DNA of 64,000 bases from Agromyces cavernae. Lineage in GTDB: Bacteria > Actinomycetota > Actinomycetes > Actinomycetales > Microbacteriaceae. The number at the start of each line of letters is the position of its first letter. Within the stretch, counting starts at the first letter, position 1. The position numbers and the translations under genes were made by a program. The stretch spans positions 930,001 through 994,000 of the forward strand of contig NZ_JAJNMP010000001.1 in the NCBI RefSeq assembly GCF_021044935.1, written 5' to 3'. This document shows positions 1 through 64,000 of the stretch, piece by piece. The notes under the pieces were generated by a model. The model saw nothing but the letters and a program-made list of their open reading frames with translations, searched no databases and was not told where the DNA came from.

Positions 1-753
1 GCGTTCTGGATGCTCTCCAGCGCGTTCGACGCGAAGGCCGGCACCGGCGGCCAGCAGTTGCTGCCGCGCGAGTTCACGTTCGACAACTTCGCGTACGTGC
101 TCACCGAGGGCGGCTTCGACGTGTTCCTGCGCAACTCGGCGATCGTCGCGCTCGTCACGGTGCTCGCGAGCGCGGTGCTCGCGCTGCTGGCCTCGGTCGC
201 GGTCGCTCGGTTCCGCTTCACGTTCCGCACTGCGATGCTGCTCATGATCCTGATCGTGCAGATGGTGCCGCTCGAGGCGCTCGTCATCCCGTTGTTCGTG
301 CAGGTGCGCGACCTCGGCATGCTCAACACGCTGCTGGGCCTCATGGTCGTGTACGTGGCGCTGTCGCTGCCGTTCGGCATCTGGATGCTGCGCGGGTTCG
401 TGGCGGCGGTGCCCGTCGAGCTCGAGGAGGCCGCCTACATCGACGGCGCGAGCTGGGGCCGCATGTTCCGGTCGGTGCTGCTGCCGCTCGTGATGCCGGG
501 CCTGGTCGCGACATCCGTCTTCTCGTTCATCACCGCGTGGAACGAGTTCATCTTCGCGATGACCCTGCTCGGCGGCGCATCTGAGAACTACACCGTCGCC
601 ATCGGGCTCAAGCAGTTCTTCGGCGAGCACTCCAACGAGTGGGGCTACATCATGGCCGCCTCGACGATCATCACGATCCCCGTGATGATCTTCTTCGTCA
701 TCGTGCAACGCCGTCTGTCGAGCGGCCTGGTCGCGGGAGCGGTCAAGGGATGA
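1..753 (+). CDS. Carbohydrate ABC transporter permease, MalG/CUT1 type (5' end outside window)
   Basis: Inner-membrane permease subunit of a sugar importer. The frame is already open at base 1, and the visible start (AFWMLSSAFD) matches the end of the first membrane segment of this family, so the true start lies upstream; 250 residues are visible. The cytoplasmic EAA loop that docks on the ATPase is clear: EEAAYIDGASWGRMF followed by LLPLVMPGL. About five further hydrophobic segments follow. The TGA overlaps the ATG of the next gene (ATGA, 750-753). The enzymes that follow all act on MurNAc compounds, so I infer import of a MurNAc-containing sugar rather than a generic oligosaccharide. The binding protein and second permease would be expected just left of the window. 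Confidence 0.93.
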   Translation, partial: AFWMLSSAFDAKAGTGGQQLLPREFTFDNFAYVLTEGGFDVFLRNSAIVALVTVLASAVLALLASVAVARFRFTFRTAMLLMILIVQMVPLEALVIPLFVQVRDLGMLNTLLGLMVVYVALSLPFGIWMLRGFVAAVPVELEEAAYIDGASWGRMFRSVLLPLVMPGLVATSVFSFITAWNEFIFAMTLLGGASENYTVAIGLKQFFGEHSNEWGYIMAASTIITIPVMIFFVIVQRRLSSGLVAGAVKG

Positions 754-2231
754 GCGCGGCAGACGACCGGGCGCTTCGGGCGCTCGTGGGCGGTGTGCTG
801 TGGCCGGGATTCCTCGGCCGCACCGTTCCCGACTGGCTTCGCCGCGAGTTCGACGAGGGCCTTGCGGGCGTGGTGCTGTTCGCGCACAACCTCCACGCTG
901 AAGGTGGGTTGAGGAGCGACGAAGGAGCGTCTCGAAACCGGATGTCCCTCGCCGCAGATCTCCGCAGCATCCGCCCGTCACTGCTCGTGGGTATCGACGA
1001 GGAGGGCGGCAACGTCACGCGCGTCGACGCGGCCGCGGGCTCGACCCTGCCGGGAGCCGCGCAGCTCGGGTTCCTCGATGACCTCGCCGTGACCGAGGCG
1101 GTGGGGCAGCACCTCGCCGACCGGTCGCTCGCCGTCGGCGCGAACGCCGTGCTCGGCCCGGTCGCCGACGTCAACACCGACCCCCGCAACCCCGTGATCG
1201 GCGTGCGCTCGTTCGGCGAGACGCCCGAACTCGTCGGCCGGCACGCCGTGGCCGCGCTGCGCGGCATCCAGTCGGCTGGAGCCGCCGCGTGCGTCAAGCA
1301 CTTCCCGGGGCACGGCGACACGCACCTCGACTCGCACCACGCAGCGCCGGCACTCACGATCGGGATCGACGAGCTCGAGCGGGTGCACCTGCCACCGTTC
1401 CGGGCGGCGATCGACGCGGGCGTCGACATGGTGATGACGGCGCACATCGTCGTGCCCGCGTGGGGCGACGCGCCCGCGACGCTCAACCCCGTGGCGCTCG
1501 GCCACTTGCGCGGCATGGGATTCGACGGGGTCATCGTGACCGACGCGCTCGACATGGCTGCGGTGCGCGAGACCGTGGGCGCGGGTCCCGGGGCGGTGCA
1601 GGCGCTGCTCGCGGGTGCCGACCTGCTCTGCATCTCGAATCCGAGGAACCTCGGCGCGGCCGCCGCACCCGATCAAGACGTGCGCGACTTCCGCGAGGTG
1701 CAGCAGGCGATCTTCGACGCGCTCGACGACGGCACCCTGCCCGTCGACGTGCTCGAACGCGCCGCCGGCCGAGTGCGAACGCTCGCCGATTCGGTGGGCC
1801 GCTCGGCCGCCGGTGATCGGATGCCCCTCGATGCGCCGCTCGTCGCACGCGGTGCGATCACCGTCGACGGTGCGGTGCCCGCAACACCCGGACCACGGAC
1901 CGTGCTCGACGTGCGCGGCCGCTCGACGCTCGCGGTCGACAGTGACCGCGACTACGTCGAGGCGACCCTGGCCGCCGGTGGCACTGTGCTTCGGGGCGAC
2001 GCGGCGGTGCCCGGATCGGGCGCGCTCGTCGTGCTCGTGGACGCCGTGGGCGCACCCGGACCCCAGGTCGAACGGGTCGCGAACATCGCACGCATGCGAC
2101 CCGACGCGATCGTCGTCAACGCCGGCATGCCGAGCGCCGTGCTGCCGCTCTCGACCCTGCACCTGCGTGCCGCGAGCCGCGTCGCGGCCGAGGCGGCGAG
2201 CGCCCTGCTCGATACGGGGGCACCCGCGTGA
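750..2231 (+). CDS. nagZ: Glycoside hydrolase family 3, NagZ-like beta-N-acetylhexosaminidase
   Basis: 493 residues, expected to remove non-reducing GlcNAc from muropeptides or GlcNAc-MurNAc. GH3 hallmarks: GIDEEGGNVTR (81-91), the NagZ-type catalytic loop KHFPGHGDTHLDSH (183-196) carrying the His/Asp acid-base pair, and VTDALDM with nucleophile Asp265. No signal peptide is visible, so a cytoplasmic role after import fits. The start at 750 overlaps the permease stop; an upstream ATG at 639 would lie inside the permease. The last codon overlaps the anmK start (GTGA). Oddity: residues about 53-64 are encoded by a 34-bp REP-like palindrome (906-939) that adds an unusual loop between two conserved blocks. 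Confidence 0.93.
   Translation: MSAADDRALRALVGGVLWPGFLGRTVPDWLRREFDEGLAGVVLFAHNLHAEGGLRSDEGASRNRMSLAADLRSIRPSLLVGIDEEGGNVTRVDAAAGSTLPGAAQLGFLDDLAVTEAVGQHLADRSLAVGANAVLGPVADVNTDPRNPVIGVRSFGETPELVGRHAVAALRGIQSAGAAACVKHFPGHGDTHLDSHHAAPALTIGIDELERVHLPPFRAAIDAGVDMVMTAHIVVPAWGDAPATLNPVALGHLRGMGFDGVIVTDALDMAAVRETVGAGPGAVQALLAGADLLCISNPRNLGAAAAPDQDVRDFREVQQAIFDALDDGTLPVDVLERAAGRVRTLADSVGRSAAGDRMPLDAPLVARGAITVDGAVPATPGPRTVLDVRGRSTLAVDSDRDYVEATLAAGGTVLRGDAAVPGSGALVVLVDAVGAPGPQVERVANIARMRPDAIVVNAGMPSAVLPLSTLHLRAASRVAAEAASALLDTGAPA
906..939. repeat. REP-like imperfect palindrome inside nagZ
   Basis: The 34-bp segment begins GGGTTGAGGAGCG and ends GCGTCTCGAAACC, so its ends are imperfect inverted copies. 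It belongs to the same family as 2303-2338 in anmK and 19051-19081 in an intergenic gap (shared layout: G-A-T/G-TCGAG .. GCG .. CGAGAYC). It lies in frame and is read as about 12 residues of nagZ. Confidence 0.75.
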
Positions 2232-3634
2232 TCGTGCTGTCCCTGCAATCTGGCACTTCCGCCGACGGCATCGACGTCGCCGTCGTCGAGATCGTGCCCG
2301 TCGGTCGAGTAGCGAGCGCCAGCGAGCGTATCGAGACCAGGAACGCGCAGGGCCTCGATACGCGTCCTCCTTCGTCGGGCGCAAGATCTCGATACGGCGC
2401 TGGCGCGCCTCCTCGACCCACCGCGATCTCGCTCACCGTGCACCACACCGAGACCGTCGACTGGGAACCCGACCTCCGCGCGCAGATCCTCGCGGTCGCC
2501 GCGGGCGAGGCCCTCGACGCGGGCGCCTGGACCCGGCTCACCACGCGACTCGGCCAGTCCTTCGCCGAGGCCGCGGCACGGGGCATCCGCGAATCGGGCG
2601 TCACGCCCGACCTCATCGTCTCGCACGGCCAGACCGTGTACCACTGGGTGGAGTCCGGGCACGCCCGTGGCACCCTGCAGCTCGGAGAGCCCGCGTGGAT
2701 CGCCGAGCGCACGGGCGTGCCCGTACTCTCCGACGTGCGCATGGCCGACATCGCCGCGGGCGGCGAGGGCGCGCCGCTCATGGCGGCCTTCGACCGCGCC
2801 TGGCTCGGCGCCGACGCGCGCGCCGAGGGACGCAGCATCGCCACGGTCAATCTCGGCGGCATCGCGAACGTGCAGCTCGTCGGCACCGACGGCGAGGTCG
2901 TCGCGTTCGACAGCGGCCCCGGCAACTGCCTGATCGACGCGGTCGTCGACCGGCACTCCCGCGGCGTCGACGGCTTCGACGACGGCGGGCGCCTCGCCGC
3001 GGCGGGACGCGTGCACGACGGGCTGCTCGCGCAGTTGCTGCGGCATCCGTACTTCGCGGCACCGACGCCGAAGTCGACCGGGCGCGAGACCTTCGACCTC
3101 GGCCTCGTCGACGCGGCGATCGTCGCCTCGGGCGCGTTCGGGCTCGGCGTGCACGACCTCGTGGCGACGCTCACCGAGCTCACCGCGCGCAGCGTCATCG
3201 AGGCGATCACGACCGAACGGGCCGACCAGCCGGCGGCGCTCGTCTGCTCGGGCGGCGGCACACTGAACCCCGTGCTGCTCGCACGGCTCACGACGCTCGG
3301 CGTCGAGCGCGGCATCGCCGTCGAGTCCAGCGCCGACCGCGGCATCGACCCCGCGTTCAAGGAGTCGCTCCTGTTCGCGTTCCTCGGCTACTGCAGCTGG
3401 CACGGGGTGCCGTTCCCGCTCGGGCGCGACACGTCAGGGCGCGTGCTCGGCCGCCTCTCGCCGGCGGCGGGGCCGCTTCGACTCCCCGAGCCGCTCGCGG
3501 AAGGGACATCCGTCGCCATCGAACGCGTCGGACACATCGAACGCGTGGAACGCGCCGAACTCGACGAACTCGACGAACGCATCGAACGCGTCGAACTCGA
3601 CGAACGCATCGAATCCGGGGGAGGGGCCCGATGA
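2228..3634 (+). CDS. anmK: Anhydro-N-acetylmuramic acid kinase
   Basis: 468 residues. AnmK opens the 1,6-anhydro ring of anhMurNAc and phosphorylates it to MurNAc-6-P, the substrate of the next gene, murQ. Seen: nucleotide-binding SGTSADGID (8-16), NLGGIANVQLV, FDSGPGNCLID, KSTGRETFDL and VCSGGGTLNPVLLARL. The GTG start overlaps the nagZ stop; the stop overlaps the murQ start (ATGA). The protein is much longer than the usual roughly 370-390 residues for two visible reasons: residues about 26-64 are encoded by REP-like DNA, and residues about 426-468 form a charged repeat tail (ERVE/DELDERIE units). The catalytic blocks are intact, so I expect an active enzyme. Confidence 0.92.
   Translation: MIVLSLQSGTSADGIDVAVVEIVPVGRVASASERIETRNAQGLDTRPPSSGARSRYGAGAPPRPTAISLTVHHTETVDWEPDLRAQILAVAAGEALDAGAWTRLTTRLGQSFAEAAARGIRESGVTPDLIVSHGQTVYHWVESGHARGTLQLGEPAWIAERTGVPVLSDVRMADIAAGGEGAPLMAAFDRAWLGADARAEGRSIATVNLGGIANVQLVGTDGEVVAFDSGPGNCLIDAVVDRHSRGVDGFDDGGRLAAAGRVHDGLLAQLLRHPYFAAPTPKSTGRETFDLGLVDAAIVASGAFGLGVHDLVATLTELTARSVIEAITTERADQPAALVCSGGGTLNPVLLARLTTLGVERGIAVESSADRGIDPAFKESLLFAFLGYCSWHGVPFPLGRDTSGRVLGRLSPAAGPLRLPEPLAEGTSVAIERVGHIERVERAELDELDERIERVELDERIESGGGAR
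2303..2421. repeat. Compound REP-like insertion inside anmK
   Basis: A complete 36-bp palindromic unit (2303-2338) starts GGTCGAGTAGCGAGCG and ends GCGTATCGAGACC. It is followed by a second, partly degraded unit (2351-2421) containing CTCGATACGCG, TCTCGATACGGCG and CCTCCTCGACCC. The total length keeps the anmK frame and is translated as about 39 residues rich in Arg, Ala, Gly and Pro, directly after the SGTSADGID block and the following beta strand. Confidence 0.8.
3517..3615 (+). repeat. Short-unit repeat encoding the charged tail of AnmK
   Basis: Variants of CGAACGCGTCGAACTCGACG recur here in 6- to 9-bp steps and encode alternating ERVE, DELDE and ERIE units. The run stops just before the murQ start, and it looks like slippage-driven growth of the anmK 3' end. 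Confidence 0.7.
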
Positions 3635-4620
3635 CCACCGCACCGAAGCAATCGCCCGAACACGTCGCATTGCGCGACCTGCTCGGCGAGCTCTCGACCG
3701 AGCGCGTCAACGAGGAGTACGCGGGCTTCGACCTGCTCTCGACCGAGTCGCAGCTCCTGGCCATGCAGGAGGAGAGCGCGCAGGCGGTCGCCGCCGTTTC
3801 CGAGGCCGCACCGCAGATCGCCGCCGCGATCGACGCGATCGTCGCGCGCCTGCGCGGCGGGGGCCGGCTCGTGTACGCAGGCGCGGGCACGGCAGGGCGC
3901 ATGGGGGTGCTCGACGCGAGCGAGATCCCGCCCACGTTCGGCACCGACCCCTCGCTCGTCGTCGGGGTCATCGCCGGCGGTGAGGTCGCGCTGCGCGCGG
4001 CCGTCGAGGACGCCGAGGACGAGGCCGCCCGTGGCGCCGCCGACCTCGAGGCGATCGGCCTCGGCCCCGACGACGCACTCGTCGGCATCTCGGCGTCGGG
4101 ACGCACCCCCTACGTGCTCGGCGGCATCGAGTACGGGCGCCGCGTCGGCGCACTCACGGTCGGCTTCGCGTGCAACGCCGACTCCGCGATCGGCGCCGCC
4201 GCCGACCTCGCGATCGAGACCGTCGTCGGCGCCGAGATCGTCGCCGGATCGACGCGGCTCAAGGGCGGCACGGCGCAGAAGCTCGTGCTCAACGCGATCT
4301 CGACGATCGCGATGGTGCGGCTCGGCAAGGTGCACGGCAACCTCATGGTCGACGTCCGCGCCACGAACGCCAAGCTCCGCGCGCGCGCGGAACGCATCGT
4401 CATGCAGGCGACGGGGGTCGATGCCGCCTCGGCATCGTCGGCCCTGAGCTCGGTCGACGGCTCGGTCAAGGCGGCGATCCTCGTCACCCTGACTGGGGTC
4501 GCACCTGAAGTCGCGCTCGCGCGCCTCGCCGCAGAGGATGGAGTGCTGCGCGATGCTATCTCCAGCGTGCAAGACGTGCCCGCGACCGACCCGACCAGCA
4601 ACCGAGGAGCCAGTAGATGA
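3631..4620 (+). CDS. murQ: N-acetylmuramic acid 6-phosphate etherase
   Basis: 329 residues, normal family length. Cleaves the lactyl ether of MurNAc-6-P to give GlcNAc-6-P and D-lactate in the cytoplasm, joining cell-wall salvage to amino-sugar metabolism. The SIS fold carries YAGAGTAGRMGVLDASE (82-98), where Glu98 in SEIPPTFG corresponds to the catalytic acid of the family; GISASGRTPYVLGG (152-165) binds the phosphate, and STRLKGGTAQKLVLN and GKVHGNLMVDVRATN are also conserved. The start overlaps the anmK stop by 4 bp, and TGA at 4618-4620 overlaps the ATG of the regulator. The tight coupling supports one polycistronic mRNA. Confidence 0.96.
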   Translation: MTTAPKQSPEHVALRDLLGELSTERVNEEYAGFDLLSTESQLLAMQEESAQAVAAVSEAAPQIAAAIDAIVARLRGGGRLVYAGAGTAGRMGVLDASEIPPTFGTDPSLVVGVIAGGEVALRAAVEDAEDEAARGAADLEAIGLGPDDALVGISASGRTPYVLGGIEYGRRVGALTVGFACNADSAIGAAADLAIETVVGAEIVAGSTRLKGGTAQKLVLNAISTIAMVRLGKVHGNLMVDVRATNAKLRARAERIVMQATGVDAASASSALSSVDGSVKAAILVTLTGVAPEVALARLAAEDGVLRDAISSVQDVPATDPTSNRGASR

Positions 4621-5531
4621 CGGCGAACGTGCTCTCCGCCGCCCGTGAGGCGCTGCCGCGCCTCAGCTCGTCGGAAGCGCGGGTCGCCGAGGCGATCATC
4701 GCCGATCCGCACCTCGTCGTCGACCTCACGATCACCGACCTCGCGCAGGTCTGCGGCACGTCGCTCTCGACGGTCGCCCGCTTCTGCCAGACGCTCGGCT
4801 ACTCGGGCTACCGGGAGTTCCGCATGGAGGTCGCGAGCGCGGTGAGCCGCGAGGCCGCCGAGCGTGAGCGCTTCGGCCTCGCGAACTCCGACATCGACCC
4901 GCTCGACAGCGCCGAGGACGTCGTCGCGAAGGTCGCGTTCCACGAGGTCCTCGCGATCGAGCAGACCGTCGAGGGACTCGATACCGCGGTGCTCGACCGG
5001 GTCGTCGATGCGATCGTCGGCGGCGCGCACGTCGACCTCTACGGGTTCGGCGCGAGCGGGCTCACCGCGCAGGACCTGCAGCAGAAGCTCGCCCGCATCG
5101 GCATCTCGGCCTTCTGCTCGGTCGACGTGCACCTGGCGCTCGTCTCGGCGGCGCTGCGCAAGCCGACCGACGTGGCGATCGGGATCTCGCACTCGGGACT
5201 CACGACCGAGACGACGCACGCGCTCGGCGTCGCGCGAGACGCGGGTGCCACGACGGTCGCGATCACGAACTCGCCCGATTCGCCGGTCGCCGAGCTCGCC
5301 GACTTCGTGCTCACGACGCATGCGCGCGAGTCGAGCTACCGCATGGGCGCGATGTCGAGCCGCATCGCCCAGCTGGCTCTCGTGGACTTCCTGTTCGTGC
5401 GCATCGCCCAGCGCCGCGGCGATGACGTCACCGGGCCCCTGCAGCGCACCTTCGAGGTCACGAAGACCCATCGCATCAACGGCAGGCGCGCGGGCGACCG
5501 CCGGGCGAACGGCGACTCGCCGCGCGAGTAG
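4617..5531 (+). CDS. RpiR/MurR-family transcriptional regulator with SIS domain
   Basis: 304 residues. The N-terminal HTH_6 domain (about 1-80) has the recognition segment SLSTVARFCQTLGYSGYREF. A SIS sugar-phosphate domain (about 125-260) contains YGFGASGLTAQDLQQKL and GISHSGLTTETTHAL. The family senses phosphosugars; in E. coli MurR the effector is MurNAc-6-P. As the last gene of the salvage operon, coupled to murQ by ATGA, it very probably controls this operon. The C-terminal 25 residues are Arg-rich and look disordered. A repeat element (5554-5627) lies directly downstream and could act as transcription end. Confidence 0.92.
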   Translation: MTANVLSAAREALPRLSSSEARVAEAIIADPHLVVDLTITDLAQVCGTSLSTVARFCQTLGYSGYREFRMEVASAVSREAAERERFGLANSDIDPLDSAEDVVAKVAFHEVLAIEQTVEGLDTAVLDRVVDAIVGGAHVDLYGFGASGLTAQDLQQKLARIGISAFCSVDVHLALVSAALRKPTDVAIGISHSGLTTETTHALGVARDAGATTVAITNSPDSPVAELADFVLTTHARESSYRMGAMSSRIAQLALVDFLFVRIAQRRGDDVTGPLQRTFEVTKTHRINGRRAGDRRANGDSPRE

Positions 5532-5553
5532 CGCCCTGACACCCACGGGCATG

Positions 5554-5627
5554 CGTCGAGGGTTTCCGTTCGCGCCGAGTGTCGCCGCGAGAGCGGGAAC
5601 ACTGGGAGGAAACGGAAACATTCGACG
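5554..5627. repeat. Inverted-repeat element, family with GTTTCCGTT ... AACGGAAAC ends (copy 1)
   Basis: Arms 5554-5570 and 5611-5627 match at 15 of 17 positions as inverted copies (right arm AACGGAAACATTCGACG). A second copy at 31296-31369 aligns over 63 bp without gaps from GTTTCCGTT to AACGGAAACATTCG, including internal positions outside the arms, so the two are homologous. Here it lies between the mur operon and the YCII gene. Confidence 0.8.
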
Positions 5628-5731
5628 GATGACCCGGGTCGAGGTTCGCCGACGCGTCGAGAATCCGATCGCAGCCTCGACATACTGATGGGAGCGCGGT
5701 TCCGCCTCCCCAGATCGAAGGAGCGATTGCG

Positions 5732-6109
5732 ATGAAGTACCTGATCCAGATCTACAGCAACCCCGCCTCGCGTGCGATGTGGGACAGCTTCAGCGCCGAG
5801 CAGCAGGCCGAGGGCTACGCCTACTACCAGGGCATCAGCGACGAGCTCCGCTCGAGTGGCGAACTCCTCGCCGACGAGGCGCTCGCCGACATCTCGCTCG
5901 CCAAGCGCGTGACCGTGAGCGAGAGCGCCGGCACGGTCGCGAGCGACGGCCCCTTCGCCGAGACCAAGGAGCTGCTCGCCGGCTTCTACCTCGTCGACTG
6001 CGAGACCGAGGCGCGGGCCATCGAGATCGCCGGCCGGTTCCCCGAGGCCGAGTTCGGGCTCATCGAGGTGCGTCCCGTGCTCGAGATGACCTCGGGCACC
6101 GACGTCTGA
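5732..6109 (+). CDS. YCII-related (DGPF domain) protein
   Basis: 125 residues. Small ferredoxin-like alpha/beta fold family of uncertain catalytic role. The signature DGPFAETKELLAGFYLVDC is present, preceded by the typical MKYLIQIYSNP strand. An excellent RBS (GAAGGAG) stands 8 bases before the ATG. The gene ends 2 bp before a sigma factor; the YCII plus ECF sigma pairing is common in actinomycetes, and the YCII protein may sense a signal for the sigma factor. That role is inference from pairing only. Confidence 0.9.
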   Translation: MKYLIQIYSNPASRAMWDSFSAEQQAEGYAYYQGISDELRSSGELLADEALADISLAKRVTVSESAGTVASDGPFAETKELLAGFYLVDCETEARAIEIAGRFPEAEFGLIEVRPVLEMTSGTDV

Positions 6110-6111
6110 CG

Positions 6112-7461
6112 ATGCCCGGCCCGCCCGGTACCCCCGGCCATCCAGGCAGCCCCGGAACGCCCGGAACCCCCGGCCCACCGGCCGACGCCGCTGCGACCGC
6201 CGTTCGGGCACTGCGTGACGCTGCACCGTCGGCGCTCGCGGTGCTCGTTCGGCGCTACGGCGACTTCGAGGCGTGCGAGGACGCCGTGCAGGAGGCCCTC
6301 ATCGCCGCGGCGGCGCAGTGGCCGGGCGAGGGCGTGCCCGAAAGTCCGCGTGCGTGGCTCGTGCGGGTCGCGTCGCGCCGCTACATCGATGCGGTGCGAG
6401 CGGATGTCGCGCGGCGCCGCCGCGAAACGCACGCCGTCGAGCTTGAGCCGCCGCCCGCCCCGGTGCCGGCGGTCGACGACACGCTCACACTCTTCCTGCT
6501 CTGCTGCCACCCGGCACTGGGCCGTCCGGCGCAGGTGGCGCTGACCCTGCGTGCCGTCGGCGGCCTGACGACCGCAGAGATCGGCCGTGCACTGCTGCTT
6601 CCCGAGGCCACGATCGCACAGCGCATCTCGCGGGCGAAGACGCGCATCAGGGCGAGCGGCGAGGAGTTCCGGATGCCCCGGCCCGACGAACTCGACGAGC
6701 GCCTCGCAGCGCTGCGCCAGGTGCTCTACCTGATCTTCACCGAGGGCCACACCGCGAGCTCGGGCGACGCGCTCGCGCGAGTCGACCTCTCGGCGGAGGC
6801 GATCCGCCTTACCCGACAATTGCACGCCGCAGCGGAGGATCCCTCGGGCGAGACATCCGGCCTGCTCGCCCTCATGCTGCTCACCGAGGCCCGACGCGCG
6901 GCCCGCACCGGTGAGGCGGGCGCGCTCGTGCCCCTCGACGAGCAGGATCGCAGCACGTGGGACCGCGCCATCATCGCCGAGGGTGTCGCGATCATCAGCG
7001 AGACCCTCGACCGTGCCCCGATCGGCCCCTACCAGCTGCAGGCGGCGATCGCCGCCGTGCACGACGAGGCCGCCTCGACCGATGCGACCGACTGGATCGA
7101 GATCCTCGGCCTCTACGACCTGCTCGAGCGGCTCGCGCCCGGGCCGATGGTGACGCTCGGGCGCGTCGTCGCGCTCGCCATGGTCGAGGGGGCGGCGGCG
7201 GGGCTCGCCGCGCTCGAACGCGCCGAGTCGGCCGACGAGGGCACGCACGGCGCGCACGGCACGCACGGCGCGCACGGCGCGTACGGCACGACGCTCGCCG
7301 AGCACCACCGCACGTGGGCGGTGCGCGCCCACCTGCTCGAACGCAGCGGGGCGACGGATGCCGCGTCGCTCGCCTTCACCGAGGCGGCCAGGCGCACCCT
7401 CAACGGACCCGAGCAGCGCTACCTCGCCGCGAAGGCCGAGTCGCTGCGCAGTGTGCGATAA
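6112..7461 (+). CDS. ECF-type RNA polymerase sigma factor with C-terminal extension (DUF6596 class)
   Basis: 449 residues. Sigma region 2 lies around 20-95 (YGDFEACEDAVQEALIAAA, RAWLVRVASRRYID) and region 4 around 125-185 (LTTAEIGRALLLPEATIAQR). The long C-terminal helical domain of this class follows (LRQVLYLIFTEGHTASSG). It probably directs polymerase to a small regulon that includes the YCII gene. Two odd segments: residues 2-24 are a collagen-like Gly-X-Y run (PGPPGTPGHPGSPG and onward) before region 2, and a GTHGAHGTHGAHGAYG repeat sits near residue 380. An ATG at 6112, 2 bp after the YCII stop, is the only good start; a later start would cut region 2. Confidence 0.9.
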   Translation: MPGPPGTPGHPGSPGTPGTPGPPADAAATAVRALRDAAPSALAVLVRRYGDFEACEDAVQEALIAAAAQWPGEGVPESPRAWLVRVASRRYIDAVRADVARRRRETHAVELEPPPAPVPAVDDTLTLFLLCCHPALGRPAQVALTLRAVGGLTTAEIGRALLLPEATIAQRISRAKTRIRASGEEFRMPRPDELDERLAALRQVLYLIFTEGHTASSGDALARVDLSAEAIRLTRQLHAAAEDPSGETSGLLALMLLTEARRAARTGEAGALVPLDEQDRSTWDRAIIAEGVAIISETLDRAPIGPYQLQAAIAAVHDEAASTDATDWIEILGLYDLLERLAPGPMVTLGRVVALAMVEGAAAGLAALERAESADEGTHGAHGTHGAHGAYGTTLAEHHRTWAVRAHLLERSGATDAASLAFTEAARRTLNGPEQRYLAAKAESLRSVR

Positions 7462-7480
7462 CGTCTCGGGCGATCGGCCA

Positions 7481-7774
7481 TCAGAGGTCGAGCACCTCGA
7501 GCGCAACCTCGATCTCGTCGCCGTCGAGGAGACCCTCGACCTGGCGCACCGCCTTCTTCACGGGCAGCAGGTAACTGCCCCGCTTCGAATCGGGGAACAC
7601 CGAGGTCGACCAGGTCGAGCTGCCGACCGTCACCCGCACCCGCACTGAGCCGAACCCACGCGGCATCCGCGGCACCTCCCGGATATCGGAGGCCACGTCT
7701 TGGGGCAGGGTGACGAAGAACCAGCCGCCCTGTGAGCTCCACTCCCAGAGCGGGGCGGTGAAGCGGAAACGCAT
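7481..7774 (-). CDS. DUF1905 family protein
   Basis: 97 residues. Beta-barrel family of unknown function, recognised by GGWFFVTLPQDVASDI, RGFGSVRVRVTVGSSTW and GSYLLPVKKAVR. I place the start at the ATG giving MRFRFTAPLWEW, which matches the usual first strand; an ATG ten codons upstream (7804) would also work. It is last of four minus-strand genes and is separated by 45 bp from the TM2 gene. Confidence 0.85.
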   Translation of the reverse strand: MRFRFTAPLWEWSSQGGWFFVTLPQDVASDIREVPRMPRGFGSVRVRVTVGSSTWSTSVFPDSKRGSYLLPVKKAVRQVEGLLDGDEIEVALEVLDL

Positions 7775-7819
7775 GGGATGGATGCTACTCGCCACGGCCG
7801 ACACCCGTGGCCCAGATCG

Positions 7820-8563
7820 TCATCGACCGATCGCGACGACCAGGTTCGAAACCCCGACGATGCCCGAGATGAGCCCGGCGACGAGCCCGAGCGCGACGAC
7901 GCCGCCGGTCACGATCCAGGCGATGCGCGAGTGCTCGGCGTAGCCCTCGAGGGGGCGGTCCTGGGCGTCGCGCTGCGCGCCGGTGAGCACGAGCAGCAGG
8001 TCGACGAGCACCCACAGGCCGAGCCCGCCGAGGGTGATGAGCTTCAGGATGCCGGTGCCGACCTTGCCGAGGTAGAACCGGTCGACGCCCCAGTACCCGA
8101 GCAGCAGCGCGAACAGCCAGGTCGCGAGGAACGTGCGCCCGGCGCTGCGGTACGTGTCGTAGGTGAACACCGGTGCGGATGTCGCGGGCCCGGCGCTCTC
8201 GGGAGGCAACGGCACCGTGGTGTGCTCGTTGACGTCGGTCGCGAGGGTCGCGGATGGCGTCGCCGACGCGGGCGTGCTCGGCCAGGCAGTGCGTACCGAC
8301 GTCAGCTCGTCGATCGAGTCGTCGACGGTAGAGGCGGGGGCTAGGGCAGGGGCAGGCGTCGACGCCGGGGCAGGCACGGTCACCGTCACCGGCGAAACCT
8401 GCGGCGTCACCGCAGGCTCGAAGGCATGCGAGCTGGTCGGGGCAGCGGCATCCGTCGTCTTCGGAGCCGTGTGGGGAGTCCAGGCGCTGCCGTCCCAGTA
8501 CCGGATCGCGTCGGCGTCGGCCTCGTCGTCGTACCAGCCCGCGGGGCGTGAGTCAGCGGCCAC
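7820..8563 (-). CDS. DUF2510 and TM2 domain membrane protein
   Basis: 247 residues. An N-terminal DUF2510 motif ([21 protein letters not shown]) is followed by a Thr/Pro/Ala-rich linker. A C-terminal TM2 unit has two hydrophobic hairpins with the usual [17 protein letters not shown] turn, then one more segment near the end ([18 protein letters not shown]). Start: GTG at 8563, preceded by AGAGAGGAACGAGC, a good RBS; it overlaps the end of the tauE-like gene by 11 bp, suggesting coupled translation. No specific function can be assigned. Confidence 0.88.
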
Positions 8564-9377
8564 GCTCGTTCCTCTCTCTTCGTTGCGCACGAACAGCGCG
8601 CACCGCCAATTGCACCGTGGCGATCACGATGAGCGCCGAGAACAGCCACGTCGACCATTCGGGCGAGAGCACGTGGGCGATCGCCACTCCTCCGAAGGAG
8701 GCGACCGTCGCCGCCGCACCCGCGATGATGCCCGCGCGCAGGTCGACGATGCCGCTGCGGGCGTTGGTGACCGTGCCGCTGACCGCGGTGGGGATCATCA
8801 CGGCGAGCGAGGTGCCCTTCGCCACGAGGTCGCTCATGCCGAGCAGGATGATGAACGCCGGCACCATGATGATGCCGCCGCCGATGCCGAACAGCCCCGC
8901 GGCGATGCCGATCACGACGCCGAGCACGACCATGCCAACGATCGTGAGCGCGTCGAGTTCGACGAGGCCCGCGACGCGCTCGGGGACGAGGAACAGCATG
9001 CGTGCCGCCACGATGACGAGCAGGCCGATGAACATCCACCGCAACCACGTGAGTGGGATGCGCCCCAAGAGCTTCGCCCCGAGCCATCCGCCGACGATGC
9101 CGCCCGCCGCGACGAACAGCGCGGCGATCACGTCGACCTCGCCGTTCACGGAGTACGTGATCGCGCCGACGACGGCGGTCGGCACGATCGCCGCGAGCGA
9201 CGTCGCCGAGGCGCGGCGCTGGTCCATGTCGGCGAACACGATGAGCAGGGGCACCATGAGGATGCCGCCGCCGACGCCGAACGCTCCCGACAGCAGCCCA
9301 CCCGCGGCGCCGATGAGCGCGAGCCGCACCCACGATGCCCGCGAAGGCGCTGGGGTGAGCGGGGCGGGCGAAGTCAC
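8553..9377 (-). CDS. TauE/SafE family membrane transporter
   Basis: 274 residues with about eight hydrophobic segments and the two family repeats, each carrying a Gly-rich motif: [18 protein letters not shown] near residue 30 and [17 protein letters not shown] near residue 160. The family exports sulfite, sulfoacetate or related small anions; the substrate here cannot be read from sequence. The gene follows vanZ by 24 bp and overlaps the TM2 gene. Confidence 0.92.
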
Positions 9378-9401
9378 CCGACTTACTGTACTGGCGGCCG
9401 G

Positions 9402-9971
9402 CTACGCGGCGCGATCGGCAGTGGTGCCCGTGCCCTGGTCGCCGGCGGAGCGCGTTCTGGCGCCGCCGCCGGCGCCGACGAGCTCGACCGGACGGGCGGG
9501 TACCGTGCTCGCCGAGTCGGCGAGCGACTCGCCGGGAGCTCGAACCCCGGATGCCGCCACCGCGCCCGCGCGGCGAACCATGCGTGCGACGAGCACGAGG
9601 AACACGCCGACGACCGCGCCGGCGGTGTTCATGACGAGGTCGCGCGGGTCGGAGATGCGGTCTGGAGCGAGCAGCTGCAACAGCTCGATGACCGCGGTGA
9701 ACGCGAACCCCGCGACCAGCGCGAGCGGCCACCGGCGTCGGGGGATGAGCAGCGCCGCGAGCACTCCGACCGGCACGAAGAGGGCGATGTTGAACACCAT
9801 CTCGGCGAGGTACCCGGTGGTCCACGTGACCGACGAGGTCCACGCGGCGGGGTTCAGGATGCCGCCCTCGATCTGGTGGGTGGCGGTGCGCCAGGGCGCC
9901 GGACCGACGGTGACCCACAGCACGACGGCCGCGTATGCGGCAGCGACGAGACCGAGGGGGCGGCGATCCAT
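9402..9971 (-). CDS. VanZ-like membrane protein
   Basis: 189 residues. Four hydrophobic segments and the VanZ core: NIALFVPVGVLAALLIPRRR, AVIELLQLLAPDRISDPRDLVMNTAGAVVGV. The name comes from teicoplanin-resistance VanZ, but most homologues have no shown role. The start at 9971 gives MDRRPLGLVAAAY just before the first membrane segment. It is probably the first gene of a four-gene minus-strand operon (vanZ, tauE, TM2, DUF1905). The C-terminal 50 residues are low complexity. Confidence 0.88.
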   Translation of the reverse strand: MDRRPLGLVAAAYAAVVLWVTVGPAPWRTATHQIEGGILNPAAWTSSVTWTTGYLAEMVFNIALFVPVGVLAALLIPRRRWPLALVAGFAFTAVIELLQLLAPDRISDPRDLVMNTAGAVVGVFLVLVARMVRRAGAVAASGVRAPGESLADSASTVPARPVELVGAGGGARTRSAGDQGTGTTADRAA

Positions 9972-10344
9972 CCCCCCATTGTGCCCCCGTGACGCTATGA
10001 AACTGCTGTTATCCACAGGCGGTCCGAATCCCGGATGCCCCGTCGCCCGACGTGGCGAGTGCGGAAGAGTGTCACAATCTGGTCGCAGCCGGTGTGAACC
10101 TGAGCGTAACCCGATAGGGTACTATCACTGATTCCTCCATCAAGCGGGCACTTGCCCGGCCTCCATCTGATTGCCCGGAGGCGGACCGATCCGCGTGGCA
10201 TGACCCGATACGAGAAGGCGGATGCCTGAGCGCAATCCCGCCCCTCGCCCCCGCTTCGACGACACAAGGTCGCCGGGGCAGCGATCGACCGTCGGTCGCA
10301 TCGGGTCCGCATCAGCGGCCCATCTGAATAAGAAGGACAGCAGT
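9972..10344 (+). promoter_or_regulatory. Intergenic region holding a long cold-shock leader
   Basis: No gene is seen in these 373 bases. A TACTAT hexamer at 10120-10125 could be a -10 element for the cold-shock gene; no clear -35 stands at the right distance. If used, the mRNA leader would be about 210 nt, which suits csp mRNAs, known for long structured leaders. The RBS (AAGGA) is at the end. The minus-strand vanZ promoter must also lie here. Confidence 0.35.
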
Positions 10345-10548
10345 ATGGCAACCGGAACCGTCAAGTGGTTCAACGCCGAAAAGGGCTTCGGCTTCATCGC
10401 TCCCGACGACGGCAGCGCCGACGTCTTCGCGCACTTCAGCGCCATCTCGGGCAACGGCTACCGTTCGCTCGAAGAGGGTCAGAAGGTCGAGTTCGAGGTC
10501 GCACAGGGCCCGAAGGGTCTGCAGGCCGAGAACATCCGCGGGCTCTGA
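10345..10548 (+). CDS. cspA: Cold-shock protein (CspA family), copy 1
   Basis: 67 residues. Single-stranded nucleic acid chaperone. RNP1 is KGFGFIA and RNP2 is VFAHFSA, in the usual order after [14 protein letters not shown]. The RBS AAGGA precedes the ATG. It differs from copy 2 (15082-15288) at only a few positions (E/D13, the GNG versus SGG loop, the C-terminus), so the two arose by duplication or are kept alike by selection. A strong terminator follows. Confidence 0.96.
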
Positions 10549-10566
10549 GCCGGCACAGGCACCACG

Positions 10567-10602
10567 CGAACGCCCCCGCAGCGCAAGCTGCGGGGGCGTT
10601 CG
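10567..10602 (+). terminator. Intrinsic-type terminator of cspA copy 1
   Basis: Perfect 15-bp stem (10567-10581 with 10588-10602), loop CGCAAG. It starts 18 bp after the csp stop. There is no long T-tract, as usual in high-GC actinomycetes. It also faces the converging phoX. Confidence 0.85.
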
Positions 10603-10629
10603 TCGTCCCGACCGGATCTCCGGCTCGGT

Positions 10630-12744
10630 CTACGGCTTCCAGACCTGCACGACCGAGGGGCGAGGGCCGCCCCAGTTCCCGTCGGCGAGGGCGCCGGGCG
10701 TCACGTAGTCCGGGAAGTACGACCGCTGGGCCGCCCACGAGCCGTCCTCACCCGGGTGCTGCACCGCGACGAAGACCGACCCGTCCTGGTCGTGGATGAG
10801 CGGACCGCAGGTCTCGCCGTCGCGCGGCACCGACAGGAACTGCTGCACCCGGCCGCGCTCGGCGCCTTCGAGCGGCACCTTGAAGAGCCCGTCGCACAGG
10901 CCGATCGTGCCCGGCTGGCCGTCGGTCGAGATCCAGAGGTTGCCCTTGGAGTCGAACGCCACGTTGTCGGGGCACGAGATCGGCGAGACCTTGTCGGCGG
11001 GGAACCCGGCGAAGTAGGTCGACGGGTTCGTGGCGGGGTCGCCGGCCAGGATGAGGATGCTCCAGCCGAACGTCGTCGCGGCCGCGTCGTTGCCGTTCTC
11101 GGTGATCTCGATGATGTGGCCGTCGCGGTTGCGGTTGCGCGGGTTGACCTCGGTCGCGCCCTCCTTGCGACCCGGAACCCCGCGGTCGGTGTTGTTGGTG
11201 CACGCGACGTAGACGCGTCCGGTGCGGGGGTTCGGCTCGACGTCTTCGGGACGGTCGAGCTTGGTCGCACCGACGGCGTCGGCCGCGAGGCGGGTGTTCA
11301 CGAGCACCTCGGCGGCCGAGAACCCGGGCACCTGGCTCACGCCGTCGATGACGAGCGGCACCCACCGGCCGGTCCCGTCGAACTGGCCGTCCGACGGCAC
11401 GGTTCCCGTTCCGTCGATCTCGCCGGCGGGGGAGTCGCCCGAGAACTGCGCGACGTACAGGGTGCCCGCGGTGAGCAGCGTCTTGTTGTGCGTACGTGCC
11501 GTGGGGCTGTTCGAGCCGTCGAAGCGGTCCTTCGAGACGAACTTGTAGAGGTAGTCGAAGCGCTCGTCGTCGCCCTGGTAGGCGACGGCGTGCCCGCTCG
11601 TCGAGATGTTGATGTTCGCGCCCTCGTGCTTGAAACGGCCGAGCGCGGTGTGCTTGACGGGCGTCGAGGTCGGGTCCTCGGGGTCGATCTCGACGATCCA
11701 GCCGAACCGGTTCGGCTCGTTGCGGTACCCGGGGTTGGCGACCCCGTCGAAGCGCGGGTCGACGCCCCGCCAGCCGCGACCGTCGCCGTTGGCGTTCAGT
11801 CCGTAGCGCTGCTCGGCGGGGGTCTGGCCGGGGTTGCGGAAATACCCGTTGAAGTTCTCCTCGCCCGAGAGGATCGTGCCCCACGGTGTCGTGCCTCCGG
11901 CGCAGTTGTTGAGCGTGCCGCGCACCGTGGTTCCCGTCGAGTCCTCGACGGTCTTCAGGAGGTCGGATCCGGCGGCGGGGCCGGTGAAGGTGAACGGCGT
12001 CTCGAGGGTGATCCGGCGGTTGCGCGGCGCGCCCACGACGTAGCTCCAGGGCCGGCCCTTCTTCGAGCGCGTCAGTTCGACGACGCCGAAGCCGTGTGCC
12101 GCCATCGCGATGCGGCTGCGCTCGGCCGCGTCGAGCTCGGGCGGGAACATGATCGACTCGTTGGTGTACTCGAAGTTCGCGACGAGCACCCCGCGCTTGC
12201 CGTTCGGCTCGGCGATGATGTCGAGGTAGTCGTTGTTGTAGCCGAACTGGCGGGCCTGCTTCTCGGCGGTCTGGTTCTGCGGGTCGAACGCGTCGTCCTC
12301 GGAGAAGAGCGGGTCGCCCCAGCGGATGATCGGTCGCCACTGGTACCCGTCGGGCACGACGACGTCGTCGACGCTCGCGGGCACGGGAGCGATCGGGTCG
12401 AAGGCGAGCTTGCCGCCGTTGCCGCCCGGGATCGCGGCGGCGGGTGCGGCGTCACCGGCGACGGCGCCGCCGATGACGATCGCGGCGGCCGCGGCACCGG
12501 CGCCGGCGAGCACCGTGCGGCGCGACATGCTCGCGCTCACGATGTCGCGGAAGTACCCGTTGTCGGAGGTGTTCGGCACCGGGTGGAAGCACGCGTCGGC
12601 GCACTTGAGGTGGCAGGTCACGGCGCTGCGCTTGCCGGAGGTGTGCCCCTGCATGGGCAGCAGCGGCAGCAGCGAGCGGCGTGCGACGGGGCGCGCCGAC
12701 GAGGTCGTCTCGTCGCGGCGCGCCGGTTCGTGGGTCATGGTCAT
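10630..12744 (-). CDS. phoX: PhoX-family alkaline phosphatase (DUF839), Tat-exported
   Basis: 704 residues. Secreted phosphomonoesterase that releases phosphate from organic phosphates and uses Ca and Fe in characterised members. A twin-arginine signal is seen at about residues 73-95 (SRRTVLAGAGAAAAAIVIGG), preceded by the long Cys-containing leader typical of actinobacterial PhoX (CHLKCADACFHP). The body has GVLVANFEYTNESIMFP, GGTTPWGTILSGEENFNGYF, RFKHEGANI and RPEDVEPNPRTGRVYVACTNN, all standard for the family. Length is normal. An 11-bp direct repeat of Pho-box type lies about 93 bp upstream (12837-12858), predicting induction by phosphate starvation through PhoP. Confidence 0.94.
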   Translation of the reverse strand: MTMTHEPARRDETTSSARPVARRSLLPLLPMQGHTSGKRSAVTCHLKCADACFHPVPNTSDNGYFRDIVSASMSRRTVLAGAGAAAAAIVIGGAVAGDAAPAAAIPGGNGGKLAFDPIAPVPASVDDVVVPDGYQWRPIIRWGDPLFSEDDAFDPQNQTAEKQARQFGYNNDYLDIIAEPNGKRGVLVANFEYTNESIMFPPELDAAERSRIAMAAHGFGVVELTRSKKGRPWSYVVGAPRNRRITLETPFTFTGPAAGSDLLKTVEDSTGTTVRGTLNNCAGGTTPWGTILSGEENFNGYFRNPGQTPAEQRYGLNANGDGRGWRGVDPRFDGVANPGYRNEPNRFGWIVEIDPEDPTSTPVKHTALGRFKHEGANINISTSGHAVAYQGDDERFDYLYKFVSKDRFDGSNSPTARTHNKTLLTAGTLYVAQFSGDSPAGEIDGTGTVPSDGQFDGTGRWVPLVIDGVSQVPGFSAAEVLVNTRLAADAVGATKLDRPEDVEPNPRTGRVYVACTNNTDRGVPGRKEGATEVNPRNRNRDGHIIEITENGNDAAATTFGWSILILAGDPATNPSTYFAGFPADKVSPISCPDNVAFDSKGNLWISTDGQPGTIGLCDGLFKVPLEGAERGRVQQFLSVPRDGETCGPLIHDQDGSVFVAVQHPGEDGSWAAQRSYFPDYVTPGALADGNWGGPRPSVVQVWKP

Positions 12745-12836
12745 CAGGGGCTCCCATCACGTTCGGTGCGCCGCGTCCGGACGCACACGGTCAGATTGCC
12801 GGGGCCGGGAACGCGATGAGCGGATGCCGCGTGGCC

Positions 12837-12858
12837 GAGGGGTGAACCTCGGGTGAAC
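12837..12858 (-). promoter_or_regulatory. Pho box (two 11-bp units) upstream of phoX
   Basis: Read on the minus strand the two units are GTTCACCCGAG and GTTCACCCCTC, exactly 11 bp apart. This matches the known Streptomyces PhoP direct-repeat unit (GTTCACC core). It sits 93-114 bp before the phoX start, in the right orientation, between phoX and the end of the epimerase gene. Confidence 0.8.
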
Positions 12859-12875
12859 GGTGTCGACGTACCGGG

Positions 12876-13730
12876 CTACGGGTTCGGCGTCGCGTGGTCG
12901 CGCCACGAGTGCCGCGGTTCGTAGCCGAGCAGGCGGCGTGCCTTCTCGATCGAGAGGAAGGTGTCGTGCGTTCCGAGATCGCCGCGGACCGGGACATCCG
13001 GGAACACCTCCGCGAGCAGTTCGGCGTTCGGCCGTGACATGACGGTGTCGGCCGCGGCGATGATGAACCGCTCGAAGCCCGGACCAGCCGTCGCGAGCGC
13101 GCGGCTCACGGCCTGTGCACCGTCGCGGCCGTCGACATAGCCCCACAGGTTCCACTTGCGCAGGGTCGCGTCGGCGTCGAACGATGGGAACTCGGCGTAG
13201 TCGGCGGGGTCCATGACGTTCGAGAATCGCAGCGCCGTGATCGAGAGTTCGGGATGCCAGCGGACGAGCTCGATCGCCATCTGCTCCTCCAGGTGCTTGA
13301 CGAGCGAGTACGTGCTCTCGGGTCGAGCGGCGTAGTCCTCGTCGACGGGGACATAGGGCGGCGGCTCCTCGAACGGCAACCCGAGCACGGTCTCGCTCGA
13401 CGCATACACGATGCGGGTGATGCCGAGCCGCCTCGCTGCCTGGAACACGTTGAACGTCGTCAGCATGTTGTTGTGGAAGGTCGCGACATCGCTTGCGAGA
13501 CCCGGCGCGGGGATCGCGGCGAGGTGCACGATCGCATCGGCGCCGTCGTGACGGTCGTCGACGCCCGCGATCGCGTCGATCACCTGCCCGAAGTCGGTGA
13601 GGTCGACTTGTATGAAGGTGCCGCGCTCGCCGACGCGATCGAGGTTCACGACCTGGTTGGCCTCGTCACGGAGGGTGCGGACGACGGTGCGACCGAGCTT
13701 GCCCGAGCCGCCGGTGACGATGATGCGCAT
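12876..13730 (-). CDS. NAD-dependent epimerase/dehydratase (extended SDR)
   Basis: 284 residues. Rossmann motif TGGSGKLGRTVVRTL (TGGxGxxG) at 6-20, NAD-linked DADxVHLAA-like segment AIVHLAAIPAP, catalytic Ser in YASSETVLG, and a Tyr-x3-Lys pair in STYSLVKHLEE. The substrate is probably a nucleotide sugar or uronate; ADAIVHLAA and the overall pattern resemble uronate/hexose dehydrogenases, but I cannot name it. An ATG at 13730 gives MRIIVTGGSG; longer starts have no support. The divergent desaturase may share this promoter region. Confidence 0.88.
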   Translation of the reverse strand: MRIIVTGGSGKLGRTVVRTLRDEANQVVNLDRVGERGTFIQVDLTDFGQVIDAIAGVDDRHDGADAIVHLAAIPAPGLASDVATFHNNMLTTFNVFQAARRLGITRIVYASSETVLGLPFEEPPPYVPVDEDYAARPESTYSLVKHLEEQMAIELVRWHPELSITALRFSNVMDPADYAEFPSFDADATLRKWNLWGYVDGRDGAQAVSRALATAGPGFERFIIAAADTVMSRPNAELLAEVFPDVPVRGDLGTHDTFLSIEKARRLLGYEPRHSWRDHATPNP

Positions 13731-14967
13731 GCGATTCAGTCTCGCACCGCCAACCGCCGCGAGGACATCTCCCAGCGCCCTCCCATGCCGACCGGCTAGG
13801 GTCGGATCATCTGCAGCGGGTGCTCTACCCGCGATCCCCGGCTGGGAAGTCGACGACAGCTGGGACACGCACATCTCTCACACCGAATCTCTCGGTGCGA
13901 TCCGGGCTACGAAGCCCCGCACCGGCTCCACGGATATCACCCGCAGCTACACCGCCCTCTCCCGAGTCGTCCGCGAGTCGGGGCTGCTCAACCGCACACG
14001 CTGGTTCTACCTCGCGCTCGTGAGCCTGCTGACGCTCGCGCTCGGCGGCGCGATCACCGGGTTCATCCTGTTGGGCGACTCCTGGTTCCAGTTGCTGATG
14101 GCGGGTGCGCTCGGCATCATCTTCACGCAGTTCGCGTTCCTGGCCCACGAGGCCTCGCATCGCCAGGTGCTCGAGTCCGGGCCGGCCAACGACCGGGTCG
14201 GCCGCATCCTCGCGGCCGGCGTCGTGGGCATCAGCTACTCGTGGTGGATGACGAAGCACACGCGTCACCACGCGAATCCGAACAAGGTGGGCAAAGACCC
14301 CGACATCGACTTCGACACGATCTCGTTCGTCGAGGCCGATGCCGCGAAGCAGCGCGGCCTCATGGCGCTGATCACGCGCAAGCAGGGCTATCTGTTCTTC
14401 CCGCTGCTCACGCTCGAGGGCATCAACCTGCACTACCGGTCGATCAGCACCCTCTTCGCGCGCGGCCCGGTGAAGGGCCGCTGGATCGAGCTCGGCCTCA
14501 TCGCGGCGCGCTTCACCGTGTACTTCGGAGCGATCTTCTGGGTGCTGCCGCTCGGCATGGCGTTCGCGTTCATCGGCGTGCAGTTCGCCGTGTTCGGCAT
14601 CTACATGGGTGCCTCGTTCGCGCCCAACCACAAGGGCATGCCGATCATCCCCGCCGATGCGAAGCTCGACTTCTTCTCGAAGCAGGTGCTCACGTCGCGC
14701 AACATCTCGGGCGGCATGTGGGCGAGCGCGCTCTTCGGCGGCCTCAACTACCAGGTCGAGCACCACCTGTTCCCGAACATGCCCCGACCGCACCTCGCGA
14801 AGGCGCGCGAGATCGTCCGCGAGTACTCCCGCACCCTCGACGTGCCGTACACCGAGACGACGATGCTGCAGTCGTACGGCATCGTCATCCAGTACCTCAA
14901 TCGCGTCGGCCTCGCCGCGCGCGATCCGTTCGACTGCCCGATGGTGAACCAGTTCCGCAGAGTCTGA
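13729..14967 (+). CDS. Membrane fatty acid desaturase (DesA3/linoleoyl-CoA type)
   Basis: 412 residues from the chosen start. Three His boxes of the di-iron desaturases are present: HEASHRQ, HTRHHANP and QVEHHLFP. Hydrophobic pairs lie before the first and between the second and third boxes. Acts on acyl chains in the membrane, probably with cold adaptation, and lies between two csp genes. Start problem: the conserved protein begins near GSTDITRSYTALSRVVRES, and no in-frame ATG, GTG or TTG exists between there and 13729-13731 (MRFSLAPP). That overlaps the start of the divergent epimerase and has no RBS. The true start may be a rare codon, or the leader may carry a sequence change. Confidence 0.9.
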   Translation: MRFSLAPPTAARTSPSALPCRPARVGSSAAGALPAIPGWEVDDSWDTHISHTESLGAIRATKPRTGSTDITRSYTALSRVVRESGLLNRTRWFYLALVSLLTLALGGAITGFILLGDSWFQLLMAGALGIIFTQFAFLAHEASHRQVLESGPANDRVGRILAAGVVGISYSWWMTKHTRHHANPNKVGKDPDIDFDTISFVEADAAKQRGLMALITRKQGYLFFPLLTLEGINLHYRSISTLFARGPVKGRWIELGLIAARFTVYFGAIFWVLPLGMAFAFIGVQFAVFGIYMGASFAPNHKGMPIIPADAKLDFFSKQVLTSRNISGGMWASALFGGLNYQVEHHLFPNMPRPHLAKAREIVREYSRTLDVPYTETTMLQSYGIVIQYLNRVGLAARDPFDCPMVNQFRRV

Positions 14968-15015
14968 TCACCCGGGCCACACACTTCCGCAGGCGGACGT
15001 CGCCGGCGGAACCCC

Positions 15016-15034
15016 GCACGACCTGAGGTCGTGC
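15016..15034 (+). terminator. Hairpin between desaturase and cspA copy 2
   Basis: GCACGACC, loop TGA, GGTCGTGC: a perfect 8-bp stem 48 bp after the desaturase stop and 47 bp before the csp start. It may end the desaturase mRNA or form part of the csp leader. Confidence 0.4.
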
Positions 15035-15081
15035 ACGTCGCAGCCGCCACGGCGGCTCGGCTTTACAGAAGGAAAAGAAAT

Positions 15082-15288
15082 ATGGCTACCGGAACCGTCA
15101 AGTGGTTCAACGCCGACAAGGGCTTCGGCTTCATCGCCCCCGACGACGGCAGCGCCGACGTCTTCGCGCACTTCAGCGCGATCGCGTCGGGCGGCTACCG
15201 CTCGCTCGAAGAGAACCAGAAGGTCGAGTTCGAGACCGCCCGCGGCCCCAAGGGCCTGCAGGCCGAGAACATCACCGTCATCGGCTAG
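15082..15288 (+). CDS. cspA: Cold-shock protein (CspA family), copy 2
   Basis: 68 residues. Same architecture as copy 1: [17 protein letters not shown]1 KGFGFIA and RNP2 VFAHFSA. The RBS AGAAGGAAAAG is stronger than that of copy 1. The 5' leaders of the two csp genes are unrelated, so they are probably regulated differently. Downstream is a short hairpin. Confidence 0.96.
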
Positions 15289-15302
15289 TTCTCGAACCCC
15301 CT

Positions 15303-15325
15303 GATCGGCGGCGAAGCCGCCGGTC
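15303..15325 (+). terminator. Hairpin after cspA copy 2
   Basis: Arms GATCGGCGGC and GCCGCCGGTC with loop GAA, one G-U type pair, 14 bp after the stop codon. No T-run follows. Just downstream, GAGCGGATGTC (15329-15339) and GGCATCCGCTC (15373-15383) form a second, wider inverted repeat. The rest of the gap to 15507 holds nothing I recognise. Confidence 0.45.
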
Positions 15326-15507
15326 GATGAGCGGATGTCACGGCCGCCGCCTCTGCGTGAGGCGCGTGCCGGGGCATCCGCTCGCTCGCGTTCGTCGTCG
15401 GCCAGCGGCGCCGGAGGTGACGTGTATCGAGACCCGCCGCCCCGTCCGGGCATCTCCCCAGCTTCGCTCCGTACGCTCGCATCACGACCCCCGAGGAGGA
15501 GCCCCGA

Positions 15508-15846
15508 ATGCAGTGCCCCACTGATGGAACCGTGCTCGTGATGAGCGAGCGCAGCGGAATCGAGATCGACTACTGCCCCACGTGCCGCGGTGTGTGGCTC
15601 GACCGGGGCGAGCTCGACAAGATCGTCGAGCGCGCGGGCCGTGAGCTCGGTGGCGCCCAGCAGTCCGCGCCGACCCAGCCGCCCGCTCCTGCTCAGCCGC
15701 AGCAGCCGCAGTACGGGCAACCGGCTTACGGCCAGCAGTCCTACGACAACGGGTACAACCGCGGCTATGACAACCGCGGGTACGGCGATCAGGGCCAGTA
15801 CCGCAAGAAGAAGAAGGAGAGCTGGCTCTCCGAGCTCTTCGACTGA
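15508..15846 (+). CDS. TFIIB-type zinc-ribbon protein with Gln/Tyr/Gly-rich tail
   Basis: 112 residues. Zinc-binding cysteines are in CPTDG (3-7) and CPTCRGVWLDRGELDKI (about 23-39), the signature of the zf-TFIIB family. It is followed by a Pro/Gln-rich stretch, YGQ and NRGYDNRGYGDQG repeats, a basic KKKK patch and a terminal ESWLSELFD. Good RBS (GAGGAGGA). The family often caps with the same short acidic/hydrophobic end. Cellular role is unknown. Gene ends before an inverted repeat. Confidence 0.88.
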   Translation: MQCPTDGTVLVMSERSGIEIDYCPTCRGVWLDRGELDKIVERAGRELGGAQQSAPTQPPAPAQPQQPQYGQPAYGQQSYDNGYNRGYDNRGYGDQGQYRKKKKESWLSELFD

Positions 15847-15867
15847 GTCCCGACTCCCTTCCCCCGC

Positions 15868-15934
15868 TCCGGGGGTGCTTCTGCGCCGATTTCGAGCAGG
15901 ATTCCACGAAATCTGGCGCGAAAGCACCCCCGGA
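15868..15934. repeat. Inverted-repeat element, family with TCCGGGGGTGC ends (copy 1)
   Basis: Perfect 13-bp arms TCCGGGGGTGCTT (15868-15880) and AAGCACCCCCGGA (15922-15934), with further gapped pairing inside (GATTTCG with CGAAATC). It is homologous to 52854-52921. Here it lies between converging genes and could terminate both. Confidence 0.8.
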
Positions 15935-15956
15935 ACGCGAGAGACCGGGGCCGACG

Positions 15957-16382
15957 TCAGCCCGGGCTGCCGGCGCCTCCGATGTTCACGAGCCAGGTCG
16001 TGCCGTAGCGATCTTCGAGCATGCCGAATGCGTCGCCCCAGGGCGCGACCTCGAGCGGCTGCGCGATCGTGCCGCCCTCGGCGAGCTTGTCCCAGTAGCC
16101 GCGCAGCGTGGCGTCGTCGTCGGGGCCGCCCGAGAGCGAGACCGAGATGTTGCTGTTGGTGCCCGGGAACGTCAGGGAGCTGGGCGTGTCGGCTCCCATG
16201 AGGGTGATGCTGCCCGACTCGAGCTGGCTGTGCATGATCTTCTGGGCGTCGGCCGGGTCTTCGGCGGCGCCGAACTCGGCGAACGTGCTCGTCGTGAGCT
16301 CGCCGCCGAAGACCGAGTGGTAGAACTCCATCGCCTCGCGGGCGTTGTCGGGGAAGTTGAGATAGGGGTTGAGCGTGACCAT
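15957..16382 (-). CDS. VOC-family protein, PhnB/3-demethylubiquinone-like
   Basis: 141 residues. Two beta-alpha-beta-beta-beta units: TLNPYLNFPDNAREAMEFYHSVFGG at the start and a second half with APWGDAFGMLEDRYGTTWLVNI. This pattern marks the PhnB-like subgroup of the glyoxalase/VOC fold, usually without a proven substrate. Start at 16382 (MVTLNPYLNF), with AAAGGGTGG upstream. It is divergent from the arsR cluster, which includes another VOC protein, so shared control through the 16465-16534 region is possible. Confidence 0.88.
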   Translation of the reverse strand: MVTLNPYLNFPDNAREAMEFYHSVFGGELTTSTFAEFGAAEDPADAQKIMHSQLESGSITLMGADTPSSLTFPGTNSNISVSLSGGPDDDATLRGYWDKLAEGGTIAQPLEVAPWGDAFGMLEDRYGTTWLVNIGGAGSPG

Positions 16383-16464
16383 CGTGTCCACCCTTTCGAC
16401 TCGTCGTTCGTGACAATCCGAGCGTGGCCGCTCGGACGGACTGCGGCAACCCCTCGGGAAACCC

Positions 16465-16534
16465 TTGACAGGGTCATCCATCGCTCGTATGTTGGTAATC
16501 AATCAAGCAGTTGATCAAGCAACACATTGATCAA
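16465..16534 (+). promoter_or_regulatory. Consensus promoter with overlapping ArsR-type operators
   Basis: A -35 TTGACA (16465-16470), exactly 17 bp, then a -10 TATGTT (16488-16493): the best sigma-A promoter in the window. Two identical palindromes TTGATCAA (16511-16518 and 16527-16534), 16 bp centre to centre, and a half site ATCAA just upstream cover the likely transcription start. This is a natural place for autorepression by the ArsR protein encoded next. Confidence 0.8.
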
Positions 16535-16558
16535 CACGCAATCGATCGGAGGTGGGTG

Positions 16559-16954
16559 ATGATCGTGGATCCGAGTGCCGACGACCGCCTCGACCGCGCC
16601 TTCACGGCGCTGGCCGACCCGGTACGCCGTCGCATCATCGCCCGCCTGAGTCGCGGGCCGGCCACGGTCAACGAACTCGCCGAACCGTTCGAGATCACCA
16701 AGCAGGCGGTCTCGAAGCACATCCAGGTGCTCGAGCAGGCCGGCCTCGTCACGCGCACCCGCGACGCCCAGCGTCGCCCGGTGCACCTCGATGCCGCCGC
16801 CCTCGAGGCACTCACCGCGTGGATCGACCGCTACCGGCTGATCCACGAGCAGCAGTTCCGGGCACTCGACGCGCTGCTCGCCACCGACCGCGGCCGCGCC
16901 GCATCATCCGCCGGGGGCACCCCCGACGGCACACAGGAAGACGCAGAATCATGA
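16559..16954 (+). CDS. ArsR-family transcriptional regulator
   Basis: 131 residues. Winged helix: ALADPVRRRIIARLSRGPATVNELAEPFEITKQ with the recognition helix QAVSKHIQVLEQAGL. No metal-site cysteines are seen; this subgroup (paired with AHSA1/SRPBCC genes) is usually not metal-responsive. RBS GGAGG lies 6 bp before the ATG at 16559; an in-frame start at 16511 would place the operators inside the gene. The stop overlaps the next start (ATGA). Confidence 0.92.
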   Translation: MIVDPSADDRLDRAFTALADPVRRRIIARLSRGPATVNELAEPFEITKQAVSKHIQVLEQAGLVTRTRDAQRRPVHLDAAALEALTAWIDRYRLIHEQQFRALDALLATDRGRAASSAGGTPDGTQEDAES

Positions 16955-17424
16955 CGAACCCCGTCACCATCACCGCCCCCGAGGGGCTTCCCTTCATCGA
17001 CATCGAGCGCGAGATCGACGCCCCCGTGGCTGCGGTGTTCAACGCGCATCGCGACCCCGAGCTCATCACGCAGTGGCTCGGGCCGAACGGCTACGAGATG
17101 AACGTCGAGCGCTGGGACTTCGTCTCGCAGGGCGGCTACCGCTACGTGCACACGAACGCCGAGGGCGAATCCTTCGCGTTCCGGGGCACGTTCCACACCG
17201 TTCGCGAGAACGAGTTCGCCATCCAGACGTTCGAGTTCGAGGGCTACCCCGACGTCGTCGCGATCGAGGCGATGACGTTCGAAGACCTCGGCGACGGCCG
17301 CACCCGGCTGCGCATCCACTCGGTGTACCCCACCGTCGAGTCGCGCGACGGCATGGTTGCGAGCGACATGGAGACCGGCATCCGCGAGGGCTACGAACGC
17401 CTCGACGCGCTCGTCGCCGCCTGA
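16951..17424 (+). CDS. SRPBCC (AHSA1-like) protein
   Basis: 157 residues. START/Bet v1-like ligand-binding fold: IEREIDAPVAAVFNAHRDPELITQWLGP at the start and a long C-terminal helix (GMVASDMETGIREGYERLDAL). Translationally coupled to the ArsR gene; such pairs are common and the SRPBCC protein probably binds a hydrophobic ligand. Function unproven. Confidence 0.9.
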   Translation: MTNPVTITAPEGLPFIDIEREIDAPVAAVFNAHRDPELITQWLGPNGYEMNVERWDFVSQGGYRYVHTNAEGESFAFRGTFHTVRENEFAIQTFEFEGYPDVVAIEAMTFEDLGDGRTRLRIHSVYPTVESRDGMVASDMETGIREGYERLDALVAA

Positions 17425-17445
17425 TGCCCATCGCTGCCTGATCAT

Positions 17446-17495
17446 GGGCGAGCGGATGTCGCAGCGCGGCCTCGTGTCGCGGCATCCGCTCGCCC
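17446..17495 (+). terminator. Hairpin between SRPBCC and VOC genes
   Basis: Arms 17446-17462 and 17479-17495 are 17 bp with one mismatch (GAGCGGATGTCGC against GCGGCATCCGCTC). It lies 21 bp after the SRPBCC stop. The arm word GAGCGGATGTC is shared with the inverted repeat at 15329-15383. Confidence 0.6.
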
Positions 17496-17531
17496 TGCCA
17501 CTGAACGACCCACCCTGAAACGGAGCACATC

Positions 17532-17972
17532 ATGGACTGGACCCTCGAAGTCGTCATCGTGCCGGTGAGCGACCTCGACCGATCGATCGCCTTCTACCGC
17601 GACCAGGTCGGCTTCGCACTCGACCACGACACGCAGAACGAGCACATGCATGTCGCGCAGCTCACGCCGCGCGGCTCGGGGTGTTCGATCGTCATCGGCT
17701 CGTTGCCGGCGCAACAGGAGATGGCGCCAGGATCGTTGAAGGGCATCCAGCTCGTGGTCGCCGACGCGGCCGCCGCACGCGACGAGCTCACCTCGCGTGG
17801 GGTCGAGTGCAGCGAGATCCAGGTCATCGACCCGCGCGACGGCGGCACCTTCTTCGGGTTCGCCGACCCCGACGGCAACACCTGGGCCGTGCAGCAGATC
17901 AAGGCTCGCGCGGAGCGCCCCCTGATCCCGGCCGAGGCACGGCAGCGGTTCGGCGAAGACTCCGAGCGCTGA
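17532..17972 (+). CDS. VOC-family (glyoxalase-like) protein
   Basis: 146 residues. LEVVIVPVSDLDRSIAFYRDQVGF at the start and GGTFFGFADPDGNTWAVQQI at the end are the two VOC half-site strands; metal-ligand candidates are the early HMHVAQL His and Asp/Glu near the end. It is probably the third gene of the arsR cluster despite the hairpin between. Substrate unknown. Confidence 0.88.
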   Translation: MDWTLEVVIVPVSDLDRSIAFYRDQVGFALDHDTQNEHMHVAQLTPRGSGCSIVIGSLPAQQEMAPGSLKGIQLVVADAAAARDELTSRGVECSEIQVIDPRDGGTFFGFADPDGNTWAVQQIKARAERPLIPAEARQRFGEDSER

Positions 17973-18048
17973 CCGGCCAGACGACGGGCGGGCCGCGCCC
18001 TCACGGCCGGCCCGCCGGTCGGGCGGTGCCGATATCGTGGGCAGCATC

Positions 18049-19038
18049 ATGCAGACGCGCACCCTCGGCCGCACCGGCCGCACCGTTTCAGTCATCGGAC
18101 TCGGCACTTGGCAGCTCGGCGCCGACTGGGGCGACGTCGACGAGGGCCAAGCACTCGCCGTGCTCGACGCCGCGCGCGAAGCCGGCGTCACGTTCTTCGA
18201 CACCGCCGACGTCTACGGCGACGGCCGCAGTGAATCCCTCATCGGCCGCTGGCTGCGCGAACACCCCGACTCGGGTGTGACGGTCGCCACCAAGATGGGC
18301 CGGCGGATGCCCCAGGAGCATGCCAATTACTCCCTCGAGCACTTCCGCTCCTGGACGGACCGCTCGCGCGCGAACCTCGGCGTCGACCGGCTCGACCTCG
18401 TGCAGCTGCACTGCCCGCCGACCTCCGTGTTCGGCGACGACCGGGTGTTCGACGCGCTCAACACCCTCGTCGACGAGGGGGCCATCGCGAACTACGGCGT
18501 GAGCGTCGAGCAGGTCGAAGAAGCCCTCACCGCGATCGCCCGGCCGAACGTGGCCACCGTGCAGATCATCCTCAACGCGTTCCGGCTCAAGCCGCTCGAC
18601 CAGGTGCTGCCTGCCGCGGGCGCGGCGGGCGTCGGCATCATCGCGCGGGTCCCGCTCGCGAGCGGGCTGCTCTCGGGGCGCTACACCCTCGACACGCAGT
18701 TCGCGCCGAACGACCACCGCAGCTTCAACCGCCACGGCGAGTCGTTCGACGTCGGCGAGACCTTCTCGGGCGTCGACTACGCCACCGGCGTGCGCGCGGC
18801 GACGGAGTTCAGCGAGCTCGCCCACGACGCGGCACCCGAGCGCACGCCCGCGCAGGTCGCGCTCGCGTGGGTCGCGACCCAGCCGGGCGTGAGCACGGTG
18901 ATCCCGGGCGCACGCAACCCCGAGCAGGCACGGGCGAACGCCGCCGCGGGCTCGCTCGAACTGCCCGAGGATTTCGACGACGTCGTGCGCGAACTGTACG
19001 ACCGCGAGATCCGCACGCAGGTGCACGGCCGCTGGTAG
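18049..19038 (+). CDS. Aldo/keto reductase
   Basis: 329 residues, NADPH-dependent (beta/alpha)8 enzyme. Catalytic tetrad positions are visible: Asp and Tyr in FFDTADVYGDGRSE, Lys in VATKMGRR, His in LVQLHCPP. The cofactor motif STVIPGARNPEQARAN is near the end. It resembles the YccK/YhdN-type subfamily. The ATG at 18049 follows a weak RBS; an in-frame ATG four codons earlier is possible. Confidence 0.92.
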   Translation: MQTRTLGRTGRTVSVIGLGTWQLGADWGDVDEGQALAVLDAAREAGVTFFDTADVYGDGRSESLIGRWLREHPDSGVTVATKMGRRMPQEHANYSLEHFRSWTDRSRANLGVDRLDLVQLHCPPTSVFGDDRVFDALNTLVDEGAIANYGVSVEQVEEALTAIARPNVATVQIILNAFRLKPLDQVLPAAGAAGVGIIARVPLASGLLSGRYTLDTQFAPNDHRSFNRHGESFDVGETFSGVDYATGVRAATEFSELAHDAAPERTPAQVALAWVATQPGVSTVIPGARNPEQARANAAAGSLELPEDFDDVVRELYDREIRTQVHGRW

Positions 19039-19050
19039 CCGCGTCCCGCT

Positions 19051-19081
19051 GATCGAGGAGCGCGAAGCGCGTCTCGAGATC
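19051..19081. repeat. REP-like palindrome after the aldo/keto reductase gene
   Basis: Begins GATCGAGGAGCGC, centre GAA, ends GCGCGTCTCGAGATC: imperfect inverted repeat of the family also inside nagZ and anmK. It lies between converging genes (19038 and 19096) and may serve as a bidirectional terminator. Confidence 0.75.
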
Positions 19082-19095
19082 CCGCCCGCCGCGCG

Positions 19096-21534
19096 TCAGC
19101 CCGCTCGGAACTGCCAGCCCGTGATCTGCGCGGGATCCTCGCCGTGCTCGTAGGCGTACTCGCGTGCCGCAGCCCGGGCCGCGTGCCACTCGTCGGCGAT
19201 CTCGGCGACGCCGGGGCGTCCGGCGAGCCCGGGCACGCGGCGCAGCACGTCGAGCGCGAGCCGGAACCGGTCGAGATCGTTCAGGTGCAGCATGTCGAAC
19301 GGCGTGGTCGTGGTGCCCTTCTCGATGAACCCGCGCACGTGCAGGTTGGCGTGGTTGGTGCGCCGGTAGGCGAGCTGGTGGATCAGTGACGCGTAGCCGT
19401 GGAACGCGAATATCACGGGTGCCGATCGCGTGAAGACCGCGTCGAACTCGAGGTCGCGCATGCCGTGCGGATGGTGCGACGGGTCCTGGATGCGCATCAG
19501 GTCGACCACGTTCACGACCCGCACGGCGAGGTCGGGCAACCGTTCGCGCAGCAGTTGCGCGGCGGCGACCGTCTCCATGGTGGGCACGTCACCGGCGCAG
19601 GCGAGCACCACGTCGGGCACGGATGCCCCGGGGTCGTCGGCGTCGAACCCGGGCTCGTTGCCCGCCCACGCCCACACGCCGAGCCCGGCCGCGACGTGCG
19701 CGTCGGCTTCGTCGGCGGTGAGCCACTGCGGGTGCGGCTGCTTGCCGGCGACCACGACATTGACGCGGTTCTGCGTGTCGAACGCGTGGCGCATGACGGC
19801 GAGCATGGTGTTCGCGTCGGGCGGCAGGTACACCCGCACCACTTCGGCCTGCTTGTTGACGACGACGTTGAGGAAGCCCGGGTCCTGATGCGAGAAACCG
19901 TTGTGGTCCTGGCGCCACACGTGCGACGAGAGCACGTAGTTGAGCGATGCCACATCGCCGCGCCAGGGCACGTCCCTCGCGGACTCGAGCCACTTCGCGT
20001 GCTGGTTGAACATCGAGTCGACGATGTGGATGAACGCCTCGTAGCTCGTGATGAGCCCGTGCCGCCCCGTGAGCAGGTAGCCCTCGAGCATGCCCTGCAT
20101 GAGGTGTTCGCTGAGCGCCTCGATGACGCGTCCCGAGCGGGCGAGGTGCTCGTCGAGCGGATGCAGCCGAGCCGCCCACGCGCGTGACGTGACCTCGAAC
20201 ACGGCGCCGAGCCGGTTCGAGAGCACCTCGTCAGGGCCGAACAGGCGCACGTCGTCGGGGTTGTGGCGCATGAGCTCGGCGAACCAGGTGCCGAACGCCG
20301 TCATCGCCTGCCCGCTCGAGCCGCGCGCGTCGGGGTCGACCTCGAGCGCGAACGGCGCGGTGTCGGGCAGCTCGAGGGCCCGGACGATGCCGGCGTTCGC
20401 CGCCGGGGTCGCGCTCATGCGCAGGCCGCCCGTGGGTCGCACGACGTCGAGCCCGGCGACGGGGCGCCCTTCCCCGTCGAAGAGCTCCTCCGGACGGTAC
20501 GACCGCAGCCACTGCTCGAGCAGCGCGAGGTGCTCGGCGTTCTCGCGCACGCCCGAGAGCGGCACCTGGTGCGAGTGGAAGGTGCCCTCGACCTGCACGC
20601 CGTCGACGACGCGCGGGCCGGTCCAGCCCTTGGGCGTGCGCAGCACGATGGCGGGCCAGCGCGGCGCCGCCACGTCGAATGCTCCCGCCGAGGCATCCGC
20701 TCGGATATCGGCGATGCGGTCGTACGCCACGTCGATCGCGTCGGCCATGCGGGCGTGCACGGCCATCGGGTCCTCACCGTCGAAGCCGCCTGTGACCAGG
20801 AGCGGCTCGTACCCGTTGCCGCGCAGGAACTCGACGAGCTCGGACTCCGGGATGCGGGCGAGCAGGGTGGGGTTCGCGATCTTGAACCCGTTCAGGTGCA
20901 GGATCGGCAGCACCGCGCCATCGGTGAGGGGGTTGAGGAACGTGTGTGCCCGCCAGCTCGCGGCGAGCGGGCCGGTCTCGGCCTCGCCGTCGCCGATCAC
21001 GCACGCGACCACGAGACCCGGACTGTCGAGCGCCGCGCCGTAGGCGTGCATGAGCGAGTATCCGAGCTCGCCGCCCTCGTTGATCGATCCGGGCGTCTCG
21101 GGCGCCGCGTGCGACGGGATGCCGCCCGGGAACGAGAACTGGCGGAACAGCCGCTCCATGCCCGCACGGTCGGCCGTCACCGCAGGGAACAGCTCGGAGT
21201 ACGTGCCGTCGAGCCACGTGTTCGCGACCATCGCCGGGCCGCCGTGCCCCGGCCCGCACACGTAGAGCGTCGGCGTGCCGCGCTCGACGATCGCCCGGTT
21301 CAGGTGCGCATAGACGAGGTTGAGTCCGGGGGAGGTGCCCCAGTGCCCGAGCAGCCGGGGCTTGACGTCGTCGCGCTCGAGCGGTGCATCGAGCAGCGGG
21401 TTCCGCATCAGGTAGATCTGGCCCACGCTGAGGTAGTTGGCGGCCCGCCACCACGCGTCGACGATGTCGAGCGGCACGGATGCCGCGCCCCCGCCTCGAT
21501 CGAACCCCTCACCCTGCTCGGCTGCTGCGGCCAT
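19096..21534 (-). CDS. xfp: Phosphoketolase (xylulose-5-P/fructose-6-P)
   Basis: 812 residues, normal length. ThDP enzyme that splits xylulose-5-P and/or fructose-6-P to acetyl-phosphate and an aldose phosphate. Seen: GHWGTSPGLNLVYAHLNR, YVCGPGHGGPAMVANTWLDG, the ThDP/Mg motif GDGEAETGPLA, and SHQDPGFLNVV and RVYLPPDANTMLAV in the second half. It offers a shortcut from the pentose-phosphate pathway to acetyl units. No acetate kinase or phosphotransacetylase is next to it. Transcribed alone, divergent from the AEC transporter. Confidence 0.96.
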   Translation of the reverse strand: MAAAAEQGEGFDRGGGAASVPLDIVDAWWRAANYLSVGQIYLMRNPLLDAPLERDDVKPRLLGHWGTSPGLNLVYAHLNRAIVERGTPTLYVCGPGHGGPAMVANTWLDGTYSELFPAVTADRAGMERLFRQFSFPGGIPSHAAPETPGSINEGGELGYSLMHAYGAALDSPGLVVACVIGDGEAETGPLAASWRAHTFLNPLTDGAVLPILHLNGFKIANPTLLARIPESELVEFLRGNGYEPLLVTGGFDGEDPMAVHARMADAIDVAYDRIADIRADASAGAFDVAAPRWPAIVLRTPKGWTGPRVVDGVQVEGTFHSHQVPLSGVRENAEHLALLEQWLRSYRPEELFDGEGRPVAGLDVVRPTGGLRMSATPAANAGIVRALELPDTAPFALEVDPDARGSSGQAMTAFGTWFAELMRHNPDDVRLFGPDEVLSNRLGAVFEVTSRAWAARLHPLDEHLARSGRVIEALSEHLMQGMLEGYLLTGRHGLITSYEAFIHIVDSMFNQHAKWLESARDVPWRGDVASLNYVLSSHVWRQDHNGFSHQDPGFLNVVVNKQAEVVRVYLPPDANTMLAVMRHAFDTQNRVNVVVAGKQPHPQWLTADEADAHVAAGLGVWAWAGNEPGFDADDPGASVPDVVLACAGDVPTMETVAAAQLLRERLPDLAVRVVNVVDLMRIQDPSHHPHGMRDLEFDAVFTRSAPVIFAFHGYASLIHQLAYRRTNHANLHVRGFIEKGTTTTPFDMLHLNDLDRFRLALDVLRRVPGLAGRPGVAEIADEWHAARAAAREYAYEHGEDPAQITGWQFRAG

Positions 21535-21669
21535 CGTCTCCCCGTTCGTTCGGCTCGGCGTGCCCTTCGAGCGTAGGTCGCGGAGGTGTCGCCCGGGTAG
21601 CGTGGTGGCGATGATCCACCCCGAGACGACGAGCGACGCGCCCGCGACCCGAACGGGTGGCGGGCGCGC

Positions 21670-22590
21670 ATGATCGAGGTCTTCACGGGGTTCGCGGTCA
21701 TCGCGCTCGCGGTGATCGTCGGCTACATCGCCGGCCGCACCGGCGTACTCGGCCCCGAGGCACGGCCGGTGCTCGCACGGCTCAACTTCAGCGTGCTCGC
21801 GCCGTTCCTGCTCTTCTCGGTGCTCGCCCGGGCCGATGTCGGCGCCCTGTTCTCGGTGCTGCTGCCGGTCTCGGCGATCGCCGCGGTCGCGGTGATGCTC
21901 GTGTTCGCCCTCATCTCATTGCTCATCTGGCGACGCGGCATCGCCCGCACCGTCGTCGGCTCGCTCGGCTCGGGCTACGTCAACGCCAACAACTTCGGCA
22001 TCCCGATCGCCGTGTACATGCTGGGCGACGCGGCCTACTCGGCACCGATCGTGCTGCTGCAGCTGCTGCTGTTCGCCCCGATCGCGCTCGCGATCCTCGG
22101 CGCGAAGGTCACCGGTGCGACATCCGCGTGGCAGATCGTGCGCTCGACGATCACGAACCCCATCATCGTGGGCTCGCTGCTCGGCGTGCTCGTGGCCGTC
22201 ACCGGGCTCGAACTGCCGCCGATCGTGCTCGAGCCCATCGCCCTCATCGGCAACGCGGCGGTGCCGCTCATGCTCATCGCCTACGGGCTGTCGCTGCACG
22301 GGCAACGCCTGCTCGAGGCCGGCACCGGGCGTCGCGACGTGCTGCTCGCCTCGGCGTTGAAGCTCGTCGTCATGCCGCTCGCCGCCTGGGCGATCGGCCG
22401 CTTCGTGTTCGGCCTCGACGACGTCGCCCTGTACGCCGTCACGGTGCTCGCCGCGCTGCCGACCGCACAGAACGTGTTCAACTACGCGCAACGCTACGAG
22501 ACCGCCGAGATCGTCGCCCGCGACACCGTGTTCATCACGACGGTCGGTTCGGTGCCGGTGCTGCTCACGGTCGCATTCCTGCTCGGCTGA
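21670..22590 (+). CDS. AEC-family (auxin efflux carrier) transporter
   Basis: 306 residues, about ten hydrophobic segments in two inverted halves. Typical features: LNFSVLAPFLLFSVLAR in the first half, the NANNFGIPIAVYMLG crossover and ALPTAQNVFNYAQRY in the second. The family moves organic acids or similar anions; the substrate is unknown. The next gene starts 12 bp downstream. Confidence 0.9.
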   Translation: MIEVFTGFAVIALAVIVGYIAGRTGVLGPEARPVLARLNFSVLAPFLLFSVLARADVGALFSVLLPVSAIAAVAVMLVFALISLLIWRRGIARTVVGSLGSGYVNANNFGIPIAVYMLGDAAYSAPIVLLQLLLFAPIALAILGAKVTGATSAWQIVRSTITNPIIVGSLLGVLVAVTGLELPPIVLEPIALIGNAAVPLMLIAYGLSLHGQRLLEAGTGRRDVLLASALKLVVMPLAAWAIGRFVFGLDDVALYAVTVLAALPTAQNVFNYAQRYETAEIVARDTVFITTVGSVPVLLTVAFLLG

Positions 22591-22602
22591 CAAGGAGACC
22601 AG

Positions 22603-23346
22603 ATGCCGTTCCTCACCGACGACGGACACCCGCTCGACGAACTCGCGCTCGCGCAGCGGCCGGCCGACGGGTACCGCTTCGAACTGCGCGAGCCGTTCGT
22701 GTACGTCGATCCCGCCTCAGGGCGCCGTTATCCGGTCCCCGAGCAGTCCGGTCAGCGCGTCGAGACCGATCTCGCCTCGGTGCCGACCCTTGTTTGGGCC
22801 TTCATCGCGAGCTACGGCCGCCAGTCGGCGCCCGCCGTGATGCACGACGTGTACGCGGCCCCGACCGACGAACCGGTGACGCCCGACCGTCGCGCCGAAC
22901 TCGAGCGGCGGCGCGAGGTCGACCGGGTGTTCCGTACGGCACTGCGCGAGCAGGGCGTGCCGCTGCTGCGGTCGACGCTCATGTGGGCGTGGGTCTCGGC
23001 CGACCGCGAGCGCGGGCTCGCCGGCGTCGCCGGCGCGGTCTTCGTCTGGCAGGCCATCCTGGGGGCGATCGTCGTCGTCGCGGCATCCGTGCTCGCGTTC
23101 TGGAACATCGGATGGCTCGTGCTCGCGGTGCTGCCCGCGATCGCCGCCGTGCCGTGGTGGCGGCTCGCGCCGCTCATGCTGCTGCTCAACTATTCGGGCG
23201 CGGTGCTGTCGCCGCTCGTCGTGCTGCAGCTGCTCGCGGTCGCACCGTTCCGGCTCATCGAGGTGATCGTCGAGCTGGTGACCGGCGGCGACCCGGGATC
23301 GGTCGTGCGGCCGACCGCGGTCGGGCGGTCGGGGCGCCGGCGGTAG
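22603..23346 (+). CDS. DUF1353 protein with C-terminal membrane segments
   Basis: 247 residues. The DUF1353 core (about 45-135) shows TDLASVPTLVWAFI, AVMHDVYAA, and RREVDRVFRTALREQGVP, spaced as in the family. Two or three hydrophobic segments follow (AVFVWQAILGAIVVVAASVL, WLVLAVLPAIAAVPW, LSPLVVLQLLAV) and an Arg-rich end. DUF1353 is better known from phage-linked small proteins; the fusion to a membrane part suggests a different, envelope-associated role. RBS AAGGAG is good. Confidence 0.82.
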   Translation: MPFLTDDGHPLDELALAQRPADGYRFELREPFVYVDPASGRRYPVPEQSGQRVETDLASVPTLVWAFIASYGRQSAPAVMHDVYAAPTDEPVTPDRRAELERRREVDRVFRTALREQGVPLLRSTLMWAWVSADRERGLAGVAGAVFVWQAILGAIVVVAASVLAFWNIGWLVLAVLPAIAAVPWWRLAPLMLLLNYSGAVLSPLVVLQLLAVAPFRLIEVIVELVTGGDPGSVVRPTAVGRSGRRR

Positions 23347-23352
23347 CGAGGG

Positions 23353-25677
23353 TCAGACGGTGCCGGTCGCGCCCGGTGCCGCGGGCATCGAAGGGTCTGA
23401 CGGGCGCCGACGGTTGGCGCGGCCAGTCGAAGGTCGAGTCGGCCAGCGCTCAGGTGATACGATCCGGCGGCGAGCGTCGCGCTCGAGGGTGTAGTCCTCA
23501 GCATCCATCGCCTTGCCGAGCGTCATCTGCTCGCGGGCGGTCGCCTCGCGCACCGGGGCGTTGATCGCGAGGTTCGCCGCGAACCCGGCCGGTGCACGCG
23601 TACCGGCGGTGGTCTGTTCGCTCGCCGGCACATCGACGGGCAACGTCGCGTTCGCCGCCGCCGCGGCGGGTGGTGCGGCAGCGGCCTGGGGCTCGACGAA
23701 CTTCGGCGGCATGGTGCCGCGCAGGACGACGGGCGCGGGAGCGAAGCGTGGTTGGAACACGGCGATCGCCGTGAGGAGCACAAGCGCGATGGCAATCCAC
23801 GTGAGCGCCCAGGCCGTGTCGGTCTCGGTGTTCCCCGACCAGTCCGGCCAGAGCATGATGCCGAAGAACACCGCGGCGGAGGCGAGGAGCGCGTAGACCG
23901 ACCGGGGGATCATCGTGTACGCAAGCCACCTGCGCGCGTCCATCGGGCAGCGCTTCCACACACGCGAGCGCAGGATGAAACGGTGCAGCAGCTGGTTCAC
24001 CCAGATCAGAGCGGCGAGGATCAGGACCGCCGCGACGATCCAACCCCAGATCGAGAGGGACTCGGGCTCGCTGTCACGTCGCAACCATCCGACGCTCTCC
24101 TCGAACCCGGGCGCGGGTGCCGAGCCGTTGAACAGGTCGAACACCCCCGAGAAGAACGCCGAGATGTCGCGGAGCACGCCGGCGAGGAACTCGGAGACCG
24201 GCGGCAGCCCCGGCACGATCGCGGCGATCACGACGGCGGCGAGCACGTTGGCCGCCAGCGACTTCTTCGCGATGACCGCCAGGCGCGACTCGACGTACGC
24301 CACCGCCTTGGGCGGTCGCGGATAGTCGTCGCCGAGGAGGTTCAGTGCCGTCGGCTCGATGACCTCGGTGACGTTGTCGAAGTAGAGCGAGTGATCGAGG
24401 AACGGCTGACTCGTGTTGTGCACCGCATGCTCTTCTGGGCCGTCTGGTGTCGACGCGATCTCCGGGAAGTACGAGGCCCGCCAGCGCCGCTGCAGTGTCT
24501 TCGACCCGTCGGCGATAGGCCCGGCCGAGAACGGATCCCAGGTGGCCCAGTAGTTCTGCCAGACAAGGCGCTTCTCATCGGGGAGGTCGGCGTTGAGCGC
24601 GATCCACCTCTCGATCGGGCGGTACGGGGTGTTACGGCCGGGCCACGTGTCGGCGCCGAGCAGCACGACCGCGGCGCCGACGGTGGTGAGGCGTCGTACG
24701 TTGTAGGCGTTCGGCGTGAGTTCCTCGAGCAGCGCGTACGTTGCCACCGCGGCACCCTGCGAGTGCGCGAGCACGTGCACCTCGCCCGAGTCCCCCACGA
24801 GCCGCTTGGCGCGGGTCACCGCGTCGCGAACGACCATGCGCATCGCGCTCGCCCTCACCGGCCGCTCTCGCCAGGTCGCCGCGTCGCCGATCGATTCGAC
24901 GATCGTGTCGAGGGTGGCCTTCGCGACGTTCGCGAACCACGGGAAGATGAGCAGCGGGCTCAGCAGCGGCAGGATCGGCGTGAGCACGAGGCCGAGCGCC
25001 ACGATGAACACCCAGATCACGGCGAACAACAGGGTCGACGCTGCGAGGCGGACCAGGTCGATGGGGATGTTCAGCCACTTGGGCAGCAGCGTCTTCGTTT
25101 CGCCCCTGAGGTGACGCAGCAGGACGTACCAGTGCACGAGCACGAGCGTGTAGGCGAACAGGCGCAGCATGCGCCCGAACGCGCGCCACATGAAGGGGAC
25201 CGCCCATTTGAACACCGTGCGGCGATCGAGCGGCACGAACGCGTCCTCCCAGCGTGCCTCGACGATCGCGATCCGGCGCGTCGCCTTCTCAGGCTCGCCG
25301 ATCGGCCCCGTGCGCCGGGCACCCTGCTCGCCCTGCCGCTTCGGGAATGTCACCGTCGCGGTCACGACGGGCGTCTCGCCGGCGAGCGTGGACTCGTCGA
25401 TGACGACGCCGAACCCCTCCCGGTTGCCGCCGATCAGGGGGTCGCGCGCCAGCCACTCGAGCCGGCCGAGCAGCGGCTCGGCCCACTCGAGCAGGATCTG
25501 GCTCGTGTAGGCGTCGCCCATCCCGTGCACGACGACGAGCGCGACATCGAAGGGGGCGGCGAGTGCCCCGCCGGCCGTCTCGGCCTCGACGACTTCGGCC
25601 GGAGCTTCGGTGCCGGGCGCGGTTTCGGTGCCGGGCGCGGCTTCCGTGCCGGGCGCGGCTTCCGTGGAGATACGCAT
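23353..25677 (-). CDS. Large membrane protein with alpha/beta-hydrolase (lipase-like) core
   Basis: 774 residues, not a family I can name. The hydrolase core is indicated by VALVVVHGMGD near 40 (oxyanion region) and a nucleophile-elbow motif HVLAHSQGAAVATYAL with Ser near residue 304. About six hydrophobic segments flank it: two or three at about 170-270 and three more between 480 and 640. The N-terminus has four APGTE repeats before the first strand, and the C-terminus (about 650-774) is Pro/Ala/Arg-rich. Start at 25677 (MRISTEAAPG) has RBS GAGGAAGG. It probably acts at the membrane on a lipid or ester. The gene converges with DUF1353, with 6 bp between stops. Confidence 0.8.
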   Translation of the reverse strand: MRISTEAAPGTEAAPGTETAPGTEAPAEVVEAETAGGALAAPFDVALVVVHGMGDAYTSQILLEWAEPLLGRLEWLARDPLIGGNREGFGVVIDESTLAGETPVVTATVTFPKRQGEQGARRTGPIGEPEKATRRIAIVEARWEDAFVPLDRRTVFKWAVPFMWRAFGRMLRLFAYTLVLVHWYVLLRHLRGETKTLLPKWLNIPIDLVRLAASTLLFAVIWVFIVALGLVLTPILPLLSPLLIFPWFANVAKATLDTIVESIGDAATWRERPVRASAMRMVVRDAVTRAKRLVGDSGEVHVLAHSQGAAVATYALLEELTPNAYNVRRLTTVGAAVVLLGADTWPGRNTPYRPIERWIALNADLPDEKRLVWQNYWATWDPFSAGPIADGSKTLQRRWRASYFPEIASTPDGPEEHAVHNTSQPFLDHSLYFDNVTEVIEPTALNLLGDDYPRPPKAVAYVESRLAVIAKKSLAANVLAAVVIAAIVPGLPPVSEFLAGVLRDISAFFSGVFDLFNGSAPAPGFEESVGWLRRDSEPESLSIWGWIVAAVLILAALIWVNQLLHRFILRSRVWKRCPMDARRWLAYTMIPRSVYALLASAAVFFGIMLWPDWSGNTETDTAWALTWIAIALVLLTAIAVFQPRFAPAPVVLRGTMPPKFVEPQAAAAPPAAAAANATLPVDVPASEQTTAGTRAPAGFAANLAINAPVREATAREQMTLGKAMDAEDYTLERDARRRIVSPERWPTRPSTGRANRRRPSDPSMPAAPGATGTV

Positions 25678-25867
25678 CGCGGGGGCCTTCCTCGGAGTGA
25701 CATCTGAGCGAACGCTAGCGCTCCCGGCCCTTTCGCGGAACAGTGACCGGCCGCATCCGATGTCAGTGCTGGCCCTGATCCCATGGGCGGGCATCGGAAT
25801 CTACCGTTGAACACGATCGCCGCTTCCGGACTGCAGGGGGAACTGTCACCGGGATCGCGGCGGTCGC

Positions 25868-25915
25868 GAAGCCGGCCGGCATCACGCACCCGAATCCGCG
25901 TTGCCGGCCGGCTTC
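25868..25915. repeat. Perfect 14-bp inverted repeat with 20-nt loop
   Basis: GAAGCCGGCCGGCA (25868-25881) pairs with TGCCGGCCGGCTTC (25902-25915). The arms are perfect, GC-rich, and contain nested GCCGGC palindromes. Confidence 0.8.
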
Positions 25916-25921
25916 CCCCTT

Positions 25922-25951
25922 CGAATGCGATCGGACCGAATGCGATCGGAC
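25922..25951. repeat. 15-bp perfect tandem duplication
   Basis: CGAATGCGATCGGAC occurs twice head to tail with no spacer. It immediately follows the inverted repeat at 25868-25915. Confidence 0.85.
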
Positions 25952-25969
25952 CGGGTCTTCTTCGAGATT

Positions 25970-26055
25970 CGCCCCGCACGACTGAGGCGGGCGGTGCTCA
26001 CGAACCACGCCCCGCACGACTGAGGCGGGCGGTGCCCGCGCACCACCCGCCTCAG
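25970..26055. repeat. 28-bp direct repeats with an inverted third arm (terminator of the beta-helix gene)
   Basis: Identical 28-bp copies at 25970-25997 and 26008-26035 (period 38). The second copy's CTGAGGCGGGCGGTG (26020-26034) pairs with CACCACCCGCCTCAG (26041-26055), one mismatch, 6-nt loop. That hairpin ends 22 bp from the stop of the minus-strand gene at 26077, a good terminator position; the first direct copy could pair with the same arm. Confidence 0.7.
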
Positions 26056-26076
26056 CGGCTCCGCCCGAGGTGCCGA

Positions 26077-29000
26077 CTACATCGGCCCGGCCTTCCGTTC
26101 GAGTTCGAGGGTTCGATCCGACTCGGTGTTGCCCGCCGCGTCGATCGCCCGGTACGTGATCGTCGTCGCGCCCTTGGCGGCCTGGATCGGTCCGGTGTAC
26201 GTCTGGAACGCGCCTTCGCCGATGCGGTACTCGATCCGGCTGAGGCCCGACGTGGCGTCCGTCGCCGTGAGCGTGACAACCCGCTTCTTCGTGTCGACCC
26301 TCGCGGTGGTGTTGGGGTCGACGGTGTCACGGAGGACGATGATGGTCGTTTCCTCGGAGACGTTGCCCGCGGCGTCGGTGGCGCGCGCCGTGACCGTCGT
26401 CGTGCCGTCGGTCGCGATCGCGAGCGGCTCCGTGTAGGGCTGCCAACCTGAGCCGGTCGAGATCTCGAGCGACGGCGCCTCGTCGACATCGTCGGTTGCG
26501 GTCGCCGTGACGGCCACCCCACCCGTGAACCAGCCGCTCTCGGGCATTTCGGGGGAGGTCGTGAGCGCGACTTGCGGAGCACCGGTGTCGGGGACGACGG
26601 GATGGGTCCGGAACGCGTCGACGATCATGTAGCTGCCGGACTTCATCGTGCCGGTGATGGTGTGGACACCGGGAGCCAGGTCGCTGATCGAGAGCACCGT
26701 CTGCTGGTGCAGGCGGGTCGGGTTCGCGAACGACTGGGTCTTCCTGAACTCGCCGTCGATGCTGATGTCGACATCTCCGAGGTCGCTGTTGATCTGCGAC
26801 ACGACATCGATGCCGGTGCCGTGGAAGGTCAGCTCCCACGAGTCGCCGAGGCTCTGCGTCGCGTCGATGTCGTCGAGCCAGGCGCCGCCGCCGCCGCGCG
26901 CCGCGTCGCGCCAGAGCCACGTCTCCCGGGTCGGCGACGCCGCCGTCCGGTAGACGACGCCTGACGTGTTGTTGAGCAACTCCGGCTCGGTCGGCTTCGT
27001 GAGAGTGACGGTGACGTCGGTCGAGGCTCGACGGACGCCGAGCGTGATCGGCTCGCCCGCCGCCAGCGCGTTGTACGCCTGCCAGAACGAGTTGCGCTGC
27101 TCGGTGACCTCGGTGCCGTTGATGGTGCGCACGAGGTCGTCGGTGCGCAGGCCCGAGGCCGCGGCGACGCTGCCGTCGGGCACGGTGACGAACTTCACGC
27201 CCTTGTAGTCGCTGATCGCGTACGACGACTGCTCGGCCGTCGTGGTGATGTTCGCGATGCTTCCGCCCCAGAGCTGCTCGACGTACTTGCGCCGGGCGAG
27301 CTCGATCGGGTCAGGACCGGTCGTGCCGGTCGGCAGCACCGCCTCGGGCGGCAGCGCGCCGCCCGGCGCGCCGAAGCCCGTCATCGGGATGTTCTCGTAT
27401 CCGAGCGCGAGTGCGGGCGAGGCGCTGCCGACCACGAAGTCGTAGTCGCCGGCCGGGTCGGCGCTCGTGAATGCCGGGTCGCCGACGACGGAGTCGCGGT
27501 CGAGCCCCGCGGCGTACCAGCTCGTCGCCGTGTTGAGCGACGTCCCGTCGACCGAGAGCTTCTCGGTGACGCCGCCGCGCGGCCGGATGTCGATCGCGGC
27601 GCCGGCGTTCCAGAAGAGGTTCTTGCCGATCGCGTACTGCGCGCGGGTCGGATCGTTGAGCACATTGTCGTAGGGGAGTCGCCCGAGCGTGATGTTGCGG
27701 TCGATCTCGTCACCGCCGGGCATGTAGCTCACCTGCTCGTAGGTCGAGCCGTCGAGGATGAGGTTGTTGCGCAGCGTACGGTCGAAGCCGTCTCGCAGCT
27801 TGACGCCACCCTTCAGCAGCACATTGTTCGTCATGACGAAGTTCGACGACCCGTCGTCGAGGTCGATGGCCCAGTCGCCGTCGTGCCAGAAGCGGTTGTG
27901 GTCGATCGTGATCGGCTCGACCGTGTCGAGCTTCATCATCTCGCGTGCCTGCTCGGCGGTGAGCGTACCGCCCGTGTTGCCCATGAATTCGACGCCGTCG
28001 GCGAGGCTCGCGAACGCGTTGTTCGCCGCGCCCGTCTTCCAGAAGCGGCTGCGACCCCACGCGTTGATCGAGCCGTTGTCGCCGGTCTCGCGCACGCAGT
28101 CGAAGATGTCGTTGTCCTGGATGAGGTGCCCGCCCCACGTGGTGTCGGAGAAGTTCAGGCAGGCGCGCGGGCTGTCCGAGAGCGAGTTGCCGCGCACGGT
28201 GACGTCGAGCGCCATCGAGATGTTGACCGAGGAGGTCTGCTTCTCGTACCGCCCGTTGTTGCGCATGACGTTGCCCTGGATGAGCACGTCACGCGGGTAA
28301 TCCTCGGTCTTGGGTCCGGCGCCGAGGTCGGTGATGCGCGGAGTAGTGAAGTAGTTGCCGGCGTAGTCGCGGACGGCGGAGGGCGACCCGACGACGTGCA
28401 CGTCGGTGGCGCCGTTGTTCTCGAACCGGCTCGCCGTGATCTTCGTCCCGCTGTTGTAGCCGTCGAGGAAGATGCCGTTGCCTCCGAGGTCGGTGAACGA
28501 GGTGGCCGTGAACGCCACGTCCCGGCTGTTCTTCACGGTGGCCGCGCCCTTGCGGACGACCGACCAGTCGCCCCGTGAGAGGCCCTCGAACGTGCTGTTG
28601 AAGAGGGTGCGGTGGGTGCGCTCGAACGCGAGGTTCTCGAAGGCGATGTCATGGATCGGGTCGCCCGGCGCTGCGCCGGTGAGGGTCACGAGCTCGTCGA
28701 GCTCGCCGACCTCGACGGTCGCGGTGGCGAGGTCGAGGCCCACGGCGGGCTTCAGGTAGAGCTTGTTCGCCTCGCGGTCGAGGAACCACTCGTTTGCAGC
28801 GTCGAGCTCCTCGCGGATGTTCTCGACCATGACTGCGCCGCCGTTCATCGGCAGCCCGGAGCCGCAGTCCTGCGGGCGATTGTTGTCGCCGACGAAATCG
28901 ACCGAGAGCGCGCCGGCGCTGCGCCCCGTGATCGTGAAGGACACGCTGCCCCAGTCGTGGCAATGCATCGCGCGCACATAGCCGGTCGTCGGATTCGACC

Positions 29001-29592
29001 AGTCGGCCGAGCGTGAGTTCAGCGTCGCCATCGTGGTCGTGCCTTCGAGGCGCTTGGCGCTGTCGTTCCAGTTCGGGTAGCGGGCCATCACCTGCCGGGC
29101 GTCGTCGATGAAGAGTTCGTCGAAGTCGATGCCTGCGGGGACATCGGTCACCATCACGCTCGGGTCGTCTGCCCACGGCGTCCAGGCGCCGGTGAGCAGG
29201 CGGCCGCCGTTGAGCGTGGCGCCGTCGCCGGCGCCGACCCAGCGGACCGGGGCGTCCGCCGTGCCCGAGTCGGCGTTCGTGAGTTCGAGGGTGGAGTCGA
29301 GGTAGTACTCGCCCTCGGCGAGCTGCACCGTGACGGGCGCGCCGCCGGGAAGCGCGTCGCGGACGAGCTGCTGGGCCTTGCCCAGCGTCTTCACCGGCGC
29401 CGAGGCCGAGGCGCCGTCATTACCGTCGCTGCCGTTCGGGGCGACATAGACGGTGACGCCTTCAGCTCCGTGCGCGGGCAGTGCGGTGAACGTGGACAGG
29501 GCGAGCGCGGCGAGGCCCGCACCGGCGATCATCCGGAGGAGGTGGCGTGGTCGATGGACCTCGCCGATCTCGGAGGCGACCTGGTAAGCCAA
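26077..29592 (-). CDS. Secreted right-handed beta-helix protein with PDZ and Ig-like domains, probable glycan-active enzyme
   Basis: 1171 residues. A TTG start at 29592 is chosen because AAAGGAG stands 5 bases before it. A signal peptide follows (HLLRMIAGAGLAALALSTFTALPAHG). TVYVAPNGSDGNDG and APVKTLGKAQQLVRD open a parallel beta-helix of the kind found in GH141-like glycosidases and pectate-lyase-fold proteins, with N-rich helix coils to about 730. A PDZ domain follows at about 795-880 (VTVPDGSVAAASGLRTDDLV, RTINGTEV), then a carbohydrate-binding-like beta sandwich (877-1007; GTGIDVVSQI, DLAPGVHTITG) and two Ig/OmpL47-like modules (1010-1170; ATDAAGNVSEET, AIDAAGNTESDR). No LPXTG anchor. Probably cleaves a plant or microbial polysaccharide; the catalytic residues cannot be named. 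Confidence 0.85.
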   Translation of the reverse strand: MAYQVASEIGEVHRPRHLLRMIAGAGLAALALSTFTALPAHGAEGVTVYVAPNGSDGNDGASASAPVKTLGKAQQLVRDALPGGAPVTVQLAEGEYYLDSTLELTNADSGTADAPVRWVGAGDGATLNGGRLLTGAWTPWADDPSVMVTDVPAGIDFDELFIDDARQVMARYPNWNDSAKRLEGTTTMATLNSRSADWSNPTTGYVRAMHCHDWGSVSFTITGRSAGALSVDFVGDNNRPQDCGSGLPMNGGAVMVENIREELDAANEWFLDREANKLYLKPAVGLDLATATVEVGELDELVTLTGAAPGDPIHDIAFENLAFERTHRTLFNSTFEGLSRGDWSVVRKGAATVKNSRDVAFTATSFTDLGGNGIFLDGYNSGTKITASRFENNGATDVHVVGSPSAVRDYAGNYFTTPRITDLGAGPKTEDYPRDVLIQGNVMRNNGRYEKQTSSVNISMALDVTVRGNSLSDSPRACLNFSDTTWGGHLIQDNDIFDCVRETGDNGSINAWGRSRFWKTGAANNAFASLADGVEFMGNTGGTLTAEQAREMMKLDTVEPITIDHNRFWHDGDWAIDLDDGSSNFVMTNNVLLKGGVKLRDGFDRTLRNNLILDGSTYEQVSYMPGGDEIDRNITLGRLPYDNVLNDPTRAQYAIGKNLFWNAGAAIDIRPRGGVTEKLSVDGTSLNTATSWYAAGLDRDSVVGDPAFTSADPAGDYDFVVGSASPALALGYENIPMTGFGAPGGALPPEAVLPTGTTGPDPIELARRKYVEQLWGGSIANITTTAEQSSYAISDYKGVKFVTVPDGSVAAASGLRTDDLVRTINGTEVTEQRNSFWQAYNALAAGEPITLGVRRASTDVTVTLTKPTEPELLNNTSGVVYRTAASPTRETWLWRDAARGGGGAWLDDIDATQSLGDSWELTFHGTGIDVVSQINSDLGDVDISIDGEFRKTQSFANPTRLHQQTVLSISDLAPGVHTITGTMKSGSYMIVDAFRTHPVVPDTGAPQVALTTSPEMPESGWFTGGVAVTATATDDVDEAPSLEISTGSGWQPYTEPLAIATDGTTTVTARATDAAGNVSEETTIIVLRDTVDPNTTARVDTKKRVVTLTATDATSGLSRIEYRIGEGAFQTYTGPIQAAKGATTITYRAIDAAGNTESDRTLELERKAGPM

Positions 29593-29660
29593 TGGAACTC
29601 CTTTGTTCGAGGTGTGTCGAGCGGCCGAGAATCGCTTAAACATCCGATCTCTCGTCCCTC

Positions 29661-29689
29661 AAGGTAGGGGCCAAGTCGCGATCGGTCAA
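29661..29689 (-). promoter_or_regulatory. Candidate promoter of the beta-helix gene
   Basis: On the minus strand TTGACC (29684-29689) and TACCTT (29661-29666) are separated by 17 bp, about 70 bp before the TTG start. AT-richer sequence follows (TTTAAGCG), a possible regulator site. Confidence 0.45.
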
Positions 29690-29794
29690 CACTTTCCGTG
29701 CGGCACTTCTCGCAAACCTCCGATGTCATCGGCGTCCGAGGGTCGCCGGCTGGCCGTGCGCCGCCGGCGACTGCGCGCGTGACAGACTCGACGG

Positions 29795-32470
29795 ATGACC
29801 CTGCCCCTCCTCGATCGCGTGCCACGCCCGTTCGACGCCGACGCGATGTACGACGCCTTCGTCGAGTGGTCGGCCGATCGGGGGCTCGAGCTCTACCCCG
29901 CTCAGGATGAGGCGATCATCGAGATCGTCTCGGGCGCCAACGTGATCCTCTCGACCCCCACGGGCACCGGAAAGTCCCTCGTCGCGGTGGCCGCGCACGC
30001 GGCATCCGTCGCCCAGGGCGGCCGCTCGTACTACACGGCGCCCATCAAGGCGCTCGTGAGCGAGAAGTTCTTCCAGCTCGTCGAGATCTTCGGCGCGCAG
30101 AACGTGGGCATGGTCACGGGCGACAGTTCGGTGAACGCCGACGCCCCCATCATCTGCTGCACCGCCGAGATCTTGGCGAACCTCGCGCTGCGGCACGGGC
30201 CCGACGCGGCGGTCGACCAGGTCGTCATGGACGAGTTCCACTTCTACGGCGACACCGATCGCGGGTGGGCCTGGCAGGTCCCGCTCATCACGCTCTCGCG
30301 CGCGCAGTTCATCCTCATGTCGGCCACCCTCGGCGACGTCACCGACATCGCCGAGGATCTCACCCGGCGCACGGGTCGCGACACCGCGCAGGTCACGGGT
30401 GTCGAGCGGCCCGTGCCGCTGCACTTCTCGTACGCGAAGACCCCGGTGCAGGAGACCGTCGAGGAGCTGCTCGAGACCCGGCAGGCACCCGTGTACATCG
30501 TGCACTTCTCGCAGGCGGCCGCGATGGAGCGTGCGCAGGCGCTGTCGTCGATCCGGGTCGTGACCCGCGAGCAGCGCGACGAGATCGCCGAGGCGATCGG
30601 CGGGTTCCGGTTCACGACGGCGTTCGGCAAGACCCTGTCGCGCCTCGTGCGGGCGGGCATCGGCGTGCACCACGCCGGCATGCTGCCGCGGTACCGGCGG
30701 CTCGTCGAGACGCTCGCGCAGCGTGGACTGCTGCGGGTCATCTGCGGTACCGACACGCTCGGCGTCGGCATCAACGTCCCGATCCGCACGGTGCTCATCA
30801 CGGCGCTGTCGAAATACGACGGGCAGCGGATGCGTCAGCTCAGCGCTCGCGAATTCCACCAGATCGCCGGGCGGGCCGGACGAGCCGGCTACGACACGGC
30901 CGGCACCGTCGTGGTGCTCGCGCCCGACCACGAGATCGAGAACGAGGTCGCGCTGCGCAAGGCCGGCGACGACCCGAAGAAGCTCAAGAAGGTCGTGCGC
31001 AAGAAGGCTCCCGCCGGCTTCGTGAACTGGAGCGCCGTCTCGTTCGAGCGGCTCGTCGAGGCCCAGCCCGAACCGCTCGCGCCGCACCTGCAGCTCACTG
31101 CGGCGATGCTCATCAACGTGATCGCCCGCGGGGGAGACGTCGTCGGCGACATCCGCTCGCTCGTCTTCGACAACCACGAGCCGCGCGCCCGGCGGTTCGA
31201 GCTGGCCCGGCGCGCGCTCGACATCTTCCGCACCCTCCGCGACGCGGGCGTCGTGGTGATCGCGCCGCTCGCCTCGTCCGCCAATCCCCTCATGCCGCCG
31301 AATGTTTCCGTTTCCACCGACGGTGCCCGCGGTACTGGAGACACCGGGTCGGAACGGAAACATTCGGCGAATGGCGGCGGCGGCGAGGGCCGCGGCGGGG
31401 CGACGACGAGGCCGGGGCTCGGCGTCGAGATCAGGCTCACCGTCGACCTGCAGCCGAACTTCGCCCTCAACCAGCCGTTGTCGCCGTTCGCGCTCGCCGC
31501 GATCGAACTGCTCGACCCCGACGAGGCGCCGGGCACGCCCGGGGTCGGCACGGGGCACTACGCGCTCGACGTCGTGTCGATCATCGAGTCGACGCTCGAC
31601 GACCCGCGGCCGATCCTCTCGCAGCAGCAGTACAAGGCCCGCGGCGAGGCGGTCGCGGTGATGAAGCAGGACGGCGTCGAGTACGAGCAGCGCATGGAGG
31701 CACTCGAAGAGGTCACCTGGCCGAAGCCGCTCGACGAGTTGCTCGCCCAGTCGTTCGAGACGTTCGCGTCGAGCCAGCCGTGGGTGCGCGACTTCGAGCT
31801 CAGCCCCAAGGCGGTCGTGCGCGACATGTTCGAGCGCAGCATGTCGTTCGGCGAGTACGTCTCGTTCTATCAGCTCGCGCGAAGCGAGGGACTCGTGCTG
31901 CGGTATCTCTCGGACGCCTTCCGCGCGGTGCGGCAGACCGTGCCCGCGGAGGCGAAGAACGAGGAGCTGCTCGACCTGATCGAGTGGCTCGGCGAACTCG
32001 TGCGCCAGGTCGACTCGAGTCTCGTCGACGAGTGGGCCGAGCTCATCGACCCCGCGTCGCACCTGCCCGAAGACGAAGCTGCGGTCGTGCCGCCGGACCC
32101 GCCGAGCGTCGTGACCAATCGCCGTGCGTTCACGGTGCTGGTGCGCAACGAGCTGTTCCGCCGGGTGCAGCTCGCGGCGCTCGAGCGCGATGAGGAGCTC
32201 GCCGAACTCGACCCCGACATCGACTGGCCCGACGCGCTCGACCGGTATTACGACGAGCACGACGAGATCGGCGTCGGGCCGGCGGCCCGGTCGCCGCAAC
32301 TCGTCGCGATCGACGAGACGGATGCCGCTGCCGGCGTCTGGCGCGTCGAGCAGACGATCGACGACCCGGCGGGTGATCGCGATTGGCGCATCCGCGCCGA
32401 GGTCGACCTCGAGGCATCGGCCGAGCAGGGCACCGCGGTGGTGCGCGTCGTCGAGGTCGTGCGGCTCTGA
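29795..32470 (+). CDS. DEAD/DEAH-box helicase, Ski2/Mtr4-like with DUF3516
   Basis: 891 residues. Motif I STPTGTGKSLVA (about 53-64), Ia YTAPIKALVSEKF, II MDEFHFYGD, III LMSATLGD, V GTDTLGVGINVP and VI REFHQIAGRAGRAG, then the actinobacterial DUF3516 C-terminal region. Probably unwinds RNA or DNA in an ATP-dependent way; exact duty unknown. Residues about 501-525 are encoded by a 74-bp inverted-repeat element (31296-31369), followed by a Gly-rich patch, in the linker between the helicase core and DUF3516. The frame is kept. Downstream gene is unrelated. Confidence 0.92.
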   Translation: MTLPLLDRVPRPFDADAMYDAFVEWSADRGLELYPAQDEAIIEIVSGANVILSTPTGTGKSLVAVAAHAASVAQGGRSYYTAPIKALVSEKFFQLVEIFGAQNVGMVTGDSSVNADAPIICCTAEILANLALRHGPDAAVDQVVMDEFHFYGDTDRGWAWQVPLITLSRAQFILMSATLGDVTDIAEDLTRRTGRDTAQVTGVERPVPLHFSYAKTPVQETVEELLETRQAPVYIVHFSQAAAMERAQALSSIRVVTREQRDEIAEAIGGFRFTTAFGKTLSRLVRAGIGVHHAGMLPRYRRLVETLAQRGLLRVICGTDTLGVGINVPIRTVLITALSKYDGQRMRQLSAREFHQIAGRAGRAGYDTAGTVVVLAPDHEIENEVALRKAGDDPKKLKKVVRKKAPAGFVNWSAVSFERLVEAQPEPLAPHLQLTAAMLINVIARGGDVVGDIRSLVFDNHEPRARRFELARRALDIFRTLRDAGVVVIAPLASSANPLMPPNVSVSTDGARGTGDTGSERKHSANGGGGEGRGGATTRPGLGVEIRLTVDLQPNFALNQPLSPFALAAIELLDPDEAPGTPGVGTGHYALDVVSIIESTLDDPRPILSQQQYKARGEAVAVMKQDGVEYEQRMEALEEVTWPKPLDELLAQSFETFASSQPWVRDFELSPKAVVRDMFERSMSFGEYVSFYQLARSEGLVLRYLSDAFRAVRQTVPAEAKNEELLDLIEWLGELVRQVDSSLVDEWAELIDPASHLPEDEAAVVPPDPPSVVTNRRAFTVLVRNELFRRVQLAALERDEELAELDPDIDWPDALDRYYDEHDEIGVGPAARSPQLVAIDETDAAAGVWRVEQTIDDPAGDRDWRIRAEVDLEASAEQGTAVVRVVEVVRL
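31296..31369. repeat. Inverted-repeat element, GTTTCCGTT family (copy 2), inside the helicase gene
   Basis: Perfect 15-bp arms CGCCGAATGTTTCCG (31296-31310) and CGGAAACATTCGGCG (31355-31369). The inner sequence aligns with 5554-5627. It is translated in the helicase as a Ser/Thr/Gly-rich loop. Confidence 0.85.
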
Positions 32471-32550
32471 CGTGCGGCTCGGCCCTGCTGGGCGCATTCG
32501 TGCGCATTCGCGCGGTCTGACCGGGCATTCGTGCTCATATGAGCGGTGCC

Positions 32551-32568
32551 GGATGAATCTCGGGTAAC
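32551..32568 (+). promoter_or_regulatory. Degenerate Pho-box-like sequence upstream of the 5'-nucleotidase
   Basis: GGATGAATCTCGGGTAAC closely resembles the plus-strand view of the phoX box (GGTGAACCTCGGGTGAAC), with one base missing and three changes. It stands 148 bp before the start, in reverse orientation. The rest of 32471-32715 shows only short CGCATTCG repeats and no gene. Confidence 0.3.
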
Positions 32569-32715
32569 GACCCGACAAGCAATGCGCATTACCCCCTTGG
32601 CAGGGTCGAACCGCGAACGTAGGCTGCGAGGGTCACCTGCACTCCGTGCCGGGGACGCAGGGCCGGGGAATGCGAATCCGACGCTCCTCGGGCGACTCGC
32701 AGAGGAGATCACGGG

Positions 32716-34716
32716 ATGCAGTCACATTCCAATGGCGCGGGCGTCCGCGCCAGGGGGACCACACGTTCACACCGGCGGATCGTCGCCGGCACGCTCGCCA
32801 CAGCCACGGCCGTCGGGCTGACGCTGGGTGCGATGGCACCGGCGCAGGCCGTGCCGTCGCCGAAGGGCCAAGAGGCGCGCAGCGTCGACATCAACCTCGT
32901 CACCGTCAACGACTTCCACGGCCGCATCGAGCAGGCCGGCACCGCCGGCGGCATCGCCCGCCTCGGGAGCGCCGTCGACTCGTTCCGTGCCGCGAACCCG
33001 AACACGGTGTTCGCCGCCGCCGGCGACCTGATCGGCGCATCGACGTTCACGTCGTTCATCCAGCAGGACGTGCCCACGATCGAGACCCTCAACGCAGCGG
33101 GACTCGACGTGAGCTCGGTCGGCAACCACGAGTTCGACAAGGGCTTCGCCGACCTCACCGATCGCGTGATGCCGCTCGCCGATTGGGAGTACCTCGGCGC
33201 GAACATCTACCACAAGGACACCACCGACCCGGCCCTGCCCGAGTATTGGCTGCAGAAGTTCCAGGGCGTGACCATCGGGTTCGTCGGCGCGGTCACCGAC
33301 GAGCTGCCCTCGCTCGTGAGCCCCACGGGCATCGAGGACATCTCGGTCGGTTCGCCGGTCGAGGCCGCGAACCGCGTCGCCGATCAGCTCAGCGACGGCA
33401 AGAAGGGCAACGGCGAGGCCGACATCGTCATCATGCTCGTGCACGAGGGCGCCGCGACGACCGACATCGCGTCGGCGACCGATCCGACGACGCGCTTCGG
33501 CGACATCGTCCTCAACGCGAACGACAACATCGACGCGATCGTCTCGGGCCACACGCACCTTCCGTACAACCACGTGATCGAGGGCCGACCGGTCATCTCG
33601 AGTGGCCAGTACGGCGAGCGGTTCAGCAACATGGAGATCAGCTACGACCGTGCGACCGGCTCCATCACGAAGATGGAGAACACGCTCTACACGATGGCCA
33701 CCGCGTTCGATGCGAACGGCAACCCGACGGCCTGGCTGTTCGAGCCCGATCCCGAGATCGTGCCGATCGTGACCGAGGCCACCGAGGTCGCCAACGAACT
33801 CGGCAACGTGGTGATCGGCACGACGACCGCGGCCTTCAACCGAGCCCAGCGGCCGGGCACCGTGAACGGCCAGCCCGCCCTCGTCGAGAACCGCGGTGGT
33901 GAGTCGACGCTCGGCAACTTCGTCGCCGACGTGCAGCTGTGGGCGCTCGAGGTCGACGGCACCCGTGACGTCGACATCACGTTCATGAACCCCGGTGGGC
34001 TCCGAGCCGACATCAATGCCGGTGAGACGACGTATCGCGAGGCGGCGAACGTGCAGTCGTTCGCGAACACGCTCGTGACGCTCGACCTCACCGGTGCGCA
34101 GATCAAGCAGATTCTCGAGGAGCAGTGGCAGCCCGTCGGCGCGTCGCGTCCGTTCCTGCGGCTCGGCGTCAACGAGGGGTTCACGTACACGTACGACCCG
34201 AACGCCCCCGAGGATGCGCGCATCACCGAGATGTTCCTCGACGGTGCGCCGGTCGACCTCGCGGCGACGTACACCGTGGGCGCCAACTCGTTCCTGGCGG
34301 GCGGCGGTGACAACTTCGTCACCTTCCGCGACGGCGTGAACAAGGCCGACAGTGGCAAGATCGACCTCGAGGCGATGGTCGACTACTTCGAGGCGTTCGG
34401 CACCGCATCGCCCGACTACGCTCAGCGCGCGGTCGGGGTCGACGTCGTGAGCGTCGCGGGCGGCCAGGCGACGGTCAACCTCTCGTCGCTCGACTTCAGC
34501 ACGGCGGCCGACACGAAGGCCGGAACCGTCACGGTTTCGCTCGACGGGTTCAGCACCAGCGCCGCGGTCGACGCTTCGTTCCCCACACCGAACACCTTCG
34601 ATGAGATCGGCCGGGCGACGGTGACGTTCGCCATTCCCGCGGGCGCCACCGCGCAGTCGCGCTTCGTGATCACGACGCCGACCGGCACGACGAGCTCGTT
34701 CACGCTTCCGCTGTGA
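32716..34716 (+). CDS. Secreted 5'-nucleotidase / metallophosphatase (UshA/YhcR type)
   Basis: 666 residues. A Sec-type signal (about 1-46, RRIVAGTLATATAVGLTLG, APAQA cleavage) leads to the metallophosphatase domain: TVNDFHGRIEQ, FAAAGDLIGASTF, SVGNHEFDKG, MLVHEGA and SGHTHLPYN supply the di-metal ligands. The nucleotide-specificity domain follows with NRGGESTLGNFVADV, MNPGGLRADI and GANSFLAGGGDNF. A C-terminal 90-residue Thr/Val-rich extension has no anchor. It releases phosphate and nucleosides outside the cell, so with PhoX it forms a phosphate-scavenging set. A strong terminator follows. Confidence 0.95.
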   Translation: MQSHSNGAGVRARGTTRSHRRIVAGTLATATAVGLTLGAMAPAQAVPSPKGQEARSVDINLVTVNDFHGRIEQAGTAGGIARLGSAVDSFRAANPNTVFAAAGDLIGASTFTSFIQQDVPTIETLNAAGLDVSSVGNHEFDKGFADLTDRVMPLADWEYLGANIYHKDTTDPALPEYWLQKFQGVTIGFVGAVTDELPSLVSPTGIEDISVGSPVEAANRVADQLSDGKKGNGEADIVIMLVHEGAATTDIASATDPTTRFGDIVLNANDNIDAIVSGHTHLPYNHVIEGRPVISSGQYGERFSNMEISYDRATGSITKMENTLYTMATAFDANGNPTAWLFEPDPEIVPIVTEATEVANELGNVVIGTTTAAFNRAQRPGTVNGQPALVENRGGESTLGNFVADVQLWALEVDGTRDVDITFMNPGGLRADINAGETTYREAANVQSFANTLVTLDLTGAQIKQILEEQWQPVGASRPFLRLGVNEGFTYTYDPNAPEDARITEMFLDGAPVDLAATYTVGANSFLAGGGDNFVTFRDGVNKADSGKIDLEAMVDYFEAFGTASPDYAQRAVGVDVVSVAGGQATVNLSSLDFSTAADTKAGTVTVSLDGFSTSAAVDASFPTPNTFDEIGRATVTFAIPAGATAQSRFVITTPTGTTSSFTLPL

Positions 34717-34736
34717 GCTGAGTCTCGACCATACGA

Positions 34737-34768
34737 GAACGGCCCCCGACGTGAGTCGGGGGCCGTTC
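34737..34768 (+). terminator. Terminator of the 5'-nucleotidase gene
   Basis: Perfect 14-bp stem GAACGGCCCCCGAC / GTCGGGGGCCGTTC with loop GTGA, 20 bp after the stop, followed by CCCCTT. Confidence 0.88.
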
Positions 34769-34848
34769 CCCTTGACGCCGGCCGCTGAGGGTGAGGTGCC
34801 CGCCCCAGACGGTGGCCGAATCGTCCACCGGTCGCCTAGGCTTCCCCT

Positions 34849-35445
34849 GTGACTTCGAGATGGGCGCGTGTCGCGCAGGGCGCGGCGGTCGCGGCCTTCG
34901 CGACGTTCGTCGCGGCGCTCTCGCACACCGTCGGCGGCGGTGCGCCCCCGGGGCTGCTCGCCGTCGTGCTGTCGATGGCCTTCTCGACACTCCTGTGCCT
35001 CACGGTCGCCGGCGGTCGCTTGACGCTCACGCGCACCGTGATCGCGGTCGCGGCGACGCAGTTCCTGCTGCACACGCTGTACTCCGTGCAGGGCGCGGCA
35101 CCCATCGCAACCTCGGGCTCCGTGAGCCATCAGCACGCCGCCGTCGACTGGTCGTCGACCGCGGGTTCGCCGCTGTCCTATGAGGCGCCGATGCTGGTCT
35201 CGCACCTGGTCGCCATCGCCGTCACGGTCGTCGCCATCCGTCATGGAAAGCGAGCCATGCAGGCGGCGCTGCGGGCGATCCGAGTCGCCGTCGCGTCGGT
35301 GCTGCCGAGCGTCCCAGTGCTCGACGGCGCGTGGCTGCCGCGACCGCGGCCCGTCGCCATGCGCTCGCCGCGCCCGAGCATTCGCCTCGTCGTGCTGTCC
35401 GCGATGCGCCATCGGGGTCCGCCGGTGGGGTTCGCCGCCGCCTGA
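34849..35445 (+). CDS. Hypothetical membrane protein with conserved-looking histidines, upstream of YcnI
   Basis: 198 residues, GTG start. Four hydrophobic segments (AAVAAFATFVAALSHTVGGG, GLLAVVLSMAFSTLLCLTVA, TRTVIAVAATQFLLHTLYSV, MLVSHLVAIAVTVVAIRHG), then a basic Arg/Pro-rich tail. Histidines fall at membrane edges and in a VSHQHAAVD loop. The next gene is YcnI, a copper-linked protein, so a metal-related role is plausible but inferred only from position. I do not recognise the family. Confidence 0.78.
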   Translation: MTSRWARVAQGAAVAAFATFVAALSHTVGGGAPPGLLAVVLSMAFSTLLCLTVAGGRLTLTRTVIAVAATQFLLHTLYSVQGAAPIATSGSVSHQHAAVDWSSTAGSPLSYEAPMLVSHLVAIAVTVVAIRHGKRAMQAALRAIRVAVASVLPSVPVLDGAWLPRPRPVAMRSPRPSIRLVVLSAMRHRGPPVGFAAA

Positions 35446-35558
35446 GCAGCGTCATCCGACGTTCTGCTCTCCTGCGCGCCCGCGCGCGCCGCGGCTCCGA
35501 ACCACCTCACACCGGCACGCGTCGCTTCGGCGACCCCCGCACAGAAATCAGGAACACC

Positions 35559-36248
35559 ATGAGCACTCGCACGACGACCATCCGCACCACGACCATCGCC
35601 GTCACCGCCCTCGCCGGCGGAGCCCTCCTCGCCCTCGCCGCACCGCTCGCCGCCTCGGCCCACGTCGGAGTGACGCCGAGCAGCACGGCGGCCGGCAGCA
35701 GCACCGTGCTGACGTTCGCATTCAGCCACGGCTGCGCCGAGTCGCCGACGGCGAAGCTGACGATCGACATCCCCGAGTCGTTCCCGAGCGTCTCGCCGAC
35801 GCTCAACCCGAACTACACGATCGAGAAGGTCGTCGAGGGCGACCGCACGACGCAAGTCGTCTACACCGCGATCACCCCGGTCGAAGACGGCTATCGCGAC
35901 ACGATCGAGCTCTCGATGCGTCTCCCCGAGGATGCCGCGGGCGAGACCCTCGCCTTCCCGGTGCTCCAGACGTGCGTCGTGGGCGAGAACGACTGGAGCG
36001 AGGTCGCCGAAGAGGGCGAGGCCGAGCCCGAGAGCCCGGCGCCGACGATCGTCGTCACCGAGGCGACCGGCGAAGAGGGCGGGCACGGAACCGCGGCGAC
36101 CGTCTCCGATGAGCACGTCGAGTCGGCATCGGATGTCGCAGCCACGACCACCGACGACACGGTGGCTCGGGTGCTCGGCATCGGCGGCCTCGTGGTCGGC
36201 GCCGTGGGCATCGTGCTCGCGCTCACCGCTCGACGCCGCCGAGCCTGA
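35559..36248 (+). CDS. YcnI-family (DUF1775) copper-associated exported protein
   Basis: 229 residues. Signal peptide ending PLAASA, then a mature N-terminus starting HVGVTPSS: the N-terminal His after cleavage is the copper ligand known for B. subtilis YcnI. The cupin-like DUF1775 domain follows (AESPTAKLTIDIPE, GYRDTIELSMRLPEDAAG, PVLQTC). A stalk rich in Glu/Thr leads to a terminal membrane segment (VLGIGGLVVGAVGIVLALTARRRR), so it is anchored outside the cell. No CopC/CopD gene is present nearby. Confidence 0.92.
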   Translation: MSTRTTTIRTTTIAVTALAGGALLALAAPLAASAHVGVTPSSTAAGSSTVLTFAFSHGCAESPTAKLTIDIPESFPSVSPTLNPNYTIEKVVEGDRTTQVVYTAITPVEDGYRDTIELSMRLPEDAAGETLAFPVLQTCVVGENDWSEVAEEGEAEPESPAPTIVVTEATGEEGGHGTAATVSDEHVESASDVAATTTDDTVARVLGIGGLVVGAVGIVLALTARRRRA

Positions 36249-36293
36249 GGATGATCCGGCTCGCCCGTCGGGGGCGCTCGTTACACTCGACGG

Positions 36294-38321
36294 GTGAGCT
36301 GGAGCACCGAACCCGACCCGACCGAAGAGGTGCCGTGGGATCCTGACGAGCTCGCCCCTCCGCCCGACGAGTGGGCCCCGCCGCCCCCTGCCGACGCGTG
36401 GCAGCCCGCCCCCGAGGGGGTGCCCGGCCCCGCGACATCCGCGTCGAATACGGCGCCGGCGGCGCCGGCGCCTCTGGTCGCCGCAGCAGCCCCACCGCGG
36501 TTCGCGACCGCGGCCGAGGCGCTGCACACCGTCTTCGGCTACGAAGATTTCCGCGGCGAGCAGGCCGCGATCATCGAGCAGGTGACGGGCGGCGGCGACG
36601 CCGTCGTGCTCATGCCCACCGGCGGCGGCAAGAGCCTCTGCTACCAGATCCCCGCACTACTGCGCGAGGGCACGGGCATCGTGGTGTCGCCGCTCATCGC
36701 GCTCATGCACGACCAGGTCGATGCGCTCGTGCGCAACGGCGTGCGCGCCGCCTACCTCAATTCGAGCCAGCAGCCGTCCGAGCGCGCGGCAGTCGAGCGC
36801 GCCTACCTCGCGGGCGAACTCGACCTGCTCTACATCGCGCCCGAGCGGCTGGGCAGCGAGGCGGTCAAGCGCTTCCTCGGGAACGGCACGGTCGCCCTGT
36901 TCGCCATCGACGAGGCGCACTGCGTCGCCCAGTGGGGGCACGACTTCCGGCCCGACTACCTCGCGCTCTCGGAGCTCGCCGAGCGCTGGCCCGATGTTCC
37001 GCGCATCGCCCTCACCGCCACGGCCACCGAGGCGACCCACCGCGAGATCACGTCGCGGCTCTCGCTCGAAGGGGCCGAGCATTTCGTCTCGAGCTTCGAT
37101 CGGCCCAACATCCAATACCGCATCGCGCCCAAGCTCGAGGTGCGCAAGCAGTTGCTCGACTTCGTACGCAGCGAGGGCGTCGACGCCGCGGGTACGCCCG
37201 TCTCGGGCATCGTCTACGCGCTGTCGCGCGCGAGCACCGAGAAGATCGCCGGATTCCTCGCGGCCAACGGCGTGAACGCGCTGCCGTATCACGCGGGCCT
37301 CGACGCGGGCGTGCGTCGGCGAACGCAAGAACGCTTCCTTCGCGAAGACGGCGTCGTGGTCGTGGCGACGATCGCATTCGGCATGGGCATCGACAAGCCC
37401 GACGTGCGATTCGTCGCCCACGTCGACCTGCCGAAGTCGGTCGAGGGCTACTACCAGGAGACGGGTCGCGCCGGCCGCGACGGTGCCCCGGCGACCGCGT
37501 GGCTCGCCTACGGCCTGCAAGACGTCGTGCAGCAGCGTCGCATGATCGACGAGAGCCCCGGCGACCTGGCGCACCGACGGCGGCTGACGCAGCACCTCGA
37601 TGCGATGCTCGCGCTCTGCGAGACCGTGCAGTGCCGCAGGCAGAACCTGCTCGGCTACTTCGGCGAGGCGAGCCGGCCATGCGGCAACTGCGATACGTGC
37701 CTCGAGCCGCCCGCCGCGTGGGATGGAACGGTGCCCGCCCAGAAGCTCATGTCGACCATCGTGCGGCTCGCACGCGAGCGGCGCCAGCGTTACGGCGCCG
37801 GTCACCTCATCGACATCCTGCGCGGCAAAGAGACGCCGCGCGTGCGCCAGTACGGTCACGACTCGCTGGCGACGTGGGGCATCGGCCAAGACCTCGGGGA
37901 GCAGCAGTGGCGCGGCGTCGTGAGACAGCTCCTCGCGCAAGGGCTGCTCGCGACCCACGGCGAGTACGGCACGCTCACGGTGACCGATGCCGCGTCTGCC
38001 GTGCTCGCGGGCTCCGCCCAGGTGATGCTGCGCACCGAGCCCGAGCGGGCGGCGCGTGCTCGCGGCCCCAGGGCGGCTCCGGCCGCTGCCGACCTCGAGC
38101 CGGCCCAGGCCGAGCTGTTCGAGCAGCTGCGCGCCTGGCGGGCGGCCGAGGCCCGCGAGCAGGGCGTACCCGCCTACATCGTGTTCGGCGACGCGACCCT
38201 GCGCGCCGTCGCCGTCGCGAGGCCTGAGCGCCTCGACGACCTCGACGGCATCACCGGCATCGGTGCGAAGAAGCGCGAGGCCTACGGCGAGGCGCTCCTC
38301 CAGGTCGTGGCCGCGGGCTGA
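36294..38321 (+). CDS. recQ: RecQ-type ATP-dependent DNA helicase
   Basis: 675 residues, GTG start. An acidic, Pro-rich N-terminal extension (about 70 residues) precedes the core. Walker [17 protein letters not shown], motif [22 protein letters not shown], motif VI-like [15 protein letters not shown]. The zinc-binding region has [12 protein letters not shown] and [11 protein letters not shown]. An HRDC domain closes the protein ([40 protein letters not shown]; the two are given as separate parts). Acts 3'-5' on DNA in recombination and fork repair. Confidence 0.95.
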
Positions 38322-38421
38322 TCCGGGCGTTTCGCGCTTCGCGACGGCGGCGACCTCCGTGACGGTCCCTCTGGCCCGCCACGCGTGCCAAGGTCGCGCT
38401 TTCCGCGTGCCCGGCGCTACA

Positions 38422-38436
38422 TTGCAACCAATGCAA
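38422..38436 (+). promoter_or_regulatory. Short inverted repeat before a membrane-protein gene
   Basis: TTGCA-ACCAA-TGCAA, 19 bp before the start at 38455; AT-richer than its surroundings. Could be an operator. Confidence 0.3.
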
Positions 38437-38454
38437 ACGGCGAAGGGGACGCAC

Positions 38455-38856
38455 ATGTCTGCATCGATCGATCGTCCGGGCGGGGTCACCCTCGTCGCGG
38501 TGCTCACGTGGATCTCGGGGCTGCTCGACATCTTCGGCGGCACCATCCTGCTGTTCCAGACGAGCGTCGCCGCGACGGTCGAGCAGTTCGGCGGGGCGAG
38601 CGCACTCATCACCTCGGCGATCATCTCGATCCTGGTCGGGGCGATCGTCATCATCATCGCGACGATGCTGCTTCGCGGCAGCGCCACCGCCCGCATCGTC
38701 ATCACCGTCTTCCAGGTGCTGTCGATCGCCGGATCCATCTTCCTCGCGATCGCGTACCCGGCCGGCGCGATCGGCGAGTACTTCGGCATCGCCGTCTCGG
38801 TGATCGTGCTGGCGCTGCTCTGGTCGGGTCGCGCGAGCGCCTTCTTCCGCGACTGA
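38455..38856 (+). CDS. Small four-helix membrane protein, unknown function
   Basis: 133 residues. Four hydrophobic stretches (GVTLVAVLTWISGLLDIFGG, LITSAIISILVGAIVIIIAT, ARIVITVFQVLSIAGSIFLA, YFGIAVSVIVLALLW), N-terminus SIDRPGG. It resembles the DUF7144-like group of actinobacterial membrane proteins. RBS GAAGGGGA before the ATG. No operon partner. Confidence 0.8.
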   Translation: MSASIDRPGGVTLVAVLTWISGLLDIFGGTILLFQTSVAATVEQFGGASALITSAIISILVGAIVIIIATMLLRGSATARIVITVFQVLSIAGSIFLAIAYPAGAIGEYFGIAVSVIVLALLWSGRASAFFRD

Positions 38857-38893
38857 CGACGCATTGTGGATGTCCCATTGCCGGGGTCACCCG

Positions 38894-38948
38894 GGTTTGT
38901 AGGGTGCCCACAGCGGTCGTCGAAGCCCCGCCCGAGCGGTTTGTAGGG
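38894..38948. repeat. 11-bp direct repeat before the acyl-CoA oxidase gene
   Basis: GGTTTGTAGGG occurs at 38894-38904 and 38938-38948, 44 bp apart (about four helical turns), on the same face of DNA. A possible regulator site. Confidence 0.35.
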
Positions 38949-39029
38949 GCCGAACGCAGGGTTTCGTCGCGCTCGCGGGCGGTCATACCGTGGGGATGAA
39001 GCCCACCAAATCCACACGAAGGACGCTCG

Positions 39030-41180
39030 ATGGTTGACACGGCACCCCGTACCACTTCGAAGACCACCAAGACCGCCGGGGCACCTGCACGTCGCCCCGG
39101 CACCGCCGCTGGGTCGAAGCCGGCCCGCCCCGCGGCATCCGCCCCTGCACCCTCGTCGCCGAACGGCGCAGCGGCACCACAGCCGAAGGTCGACGTGGCG
39201 TCGCTCGGCCGGCAACTGCTCGGCACGTGGGCCGACCTGCGCATCGCGGCGCGTGAGCGCGCCGCCCAGCCCGACCTGCAGCGCATCGACGGCCAGTCCA
39301 TGGCCGAGCACCGCGAGCGCGTGCTCGGGCAGTTGAAACTGCTCGTCGAGCAGGGCGCCGTGCATCGGGCGTTCCCGAAGGAGCTCGGTGGCGAGGAGGA
39401 CCACGGCGGTAACATCGCCTCGTTCGAAGAGCTGGTCATCGCCGACCCGAGCCTGCAGATCAAGTCGGGTGTGCAGTGGGGCCTCTTCGGTGCCGCGGTG
39501 CTGCACCTCGGCACCGAGTACCACCACCAGACGTTCCTGCCCGACATCATGTCGCTGAAGGTGCCGGGCGCGTTCGCGATGACCGAGACCGGGCACGGGT
39601 CCGACGTCGCAGCGATCGGCACGACGGCGACGTACGACGAGGCGAAGCAGCAGTTCGTGATCAACACGCCGTTCCGTGGCGCGTGGAAGGACTACCTCGG
39701 CAACGCGGCGCTGCACGGCACCGCTGCGGTCGTGTTCGCGCAGCTCATCACCAAGGGCGTCAACCATGGTGTGCACGCGTTCTACGTGCCGATCCGCAAC
39801 ACCAAGGGCGGCTTCCTCAAGGGCATCGGCGGTGAGGACGACGGGCTCAAGGGCGGCCTCAACGGCATCGACAACGGCCGGCTGCACTTCACGAACGTGC
39901 GCGTGCCGCGCGAGAACCTGCTGAACCGCTACGGCTCGGTCGCCGAGGACGGCACCTACTCGAGCCCGATCGCGAGCCCCGGCCGCCGCTTCTTCACGAT
40001 GCTCGGCACGCTCGTGCAGGGCCGTGTCTCACTCGACGGCGCGGCCACGAGCGCCGCGGCGATGGCGCTCACGATCGCGATCACCTACGGCAACCAGCGC
40101 CGCCAGTTCAACGCCGCGAGCGACACCGACGAAGAGGTGCTGCTCGACTACCAGCGCCACCAGCGACGCCTGCTTCCGAAGCTCGCGACGACGTACGCGC
40201 AGGTCTTCGCGCACGACGAGTTCCTGCTGAAGTTCGACGCCGTCTTCTCGGGCAGGGAGGACACCGACGACGACCGCCAGGACCTCGAGACGATCGCCGC
40301 CGCACTCAAGCCCCTGTCGACGTGGCACGCCCTCGAGACGCTGCAGGAGGCCCGCGAGGCCACCGGCGGCGCCGGGTTCCTCGCCGAGAACCGCATCGTC
40401 GGCCTGCGACAGGACCTCGACATCTACGCGACCTTCGAGGGCGACAACAACGTGCTGCTGCAGCTCGTCGCCAAGCGCCTGCTCACCGACTTCTCGAAGC
40501 AGTTCGCGAACGCCGACGCGGGGGCGTTGGCCCGCTACGTCGTGCAGTCGACCGCCGAGCGCGCCTACCACGGCACCGGCCTGCGACGCCTCGCGCAGAC
40601 GATCGCCGACTTCGGCTCGACCGCTCGTTCGGTCACCGAGCTGCGCGACGAGGAGACCCAGCGCGAACTGCTGACCGATCGCGTCGAGGCCATGATCGCC
40701 GAGATCGCCGGCCACCTGCGCGACGCGCGCAAGCTGCCCAAGGCCGACGCGGCGGCGGCGTTCAATCGGCACCAGAACCAGCTCATCGAGGCGGCTCGCG
40801 CGCACGGCGAGCTGCTGCAGTGGGAGGCGTTCACCCGCGGGCTCGCGAAGACGACCGACCCCGGCACGAAGCAGGTGCTCACGTGGGTGCGCGACCTCTT
40901 CGGCCTCGGCCTCATCGAGAAGCACCTGGCCTGGTACCTCATCAACGGGCGGCTCTCGCCGCAGCGTGCGCAGGCGGTGACGGCGTACATCGATCGGCTG
41001 CTCGAGCGGCTCCGGCCGCACGCGCAGGACCTCGTCGACGCGTTCGGCTACAAGCCCGAGCACCTGCGCGCGAAGATCGCTTCGGGCGCCGAGCTTGAGC
41101 GCCAGGACGAGGCGCGCGCCTACTACGCCGCGCAGCGCGCGTCGGGCACCCTGCCGGTGCCCGAGAAGTCCAAGAAGTAG
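39030..41180 (+). CDS. Acyl-CoA oxidase / dehydrogenase family protein
   Basis: 716 residues, FAD-dependent. An Ala/Pro/Lys-rich N-terminal extension of about 50 residues precedes the catalytic part. Family marks: FAMTETGHGSDV (flavin/substrate loop), FTNVRVPRENLLNRYG, and EAREATGGAGFLAENRIVGLRQDLDIYATFEGD split around the catalytic Glu region (parts EATGGAGFL and YATFEGDNNVLLQL). Length and the second C-terminal helical domain fit acyl-CoA oxidases rather than short dehydrogenases. It carries out the first step of beta-oxidation. RBS GAAGGA; stands alone. Confidence 0.92.
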   Translation: MVDTAPRTTSKTTKTAGAPARRPGTAAGSKPARPAASAPAPSSPNGAAAPQPKVDVASLGRQLLGTWADLRIAARERAAQPDLQRIDGQSMAEHRERVLGQLKLLVEQGAVHRAFPKELGGEEDHGGNIASFEELVIADPSLQIKSGVQWGLFGAAVLHLGTEYHHQTFLPDIMSLKVPGAFAMTETGHGSDVAAIGTTATYDEAKQQFVINTPFRGAWKDYLGNAALHGTAAVVFAQLITKGVNHGVHAFYVPIRNTKGGFLKGIGGEDDGLKGGLNGIDNGRLHFTNVRVPRENLLNRYGSVAEDGTYSSPIASPGRRFFTMLGTLVQGRVSLDGAATSAAAMALTIAITYGNQRRQFNAASDTDEEVLLDYQRHQRRLLPKLATTYAQVFAHDEFLLKFDAVFSGREDTDDDRQDLETIAAALKPLSTWHALETLQEAREATGGAGFLAENRIVGLRQDLDIYATFEGDNNVLLQLVAKRLLTDFSKQFANADAGALARYVVQSTAERAYHGTGLRRLAQTIADFGSTARSVTELRDEETQRELLTDRVEAMIAEIAGHLRDARKLPKADAAAAFNRHQNQLIEAARAHGELLQWEAFTRGLAKTTDPGTKQVLTWVRDLFGLGLIEKHLAWYLINGRLSPQRAQAVTAYIDRLLERLRPHAQDLVDAFGYKPEHLRAKIASGAELERQDEARAYYAAQRASGTLPVPEKSKK

Positions 41181-41243
41181 CATCCGGTCGCCTGCCCGGC
41201 GCCCGCCGCCCGGGCGTGACTCACCGTGCAATGCCGCGGCGAA

Positions 41244-41331
41244 CGTCCCGAAAACAGGAAGACACGCCGGAGAAGCCCCGAAAACAGGAACGAGCGACCA
41301 TCTCAGGTCGCTCGTTCCTGTTTTCGGGACG
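41244..41331. terminator. Competing double hairpin at converging gene ends
   Basis: Right arm 41306-41331 can pair either with 41277-41299 (perfect 23 bp, loop ATCTCA) or with 41244-41260 (perfect 17 bp, CGTCCCGAAAACAGGAA). The two left arms share CCCGAAAACAGGAA. It stands between the acyl-CoA oxidase and the ABC permease stops. The rest of 41181-41381 contains no gene. Confidence 0.8.
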
Positions 41332-41381
41332 TGTGAGGTGGGTGGGCTGAATGGGACGTGCCCGCGGAGTGGCGGCGCGCG

Positions 41382-42215
41382 TCAGCGCCGCAGGCGCCGG
41401 TAGGCGACTGCCGCGAGCGGCAGGAACACCGCGGTGATCACGAGTGGCCAGACGGATGCCGCGACCACGGCGTTCTCGGCGAGCCACCCGCTCGTCGCGC
41501 CGGTGGGGTTGCCGAACAGCTCACGCGCGGCGGTCGCCGTCGCCGAGATCGGGTTCCACGCCGCGATCGCGCCGAGCCACGAGGGCATCGTCTCGGCCGA
41601 GACGAACACCGTCGAGAGGAAGCCGATCGGCCAGACGAGCACCTGCACCGCCGTGGTCGCCCCCGGGCCGCGGAAGCTCAGGCCGAGGAAGATGCCGAGC
41701 CAGAGCAGGGCGAATCGCAGCCAAAGCAGCAGCACGACGGCGAGGGCGATCTCTGCCGGGCCGGTCGTCGGTCGCCAGCCGATGAGCAGGCCGCCGATCA
41801 TCAGCACCCCGAGGCTGAGGGCCGAGGAGCCGAGGTCGGCGATCGCACGACCGAGTGCCACCGAGGCGCTCGTGATGGGCAGCGAGCGGAAGCGGTCGGT
41901 GATGCCGCGCTTCGCGTCGTCGGACATCGCGGTCATGGTCGACTCGAGGCCGAAGAGCATCGCGAGGGCGAACATCCCGGGCAGCAGGAACGCGATGTAG
42001 TCGCCGCCGCCCGGCAGTTCGATCGCGCCGCCGAAGAGGAACCCGAACATCAGGATCAGCATGATGTTGAACGCGAGACCGAACACGATGCCCCAGGGTT
42101 CGCGAACCTGGTGCAGGGCATCGCGTCCCGCGATGAGCAGGCCCTCGCGCAGCGCGTTCGGGCGGCGGTCGCGCAGGTCGGCCGGTGCGGCGATGGGGGA
42201 GCTGGTGGTGGTCAT
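41382..42215 (-). CDS. ABC-2 type exporter permease (DrrB-like)
   Basis: 277 residues, six hydrophobic segments. The ABC-2 pattern is clear: GLAFNIMLILMFGFLFGGAIE, the loop ESTMTAMSDDAKRGITDRFRS in parts, LPITSASVALGRAIADL and GFLSTVFVSAETMPSWLGAIAAWNPIS in parts. Works with the overlapping ATPase (ATGA at 42212-42215) as an exporter, probably of a drug-like or lipid substrate. Confidence 0.92.
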   Translation of the reverse strand: MTTTSSPIAAPADLRDRRPNALREGLLIAGRDALHQVREPWGIVFGLAFNIMLILMFGFLFGGAIELPGGGDYIAFLLPGMFALAMLFGLESTMTAMSDDAKRGITDRFRSLPITSASVALGRAIADLGSSALSLGVLMIGGLLIGWRPTTGPAEIALAVVLLLWLRFALLWLGIFLGLSFRGPGATTAVQVLVWPIGFLSTVFVSAETMPSWLGAIAAWNPISATATAARELFGNPTGATSGWLAENAVVAASVWPLVITAVFLPLAAVAYRRLRR

Positions 42216-43213
42216 CGTGCCTCCTGGACGGGGTCGAGTGCGGTGCCGGCGGTGCCGCCGGTGAGATGCAGGAACACCTCGTCGAGCGTGGGGCGGCGCA
42301 GGGCGAGGTCGTCGACGGCGAGCCCCGCCGCGTCGAGTTCACGCACGATCGGCGCGAGGGTGCGCGCACCGTCGGCGACCTCGACGGTCACGGTGCGGGT
42401 GTCGGGATCGACGGATGCCGCGGCGCCCGTCGCCCGTCCGATCACGTCGACCGCCTCCGAGATCCGTGTCCCGTCGGCGACGACCGCCTCGACGCGGTCG
42501 CCGCCGAGGCGGCGCTTGAGGTCGTCGGGTCGCCCCTCGGCGATGACGCGCCCGTGGTCCATGACCGACACCCGGCTCGCCAGCTGATCGGCCTCGTCGA
42601 GGTACTGCGTCGTGAGCAGCACCGTGGTGCCGGCGGCTGCGGTCTCTCGCACCGCCTGCCACACGGTCGCGCGGCCGCGCGGGTCGAGGCCGGTGGTCGG
42701 CTCGTCGAGGAACAGGATCGCGGGGGTCAGCACCAGGCTGGCGGCGATGTCGAGTCGCCGGCGCATGCCGCCCGAGAATCCGGCGACGGCGCGGTCTGCG
42801 GCATCCGTCAGCTCGAACGCGTCGAGGAGTCCGCTTGCGCGCGCTCGTGCGCGGGCCTTCGAGATGCCGCTGAGGCGGGCGAAGAGCACGAGGTTCTGGC
42901 GGGCGGTCAGCGCCTCGTCGACGGCGTGGAACTGGCCGACGAGGCCGATGCGCTCGCGCACCGCGGCAGGGTGGCGTCGCACATCGATGCCGTCGATCAT
43001 CGCGGTGCCCCCGTCGATCGTCGTGAGTGTCGTGAGCGCGCGCACTGCCGTGGTCTTGCCGGCGCCGTTCGGACCGAGGAGGCCGTGCACGGTGCCGCGT
43101 TCGACCTCGAGATCGAAGCCGTCGAGTGCGGTCGCGCGCCCGTAGTGCTTGCGGAGGCCGGCGGCGTGCAGCGCCGGGCGGGAACTGGGTTGCGGGTTAG
43201 TGGTCGGAGTCAT
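42212..43213 (-). CDS. ABC exporter ATP-binding protein (DrrA-like)
   Basis: 333 residues. Walker A GPNGAGKTTAVRAL, signature FSGGMRRRLDIA, Walker B ILFLDEPTTGLDP with the switch His region LTTQYLDEADQLA, and the DrrA C-terminal domain. First gene of a two-gene exporter operon; divergent from tetR across 66 bp containing three palindromes. Confidence 0.95.
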   Translation of the reverse strand: MTPTTNPQPSSRPALHAAGLRKHYGRATALDGFDLEVERGTVHGLLGPNGAGKTTAVRALTTLTTIDGGTAMIDGIDVRRHPAAVRERIGLVGQFHAVDEALTARQNLVLFARLSGISKARARARASGLLDAFELTDAADRAVAGFSGGMRRRLDIAASLVLTPAILFLDEPTTGLDPRGRATVWQAVRETAAAGTTVLLTTQYLDEADQLASRVSVMDHGRVIAEGRPDDLKRRLGGDRVEAVVADGTRISEAVDVIGRATGAAASVDPDTRTVTVEVADGARTLAPIVRELDAAGLAVDDLALRRPTLDEVFLHLTGGTAGTALDPVQEAR

Positions 43214-43226
43214 CGCTCTCCTTCAA

Positions 43227-43271
43227 CGTACTCTGTACGGAATTATTCCGATCGCGAGCGTACACCATACG
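43227..43271. promoter_or_regulatory. Triple-palindrome operator between exporter and TetR genes
   Basis: CGTAC-TCT-GTACG (43227-43239), CGGAAT-T-ATTCCG (43238-43250) and CGTA-CACCA-TACG (43259-43271). The first and third also match each other as direct repeats (CGTACNCNNTACGGA). They fill the 66-bp divergent gap and must overlap both promoters, as expected for TetR control of itself and the exporter. Confidence 0.75.
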
Positions 43272-43279
43272 GAGAATGT

Positions 43280-44065
43280 ATGCTAGCCCGCATGGCGACC
43301 GAATCCACCGGGCGGGGCGAGCCCGATCGCACGCTCAGGCTGCTGTGGCGCTCACACCTCGGCGAGCCCGTCGGCACGCGCGGGCCCAAGCAGCGGTCGA
43401 GTGTCGACGAGGTCGTCGACGCCGCGGTCCAGCTCGCCGACGATGAGGGCCTCGACGCGGTGTCGATGCGCCGCATCGCCGATCGCCTCGGACTGAAGCC
43501 CATGTCGGTCTACACCTACGTGCCCGGCAAGGCCGAGCTCATCGACCTCATGGTCGACCAGGTGTCCGGCGAGCTTCCGCTGCCGGTGCTCGACGGGTCG
43601 CTTCGCGACCGGCTGGCGGGCATCGCGCGCGTGCAGTGGAACGGATACCTGCGTCATCCGTGGCTGCTCTCGATCGATACGAGCCGTCCGCCGCTCGGAC
43701 CGAACGTGTCCGATCACTGGGAGTGGTGCCTGCGAGCCGTCGACGGGCTCGGCCTCACCGATCTCGACATGGATCGCGTGATCACCCTGCTGCTCGGCTT
43801 CGTGTCGGGCCCGGCGCGCGACTACGTCGATGCCGAGCGGTTGCGGGTCTCGAGCCTGGAGTCCGACGTCGAATGGTGGGAGCGCAACGCGCCGCTGCTC
43901 GAGCAGATCATGGACCCCGAGCGGTATCCCGTGTCTGGGCGGGTCGGACAGGCGGCGGGCGAGGCCTACAACGCCCCGGCAGACCCCGCAGACGCGTTCG
44001 AATTCGGGCTCGCGCGCGTCATCGACGGCATCGTCGCGTACGTCGGGCCGGCCGACGGGCGCTGA
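43280..44065 (+). CDS. TetR-family regulator of the adjacent ABC exporter
   Basis: 261 residues. HTH at about 45-90: SSVDEVVDAAVQLADDEGLD, then VSMRRIADRLGLKPMSVYTY with recognition helix. The C-terminal part fits TetR_C (PHxxWL region RVQWNGYLRHPWLLSID, LLGFVSGPARDYVDAE). Start at 43280 with GGAG 5 bp upstream; an ATG at 43292 is the alternative. Control of drrAB is inferred from divergent layout and the palindromes. Confidence 0.92.
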   Translation: MLARMATESTGRGEPDRTLRLLWRSHLGEPVGTRGPKQRSSVDEVVDAAVQLADDEGLDAVSMRRIADRLGLKPMSVYTYVPGKAELIDLMVDQVSGELPLPVLDGSLRDRLAGIARVQWNGYLRHPWLLSIDTSRPPLGPNVSDHWEWCLRAVDGLGLTDLDMDRVITLLLGFVSGPARDYVDAERLRVSSLESDVEWWERNAPLLEQIMDPERYPVSGRVGQAAGEAYNAPADPADAFEFGLARVIDGIVAYVGPADGR

Positions 44066-44096
44066 GCTACTCGGCGGAGCGCTGAGCTACTCGGCG
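44061..44096. repeat. Tandem 16-bp duplication across two converging stops
   Basis: GCTGAGCTACTCGGCG occurs at 44061-44076 and 44081-44096. The first copy contains the TGA of tetR; the second contains the TAG (minus strand) of the 58-residue gene. Confidence 0.85.
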
Positions 44097-44263
44097 GGCG
44101 GCTTCATGAGCGCGCCGGCCGCGAGCCCCACGGCGGCGCCCGCCGCCAGCCACAGCCAGAACCCGGTCCACAGGCTCACCACGACGCCGATGATCAGGCC
44201 GACGACGATGCCGACGATGATCTGCTTGCGGCGGGCGTCGGGTGAGGGTGCGTCGGCGGCCAT
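44087..44263 (-). CDS. Small two-helix membrane protein (58 residues)
   Basis: Starts at the ATG at 44263: MAADAPSPDARRKQ, then IIVGIVVGLIIGVVVSLW and FWLWLAAGAAVGLAAGALM, ending KPPAE. Two hydrophobic segments with a short turn and a charged N-terminal tail look like a real actinobacterial small membrane protein. It is below the usual length cut-off of gene finders. Function unknown. Confidence 0.72.
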   Translation of the reverse strand: MAADAPSPDARRKQIIVGIVVGLIIGVVVSLWTGFWLWLAAGAAVGLAAGALMKPPAE

Positions 44264-44286
44264 GCCCCCAGCCTAGGCCCGGGCGA

Positions 44287-45084
44287 TCATGTGACGCGTG
44301 GGCGGTACTCGCGCACGTGCGCCACCTCGAACACGAGCGGATGCGCGGACGTGTCGCGAGGGGCATCCGTCGGCAACTCGTAGACATCGAGCATGAGCTG
44401 CACCGGATAGTCGATCGACTGCTCGACGACCTTCACGAGCCGCCCGTCGATGAAGAACCGAAGCCGATCGGGCAGCCACTCGACGGCGTAATCGTGGAAC
44501 GCCGTCAGATCGCCCTCGACACGCACCTTCTCGAAGTCCATCACGAGCCGCGGGTCGCGCTGCGGCTTCACCCCGACCCCGACGAGACCGCCGGTCCCAT
44601 CGATCTCACTCCCGAAGATCTCGAAGATGCAGATCTCGCCGCTGTTCACGCCCTGGTCCTCGAAGCCGATCGGCCACAGGGCGACCATCGCCGAGGGCTG
44701 GCGGATTCCTCGAACCCGCGCTTCGATCACGCCGAAGTGCGGCAGCCACAGCCGCTCCTCATCCTGCTCCTCGCGCACGACCAGTCCCGCTCGGAACCGA
44801 TGCTGGCCCACCGGGCTGCGCATCGGTCCCGAGAACTGACCGGTCTGCAGGTGGGCCACGCGTACGTCGCCGTCGTACTCGGGCGACCACGGGGCGGTGT
44901 CCGCGTCGATGCGCAGCTTCAGCGTGCCGCCGGAGACCTCGGAACGGGCGCGAGTCGCCGCCCTCGAGCTCCAGTGCGGCGTGTAGTAGGGGAACCAACG
45001 CGTCTCCGCAAGGTCGAGCCCGTCGAACTGCTCGTCGACCGCGAGGTGGTACCCCGAGAGGTCGAGCGTGGCGCCATCTGTCAT
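44287..45084 (-). CDS. GH16-like protein with altered catalytic motif
   Basis: 265 residues, no signal peptide visible. Jelly-roll concanavalin fold with ALWPIGFEDQGVNSGEI, EWLPDRLRFFIDGRLVKVVEQS in parts and a final PLVFEVAHVREYRP strand. The GH16 core normally reads E-x-D-x-x-E; here it is GEICIFEIFG, so both Glu (nucleophile and acid/base) are kept but the middle Asp is Cys. Lack of a signal and the Asp-to-Cys change raise the chance of a changed or lost activity. Gene follows a SHOCT protein by 30 bp. Confidence 0.82.
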   Translation of the reverse strand: MTDGATLDLSGYHLAVDEQFDGLDLAETRWFPYYTPHWSSRAATRARSEVSGGTLKLRIDADTAPWSPEYDGDVRVAHLQTGQFSGPMRSPVGQHRFRAGLVVREEQDEERLWLPHFGVIEARVRGIRQPSAMVALWPIGFEDQGVNSGEICIFEIFGSEIDGTGGLVGVGVKPQRDPRLVMDFEKVRVEGDLTAFHDYAVEWLPDRLRFFIDGRLVKVVEQSIDYPVQLMLDVYELPTDAPRDTSAHPLVFEVAHVREYRPRVT

Positions 45085-45114
45085 CGCGGCCGCCTGGCCC
45101 GGGATACCGCCGGC

Positions 45115-48566
<3,452 letters not shown>

Positions 48567-48640
48567 TCATGATCGCCGCGGTCGGTCGTCTCTTCGGTGA
48601 GCGCGCATCGTGCGCGCCGGTAACCGGGAGAGCTCGATCC

Positions 48641-48859
48641 ATGCGCCCACATCGCGACACCAGTGTTCCCCACCGCGAGTTCTTCCGCGCGGTCGTGATC
48701 GGTGAGACGGTCGCGCTCGCCTGTACCTGCCCGCGCGGCGAGGACCACTGGTTCGAACCCGGCGAGGAGAACCCGGGCGATCCGCGCATCGGCGCGCGAC
48801 TGCGGGCGAAACTCGCCCTGGCCGACGACGGTGCGAACTCCTCGGATCGGCTCGGCTGA
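48641..48859 (+). CDS. Hypothetical small protein
   Basis: 72 residues from the ATG at 48641 (MRPHRDTSVPHREFFRAV), preceded by GGGAGAGC. It has ACTCPRGEDHW (two Cys, one His) and a charged end GARLRAKLALADDGAN. A GTG at 48524 would extend it by 39 residues. I do not recognise the family; coding status is fairly likely because the frame follows local codon bias. Confidence 0.5.
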   Translation: MRPHRDTSVPHREFFRAVVIGETVALACTCPRGEDHWFEPGEENPGDPRIGARLRAKLALADDGANSSDRLG

Positions 48860-48877
48860 CGAGCGGCGACCCGTGCC

Positions 48878-49576
48878 TCAGCGCGCGAGCGTCGCGACGA
48901 TCGCCTGCCCCAGCTGCACCGGCTTCGTGAACTGCGGCCAATGCCCGGTGGGCAGGTCGACGTAGTCGACGTGCTTCACCTTGGCGAGCTCGCGCGTGAA
49001 CGGCGAACCCGCGGCGATCCACTCGGTGAGCATCGCGCTCGGGAACTCGCACGCGATGACGGTGACGGGCACGTCGTACCGGCGCTCGTCGGTCAGCCGC
49101 ATCGCATCGGTCGCGACGGCGGCGGGCTCGGGGATCGCGCGCGCCCGGAACTGGGCCCTCAGTTCGTCGTCGAGATCGACGAGGTCTTCGTCGCCGAAGG
49201 CCTCCCACACGGGAAGAGGCATGTCGGCACCCTTGATGGGAAGCTCGTCGTTGATGCTGTCGCCCTCGGCGAGCGGCCCGGCATCGACGTACACGACACG
49301 GGCGATGCGATCGGGCCGGGCGTCGGCGACGCCGTGCGCGATGGCCCCGCCCCCCGAGTGGCCGACGAGCACGACCTCGCCGTCGAGCGAGTCGACCACG
49401 GCCGCCACGGCGTCGATGTGCGTGCGCAGGCCGATGCCCGACCGGTCGGCGTCGACCGATTCGAGGCCGGGAAGCGTGAGCGCATGCACGGTGTGGCCCG
49501 CCTCTTCGAGGAGCGGCGTCACCTGCTGCCACGATGACGCGTCGAGCCAGAATCCGGGGATGAGAATGACGTCCAT
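48878..49576 (-). CDS. Alpha/beta hydrolase
   Basis: 232 residues. IPGFWLDASSWQQVTPLLEEAG, nucleophile elbow LVGHSGGGAIAHGVAD and a C-terminal PTGHWPQFTKP (catalytic His region). Compact single domain of the esterase/haloperoxidase-like group. Substrate unknown. It lies 9 bp downstream of the DMT transporter on the same strand, suggesting an operon. Confidence 0.9.
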   Translation of the reverse strand: MDVILIPGFWLDASSWQQVTPLLEEAGHTVHALTLPGLESVDADRSGIGLRTHIDAVAAVVDSLDGEVVLVGHSGGGAIAHGVADARPDRIARVVYVDAGPLAEGDSINDELPIKGADMPLPVWEAFGDEDLVDLDDELRAQFRARAIPEPAAVATDAMRLTDERRYDVPVTVIACEFPSAMLTEWIAAGSPFTRELAKVKHVDYVDLPTGHWPQFTKPVQLGQAIVATLAR

Positions 49577-49585
49577 ACCGCGAAG

Positions 49586-50674
49586 CTACCGGGCCCCACC
49601 GACATCCCGGACCGGCACTGCGGGCCGCTCCGGACGCGAATGCGAAGACGACGAAGGCGAAGACGACGAAGGCGAAGACGACGAGGGCGACGAAGGCGCC
49701 GGCTCGTCACGCCCGCCTCCCTTGCTGCCCGTCGCGAGCAGCACGATGCCCGCCGCGAGGACGACGAGTCCGGCGACCGCGCCGGCCGGCAGCGTCTCGC
49801 CGAGCACCGTCACGCCGAGCAGCCCCGCGGTCAGCGGCTCGGCGAGCGTCAGCGTCGACACCGTCGCGGGCGCGAGCCCCCTGAGGCCGAGCCCGAACAG
49901 CACGTACGCGAGCGCCGTGGCGACGAGGCCGAGCCAGAGCGCCATCGCGATGCCGGGCCCGGTCGCGAGCCACGAGGCATCCGTCATCGCGAGCACCGGC
50001 ACGCTCGCGGCGCCGGCGGCGCCGAACAGCGCGCCCATGCTGCCGGTGGCGGTCCACCCGCGATCGAGCAGCGCCTTCGCCGCGAGCGTGTAGACCGCGT
50101 AGGAGGCGCCCGCGCCGACCGAGGCGAGCAGGCCGAGCGGGTCGGCCGTCGCGGCGCCGCCGACATCCGCTGTGCCCGACCCGGTCGACGCCGCGAGGAT
50201 GGCGACGCCGGCAGTCGCGATCGCCGTCGCCGCGCCCCAGCGATGGCCGGGATAGCGTCGGTGCAGCGCCCAGTCGAGTGCTCCGGTGATGACCGGCGCC
50301 GACCCGAGCGCGACGACCGTGCCGACAGCGACGCCGTTCGCGGCGGTGCCGGCGAAGAACGCGGGCTGGTAGGCGAGCACCCCGGCCGCTCCGACCGCGA
50401 TGATCGCCCAGGTGGGCAGCCGGTGCGCGGGGGCGCGAACGGCGATCGGATGTCCCGGGCCATCGCCGCGCGTCGATACGGCGGGTGTCCCGGCCGCGTC
50501 GCGCCGACGCGCGGCGAAGGTCATGGCGATGGCGACGAGCCCGAGCGCACCGCCGCCCACGACGAGCCGTGCCGCTCCGAGCGAGAGCGCGCCCGCGTCG
50601 GGGCCGAGCGCCTGCGCGGTGCCGGTGGTGCCGAAGCACACGGCGGCGAGCAGCACGGCGAGCACGAAACGCAT
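49586..50674 (-). CDS. EamA/DMT-superfamily transporter
   Basis: 362 residues, ten hydrophobic segments in two EamA halves (LAAVCFGTTGTAQALGPDA near the start, YVLFGLGLRGLAPATVSTLTL and AEPLTAGLLGVTVLGE in the second). Exports or imports small metabolites; substrate unknown. The C-terminus ends in a SSPSSSSPSSSS repeat tail. There is no RBS before the ATG, and an AT-rich TAACAAT lies 7-13 bp upstream, so a leaderless mRNA is likely. Confidence 0.9.
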   Translation of the reverse strand: MRFVLAVLLAAVCFGTTGTAQALGPDAGALSLGAARLVVGGGALGLVAIAMTFAARRRDAAGTPAVSTRGDGPGHPIAVRAPAHRLPTWAIIAVGAAGVLAYQPAFFAGTAANGVAVGTVVALGSAPVITGALDWALHRRYPGHRWGAATAIATAGVAILAASTGSGTADVGGAATADPLGLLASVGAGASYAVYTLAAKALLDRGWTATGSMGALFGAAGAASVPVLAMTDASWLATGPGIAMALWLGLVATALAYVLFGLGLRGLAPATVSTLTLAEPLTAGLLGVTVLGETLPAGAVAGLVVLAAGIVLLATGSKGGGRDEPAPSSPSSSSPSSSSPSSSSHSRPERPAVPVRDVGGAR

Positions 50675-50679
50675 GGCAT

Positions 50680-50692
50680 ATTGTTACACAAT
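50680..50692 (-). promoter_or_regulatory. Palindrome and probable leaderless promoter of the DMT gene
   Basis: ATTGT-TAC-ACAAT is a perfect inverted repeat 5 bp before the start codon, overlapping a -10-like TAACAAT on the minus strand. Such placement would let a repressor block initiation. Confidence 0.45.
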
Positions 50693-50815
50693 CTGTGGCG
50701 GTCGGCAGCAGGTAGGCTCGCGATGTCGCACGCGCGGCACGGCGACGAGGCCGCAGCCACGCGGCATCCGATCGCCCTGAATCCCCGCAGGGCCACCCGA
50801 ACCGGAAGGATCCCC

Positions 50816-51856
50816 GTGCGCGCCGTGCACTTCAACGCCTTCGGTGAGCAGCCCGAACTCGCCGACGTCCCCGAGCCCGAGTGCCCGCCTCGCGGCGCGG
50901 TCATCAAGGTGCGCGCGACCGGACTCTGCCGCAGCGACTGGCACGCGTGGATGGGCCACGACGACACGGTGTCGCTGCCGCACGTGCCGGGGCACGAGTT
51001 CGCCGGCGAGATCGCGGTGCTCGGCTCAGAGGTCGGCCCCGAGTCGGGCTGGGCAGTCGGCGACCGCGTCACGGCTCCCTTCATCTGCGCGTGCGGGCGC
51101 TGCGACGAGTGCCGCTCGGGCAACGAGCAGGTCTGCGACCACCAGTCGCAGCCGGGCTTCACGCACTGGGGCTCGTTCGCCGAGTACGTCGCGATCGACG
51201 AGGCCGAGCTCAACCTCATCCGCCTGCCCGACGGGCTGGGCTTCGTCGAGGCCGCATCGCTCGGGTGCCGGTTCGCGACGGCGTACCGGGCCATCATGGC
51301 GCGCAGCCGCCTGGCGACCGGCGAGCAGATCGCGGTGCACGGATGCGGCGGGGTCGGGCTCTCCGTGATCATGATCGCCGTGGCGGCCGGGGTGAAGGTC
51401 TACGGCGTGGATGTCTCGGACGCGGCGCTCGCCGCGGCCGAGAAGCTCGGAGCCGTGCCCGTGCGCGGCGGTGAAGGTGCGGCCGAGCGCATCCTCGAGG
51501 CCTCCGGGGGCGGCGTCGATGTGTCGGTCGACGCGTTCGGCAGTAGCGAGACGTCGTTCGCGTCGGTGCGGAGCCTCAAGAAGCGCGGCCGCCACGTGCA
51601 GATCGGGCTGATGCTCGGCGACAACGCGCTCGCCGCGATGCCGATGGACGCCGTCATCGCCGGCGAACTCGAGATCCTCGGCAGCCATGGCATGGCCGCG
51701 CACGAATACCCGTCGATGCTCGGCGCGGTCGCGTCGGGCTACTTCAGGCCGATCGAGCTCGTCGGCCGGCGCATCACGCTCGACGAGGTGCCGACGGCGC
51801 TCGCGTCGATGGGCACGGCCGGCAGCGGCTCGGGCATGACCGTCGTCGAACTGTAG
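50816..51856 (+). CDS. Zinc-dependent alcohol dehydrogenase (MDR family)
   Basis: 346 residues. Catalytic zinc ligands in ATGLCRSDWHAW and VPGHEFAGEI; structural zinc site CACGRCDECRSGNEQVC; Rossmann GCGGVGLSVIMIA. Probably NAD-dependent oxidation of an alcohol. GTG start at 50816 with GGAAGGA 5 bp upstream. Divergent from the DMT transporter. Confidence 0.94.
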   Translation: MRAVHFNAFGEQPELADVPEPECPPRGAVIKVRATGLCRSDWHAWMGHDDTVSLPHVPGHEFAGEIAVLGSEVGPESGWAVGDRVTAPFICACGRCDECRSGNEQVCDHQSQPGFTHWGSFAEYVAIDEAELNLIRLPDGLGFVEAASLGCRFATAYRAIMARSRLATGEQIAVHGCGGVGLSVIMIAVAAGVKVYGVDVSDAALAAAEKLGAVPVRGGEGAAERILEASGGGVDVSVDAFGSSETSFASVRSLKKRGRHVQIGLMLGDNALAAMPMDAVIAGELEILGSHGMAAHEYPSMLGAVASGYFRPIELVGRRITLDEVPTALASMGTAGSGSGMTVVEL

Positions 51857-51937
51857 TCCGAGCCTCACCGCGCCGCCCATTCCGTCACGCGACGCTTCGG
51901 CATAGTCTGAGGTCGAGCGACGCTGGGAGGACATCGC

Positions 51938-52138
51938 ATGGATCTTGGCATCGTCGCGATCATCGGCGTGGTCGTGCTGCTGCTCGCCTCCGTGGTCTGG
52001 CTGGGTGTGCGCGAGCGGCGGACCCGCGAACTGCCCGGCGATCACCATGCCGCATTCCAGGGCGAGCGCTCGCACAGCGAGGCGATGGCCGCAGCGTTCA
52101 CGGCCGACGCGGTGCGCGATGGCGGCGGGGCCATCTGA
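51938..52138 (+). CDS. Small single-helix membrane protein
   Basis: 66 residues: MDLGIVAIIGVVVLLLASVV, then WLGVRERRTRELPGDHHA and an Ala-rich end. Strong RBS (GGGAGGA). No known family. Confidence 0.7.
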   Translation: MDLGIVAIIGVVVLLLASVVWLGVRERRTRELPGDHHAAFQGERSHSEAMAAAFTADAVRDGGGAI

Positions 52139-52167
52139 CGCGCAGCCGTCGAGTCGTGACTCGGGCT

Positions 52168-52761
52168 TCAGTGGCTCGGCGTGAGTACGGCCAGCACGGT
52201 TTCCGTGATCAGGGTGGGAGCCTGCGCTTCGGTGATGTCGCCGCGGTGCAGGGCGTCGGCGGCGCCGTGCACCGTGCTGTGCGCCACCTCGACGAGCCAG
52301 GCGATCGGCAGGTCGGAACGGAACGCGCCCGACGCCTGACCGCGTTCGATCAGGCCGCGCATGCGGGTCATGGGCTGCACATGCGCATCGTGGATGTCCT
52401 CGGGAGCCAGCGCCGCCTCGGCGGCAACGATGAGCGAGCCGTACCGGTGGGTCAGCCGCCACGTCGCTTCGAGGAGTCGTGCGAGCGCGTCACGCGGGTC
52501 GCCCTCGAGGTCGAGGCCGTTCAGCTCGGCGTCGGTGTCGTGGATCGCACGATCGACGACCTCGCGGATCAGGGCGGCGCGCGAGTCGAAGTGGCCATAG
52601 AGCGTGACCCGCCCGACTCCGGCGGCCTTGGCGATGTCGTTGACGCTGACGTTCGGGTCCCTGGCGAGCGACGCGGTGGCCGCCTCGATGATGGCGGCGA
52701 TGTTCTTTCGGGCGTCGGCGCGCTTCGCGCCGGCGGCCCCCGTCGTACCCAGGGTCTGCAT
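52168..52761 (-). CDS. TetR-family transcriptional regulator
   Basis: 198 residues. HTH near 20-65: IIEAATASLARDPNVSVNDI, AKAAGVGRVTLYGHFDSRAAL. C-terminal ligand domain with RYGSLIVAAEAALAPEDIH. Start ATG at 52761 with GGAGG 6 bp upstream. The target is not obvious; neighbours are unrelated genes. GGACACCTGTGTC, nearly palindromic, lies 55 bp upstream (52813-52826) and may be its own operator. Confidence 0.9.
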   Translation of the reverse strand: MQTLGTTGAAGAKRADARKNIAAIIEAATASLARDPNVSVNDIAKAAGVGRVTLYGHFDSRAALIREVVDRAIHDTDAELNGLDLEGDPRDALARLLEATWRLTHRYGSLIVAAEAALAPEDIHDAHVQPMTRMRGLIERGQASGAFRSDLPIAWLVEVAHSTVHGAADALHRGDITEAQAPTLITETVLAVLTPSH

Positions 52762-52853
52762 CGTCGTCCTCCGATCCTTGCGTTGAGACACTATCGCCGA
52801 TTCCCCGTTCTCGGACACCTGTGTCAACGTTGCGGTTGTCGCGATGGCCCCGT

Positions 52854-52921
52854 TCCGGGGGTGCATTCGCGCCATCTCGAGACGGATGCAGGCCTGATTC
52901 TGGCGCGAAGGCACCCCCGGA
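52854..52921. repeat. Inverted-repeat element, TCCGGGGGTGC family (copy 2)
   Basis: Arms 52854-52874 and 52901-52921 are 21 bp with one mismatch (TCCGGGGGTGCATTCGCGCC against its partner). Homologous to 15868-15934. Unlike copy 1, this copy lies between divergent genes, so a terminator role cannot explain it. Confidence 0.85.
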
Positions 52922-52970
52922 GCGGAAGAGCGTGATTCCCGACGGGCGAGCGGCGCGCCACAATGGTCGG

Positions 52971-53990
52971 ATGGACCCCGTCGCAGCGCTCGAGGAGATC
53001 GCCTTCCTGCTCGAACGCGACCGGGCGTCGGCCTTCAAGTCGAAGGCGTTCCGGCGGGCCGCCGAAGCCGTGCGGGGGCTCGACGCCGACGAGATCGCCG
53101 CCCGCGTGCGCGACGGACGACTCAAGCGCACGGCCGGCATCGGCGACTCCACGTTCACGGTGATCGCGCAGGCCGTCGACGGTGCGGTGCCCGACCGACT
53201 CGCCGATCTGCGCACGGCGGCCGGCCTCTCACCGACGGGCGTCGTCGAGGGTCTGCGGGCCGAGCTGCGCGGCGACCTGCACAGCCACACCGACTGGAGC
53301 GACGGCACGACGAGCCTCGAGGTGATGGCCCGCGCGGCCGCCGCACTCGGCCTCGAGTACCTCGCGATCACCGACCACTCGCCGAGCCTGCGCGTCGCCA
53401 ACGGGCTGAGCGCCGAGCGCCTCGCCGAGCAGTTGCAGCTGCTCGCCGACGTGCAGGCACGCGTCCGCGACATCCGCCTGCTCGCCGGAATCGAGGTCGA
53501 CATCCTGCTCGACGGAAGCCTCGACCAGACACCAGAGATGTTCGACCGGCTCGATGTGGTCGTCGCGAGCGTGCACTCGAAACTGCGCATGGAGCGCGCT
53601 GAGATGACCGAGCGGATGCTCCGTGCGATCGCCGACCCGTACATGAACGTGCTCGGGCACTGCACGGGGCGACTCGTCGAGGGCTCTCGCGGCACCCGGC
53701 CGCAGTCGACCTTCGACGCCGAGGCGGTGTTCGCGGCGTGCGCCGAGCATGACGTCGCGGTCGAGATCAACTCGCGGCCCGAGCGCCAGGACCCACCCGA
53801 CGAGCTCATCCAGGTCGCGCTCGAGGCGGGGTGCCTCTTCTCGATCGACAGCGACTCGCACGCGCCCGGGCACCTGACGTTCCTCGAACTCGGCGCCGCA
53901 CGCGCGGCAGCCAACGGGGTGCCGGCCGAGCGCATCATCACCACGTGGCCGGCCGACCGGTTGATCGAGTGGGCCGCTGCCGGTCGCTGA
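52971..53990 (+). CDS. PHP-domain protein with helix-hairpin-helix region (PolX C-terminal type)
   Basis: 339 residues. The N-terminal part (about 1-80) has helical repeats with RTAGIGDSTFTVIAQA resembling a helix-hairpin-helix DNA-binding element. The PHP phosphoesterase follows: GDLHSHTDWSDG, LAITDHSPSLR, AGIEVDIL, VVASVHSKLRM, GHCTGRL, EINSRP and SIDSDSHAPG, giving all metal-ligand clusters. It resembles the PolX phosphoesterase half without the polymerase. Start at ATG 52971; the upstream frame passes through the repeat element. Confidence 0.9.
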   Translation: MDPVAALEEIAFLLERDRASAFKSKAFRRAAEAVRGLDADEIAARVRDGRLKRTAGIGDSTFTVIAQAVDGAVPDRLADLRTAAGLSPTGVVEGLRAELRGDLHSHTDWSDGTTSLEVMARAAAALGLEYLAITDHSPSLRVANGLSAERLAEQLQLLADVQARVRDIRLLAGIEVDILLDGSLDQTPEMFDRLDVVVASVHSKLRMERAEMTERMLRAIADPYMNVLGHCTGRLVEGSRGTRPQSTFDAEAVFAACAEHDVAVEINSRPERQDPPDELIQVALEAGCLFSIDSDSHAPGHLTFLELGAARAAANGVPAERIITTWPADRLIEWAAAGR

Positions 53991-54098
53991 GCGTCGACAC
54001 CCTGGGCCCGACTGCGGTGCGCCAACGCCCGACATGACGAACGAGCGGCGCGATTCGTTGGGTTGTCGGTCGCCCTGGTCGCGCGCGAGGATCGAGTC

Positions 54099-54908
54099 AT
54101 GGGACGACGGATGCCTGGTCGCTTGCTGCTCGTGACGCCCGCAGTGGTCGCTGCCGCCGTGCTCGCGGGGTGCGCCACCGCCGCGCCGTCGCCCGGCGCC
54201 GCCCCGAGCCCGTCGGCGCCGTCGAGCAGTGATGCCGACGCCACGCTCCTGTGCGGGGACTCACCGGTTTCGGTGGACGCGCTCGAGCAGGCGAGACCCG
54301 CCACCGAGTTGCCGCCCGACGTCGTGGCGGTTCTCGAAGGACCCTCGGTGCCCATCGAGGGGCCGCTTTCGGCTTGGCTGATCGAAACCGAGAGTGCGGA
54401 ACACGTCGCGATCATGCGCAAGGTCGATCCACCTCAGGATCTCGGTGGAGGCGACATTCGCGACTACCAGCTCGTCGCGATCTCGACCGGCACCGAGCAC
54501 GCGATGCCGCTCACGCCGCCGTGGGGCCTCGAGGCGGCGGGGGATTGCGCCCTCACGATCAGTCTCGGAGACCTCATCCAAGCCGACGTCGTGCTCGACC
54601 CGGACGCACGGCCCGAACCTGACGACGATGCGGTCGCGCTCCTCGTCACCGAACGTGCGTGCAACTCCGGCGAGCCGGCGACTGGTCGTGTCGAACTCGT
54701 CGAGCTCGTCGAGACCGAGACGACGGTCGAGGTCGTGATCGGGGTCCGACCGAACCGACCCGACGACGGTGGCCCCGCGGTCTTCACGTGCCCGGGGAAT
54801 CCGCCCACCCCGTTCACCGTCGACCTCGAGCAGCCGCTCGGCGACCGGGCGATCCTGAATGCCGCCGTCGTTCCCGCCCGCGAGATCACCGCCCCGACGG
54901 GGTGGTGA
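54099..54908 (+). CDS. Putative lipoprotein
   Basis: 269 residues. Signal sequence GRLLLVTPAVVAAAVLAGCA with lipobox LAGC, then a Pro/Ser linker and an acidic globular part. No known domain recognised. Repeated ELVELVETETTVEV near 210. ATG at 54099 with GAGG upstream. Confidence 0.85.
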   Translation: MGRRMPGRLLLVTPAVVAAAVLAGCATAAPSPGAAPSPSAPSSSDADATLLCGDSPVSVDALEQARPATELPPDVVAVLEGPSVPIEGPLSAWLIETESAEHVAIMRKVDPPQDLGGGDIRDYQLVAISTGTEHAMPLTPPWGLEAAGDCALTISLGDLIQADVVLDPDARPEPDDDAVALLVTERACNSGEPATGRVELVELVETETTVEVVIGVRPNRPDDGGPAVFTCPGNPPTPFTVDLEQPLGDRAILNAAVVPAREITAPTGW

Positions 54909-54922
54909 TCGCCCGCGGCTGA

Positions 54923-55144
54923 TCAGCCGGCAGTTGTGCCGTCGATTGCACTCATGACCGCGTCGACATCGTTCTCCAACGCGGGCAACCCGGCTTCCGA
55001 GAGCCGCTGCCGCACCATCGTGCGTACGTCGTCGACGTTGCCGATGGCCACGTCGCCGCGCACCTGCTGGATCACCCCTTCGAGTCTCTGGTCGTCGGTG
55101 GCATCGTCGTGGCCGTCTTCGATCGGTGCATCCTGCGTGTCCAT
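54923..55144 (-). CDS. Hypothetical acidic helical protein
   Basis: 73 residues: MDTQDAPIEDGHDDATDD, then QRLEGVIQQVRGDVAIGNVD and VRTMVRQRLSEAGL. Rich in Asp and Glu; resembles small actinobacterial proteins with no known function. Divergent from the DUF4383 gene. Confidence 0.65.
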   Translation of the reverse strand: MDTQDAPIEDGHDDATDDQRLEGVIQQVRGDVAIGNVDDVRTMVRQRLSEAGLPALENDVDAVMSAIDGTTAG

Positions 55145-55311
55145 GCGATCACGGTCGCACGACGCGGGGGCCGCCGCCTCCCCTTGACAGGACGCGCACG
55201 CGGTGCATTGCTCAGCATCGACAGCTCGCCGGGGAGCGCGGTTCGCGCGCAGGAGGAGTATCTTCCGGGAGTAGGAGGTATCAGGCAACACACAGCGAAA
55301 GGGAAGGAACC

Positions 55312-55782
55312 ATGAGTGCCACACGCGATACGACTGGTCGCACCCGCTACGCCGAGACCGTTATCCAGAAGATCGCCCTGATTCTCGGCATCGTCTTCCT
55401 CGTCGTGGGGATCGCCGGATTCATCCCGGGTCTCACGACCGACGTCGATGCGATCGTCTTCTCGGGCCACGAGTCGGGCGCGCTGCTGCTGGGGGTCTTC
55501 CAAGTGTCGATCCTGCACAACATCGTGCACCTGCTCTACGGCGTCGCGGGCGTCGCCCTCGCCGCCGGCGCCGCCGCCTCCCGCAACTACCTCATCTGGG
55601 GCGGTGCTGTCTACCTGTTGATCTGGCTCTACGGCCTGTTCGTGGCCGGCGGTGAACACCCGGCGAACTTCGTGCCGATGAACCAGGCCGACAACTGGCT
55701 GCACCTCGGGCTCGGCGTAGGCATGATCCTGCTGGGCATTTTCGTCGGGCGCGAGCGGGGAGTGCGGGCCGCCGAGGCCTGA
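55312..55782 (+). CDS. DUF4383 membrane protein
   Basis: 156 residues, four hydrophobic segments. Family features: LGIVFLVVGIAGFIPG, ILHNIVHLLYGVAGVALA and NWLHLGLGVGMILLG. Histidines in HNIVHLL and WLHL are characteristic. Function unknown. Good RBS GGGAAGGA. Confidence 0.9.
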   Translation: MSATRDTTGRTRYAETVIQKIALILGIVFLVVGIAGFIPGLTTDVDAIVFSGHESGALLLGVFQVSILHNIVHLLYGVAGVALAAGAAASRNYLIWGGAVYLLIWLYGLFVAGGEHPANFVPMNQADNWLHLGLGVGMILLGIFVGRERGVRAAEA

Positions 55783-55803
55783 CGGGCCGGTTTTCCGGGC
55801 CGC

Positions 55804-55826
55804 TTCAGCTTTCAGGAAGGCTTCAG
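55804..55826 (+). promoter_or_regulatory. TTCAG repeats before the glycosyltransferase operon
   Basis: TTCAG at 55804, 55811 and 55822; the last two lie in an 11-bp direct repeat (TTTCAGGAAGG / CTTCAGGTCAC). Typical spacing of an OmpR-family regulator site. Confidence 0.4.
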
Positions 55827-55868
55827 GTCACCCGAGGACGATTGGCCCCGACGGAGGGGGGTCTGTCG

Positions 55869-57437
55869 ATGCGCTCGCTGCTCGCTGCCACCGACGTTCA
55901 CCCTGCCGAGGCATCGGCGAGCGACGCCGAAGGCGCGGTAACCCCGATTCGATCGCGCAACCGAACGCTCGAATGGAGTGCGCGGTTCGCCGCACCGCTC
56001 CTCGGGGCGGCTGCGGCCGTGCTGGTGTTCGCAGGAGCGGGAACCCCGTCGTACTGGGGCGACGAGGCCGCGAGCGTCGTCTCTGCCGGCCGTCCGTTGC
56101 CGAGCCTGTTCGCGATGCTCGCGCACGTCGATGCGGTACACGGGCTCTACTACGTCTTCCTGCACGGATGGACCGGACTCGTCGGCACGTCGGAGGCGCT
56201 CGTGCGGTTGCCGAGTGCCGTCGCCATCGGGTTCGCCGTCGCCGGGACGGTCGTGCTCGGCAGTCGACTCGGCGCACGATCGACGGGGATCCTCGCAGGC
56301 GTGGTGCTCGCGGTGCTCCCGGTCGCCACGCGCATGGGGATCGAGGCACGCTCGTACCCGTTCGCGATGGCGGCAGCGGTCTGGCTCACCGTGTGGTTCG
56401 TCGCGCTCGTGCGGCGCCATGAGCAGCGATGGCTCGTGTGGGCGGCGTACGCGGCGGCGTTCGCCGCGGCCCTCTACCTCTACCTCTACCTCGCGCTGCT
56501 CGGGTTCGTGCAGCTCGCGGTCGTCATGATGTTGCGCGGCACGCGGTCGACGGTGCTGCGGTGGCTCGCGGCATCCGTGCTTGCAGCAGTGCTCGCCGGG
56601 CCGATCATCCTCGCCGGCACGTCGCAGAGCGCACAGGTCTCGTTCCTCGCCCGGCGCGACTATGCGAGCGCCGAATCGGTGATGGTGGGCCAGTGGTTCG
56701 GCAGCGCCGAGTGGTTCGCTGCCGCGGGGTGGTTGCTCGTGCTCGCCGCGGTCGCCACGGTCGCGTTCGTTCCCGCGATGCGGGGATCACGGCCCATCGT
56801 CGTCATCGCCTCGGTATGGATCGCCGTGCCGACGGCAGCGCTGTTCGCGGTCGACGCGTGGGTCGCACCGACCTACAACCCGCGTTACCTGTCGTTCTGC
56901 GCGCCGGCGCTCGCCGTGCTGCTCGCGGTCGGGCTGCGCGGGCTCGGCGTCGTCGTCGCCGAACTGAGTCGGCGCGAGGGCGCTCGCCGCATCGTGCCGC
57001 TCGTCGGTCTCGTGGTCATCGCGGCCGTCGCGGTGCCCGGGTATCTCGCCCAGCGCGGCCCCTATGGCAAGGGCGGCGCCGACTTCCGCCAAGCCGCCGA
57101 CGTGATCGCGGCCACTGCTTCGGCGGGTGATGCGATCGTCTTCGACGAGTCGGTTCGGCCGTCGAGAAAGCCCCGGCTCGCGTTGAACCTGTACCCTGAC
57201 CGGTTCGCCGGGCTCGATGATGTCGCCCTGCGGGCACCGTTGGCCACGACGACCGGGCTGTGGGACTCGGTCACGCCTCTCGACGAGGTCGACGACGTGC
57301 GTGAGCACGCCCGCGTCTGGGCCGTAATGGAGGGCCGGCACGGGCCCGAACTCGAAACGCTCCGATCGATCGGCTTCTCGGTCGAGCGCGCCATCCCGGT
57401 GAACCGCGTCGTGATCTACGAGATGGTCAAGCCGTGA
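55869..57437 (+). CDS. GT39/PMT-like membrane glycosyltransferase
   Basis: 522 residues with about ten or more hydrophobic segments. A SYWGDEAASV motif near 60 in the first outer loop matches the catalytic acidic loop of GT-C transferases using polyprenyl-phosphate sugars. The last 110 residues form an extracytoplasmic domain. ATG at 55869 with GGAGGGGG upstream; a TTG at 55842 is possible. The stop overlaps the next gene (GTGA). With GtrA next to it, it probably modifies a cell-envelope glycan or protein. Confidence 0.88.
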   Translation: MRSLLAATDVHPAEASASDAEGAVTPIRSRNRTLEWSARFAAPLLGAAAAVLVFAGAGTPSYWGDEAASVVSAGRPLPSLFAMLAHVDAVHGLYYVFLHGWTGLVGTSEALVRLPSAVAIGFAVAGTVVLGSRLGARSTGILAGVVLAVLPVATRMGIEARSYPFAMAAAVWLTVWFVALVRRHEQRWLVWAAYAAAFAAALYLYLYLALLGFVQLAVVMMLRGTRSTVLRWLAASVLAAVLAGPIILAGTSQSAQVSFLARRDYASAESVMVGQWFGSAEWFAAAGWLLVLAAVATVAFVPAMRGSRPIVVIASVWIAVPTAALFAVDAWVAPTYNPRYLSFCAPALAVLLAVGLRGLGVVVAELSRREGARRIVPLVGLVVIAAVAVPGYLAQRGPYGKGGADFRQAADVIAATASAGDAIVFDESVRPSRKPRLALNLYPDRFAGLDDVALRAPLATTTGLWDSVTPLDEVDDVREHARVWAVMEGRHGPELETLRSIGFSVERAIPVNRVVIYEMVKP

Positions 57438-57910
57438 CCGCGCCGTCGGGGCGGCTCAGCAGGCAGGCAGCGACGTTCGTCGCGGTCGGCGGAGCTGGAT
57501 GGCTTCTCGACGTCGCCGTGTTCAACCTGCTCACGGCCACCGTGCTCTCCTCGAACGTCGACGGCGGCCCGATCGTGGCCAAGGCGATCTCGACGACGCT
57601 CGCGATCATCGCGAACTGGATCGGGAACCGCACGTTCACGTTCCGCGAGACGCGTCGCACCGACGTCGTGCGCGAGGCCGTCGAGTTCGCGCTCGTGAGC
57701 CTGGCGGGCGGTGCGATCGCGATCGGATGCCTCGCGGTGTCGCACTACGTGCTCGGCTTCACGTCGCGATTGGCCGACAACATCGCGGCGAACGTCGTCG
57801 GTCTCGCGTTGGGTGCGGCCTTCCGCTTCGTCATCTACCGCACGTGGGTGTTCAGCCCGCGGCGCGCGTCAGCGGAGCCGGTGCGGTCGATGGTCGATCC
57901 GGCGCCGTGA
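57434..57910 (+). CDS. GtrA-family membrane protein
   Basis: 158 residues, four hydrophobic segments with GtrA marks: VGGAGWLLDVAVFNLLT, NWIGNRTFTFRE and FRFVIYRTWVFS. Members flip or deliver lipid-linked sugars for glycosyltransferases, which fits the overlapping GT39-like gene. GTG start in GTGA overlap. Converges with pspA, 21 bp apart. Confidence 0.92.
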   Translation: MTAPSGRLSRQAATFVAVGGAGWLLDVAVFNLLTATVLSSNVDGGPIVAKAISTTLAIIANWIGNRTFTFRETRRTDVVREAVEFALVSLAGGAIAIGCLAVSHYVLGFTSRLADNIAANVVGLALGAAFRFVIYRTWVFSPRRASAEPVRSMVDPAP

Positions 57911-57931
57911 CGACGGCCTCCTGCAAGGGGA

Positions 57932-58714
57932 TTAGGCGGAGGTCGGTCCCTGCCCGATGCTCAACCACGCGTCTCCGTCTCCGTCTGCGCCGCCGGAACG
58001 CCCAGGCGCGGATGCGGAGTCCGCATCCTTCATCGCCTGCAACTGGCGGTCCACCTCTGCTTGCGCGCTCAGCGCCGCGAGCTGTCGCTCGATGTCGGCG
58101 TCGGGCGCGGCGGTGAGGTCCTTCAACGCACCGCTCGCGAGCATCTCGTCGGTCGCGGCGGCGCGAGCCTGCATCTGGGCCACCCGGTCGCGTGCGCGTT
58201 CGAGGCTCGTGCCGACGTCGCTGATCGTCGCGCCGATGCCCGCGACGGCCTCGTTCGCCCGCACCTGCGCTTCGGAAGCCGTGTAGGTCGCCTTGATCGT
58301 CTCCTTCTCGACGCGGAACGCCGCGACCTGCTCGGAGAGCTGGCGCTCCCGTGCCTCCAACTGCTCGGTCTGCTTCTGCAACGACGCGAACTGCTGCTGC
58401 AGGTTCGCCACCTGGCGCTCGATCAACGAGCGGCGCTCCAACGCGGCGCGGGCGAGGTCTTCGCGGCCCTGACTCAGCGCTTCGCGGGCCTGACCGGCCA
58501 GCCGCTGGTAGCGGGCGCCCATCTCCTGGCCCTGCAGGTCGATGCGCTTCTTCGCCGTCGCGACCTCGGCCAGCGCCTGACGCACCTGTTGCAGCAACTT
58601 CACCTGCTGGTCGTAGCTGTCATCGAGTGTTTCGCGCGGGTCCTCCATCTTGTCGAGGGCCTTGGAGGTCTTGCTTCGGAAGATCGTTCGCATCCGCGAC
58701 GTGTTGTTGCTCAT
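57932..58714 (-). CDS. pspA: PspA/IM30-family envelope stress protein
   Basis: 260 residues. Long coiled coil: KALDKMEDPRETLDDSYDQQ (family start), QQVRQALAEVATAKKRI and ESQ-type heptads to about 205; then a short linker and a Gly/Ser-rich tail ending DAWLSIGQGPTSA. Binds membranes and limits ion leak in known members. ATG overlaps the stop of the upstream gene (ATGA). Confidence 0.93.
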   Translation of the reverse strand: MSNNTSRMRTIFRSKTSKALDKMEDPRETLDDSYDQQVKLLQQVRQALAEVATAKKRIDLQGQEMGARYQRLAGQAREALSQGREDLARAALERRSLIERQVANLQQQFASLQKQTEQLEARERQLSEQVAAFRVEKETIKATYTASEAQVRANEAVAGIGATISDVGTSLERARDRVAQMQARAAATDEMLASGALKDLTAAPDADIERQLAALSAQAEVDRQLQAMKDADSASAPGRSGGADGDGDAWLSIGQGPTSA

Positions 58715-59382
58715 GAGCGGGTCTCCTTGTCTCGTGCGGTTGAAGCGGTCGGTCGGCTGGTGCCGGTCGACCCGATCCCGGTGGGGCTGGTGCCGGTCGG
58801 CCGGCTGATGCCGGTCGGTGCAGCGGGTCCATCACGTCCATTCAGGGTGCGCAACTCCTCGACGCCCGCGTGCAGTGCGACGACCTCCCTGTCGATATCG
58901 GAGCGCAGTTCGGTGAGCATGTCGTCGGTGACGCCTTCGAGCCCCGAAGCGACCGCCGAACGGAGCCGGCGAACCAAGCCGGCGACCTGTTCGACGCGAT
59001 GGCCGGCGGCCGCGAGCTCCGCCGTGAGTACGCCCCTATCGATCTCGCTCTCCATCAGCCGCAGCTGCAATTCGAGGGCGGCACCCTCGTGCTCGATGCG
59101 TCGGAAGAGCTTCGGCAGGTCGCCGCGTGGTCCATCGCCGCGGGCGGCGAGGTCGGCCGCCGCCCGTCCGCTGGCGAGGACCTCGTCGAGCCGGATTCGC
59201 AGCCTGAGCACCTGCCTGCGCGGCCCCGAGCTGAACTGGGCGCGAGTTCGCAGGGCCGCGGTGGTGAGTGCGCGGTTGCGGCGGGCTCTTCTGACCAGCG
59301 CTCGGATGATGAGGACGACCGTCGTGACGGAGACGGCGACCATGGCCAGGAGTGAGACGAGCACCCAGATGAGGACGTCCAC
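58711..59382 (-). CDS. PspA-coupled membrane protein with coiled coil
   Basis: 223 residues. GTG at 59382 chosen (GGAGAGG 8 bp upstream) giving MDVLIWVLVSLLAMV. One N-terminal membrane segment (VLIWVLVSLLAMVAVSVTTV), then helical segments with heptad character (RLMESEIDRGVLTAELAAAG) and a C-terminal PTGTSPTGIGSTGTS repeat. Coupled to pspA, so it probably anchors or regulates PspA, as PspM-like proteins do in mycobacteria; sequence identity to those is not evident. Candidate partner only. Confidence 0.78.
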   Translation of the reverse strand: MDVLIWVLVSLLAMVAVSVTTVVLIIRALVRRARRNRALTTAALRTRAQFSSGPRRQVLRLRIRLDEVLASGRAAADLAARGDGPRGDLPKLFRRIEHEGAALELQLRLMESEIDRGVLTAELAAAGHRVEQVAGLVRRLRSAVASGLEGVTDDMLTELRSDIDREVVALHAGVEELRTLNGRDGPAAPTGISRPTGTSPTGIGSTGTSRPTASTARDKETRS

Positions 59383-59524
59383 GACGACCACCTCTCCACA
59401 GGTCGAACACGCGATATAACGCAAACCTACGCGCACTGACGGCCGAGCGTCAGGGCGTAGACGAAACTCGCAGCTTTCGTACCGCCGGATGTTCGCTGGC
59501 CGCAGTACGACAGAGGCGAGTATC

Positions 59525-62500
59525 GTGACGCCCGTGGGGGTGCCGTACTTCCTCCCAGCCGCTGACCTGTTGCCGTACTGGCCTCACGACCTGCTGGCGC
59601 CGAGCGACGTGGGGATGCTCGGAAGGGTCAGCCAGCTGGTTGGAGTCACCGATTTCGAGCTCGTCGAATACGAGGGCGAGCTCGGCGTCGTGGGTACCCT
59701 TGCGCTCTGGGACGAACTCGTGCTCGACCTCGTGGTCGTCGAGGGCATGGCCCTCGTGCTCGGCCAGCCGGGCCCGAACCTGTCGGCCTTCCCGTTCGAG
59801 ATCGACTTCGGTCCTGCGTCGGGCGAGGTCGAGGGTGGCCTCGCCGAACAGGCGCTCGACATCTTCCTCAAGGGGCGGCCGGGGCCGTACCGACTCGTGC
59901 TGCCGGAGGTCGACCTCGGCCTGAGGTTCGCGCCGGACGACCTGCCGCCGATGCGACCGAAGGATGCCGGCGACCTCGGGAAGGGCTTCGAGCCCGACCC
60001 GACGCGCACGGCGACGCAACTCACCTTCCGCACCGCGCTCGTGATCGACACCGAGGACGGGGTGGACTTCGCGGCGCTCGGCGACCTCGACCTCCCGTAC
60101 GCGCAGATCGGCTCATCGGGAGTCGTCATCGCGGCGCAGGACCTCGTGCTCCGGCTGTCGGATGCGCAGCCGCTCCCCGACGCGATCGACCCCGCCGAGT
60201 TCGACCTCGAGGACGACTGGAAGGGCGTGTACCTCCGCACGGCGGAGGTGTTCAACCTGAACACGCTCGTCGACTCGCTGCCCGAGCGGATCGAGCTCGA
60301 GCGGTGGTTCATCGGCAACGGCGGCGTCACGGGCACGGCGACCGCGATCATGGACCTCGATCCCGACATGTCGGCGCAGAGCTTCGCCGTGCGCTCGTAC
60401 CGGCTGGCGTTCCGTCAGGGCGAGCTCGTCCAGGGCCTCGTCCAGGCCGCCGTGAAGCTGCCGTTCTTCGACGAGCGGGTCGTGTACCTCGACCTCGAGA
60501 TCACGAACGACCCGGGCCTCGACTTCCCCGAGTCGGTCGGGTTCATGGGCTCGATCGCCGGCGTCCAGCCGACCGGGCCCGGCGCGCCCCCGCGCCTCGA
60601 CGAGCTCGAGGTGCTGACGGTCAAGGAGCACGACGACTCGGTGCCGCCGGGCCAGGAACGGCTCTACCTCCGCCTCGGCGTGACGAAGTTCGGGGTCAGC
60701 GCGAAGCCCGACCAGGGCCGAGCGGGCACCGACTACCCGAAGGACACCCGGTTCTGGGACCTCATCCTCGACGGGCGCGTCGAGATCGGCCCCGCCGCGA
60801 CGGTGGCCGAGGCCGCGTTCGGCGGGGAGTTCACCGACCTCCGACTGCAGGTGGCTCCGGACTTCCGCTTCATCCTGCCGAGCGGGTTGTGGCTCGCCCT
60901 GAACGAGGCCGCGCGGACGTGGCTCGCCGCGTTCCCCGTGCAGATCTCGCGCGTCGGGTTCGGGTCGGAGGGGCCCGAGGACTGGATCGGGATGGACGCC
61001 TCCGTCGACCTCGGGCGCGGCATCGGCCCCGCGGCATCCGTCAAGGGCCTCCGCGTCTACTACGGCGGACCGTCGGGCACGCGCCTCGCGTTCGACGGCA
61101 TCGAGGTCGAGCTGCACCGGGCGGGTTTCGACGCGCACGGGTTCGTCTCGATGACGACGGGCAGTGATCCCGACGGCATCGCCGACCCGGCCGACCGCAT
61201 CTTCCGTGGCGACGTCACGCTCGCGATCGCGAGCGGCGTCGGCGTGAAGCTGCAGGGGTCCCTCCTGTTCGGCACGAAGGACGGCACGCGGTTCGGCTTC
61301 GTCGCCCTCGACGCGGAGTTCGGCAGCGGCATCCCCGTGTTCTCGTCCGTCTCCTGGTTCGGGGCGGCGCTGCTCGCGGGCGTGAACGTGGCGCCCGACA
61401 AGGCCCTGACCGGCGACCGGGGCGACGACTTCTCGTGGTACGAGCACTGGTACGTCCCGGCGCCGGGCCCGCACTCGGTGCTGAACGCGCGGAAGTGGGT
61501 GCCGGCCGAGGACGCGTGGGCTGCCGGCGCCGGCGTCACGATCGGATCGAGCGATGGCAAGGCGTGGAGCCTGCGCGCCCTGCTGGCGGTCACCGCACCC
61601 GGTCCGGTGGTCTTCATCGAAGGACGCCTCCGGCTCCTGAAGACGCGTGAGCCGCACAAGGGCCCGCCGCGCTCGACGACGATCCGGGGGCTTGCGGCCC
61701 TCGACTGGGACCAGGGCGACTTCCTCGTGGCGCTCGAGTTCGACTACAAGCTCCCCGAGTCGGGTCTGCTGCTCGACGTCGACGCGGCCGGCGAGGTCTT
61801 CTACAGCAGCCGGCCCCGCGACTGGCACGTCGCCATCGGATGGCCCGAGCCGGTGAGCCGCCGCGTCCGCGCCAGGGCGTTGCGCCTGCTCGACTGGGAC
61901 GCGTACCTCGTCGTGAGCGGCCGCGACCTCGAGCTCGCCGACCGCGTGTTCCCCGGCACGGCGGTCGCGATCGGCTACCGCACCGGCATCGACAAGCGCG
62001 GCAAGTGGGGCCCGGTGCGCGGCGTGCTCGCGCTGTGGATCGCCGGCGACCTCGCACTCTCGGTGCGCCCCGTCTACTTCCTCGCGGAGGTCTCGCTGCA
62101 GGGCGAGGCGAGCATCAAGGTCTTCGGGATCGGGTTCGAGCTCCTGCTCGACGCCCTGCTCGCGCTCGAGGCGCCGGTCGGTGACGACGACGAGTACTTC
62201 GGCGGCAAGGTGCGCATCAAGGTCGGCCTGCCGTGGCCGCTGCCCGACATCTCGAAGGAGATCCCGATCGAGTGGGGCGACGCCAGCGGGATGCCTCCGC
62301 CGATCACGCCGCTCGTGGACGGCGCGAGCGTCAGCCCGGGCTACAGCGTCGTGGGCGAGCGGTTCTACGAGCGCGAGACGTCGATGGTCGCGAACGTGTC
62401 GATGCCGCTCGACGGCCGCGTCGCGATCACGTTCCAGCGTCCGATGCGCTCGACGTGGGCGGGGGCGCCGACCCCGGTCGACCTCGCGCATCCCGATCGC

Positions 62501-64000
62501 GTCGGCGAGGTGTACTACCGGTACACGCTCGTCGCGGTGCGAGTGCAGGTCACCCCGGCGGCGGGCTCCCCGCATCCCGCGACCGAGGACCTCTTCGGCG
62601 AGTGGACCGTGGGCCCGGGTGACGCGAACGGCCCGCGGGCCGAGAGCCTCGTGCTGTGGGGTCTCTCGCCGTTCCCGGCCGCGGGCAACCTCGCGTGGCC
62701 GGGACGCACCGAGCGCCGCTCCTGGGCGGACCTGTTCTTCGACGACTACGGCGGATGGCCCTGCGGGACACTGCCCCCGCTCGAGCGGTGCCTCGACTTC
62801 GACGATGTCCCGCTCGGCGTCGTCGACCCCGAGCTGCGCTACCAGCCGGATCCCGCCATCGGCGCGGTCGTCTTCACGCCGTGGCCCGACCTGTCGCGCG
62901 ACCCGGCGCTCCAGGGCATCGACGTCGTGCAGGTGCCGCTTGCCATCATCGCGGCGGGCGGCGCGCAGGAGGCCGACCATGTGCTGCGCCTTGCGCGGAC
63001 GGCGATCCTGGGCGGCGAGGACGGCAGCGACGCGACCTCGGGGCCGGTCGCCGGCGGCGCCGTGACCTGGGCCGTCGCCGTCGACCTGCAGCCCTGCGTG
63101 CGAGCGCGCGGGCGCGTCGAGCACGACAAGGACCTCACGGTGCTCGTCGTCGAGGCGTTCGACGGGAGCGCGGTGGTGGCGACCGTCATCGAGGACGGCC
63201 CGACGTTCGAGATCACGTCCGACGTACAGCCGTTCCACCGCGTGGTCATCCGGGTGGAGGCGCGCGGCGACCCGCAGCGGCCGCTCCGATCCGTCCCGGT
63301 GCTCTCCCGCTTCTGCTACACGACCGTCGGCGCGATGCGGGACGACGAGGAGGCGCGCGAGCAGCGGCTGCACTGGCTGCACGTGCTCGGCCCGCTCACC
63401 GTCGACCAGCCCGAGACCGACACCGACCGCTTCGGCGCGCACCTCGTGCACGAGCCCCACGCCGCGTACCGCATCGAGTTGGACATCCGGACCGAGCGCG
63501 CCCAGGCGCTCGACGGCACCTGGACCGACGACGGGACGGCGACCGAGGTCCTCACCGTCGCGACGGGCGGCGCGCCCGCCGACCTCTCGCCGTACGTGGC
63601 CTCGATCGCGCCGGGCGACGGCGACCGGCCCTGGTACGCCGACTACGATCTGCGGATCACCTATGGCCAGCCGTACGTCGAGGCCATGTACCAGAAGGCG
63701 GGCGGCCTGCTCGTGGCGGACCTCTTCACCGCCGACGGCCGACACGTCGAGCCCGAGGTCGAGCGCCGGCGCACCGTGACGCCCGCGATCACCGGCGAGA
63801 CCGCCGTCCTCGTGGAGCGGCTGCAGACCGCTGCGTGCGTGGGCGTCGACCTCGACACCATCGCGGGCTTCGACGAAACGATCTACCGGACGCGCCTGGC
63901 GACGTCGACCGCCTACGAGGTGCGCGTGAGCGGCGGCGGACTGCCGGCGCCGGTCTACCGCTGGAACTTCGTCACGAGCCGGTACCGCACCTTCGCCGAG
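59525..64000 (+). CDS. Giant beta-rich protein of unknown function (3' end outside window)
   Basis: At least 1492 residues; the frame is open from the GTG at 59525 to base 64000 with no stop. Start has GAGG 8 bp upstream; GTG at 59534 is an alternative. No signal peptide or membrane segment is seen. The sequence is acidic, Gly/Asp/Leu-rich, with alternating hydrophobic residues typical of repeated beta strands: WFIGNGGVTGTATA (about 264), DGTRFGFVALDAEFGSG (about 595), and ALLAVTAPGPVVFIEGRLRL and ALDWDQGDFLVALEFDYKLP (about 690-745). The end reads YRWNFVTSRYRTFAE. It recalls large DUF6603-like proteins, but this is a memory-based guess. Divergent from the pspA pair. Confidence 0.85.
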   Translation, partial: MTPVGVPYFLPAADLLPYWPHDLLAPSDVGMLGRVSQLVGVTDFELVEYEGELGVVGTLALWDELVLDLVVVEGMALVLGQPGPNLSAFPFEIDFGPASGEVEGGLAEQALDIFLKGRPGPYRLVLPEVDLGLRFAPDDLPPMRPKDAGDLGKGFEPDPTRTATQLTFRTALVIDTEDGVDFAALGDLDLPYAQIGSSGVVIAAQDLVLRLSDAQPLPDAIDPAEFDLEDDWKGVYLRTAEVFNLNTLVDSLPERIELERWFIGNGGVTGTATAIMDLDPDMSAQSFAVRSYRLAFRQGELVQGLVQAAVKLPFFDERVVYLDLEITNDPGLDFPESVGFMGSIAGVQPTGPGAPPRLDELEVLTVKEHDDSVPPGQERLYLRLGVTKFGVSAKPDQGRAGTDYPKDTRFWDLILDGRVEIGPAATVAEAAFGGEFTDLRLQVAPDFRFILPSGLWLALNEAARTWLAAFPVQISRVGFGSEGPEDWIGMDASVDLGRGIGPAASVKGLRVYYGGPSGTRLAFDGIEVELHRAGFDAHGFVSMTTGSDPDGIADPADRIFRGDVTLAIASGVGVKLQGSLLFGTKDGTRFGFVALDAEFGSGIPVFSSVSWFGAALLAGVNVAPDKALTGDRGDDFSWYEHWYVPAPGPHSVLNARKWVPAEDAWAAGAGVTIGSSDGKAWSLRALLAVTAPGPVVFIEGRLRLLKTREPHKGPPRSTTIRGLAALDWDQGDFLVALEFDYKLPESGLLLDVDAAGEVFYSSRPRDWHVAIGWPEPVSRRVRARALRLLDWDAYLVVSGRDLELADRVFPGTAVAIGYRTGIDKRGKWGPVRGVLALWIAGDLALSVRPVYFLAEVSLQGEASIKVFGIGFELLLDALLALEAPVGDDDEYFGGKVRIKVGLPWPLPDISKEIPIEWGDASGMPPPITPLVDGASVSPGYSVVGERFYERETSMVANVSMPLDGRVAITFQRPMRSTWAGAPTPVDLAHPDRVGEVYYRYTLVAVRVQVTPAAGSPHPATEDLFGEWTVGPGDANGPRAESLVLWGLSPFPAAGNLAWPGRTERRSWADLFFDDYGGWPCGTLPPLERCLDFDDVPLGVVDPELRYQPDPAIGAVVFTPWPDLSRDPALQGIDVVQVPLAIIAAGGAQEADHVLRLARTAILGGEDGSDATSGPVAGGAVTWAVAVDLQPCVRARGRVEHDKDLTVLVVEAFDGSAVVATVIEDGPTFEITSDVQPFHRVVIRVEARGDPQRPLRSVPVLSRFCYTTVGAMRDDEEAREQRLHWLHVLGPLTVDQPETDTDRFGAHLVHEPHAAYRIELDIRTERAQALDGTWTDDGTATEVLTVATGGAPADLSPYVASIAPGDGDRPWYADYDLRITYGQPYVEAMYQKAGGLLVADLFTADGRHVEPEVERRRTVTPAITGETAVLVERLQTAACVGVDLDTIAGFDETIYRTRLATSTAYEVRVSGGGLPAPVYRWNFVTSRYRTFAE

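What the first reader, a model, noticed from the sequence alone, without database searches (positions are those of the whole stretch)
59525..64000. Unassigned giant beta-rich protein at the right edge
At least 1492 residues without a stop, signal or membrane segment, and no recognisable enzyme motif. Repeating beta-strand units and the end YRWNFVTSRYRTFAE recall large DUF6603-like proteins, some of which I associate, without certainty, with phage-tail-like injection clusters. The genes right of the window will decide whether this is the first gene of such a cluster or of a new system.
Basis: partly seen in the sequence, partly recalled or inferred. Interest (0 to 1): 0.65.

Follow-up and report, generated by a model that had tools for sequence, protein, structure and literature searches.

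The report
Giant-protein cassette with exchangeable lipase gene
The giant protein is the first gene of a compact, mobile three-gene cassette, found in distantly related bacteria, that couples a huge beta-rich protein and a fibronectin-like partner to an exchangeable enzyme gene, often of phospholipase D type, and whose function is unknown.

Summary
The ORF is real: 1692 aa (GTG 59525, stop 603 bp beyond the window), no signal peptide-like start, no Pfam match. It opens a tight three-gene operon: giant DUF6603-like protein, fibronectin-like protein (1210 aa), phospholipase D-like enzyme (978 aa, both HxK pairs). The DUF6603 link is remote: a 27%-identical homologue passes PF20248, and profile comparison gives 95.7% against 0.2% for two controls. 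In 16 strong loci (Actinomycetota, Alpha- and Betaproteobacteria, Acidobacteriota) a fibronectin-like gene adjoins the giant; strict leave-out profiles confirm it in 11, BLAST links the other 5. The third gene varies: PLD 5, PLD with eroded motifs 4, SGNH-like by motif 2, unidentified 2, none recognised 3. The cassette is inserted beside tRNA-Phe, is absent from 59 same-genus genomes, and lies just outside a neighbouring integrative element. No injection cluster was seen in the 48 kb to the right. In Acidobacteriota carriers more often have contractile-sheath genes (6 of 9 against 4 of 41), rarely nearby. Best reading (40%): a scaffold complex carrying an exchangeable membrane-attacking enzyme. 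Defence, lipid handling and injection cargo remain possible. Structure predictions failed (mean pLDDT 31 and 37).

The parts
59411..59455 (.). Stretch upstream of the left neighbour gene, shared with the empty site of relative G012; the left end of the insertion lies between about 59455 and 59525
   Evidence: Compared by eye in the sequences printed
59525..64000 (+). Gene 1 of the cassette: giant DUF6603-like beta-rich protein, 1692 aa, of which 1492 lie in the window. The rest of the cassette lies beyond the right edge: gene 1 ends at G000:C2:994603; gene 2 (fibronectin-like, 1210 aa) C2:994605-998237 (+); gene 3 (phospholipase D-like, 978 aa, HxK at 573 and HxKxxxxD at 829) C2:998250-1001186 (+); 33-nt tRNA-Phe copy, taken as the left end of the neighbouring integrative element, C2:1001207-1001239
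   Evidence: Gene; homology; PLD; tRNA copy

Best explanation
A mobile cassette that makes a scaffold complex armed with an exchangeable enzyme. Shown: gene 1 (giant DUF6603-like) and a gene 2-like fibronectin-type gene are neighbours in all 16 strong loci, while the gene beside them changes; where it is recognisable it is a phospholipase D-type protein (9 loci, 4 with eroded motifs) or, by motif only, an SGNH-like hydrolase of unknown substrate (2 loci). Inferred: the two large proteins form one particle or shell, made in the cytoplasm without a signal peptide, that holds the enzyme and, through the lectin-like or propeller modules grafted onto some of the giants, aims it at a foreign surface, where the enzyme cuts membrane lipids: in effect a toxin complex against competitors or eukaryotic partners, set free by lysis or an unknown route. 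That the proteins bind each other, leave the cell, or kill anything is not shown.
For: Operon with gaps of 1 and 12 bp. Gene 2 homology: with each sequence and its close relatives left out of the profile, 11 of 16 were found at E<=5e-11 and 0 of 205 decoy frames matched. Third gene: PLD with two HxK pairs in 5 of 16 (window, Sporichthyaceae, two Mycetohabitans, G1141); PLD-like eroded in 4 (R. tropici, G1159, G1215, G1218); GDS, GGND and DxxH motifs in 2 (G833, G1088). Binding-type modules: 3-keto-disaccharide hydrolase/LamG-like over cut-off in L016 and L039, propellers over cut-off in L017, the former below cut-off in two Mycetohabitans. Sporadic and mobile: absent from 59 of 59 same-genus genomes, on plasmids near transposase or integrase genes, cross-phylum kinship (Sporichthyaceae giant 45% identical to that of acidobacterium G1088, 27% to the window's).
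Against: No immunity gene, export signal or delivery apparatus is in the cassette. Gene 2 homology failed the strict leave-out test in 5 of 16 (P. aminophilus, G1136, G1159, G1215, G1218); these are linked only by BLAST to other members. Four of nine PLD-type partners have lost catalytic residues; five of 16 loci have no recognised enzyme. The two SGNH-like proteins have no Pfam match. The window's own giant shows no lectin module. No usable structure. Distant acidobacterial relatives start with what look like signal peptides, pointing to an envelope role for that branch.
Confidence: 0.4

Rival explanations
1. An intracellular anti-phage defence system: the giants sense infection and release a membrane-cutting phospholipase that kills the infected cell.
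For: Sporadic cassette in a tRNA-Phe insertion site, directly beside an element carrying AriAB-like and NACHT genes; PLD-like proteins occur in defence systems such as DISARM (weak DrmC matches).
Against: No PADLOC match for genes 1 and 2 and only weak ones for gene 3; lectin-like modules are odd for a cytoplasmic sensor; the cassette lies outside the defence-bearing element; several partners are catalytically eroded.
Confidence: 0.2
2. An envelope or extracellular lipid-handling complex: the giant binds or moves lipids and the enzyme remodels them, for nutrition or envelope maintenance.
For: Amphipathic strand pattern; signal peptide-like starts in distant acidobacterial members (by eye); a weak OmpA match in the R. 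tropici giant, below cut-off (E 0.002).
Against: No signal peptide-like start in the window's three proteins; mobility and patchiness are unusual for maintenance genes; the lipid-binding hints are non-significant or from a low-confidence model.
Confidence: 0.2
3. An accessory or cargo module of contractile injection systems encoded elsewhere in the genome.
For: Sheath family PF17482 in 6 of 9 strong acidobacterial carriers against 4 of 41 non-carriers (Fisher p 0.0009; at 4.4 Mb or more 6 of 8 against 3 of 22, p 0.003); around the sheaths of G833, G1215 and G1088 I saw further tail-like genes, judged by eye from sequence ends; annotated cluster on the M. endofungorum megaplasmid; a sheath-like gene about 5 kb from the cassette in G1218.
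Against: No injection gene recognised inside the cassettes; weak carriers 1 of 8; none in three carrier plasmids (R. tropici, M. rhizoxinica pBRH02, A. oryzae; not whole genomes) nor in the Sporichthyaceae MAG; the window's genome has one sheath-like gene without visible partners in 40 kb, and 5 of 5 cassette-free same-genus genomes tested have a sheath match too; giants of 1600-2900 aa seem too large for the tube (judgement).
Confidence: 0.15

Closest known systems
DUF6603 (Pfam PF20248): members annotated in Streptomyces, Nocardia, Rhizobium and haloarchaeal plasmids
   Same: Remote homology over about 400 columns; also in giant-protein gene rows on plasmids; function unknown
   Different: Those members have other partners (VCBS, BGTF, lamin-tail, protease, unnamed genes); the window protein does not reach the family cut-off
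Phospholipase D superfamily (plant PLD alpha 1, human PLD1/2)
   Same: Two HxK pairs; best solved relatives are phospholipases D
   Different: First motif lacks the Asp; about 500 extra N-terminal residues; operon with two giants
Extracellular contractile injection systems
   Same: Genome-level co-occurrence of sheath genes in Acidobacteriota
   Different: No structural gene recognised in the cassette; no cluster seen around the one sheath-like gene of the window's genome
Streptomyces sp. NBC_01724 plasmid locus
   Same: A DUF6603 gene over cut-off within about 10 kb of Tle1-like phospholipase and PLD genes
   Different: Shorter DUF6603 protein (782 aa); the enzyme genes are on the opposite strand and not in one operon

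Membership tests
DUF6603 (PF20248) | Score over the curated cut-off of 27 bits | tested here: not met
   Window protein: no Pfam match at E<=1; the genome search puts no PF20248 match at the locus even at E<=10. Among homologues: L016 39.4 bits, met; L039 18.4, not met; L017 and M. endofungorum no match
DUF6603 (PF20248) | Profile-profile homology to annotated members | tested here: met
   hhalign 95.7%, 400 columns, against seven annotated members, one of them confirmed with Pfam here; controls against the fibronectin-like and PLD alignments 0.2% each
Phospholipase D superfamily (gene 3) | PLDc profile and two HxK(x)4D motifs | tested here: met
   PF13091 34.7 and PF00614 34 bits, over cut-off; both HxK present, the Asp only in the second
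SGNH hydrolase (third gene of G833 and G1088) | Family profile plus catalytic motifs | tested here: inconclusive
   GDS, GGND and DxxH present (motif meaning recalled); no Pfam match
Extracellular contractile injection system | Sheath, tube, spike, baseplate and AAA-ATPase genes in one cluster | tested here: not met
   Only one PF17482 sheath match in the genome, on another contig, with no partners noticed in the 40 kb read; tube, spike and ATPase families were not searched genome-wide
Adhesin or secreted surface protein | Signal peptide or anchor, or an adhesin family | tested here: not met
   N-terminal hydropathy; no Pfam family. No dedicated signal-peptide program was run
Tc toxin complex | TcA/TcB/TcC domains (recalled: SpvB, RHS) | tested here: not met
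   No such Pfam match in genes 1-3
Known anti-phage defence systems | PADLOC profile match of the core genes | tested here: not met
   Genes 1 and 2: 0 families; gene 3: only weak DrmC matches

The most novel reading that the evidence does not exclude
A bacterial counterpart of the large lipid-carrier proteins (apolipoprotein B, vitellogenin): the giant DUF6603-like protein uses amphipathic beta-sheets to extract or hold lipids and hands them to a clipped-on, exchangeable lipolytic enzyme, forming a mobile lipid-attack particle. The hints are only leads: the top Foldseek rows for a poor model include ApoB-100 and vitellogenin among many beta-barrels (best E 0.003, TM 0.17), a non-significant match to a lipid-binding-type protein (E 0.73), strand alternation and the PLD-type partner.
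Probability: 0.1. Interest if true: 0.9.

Novelty: categorically new. Interest (0 to 1): 0.62.

Why it matters
It gives an uncharacterised giant-protein family a conserved partner and a chemistry to test. A core pair with an exchangeable third gene, found across phyla and on plasmids, looks like a weapon or delivery module; the defence and phage profile libraries searched here hold no match for genes 1 and 2 beyond weak ones. 'Categorically new' rates the gene set, which met none of the known systems tested; the mechanism is not shown. Full-text searches for DUF6603 and PF20248 in the held open-licence library found no paper, nor did the combinations.

Tried and rejected
Structure prediction of residues 1-959 and 452-932 with three rows gave mean pLDDT 31.5 and 36.6; only about the first 80 residues of the second are moderately confident. 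Foldseek on it gave no match at E<=0.001, so it serves only as a lead. The genome-contig scan gave two loci; viral contigs and phage records none; plasmid search with gene 2 none. Plasmid search with gene 3 gave 169 records, 20 listed; I looked at the surroundings of three (H15, H16, H17), and DUF6603 was nearby only in H17.

Rejected: that the cassette is cargo of the neighbouring integrative element (the tRNA-Phe copy lies between them); that the giant is the first gene of an injection cluster at this locus. Not settled: third genes of P. aminophilus (only one side read; the other runs over the record start), G973, G1260, G1136 and Azospirillum.

Rows dropped: NZ_CP132742 and NZ_CP062177 (second records of M. 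endofungorum and M. rhizoxinica) and the nine weak acidobacterial hits (E 2e-14 to 6e-4: G852, G866, G943, G947, G949, G952, G980, G1117, G1130) are not among the 16; eight of the nine (not G952) are given separately in the sheath test. Of the 41 controls, 20 were without a match at E<=0.001 and 21 only at E<=1e-20. I chose the control genomes from listed non-carriers, partly for size, and made no correction for kinship, so the p-values are indicative.

Full report
Observation. The frame described is there and is a gene. It runs from GTG 59525 to the right edge and ends 603 bp further on, 1692 aa. GC at codon position 3 is 0.95, with AGAGG upstream of the start. No signal peptide-like start and no clear membrane segment by hydropathy, no Pfam family for the whole protein, no NCBIfam family for the window part.

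Locus. Two co-directional genes follow with gaps of 1 and 12 bp: a 1210-aa protein whose C-terminus resembles fibronectin type III (E 5e-7 to a stretch of exoglucanase CbhB, far below that model's cut-off, E 0.058 to an engineered FN3; no Pfam match) and a 978-aa phospholipase D-like protein (PF13091 and PF00614 over cut-off; closest solved structures are phospholipases D). Its HxK pairs stand at 573 and 829; the first lacks the usual Asp. Twenty bases after the third gene stands a 33-nt copy of the 3' end of tRNA-Phe; the intact tRNA-Phe lies about 17 kb further right beside an integrase gene. So an integrative element (relaxase, AriAB-like, NACHT) sits right of the cassette and does not contain it. 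In the same-genus genome G012 the left neighbour gene and tRNA-Phe are about half a kilobase apart with no gene noticed between, so cassette and element both look like insertions at this site. Counting the window's own genome each time, the giant was found in 1 of 100 relatives (0 of 59 others of the genus), 3 of 394 genomes of the class (one a weak C-terminal match) and 1 of 396 in a sample of the phylum.

Relatives. A plasmid search found Mycetohabitans and Rhizobium homologues; others came from genome scans and a plasmid search with the Mycetohabitans giant. I count 16 strong loci: window, Sporichthyaceae MAG (L016), M. endofungorum, M. rhizoxinica, R. tropici, Azospirillum oryzae, Paracoccus aminophilus, and nine Acidobacteriota. 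In all 16 a large fibronectin-like gene adjoins the giant. How firm its homology is differs: when each sequence and its close relatives were left out of the profile, 11 of 16 were still found (E<=5e-11), with 0 of 205 decoy frames; five were not (P. aminophilus, G1136, G1159, G1215, G1218). G1159, G1215 and G1218 match the R. tropici protein in BLAST (25-27% over about 1150 aa for the two complete ones), P. aminophilus and G1136 match single members with about 50 bits. A signature like LRWxxxxxLGFPxxGFxLW marks the N-terminus: a simple pattern found it in 9 of 15 sequences; one of the 15 (Sporichthyaceae) lacks its N-terminus. Gene order is permuted: giant, fibronectin-like, PLD-type in the window and R. 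tropici; fibronectin-like, PLD, giant in Mycetohabitans and Sporichthyaceae. Third gene: PLD with both HxK pairs 5, PLD-like eroded 4, SGNH-like by motif 2, unidentified protein 2, none recognised 3. The two SGNH-like genes keep GDS, GGND and DxxH but have no Pfam match. Kinship crosses phyla: the Sporichthyaceae giant is 45% identical to that of acidobacterium G1088 and 27% to the window's.

DUF6603. The window protein fails the PF20248 cut-off, but L016 passes it (39.4 bits), and profile comparison with seven proteins annotated as DUF6603 gives 95.7% over 400 columns, against 0.2% for two unrelated alignments from the same cassette. The plasmid annotation names the M. endofungorum homologue a DUF6603 protein, though PF20248 did not match it here. 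Annotated members stand beside other giant proteins on plasmids of actinomycetes, rhizobia and haloarchaea.

Injection systems. None was recognised in the cassette or seen among the genes called up to 48 kb right of the window (by eye; selected genes scanned). Genome-wide, PF17482 sheath genes occur in 6 of 9 strong acidobacterial carriers and in 4 of 41 non-carriers (0 of 19, 4 of 22); Fisher p 0.0009, and p 0.003 among genomes of 4.4 Mb or more. Weak carriers: 1 of 8; including them the figures are 7 of 17 against 4 of 41, p 0.01. The window's genome has one sheath match in a 410-aa gene among ordinary genes, and 5 of 5 same-genus genomes without the cassette have a sheath match too (surroundings not read), so it says nothing about the cassette. 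M. endofungorum has an annotated cluster about 58 kb away on the same megaplasmid. I read this as a lead, not a demonstrated link. In a 2024 paper on toxins of these systems (PMC11297309; passages seen), 88% of known toxins lie within ten genes of the cluster, unlike here.

Mechanism. A steady pair with a changing, often lipid-attacking third gene and, in some members, lectin-like or propeller modules best fits a scaffold that carries and aims an exchangeable enzyme. Shown: gene content, adjacency, motif conservation, mobility. Inferred: complex formation, release, target, killing. Against: eroded enzymes in 4 loci, no recognised enzyme in 5, no immunity or export gene, no usable structure. 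Rivals are defence, lipid handling, and injection cargo. The boldest reading, a lipid-carrier giant like apolipoprotein B, rests on low-confidence leads.

Literature. DUF6603 and PF20248 have no paper in the held library; two searches returned none, one paper on HEPN proteins (listing only) and two on injection systems (listing, plus passages of PMC11297309).

Noticed in passing
L007:407-14122 and left of it (window-scale 71207-88122, right of the window): Integrative element in tRNA-Phe, about 17 kb, with a TrwC-type relaxase, an AriAB-like gene (PADLOC AriAB E 4e-62), a NACHT protein of 1122 aa and a tyrosine integrase.
   Followed up: partly
L120, G000:C4:142825-144057: Sheath-like gene of 410 aa among ordinary genes; sheath matches also in all five same-genus genomes tested.
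   Followed up: partly
L018 (third gene of R. tropici), L098:4407-7766, L100:8024-11386 (-), L099: Large PLD-like partners of about 1100 aa whose HxK motifs are eroded although the frames are open: possibly an enzyme turned structural protein.
   Followed up: partly
L041, L044, L045, L047: Distant acidobacterial DUF6603-like and fibronectin-like gene neighbours whose proteins start with signal peptide-like sequences by eye.
   Followed up: no
L056:32794-44068: Streptomyces plasmid with a DUF6603 gene over cut-off near a Tle1-like phospholipase and a PLD gene.
   Followed up: no
L017:7241-8200: A gene of up to 319 aa without Pfam match stands between the fibronectin-like gene and the SGNH-like gene; in G1088 similar-looking sequence appears fused to the SGNH-like protein (by eye).
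   Followed up: no
L080-L085: The outer side of the PspA-like gene pair carries different genes in the six same-genus genomes read, and tRNA-Phe is near it in two of them.
   Followed up: partly
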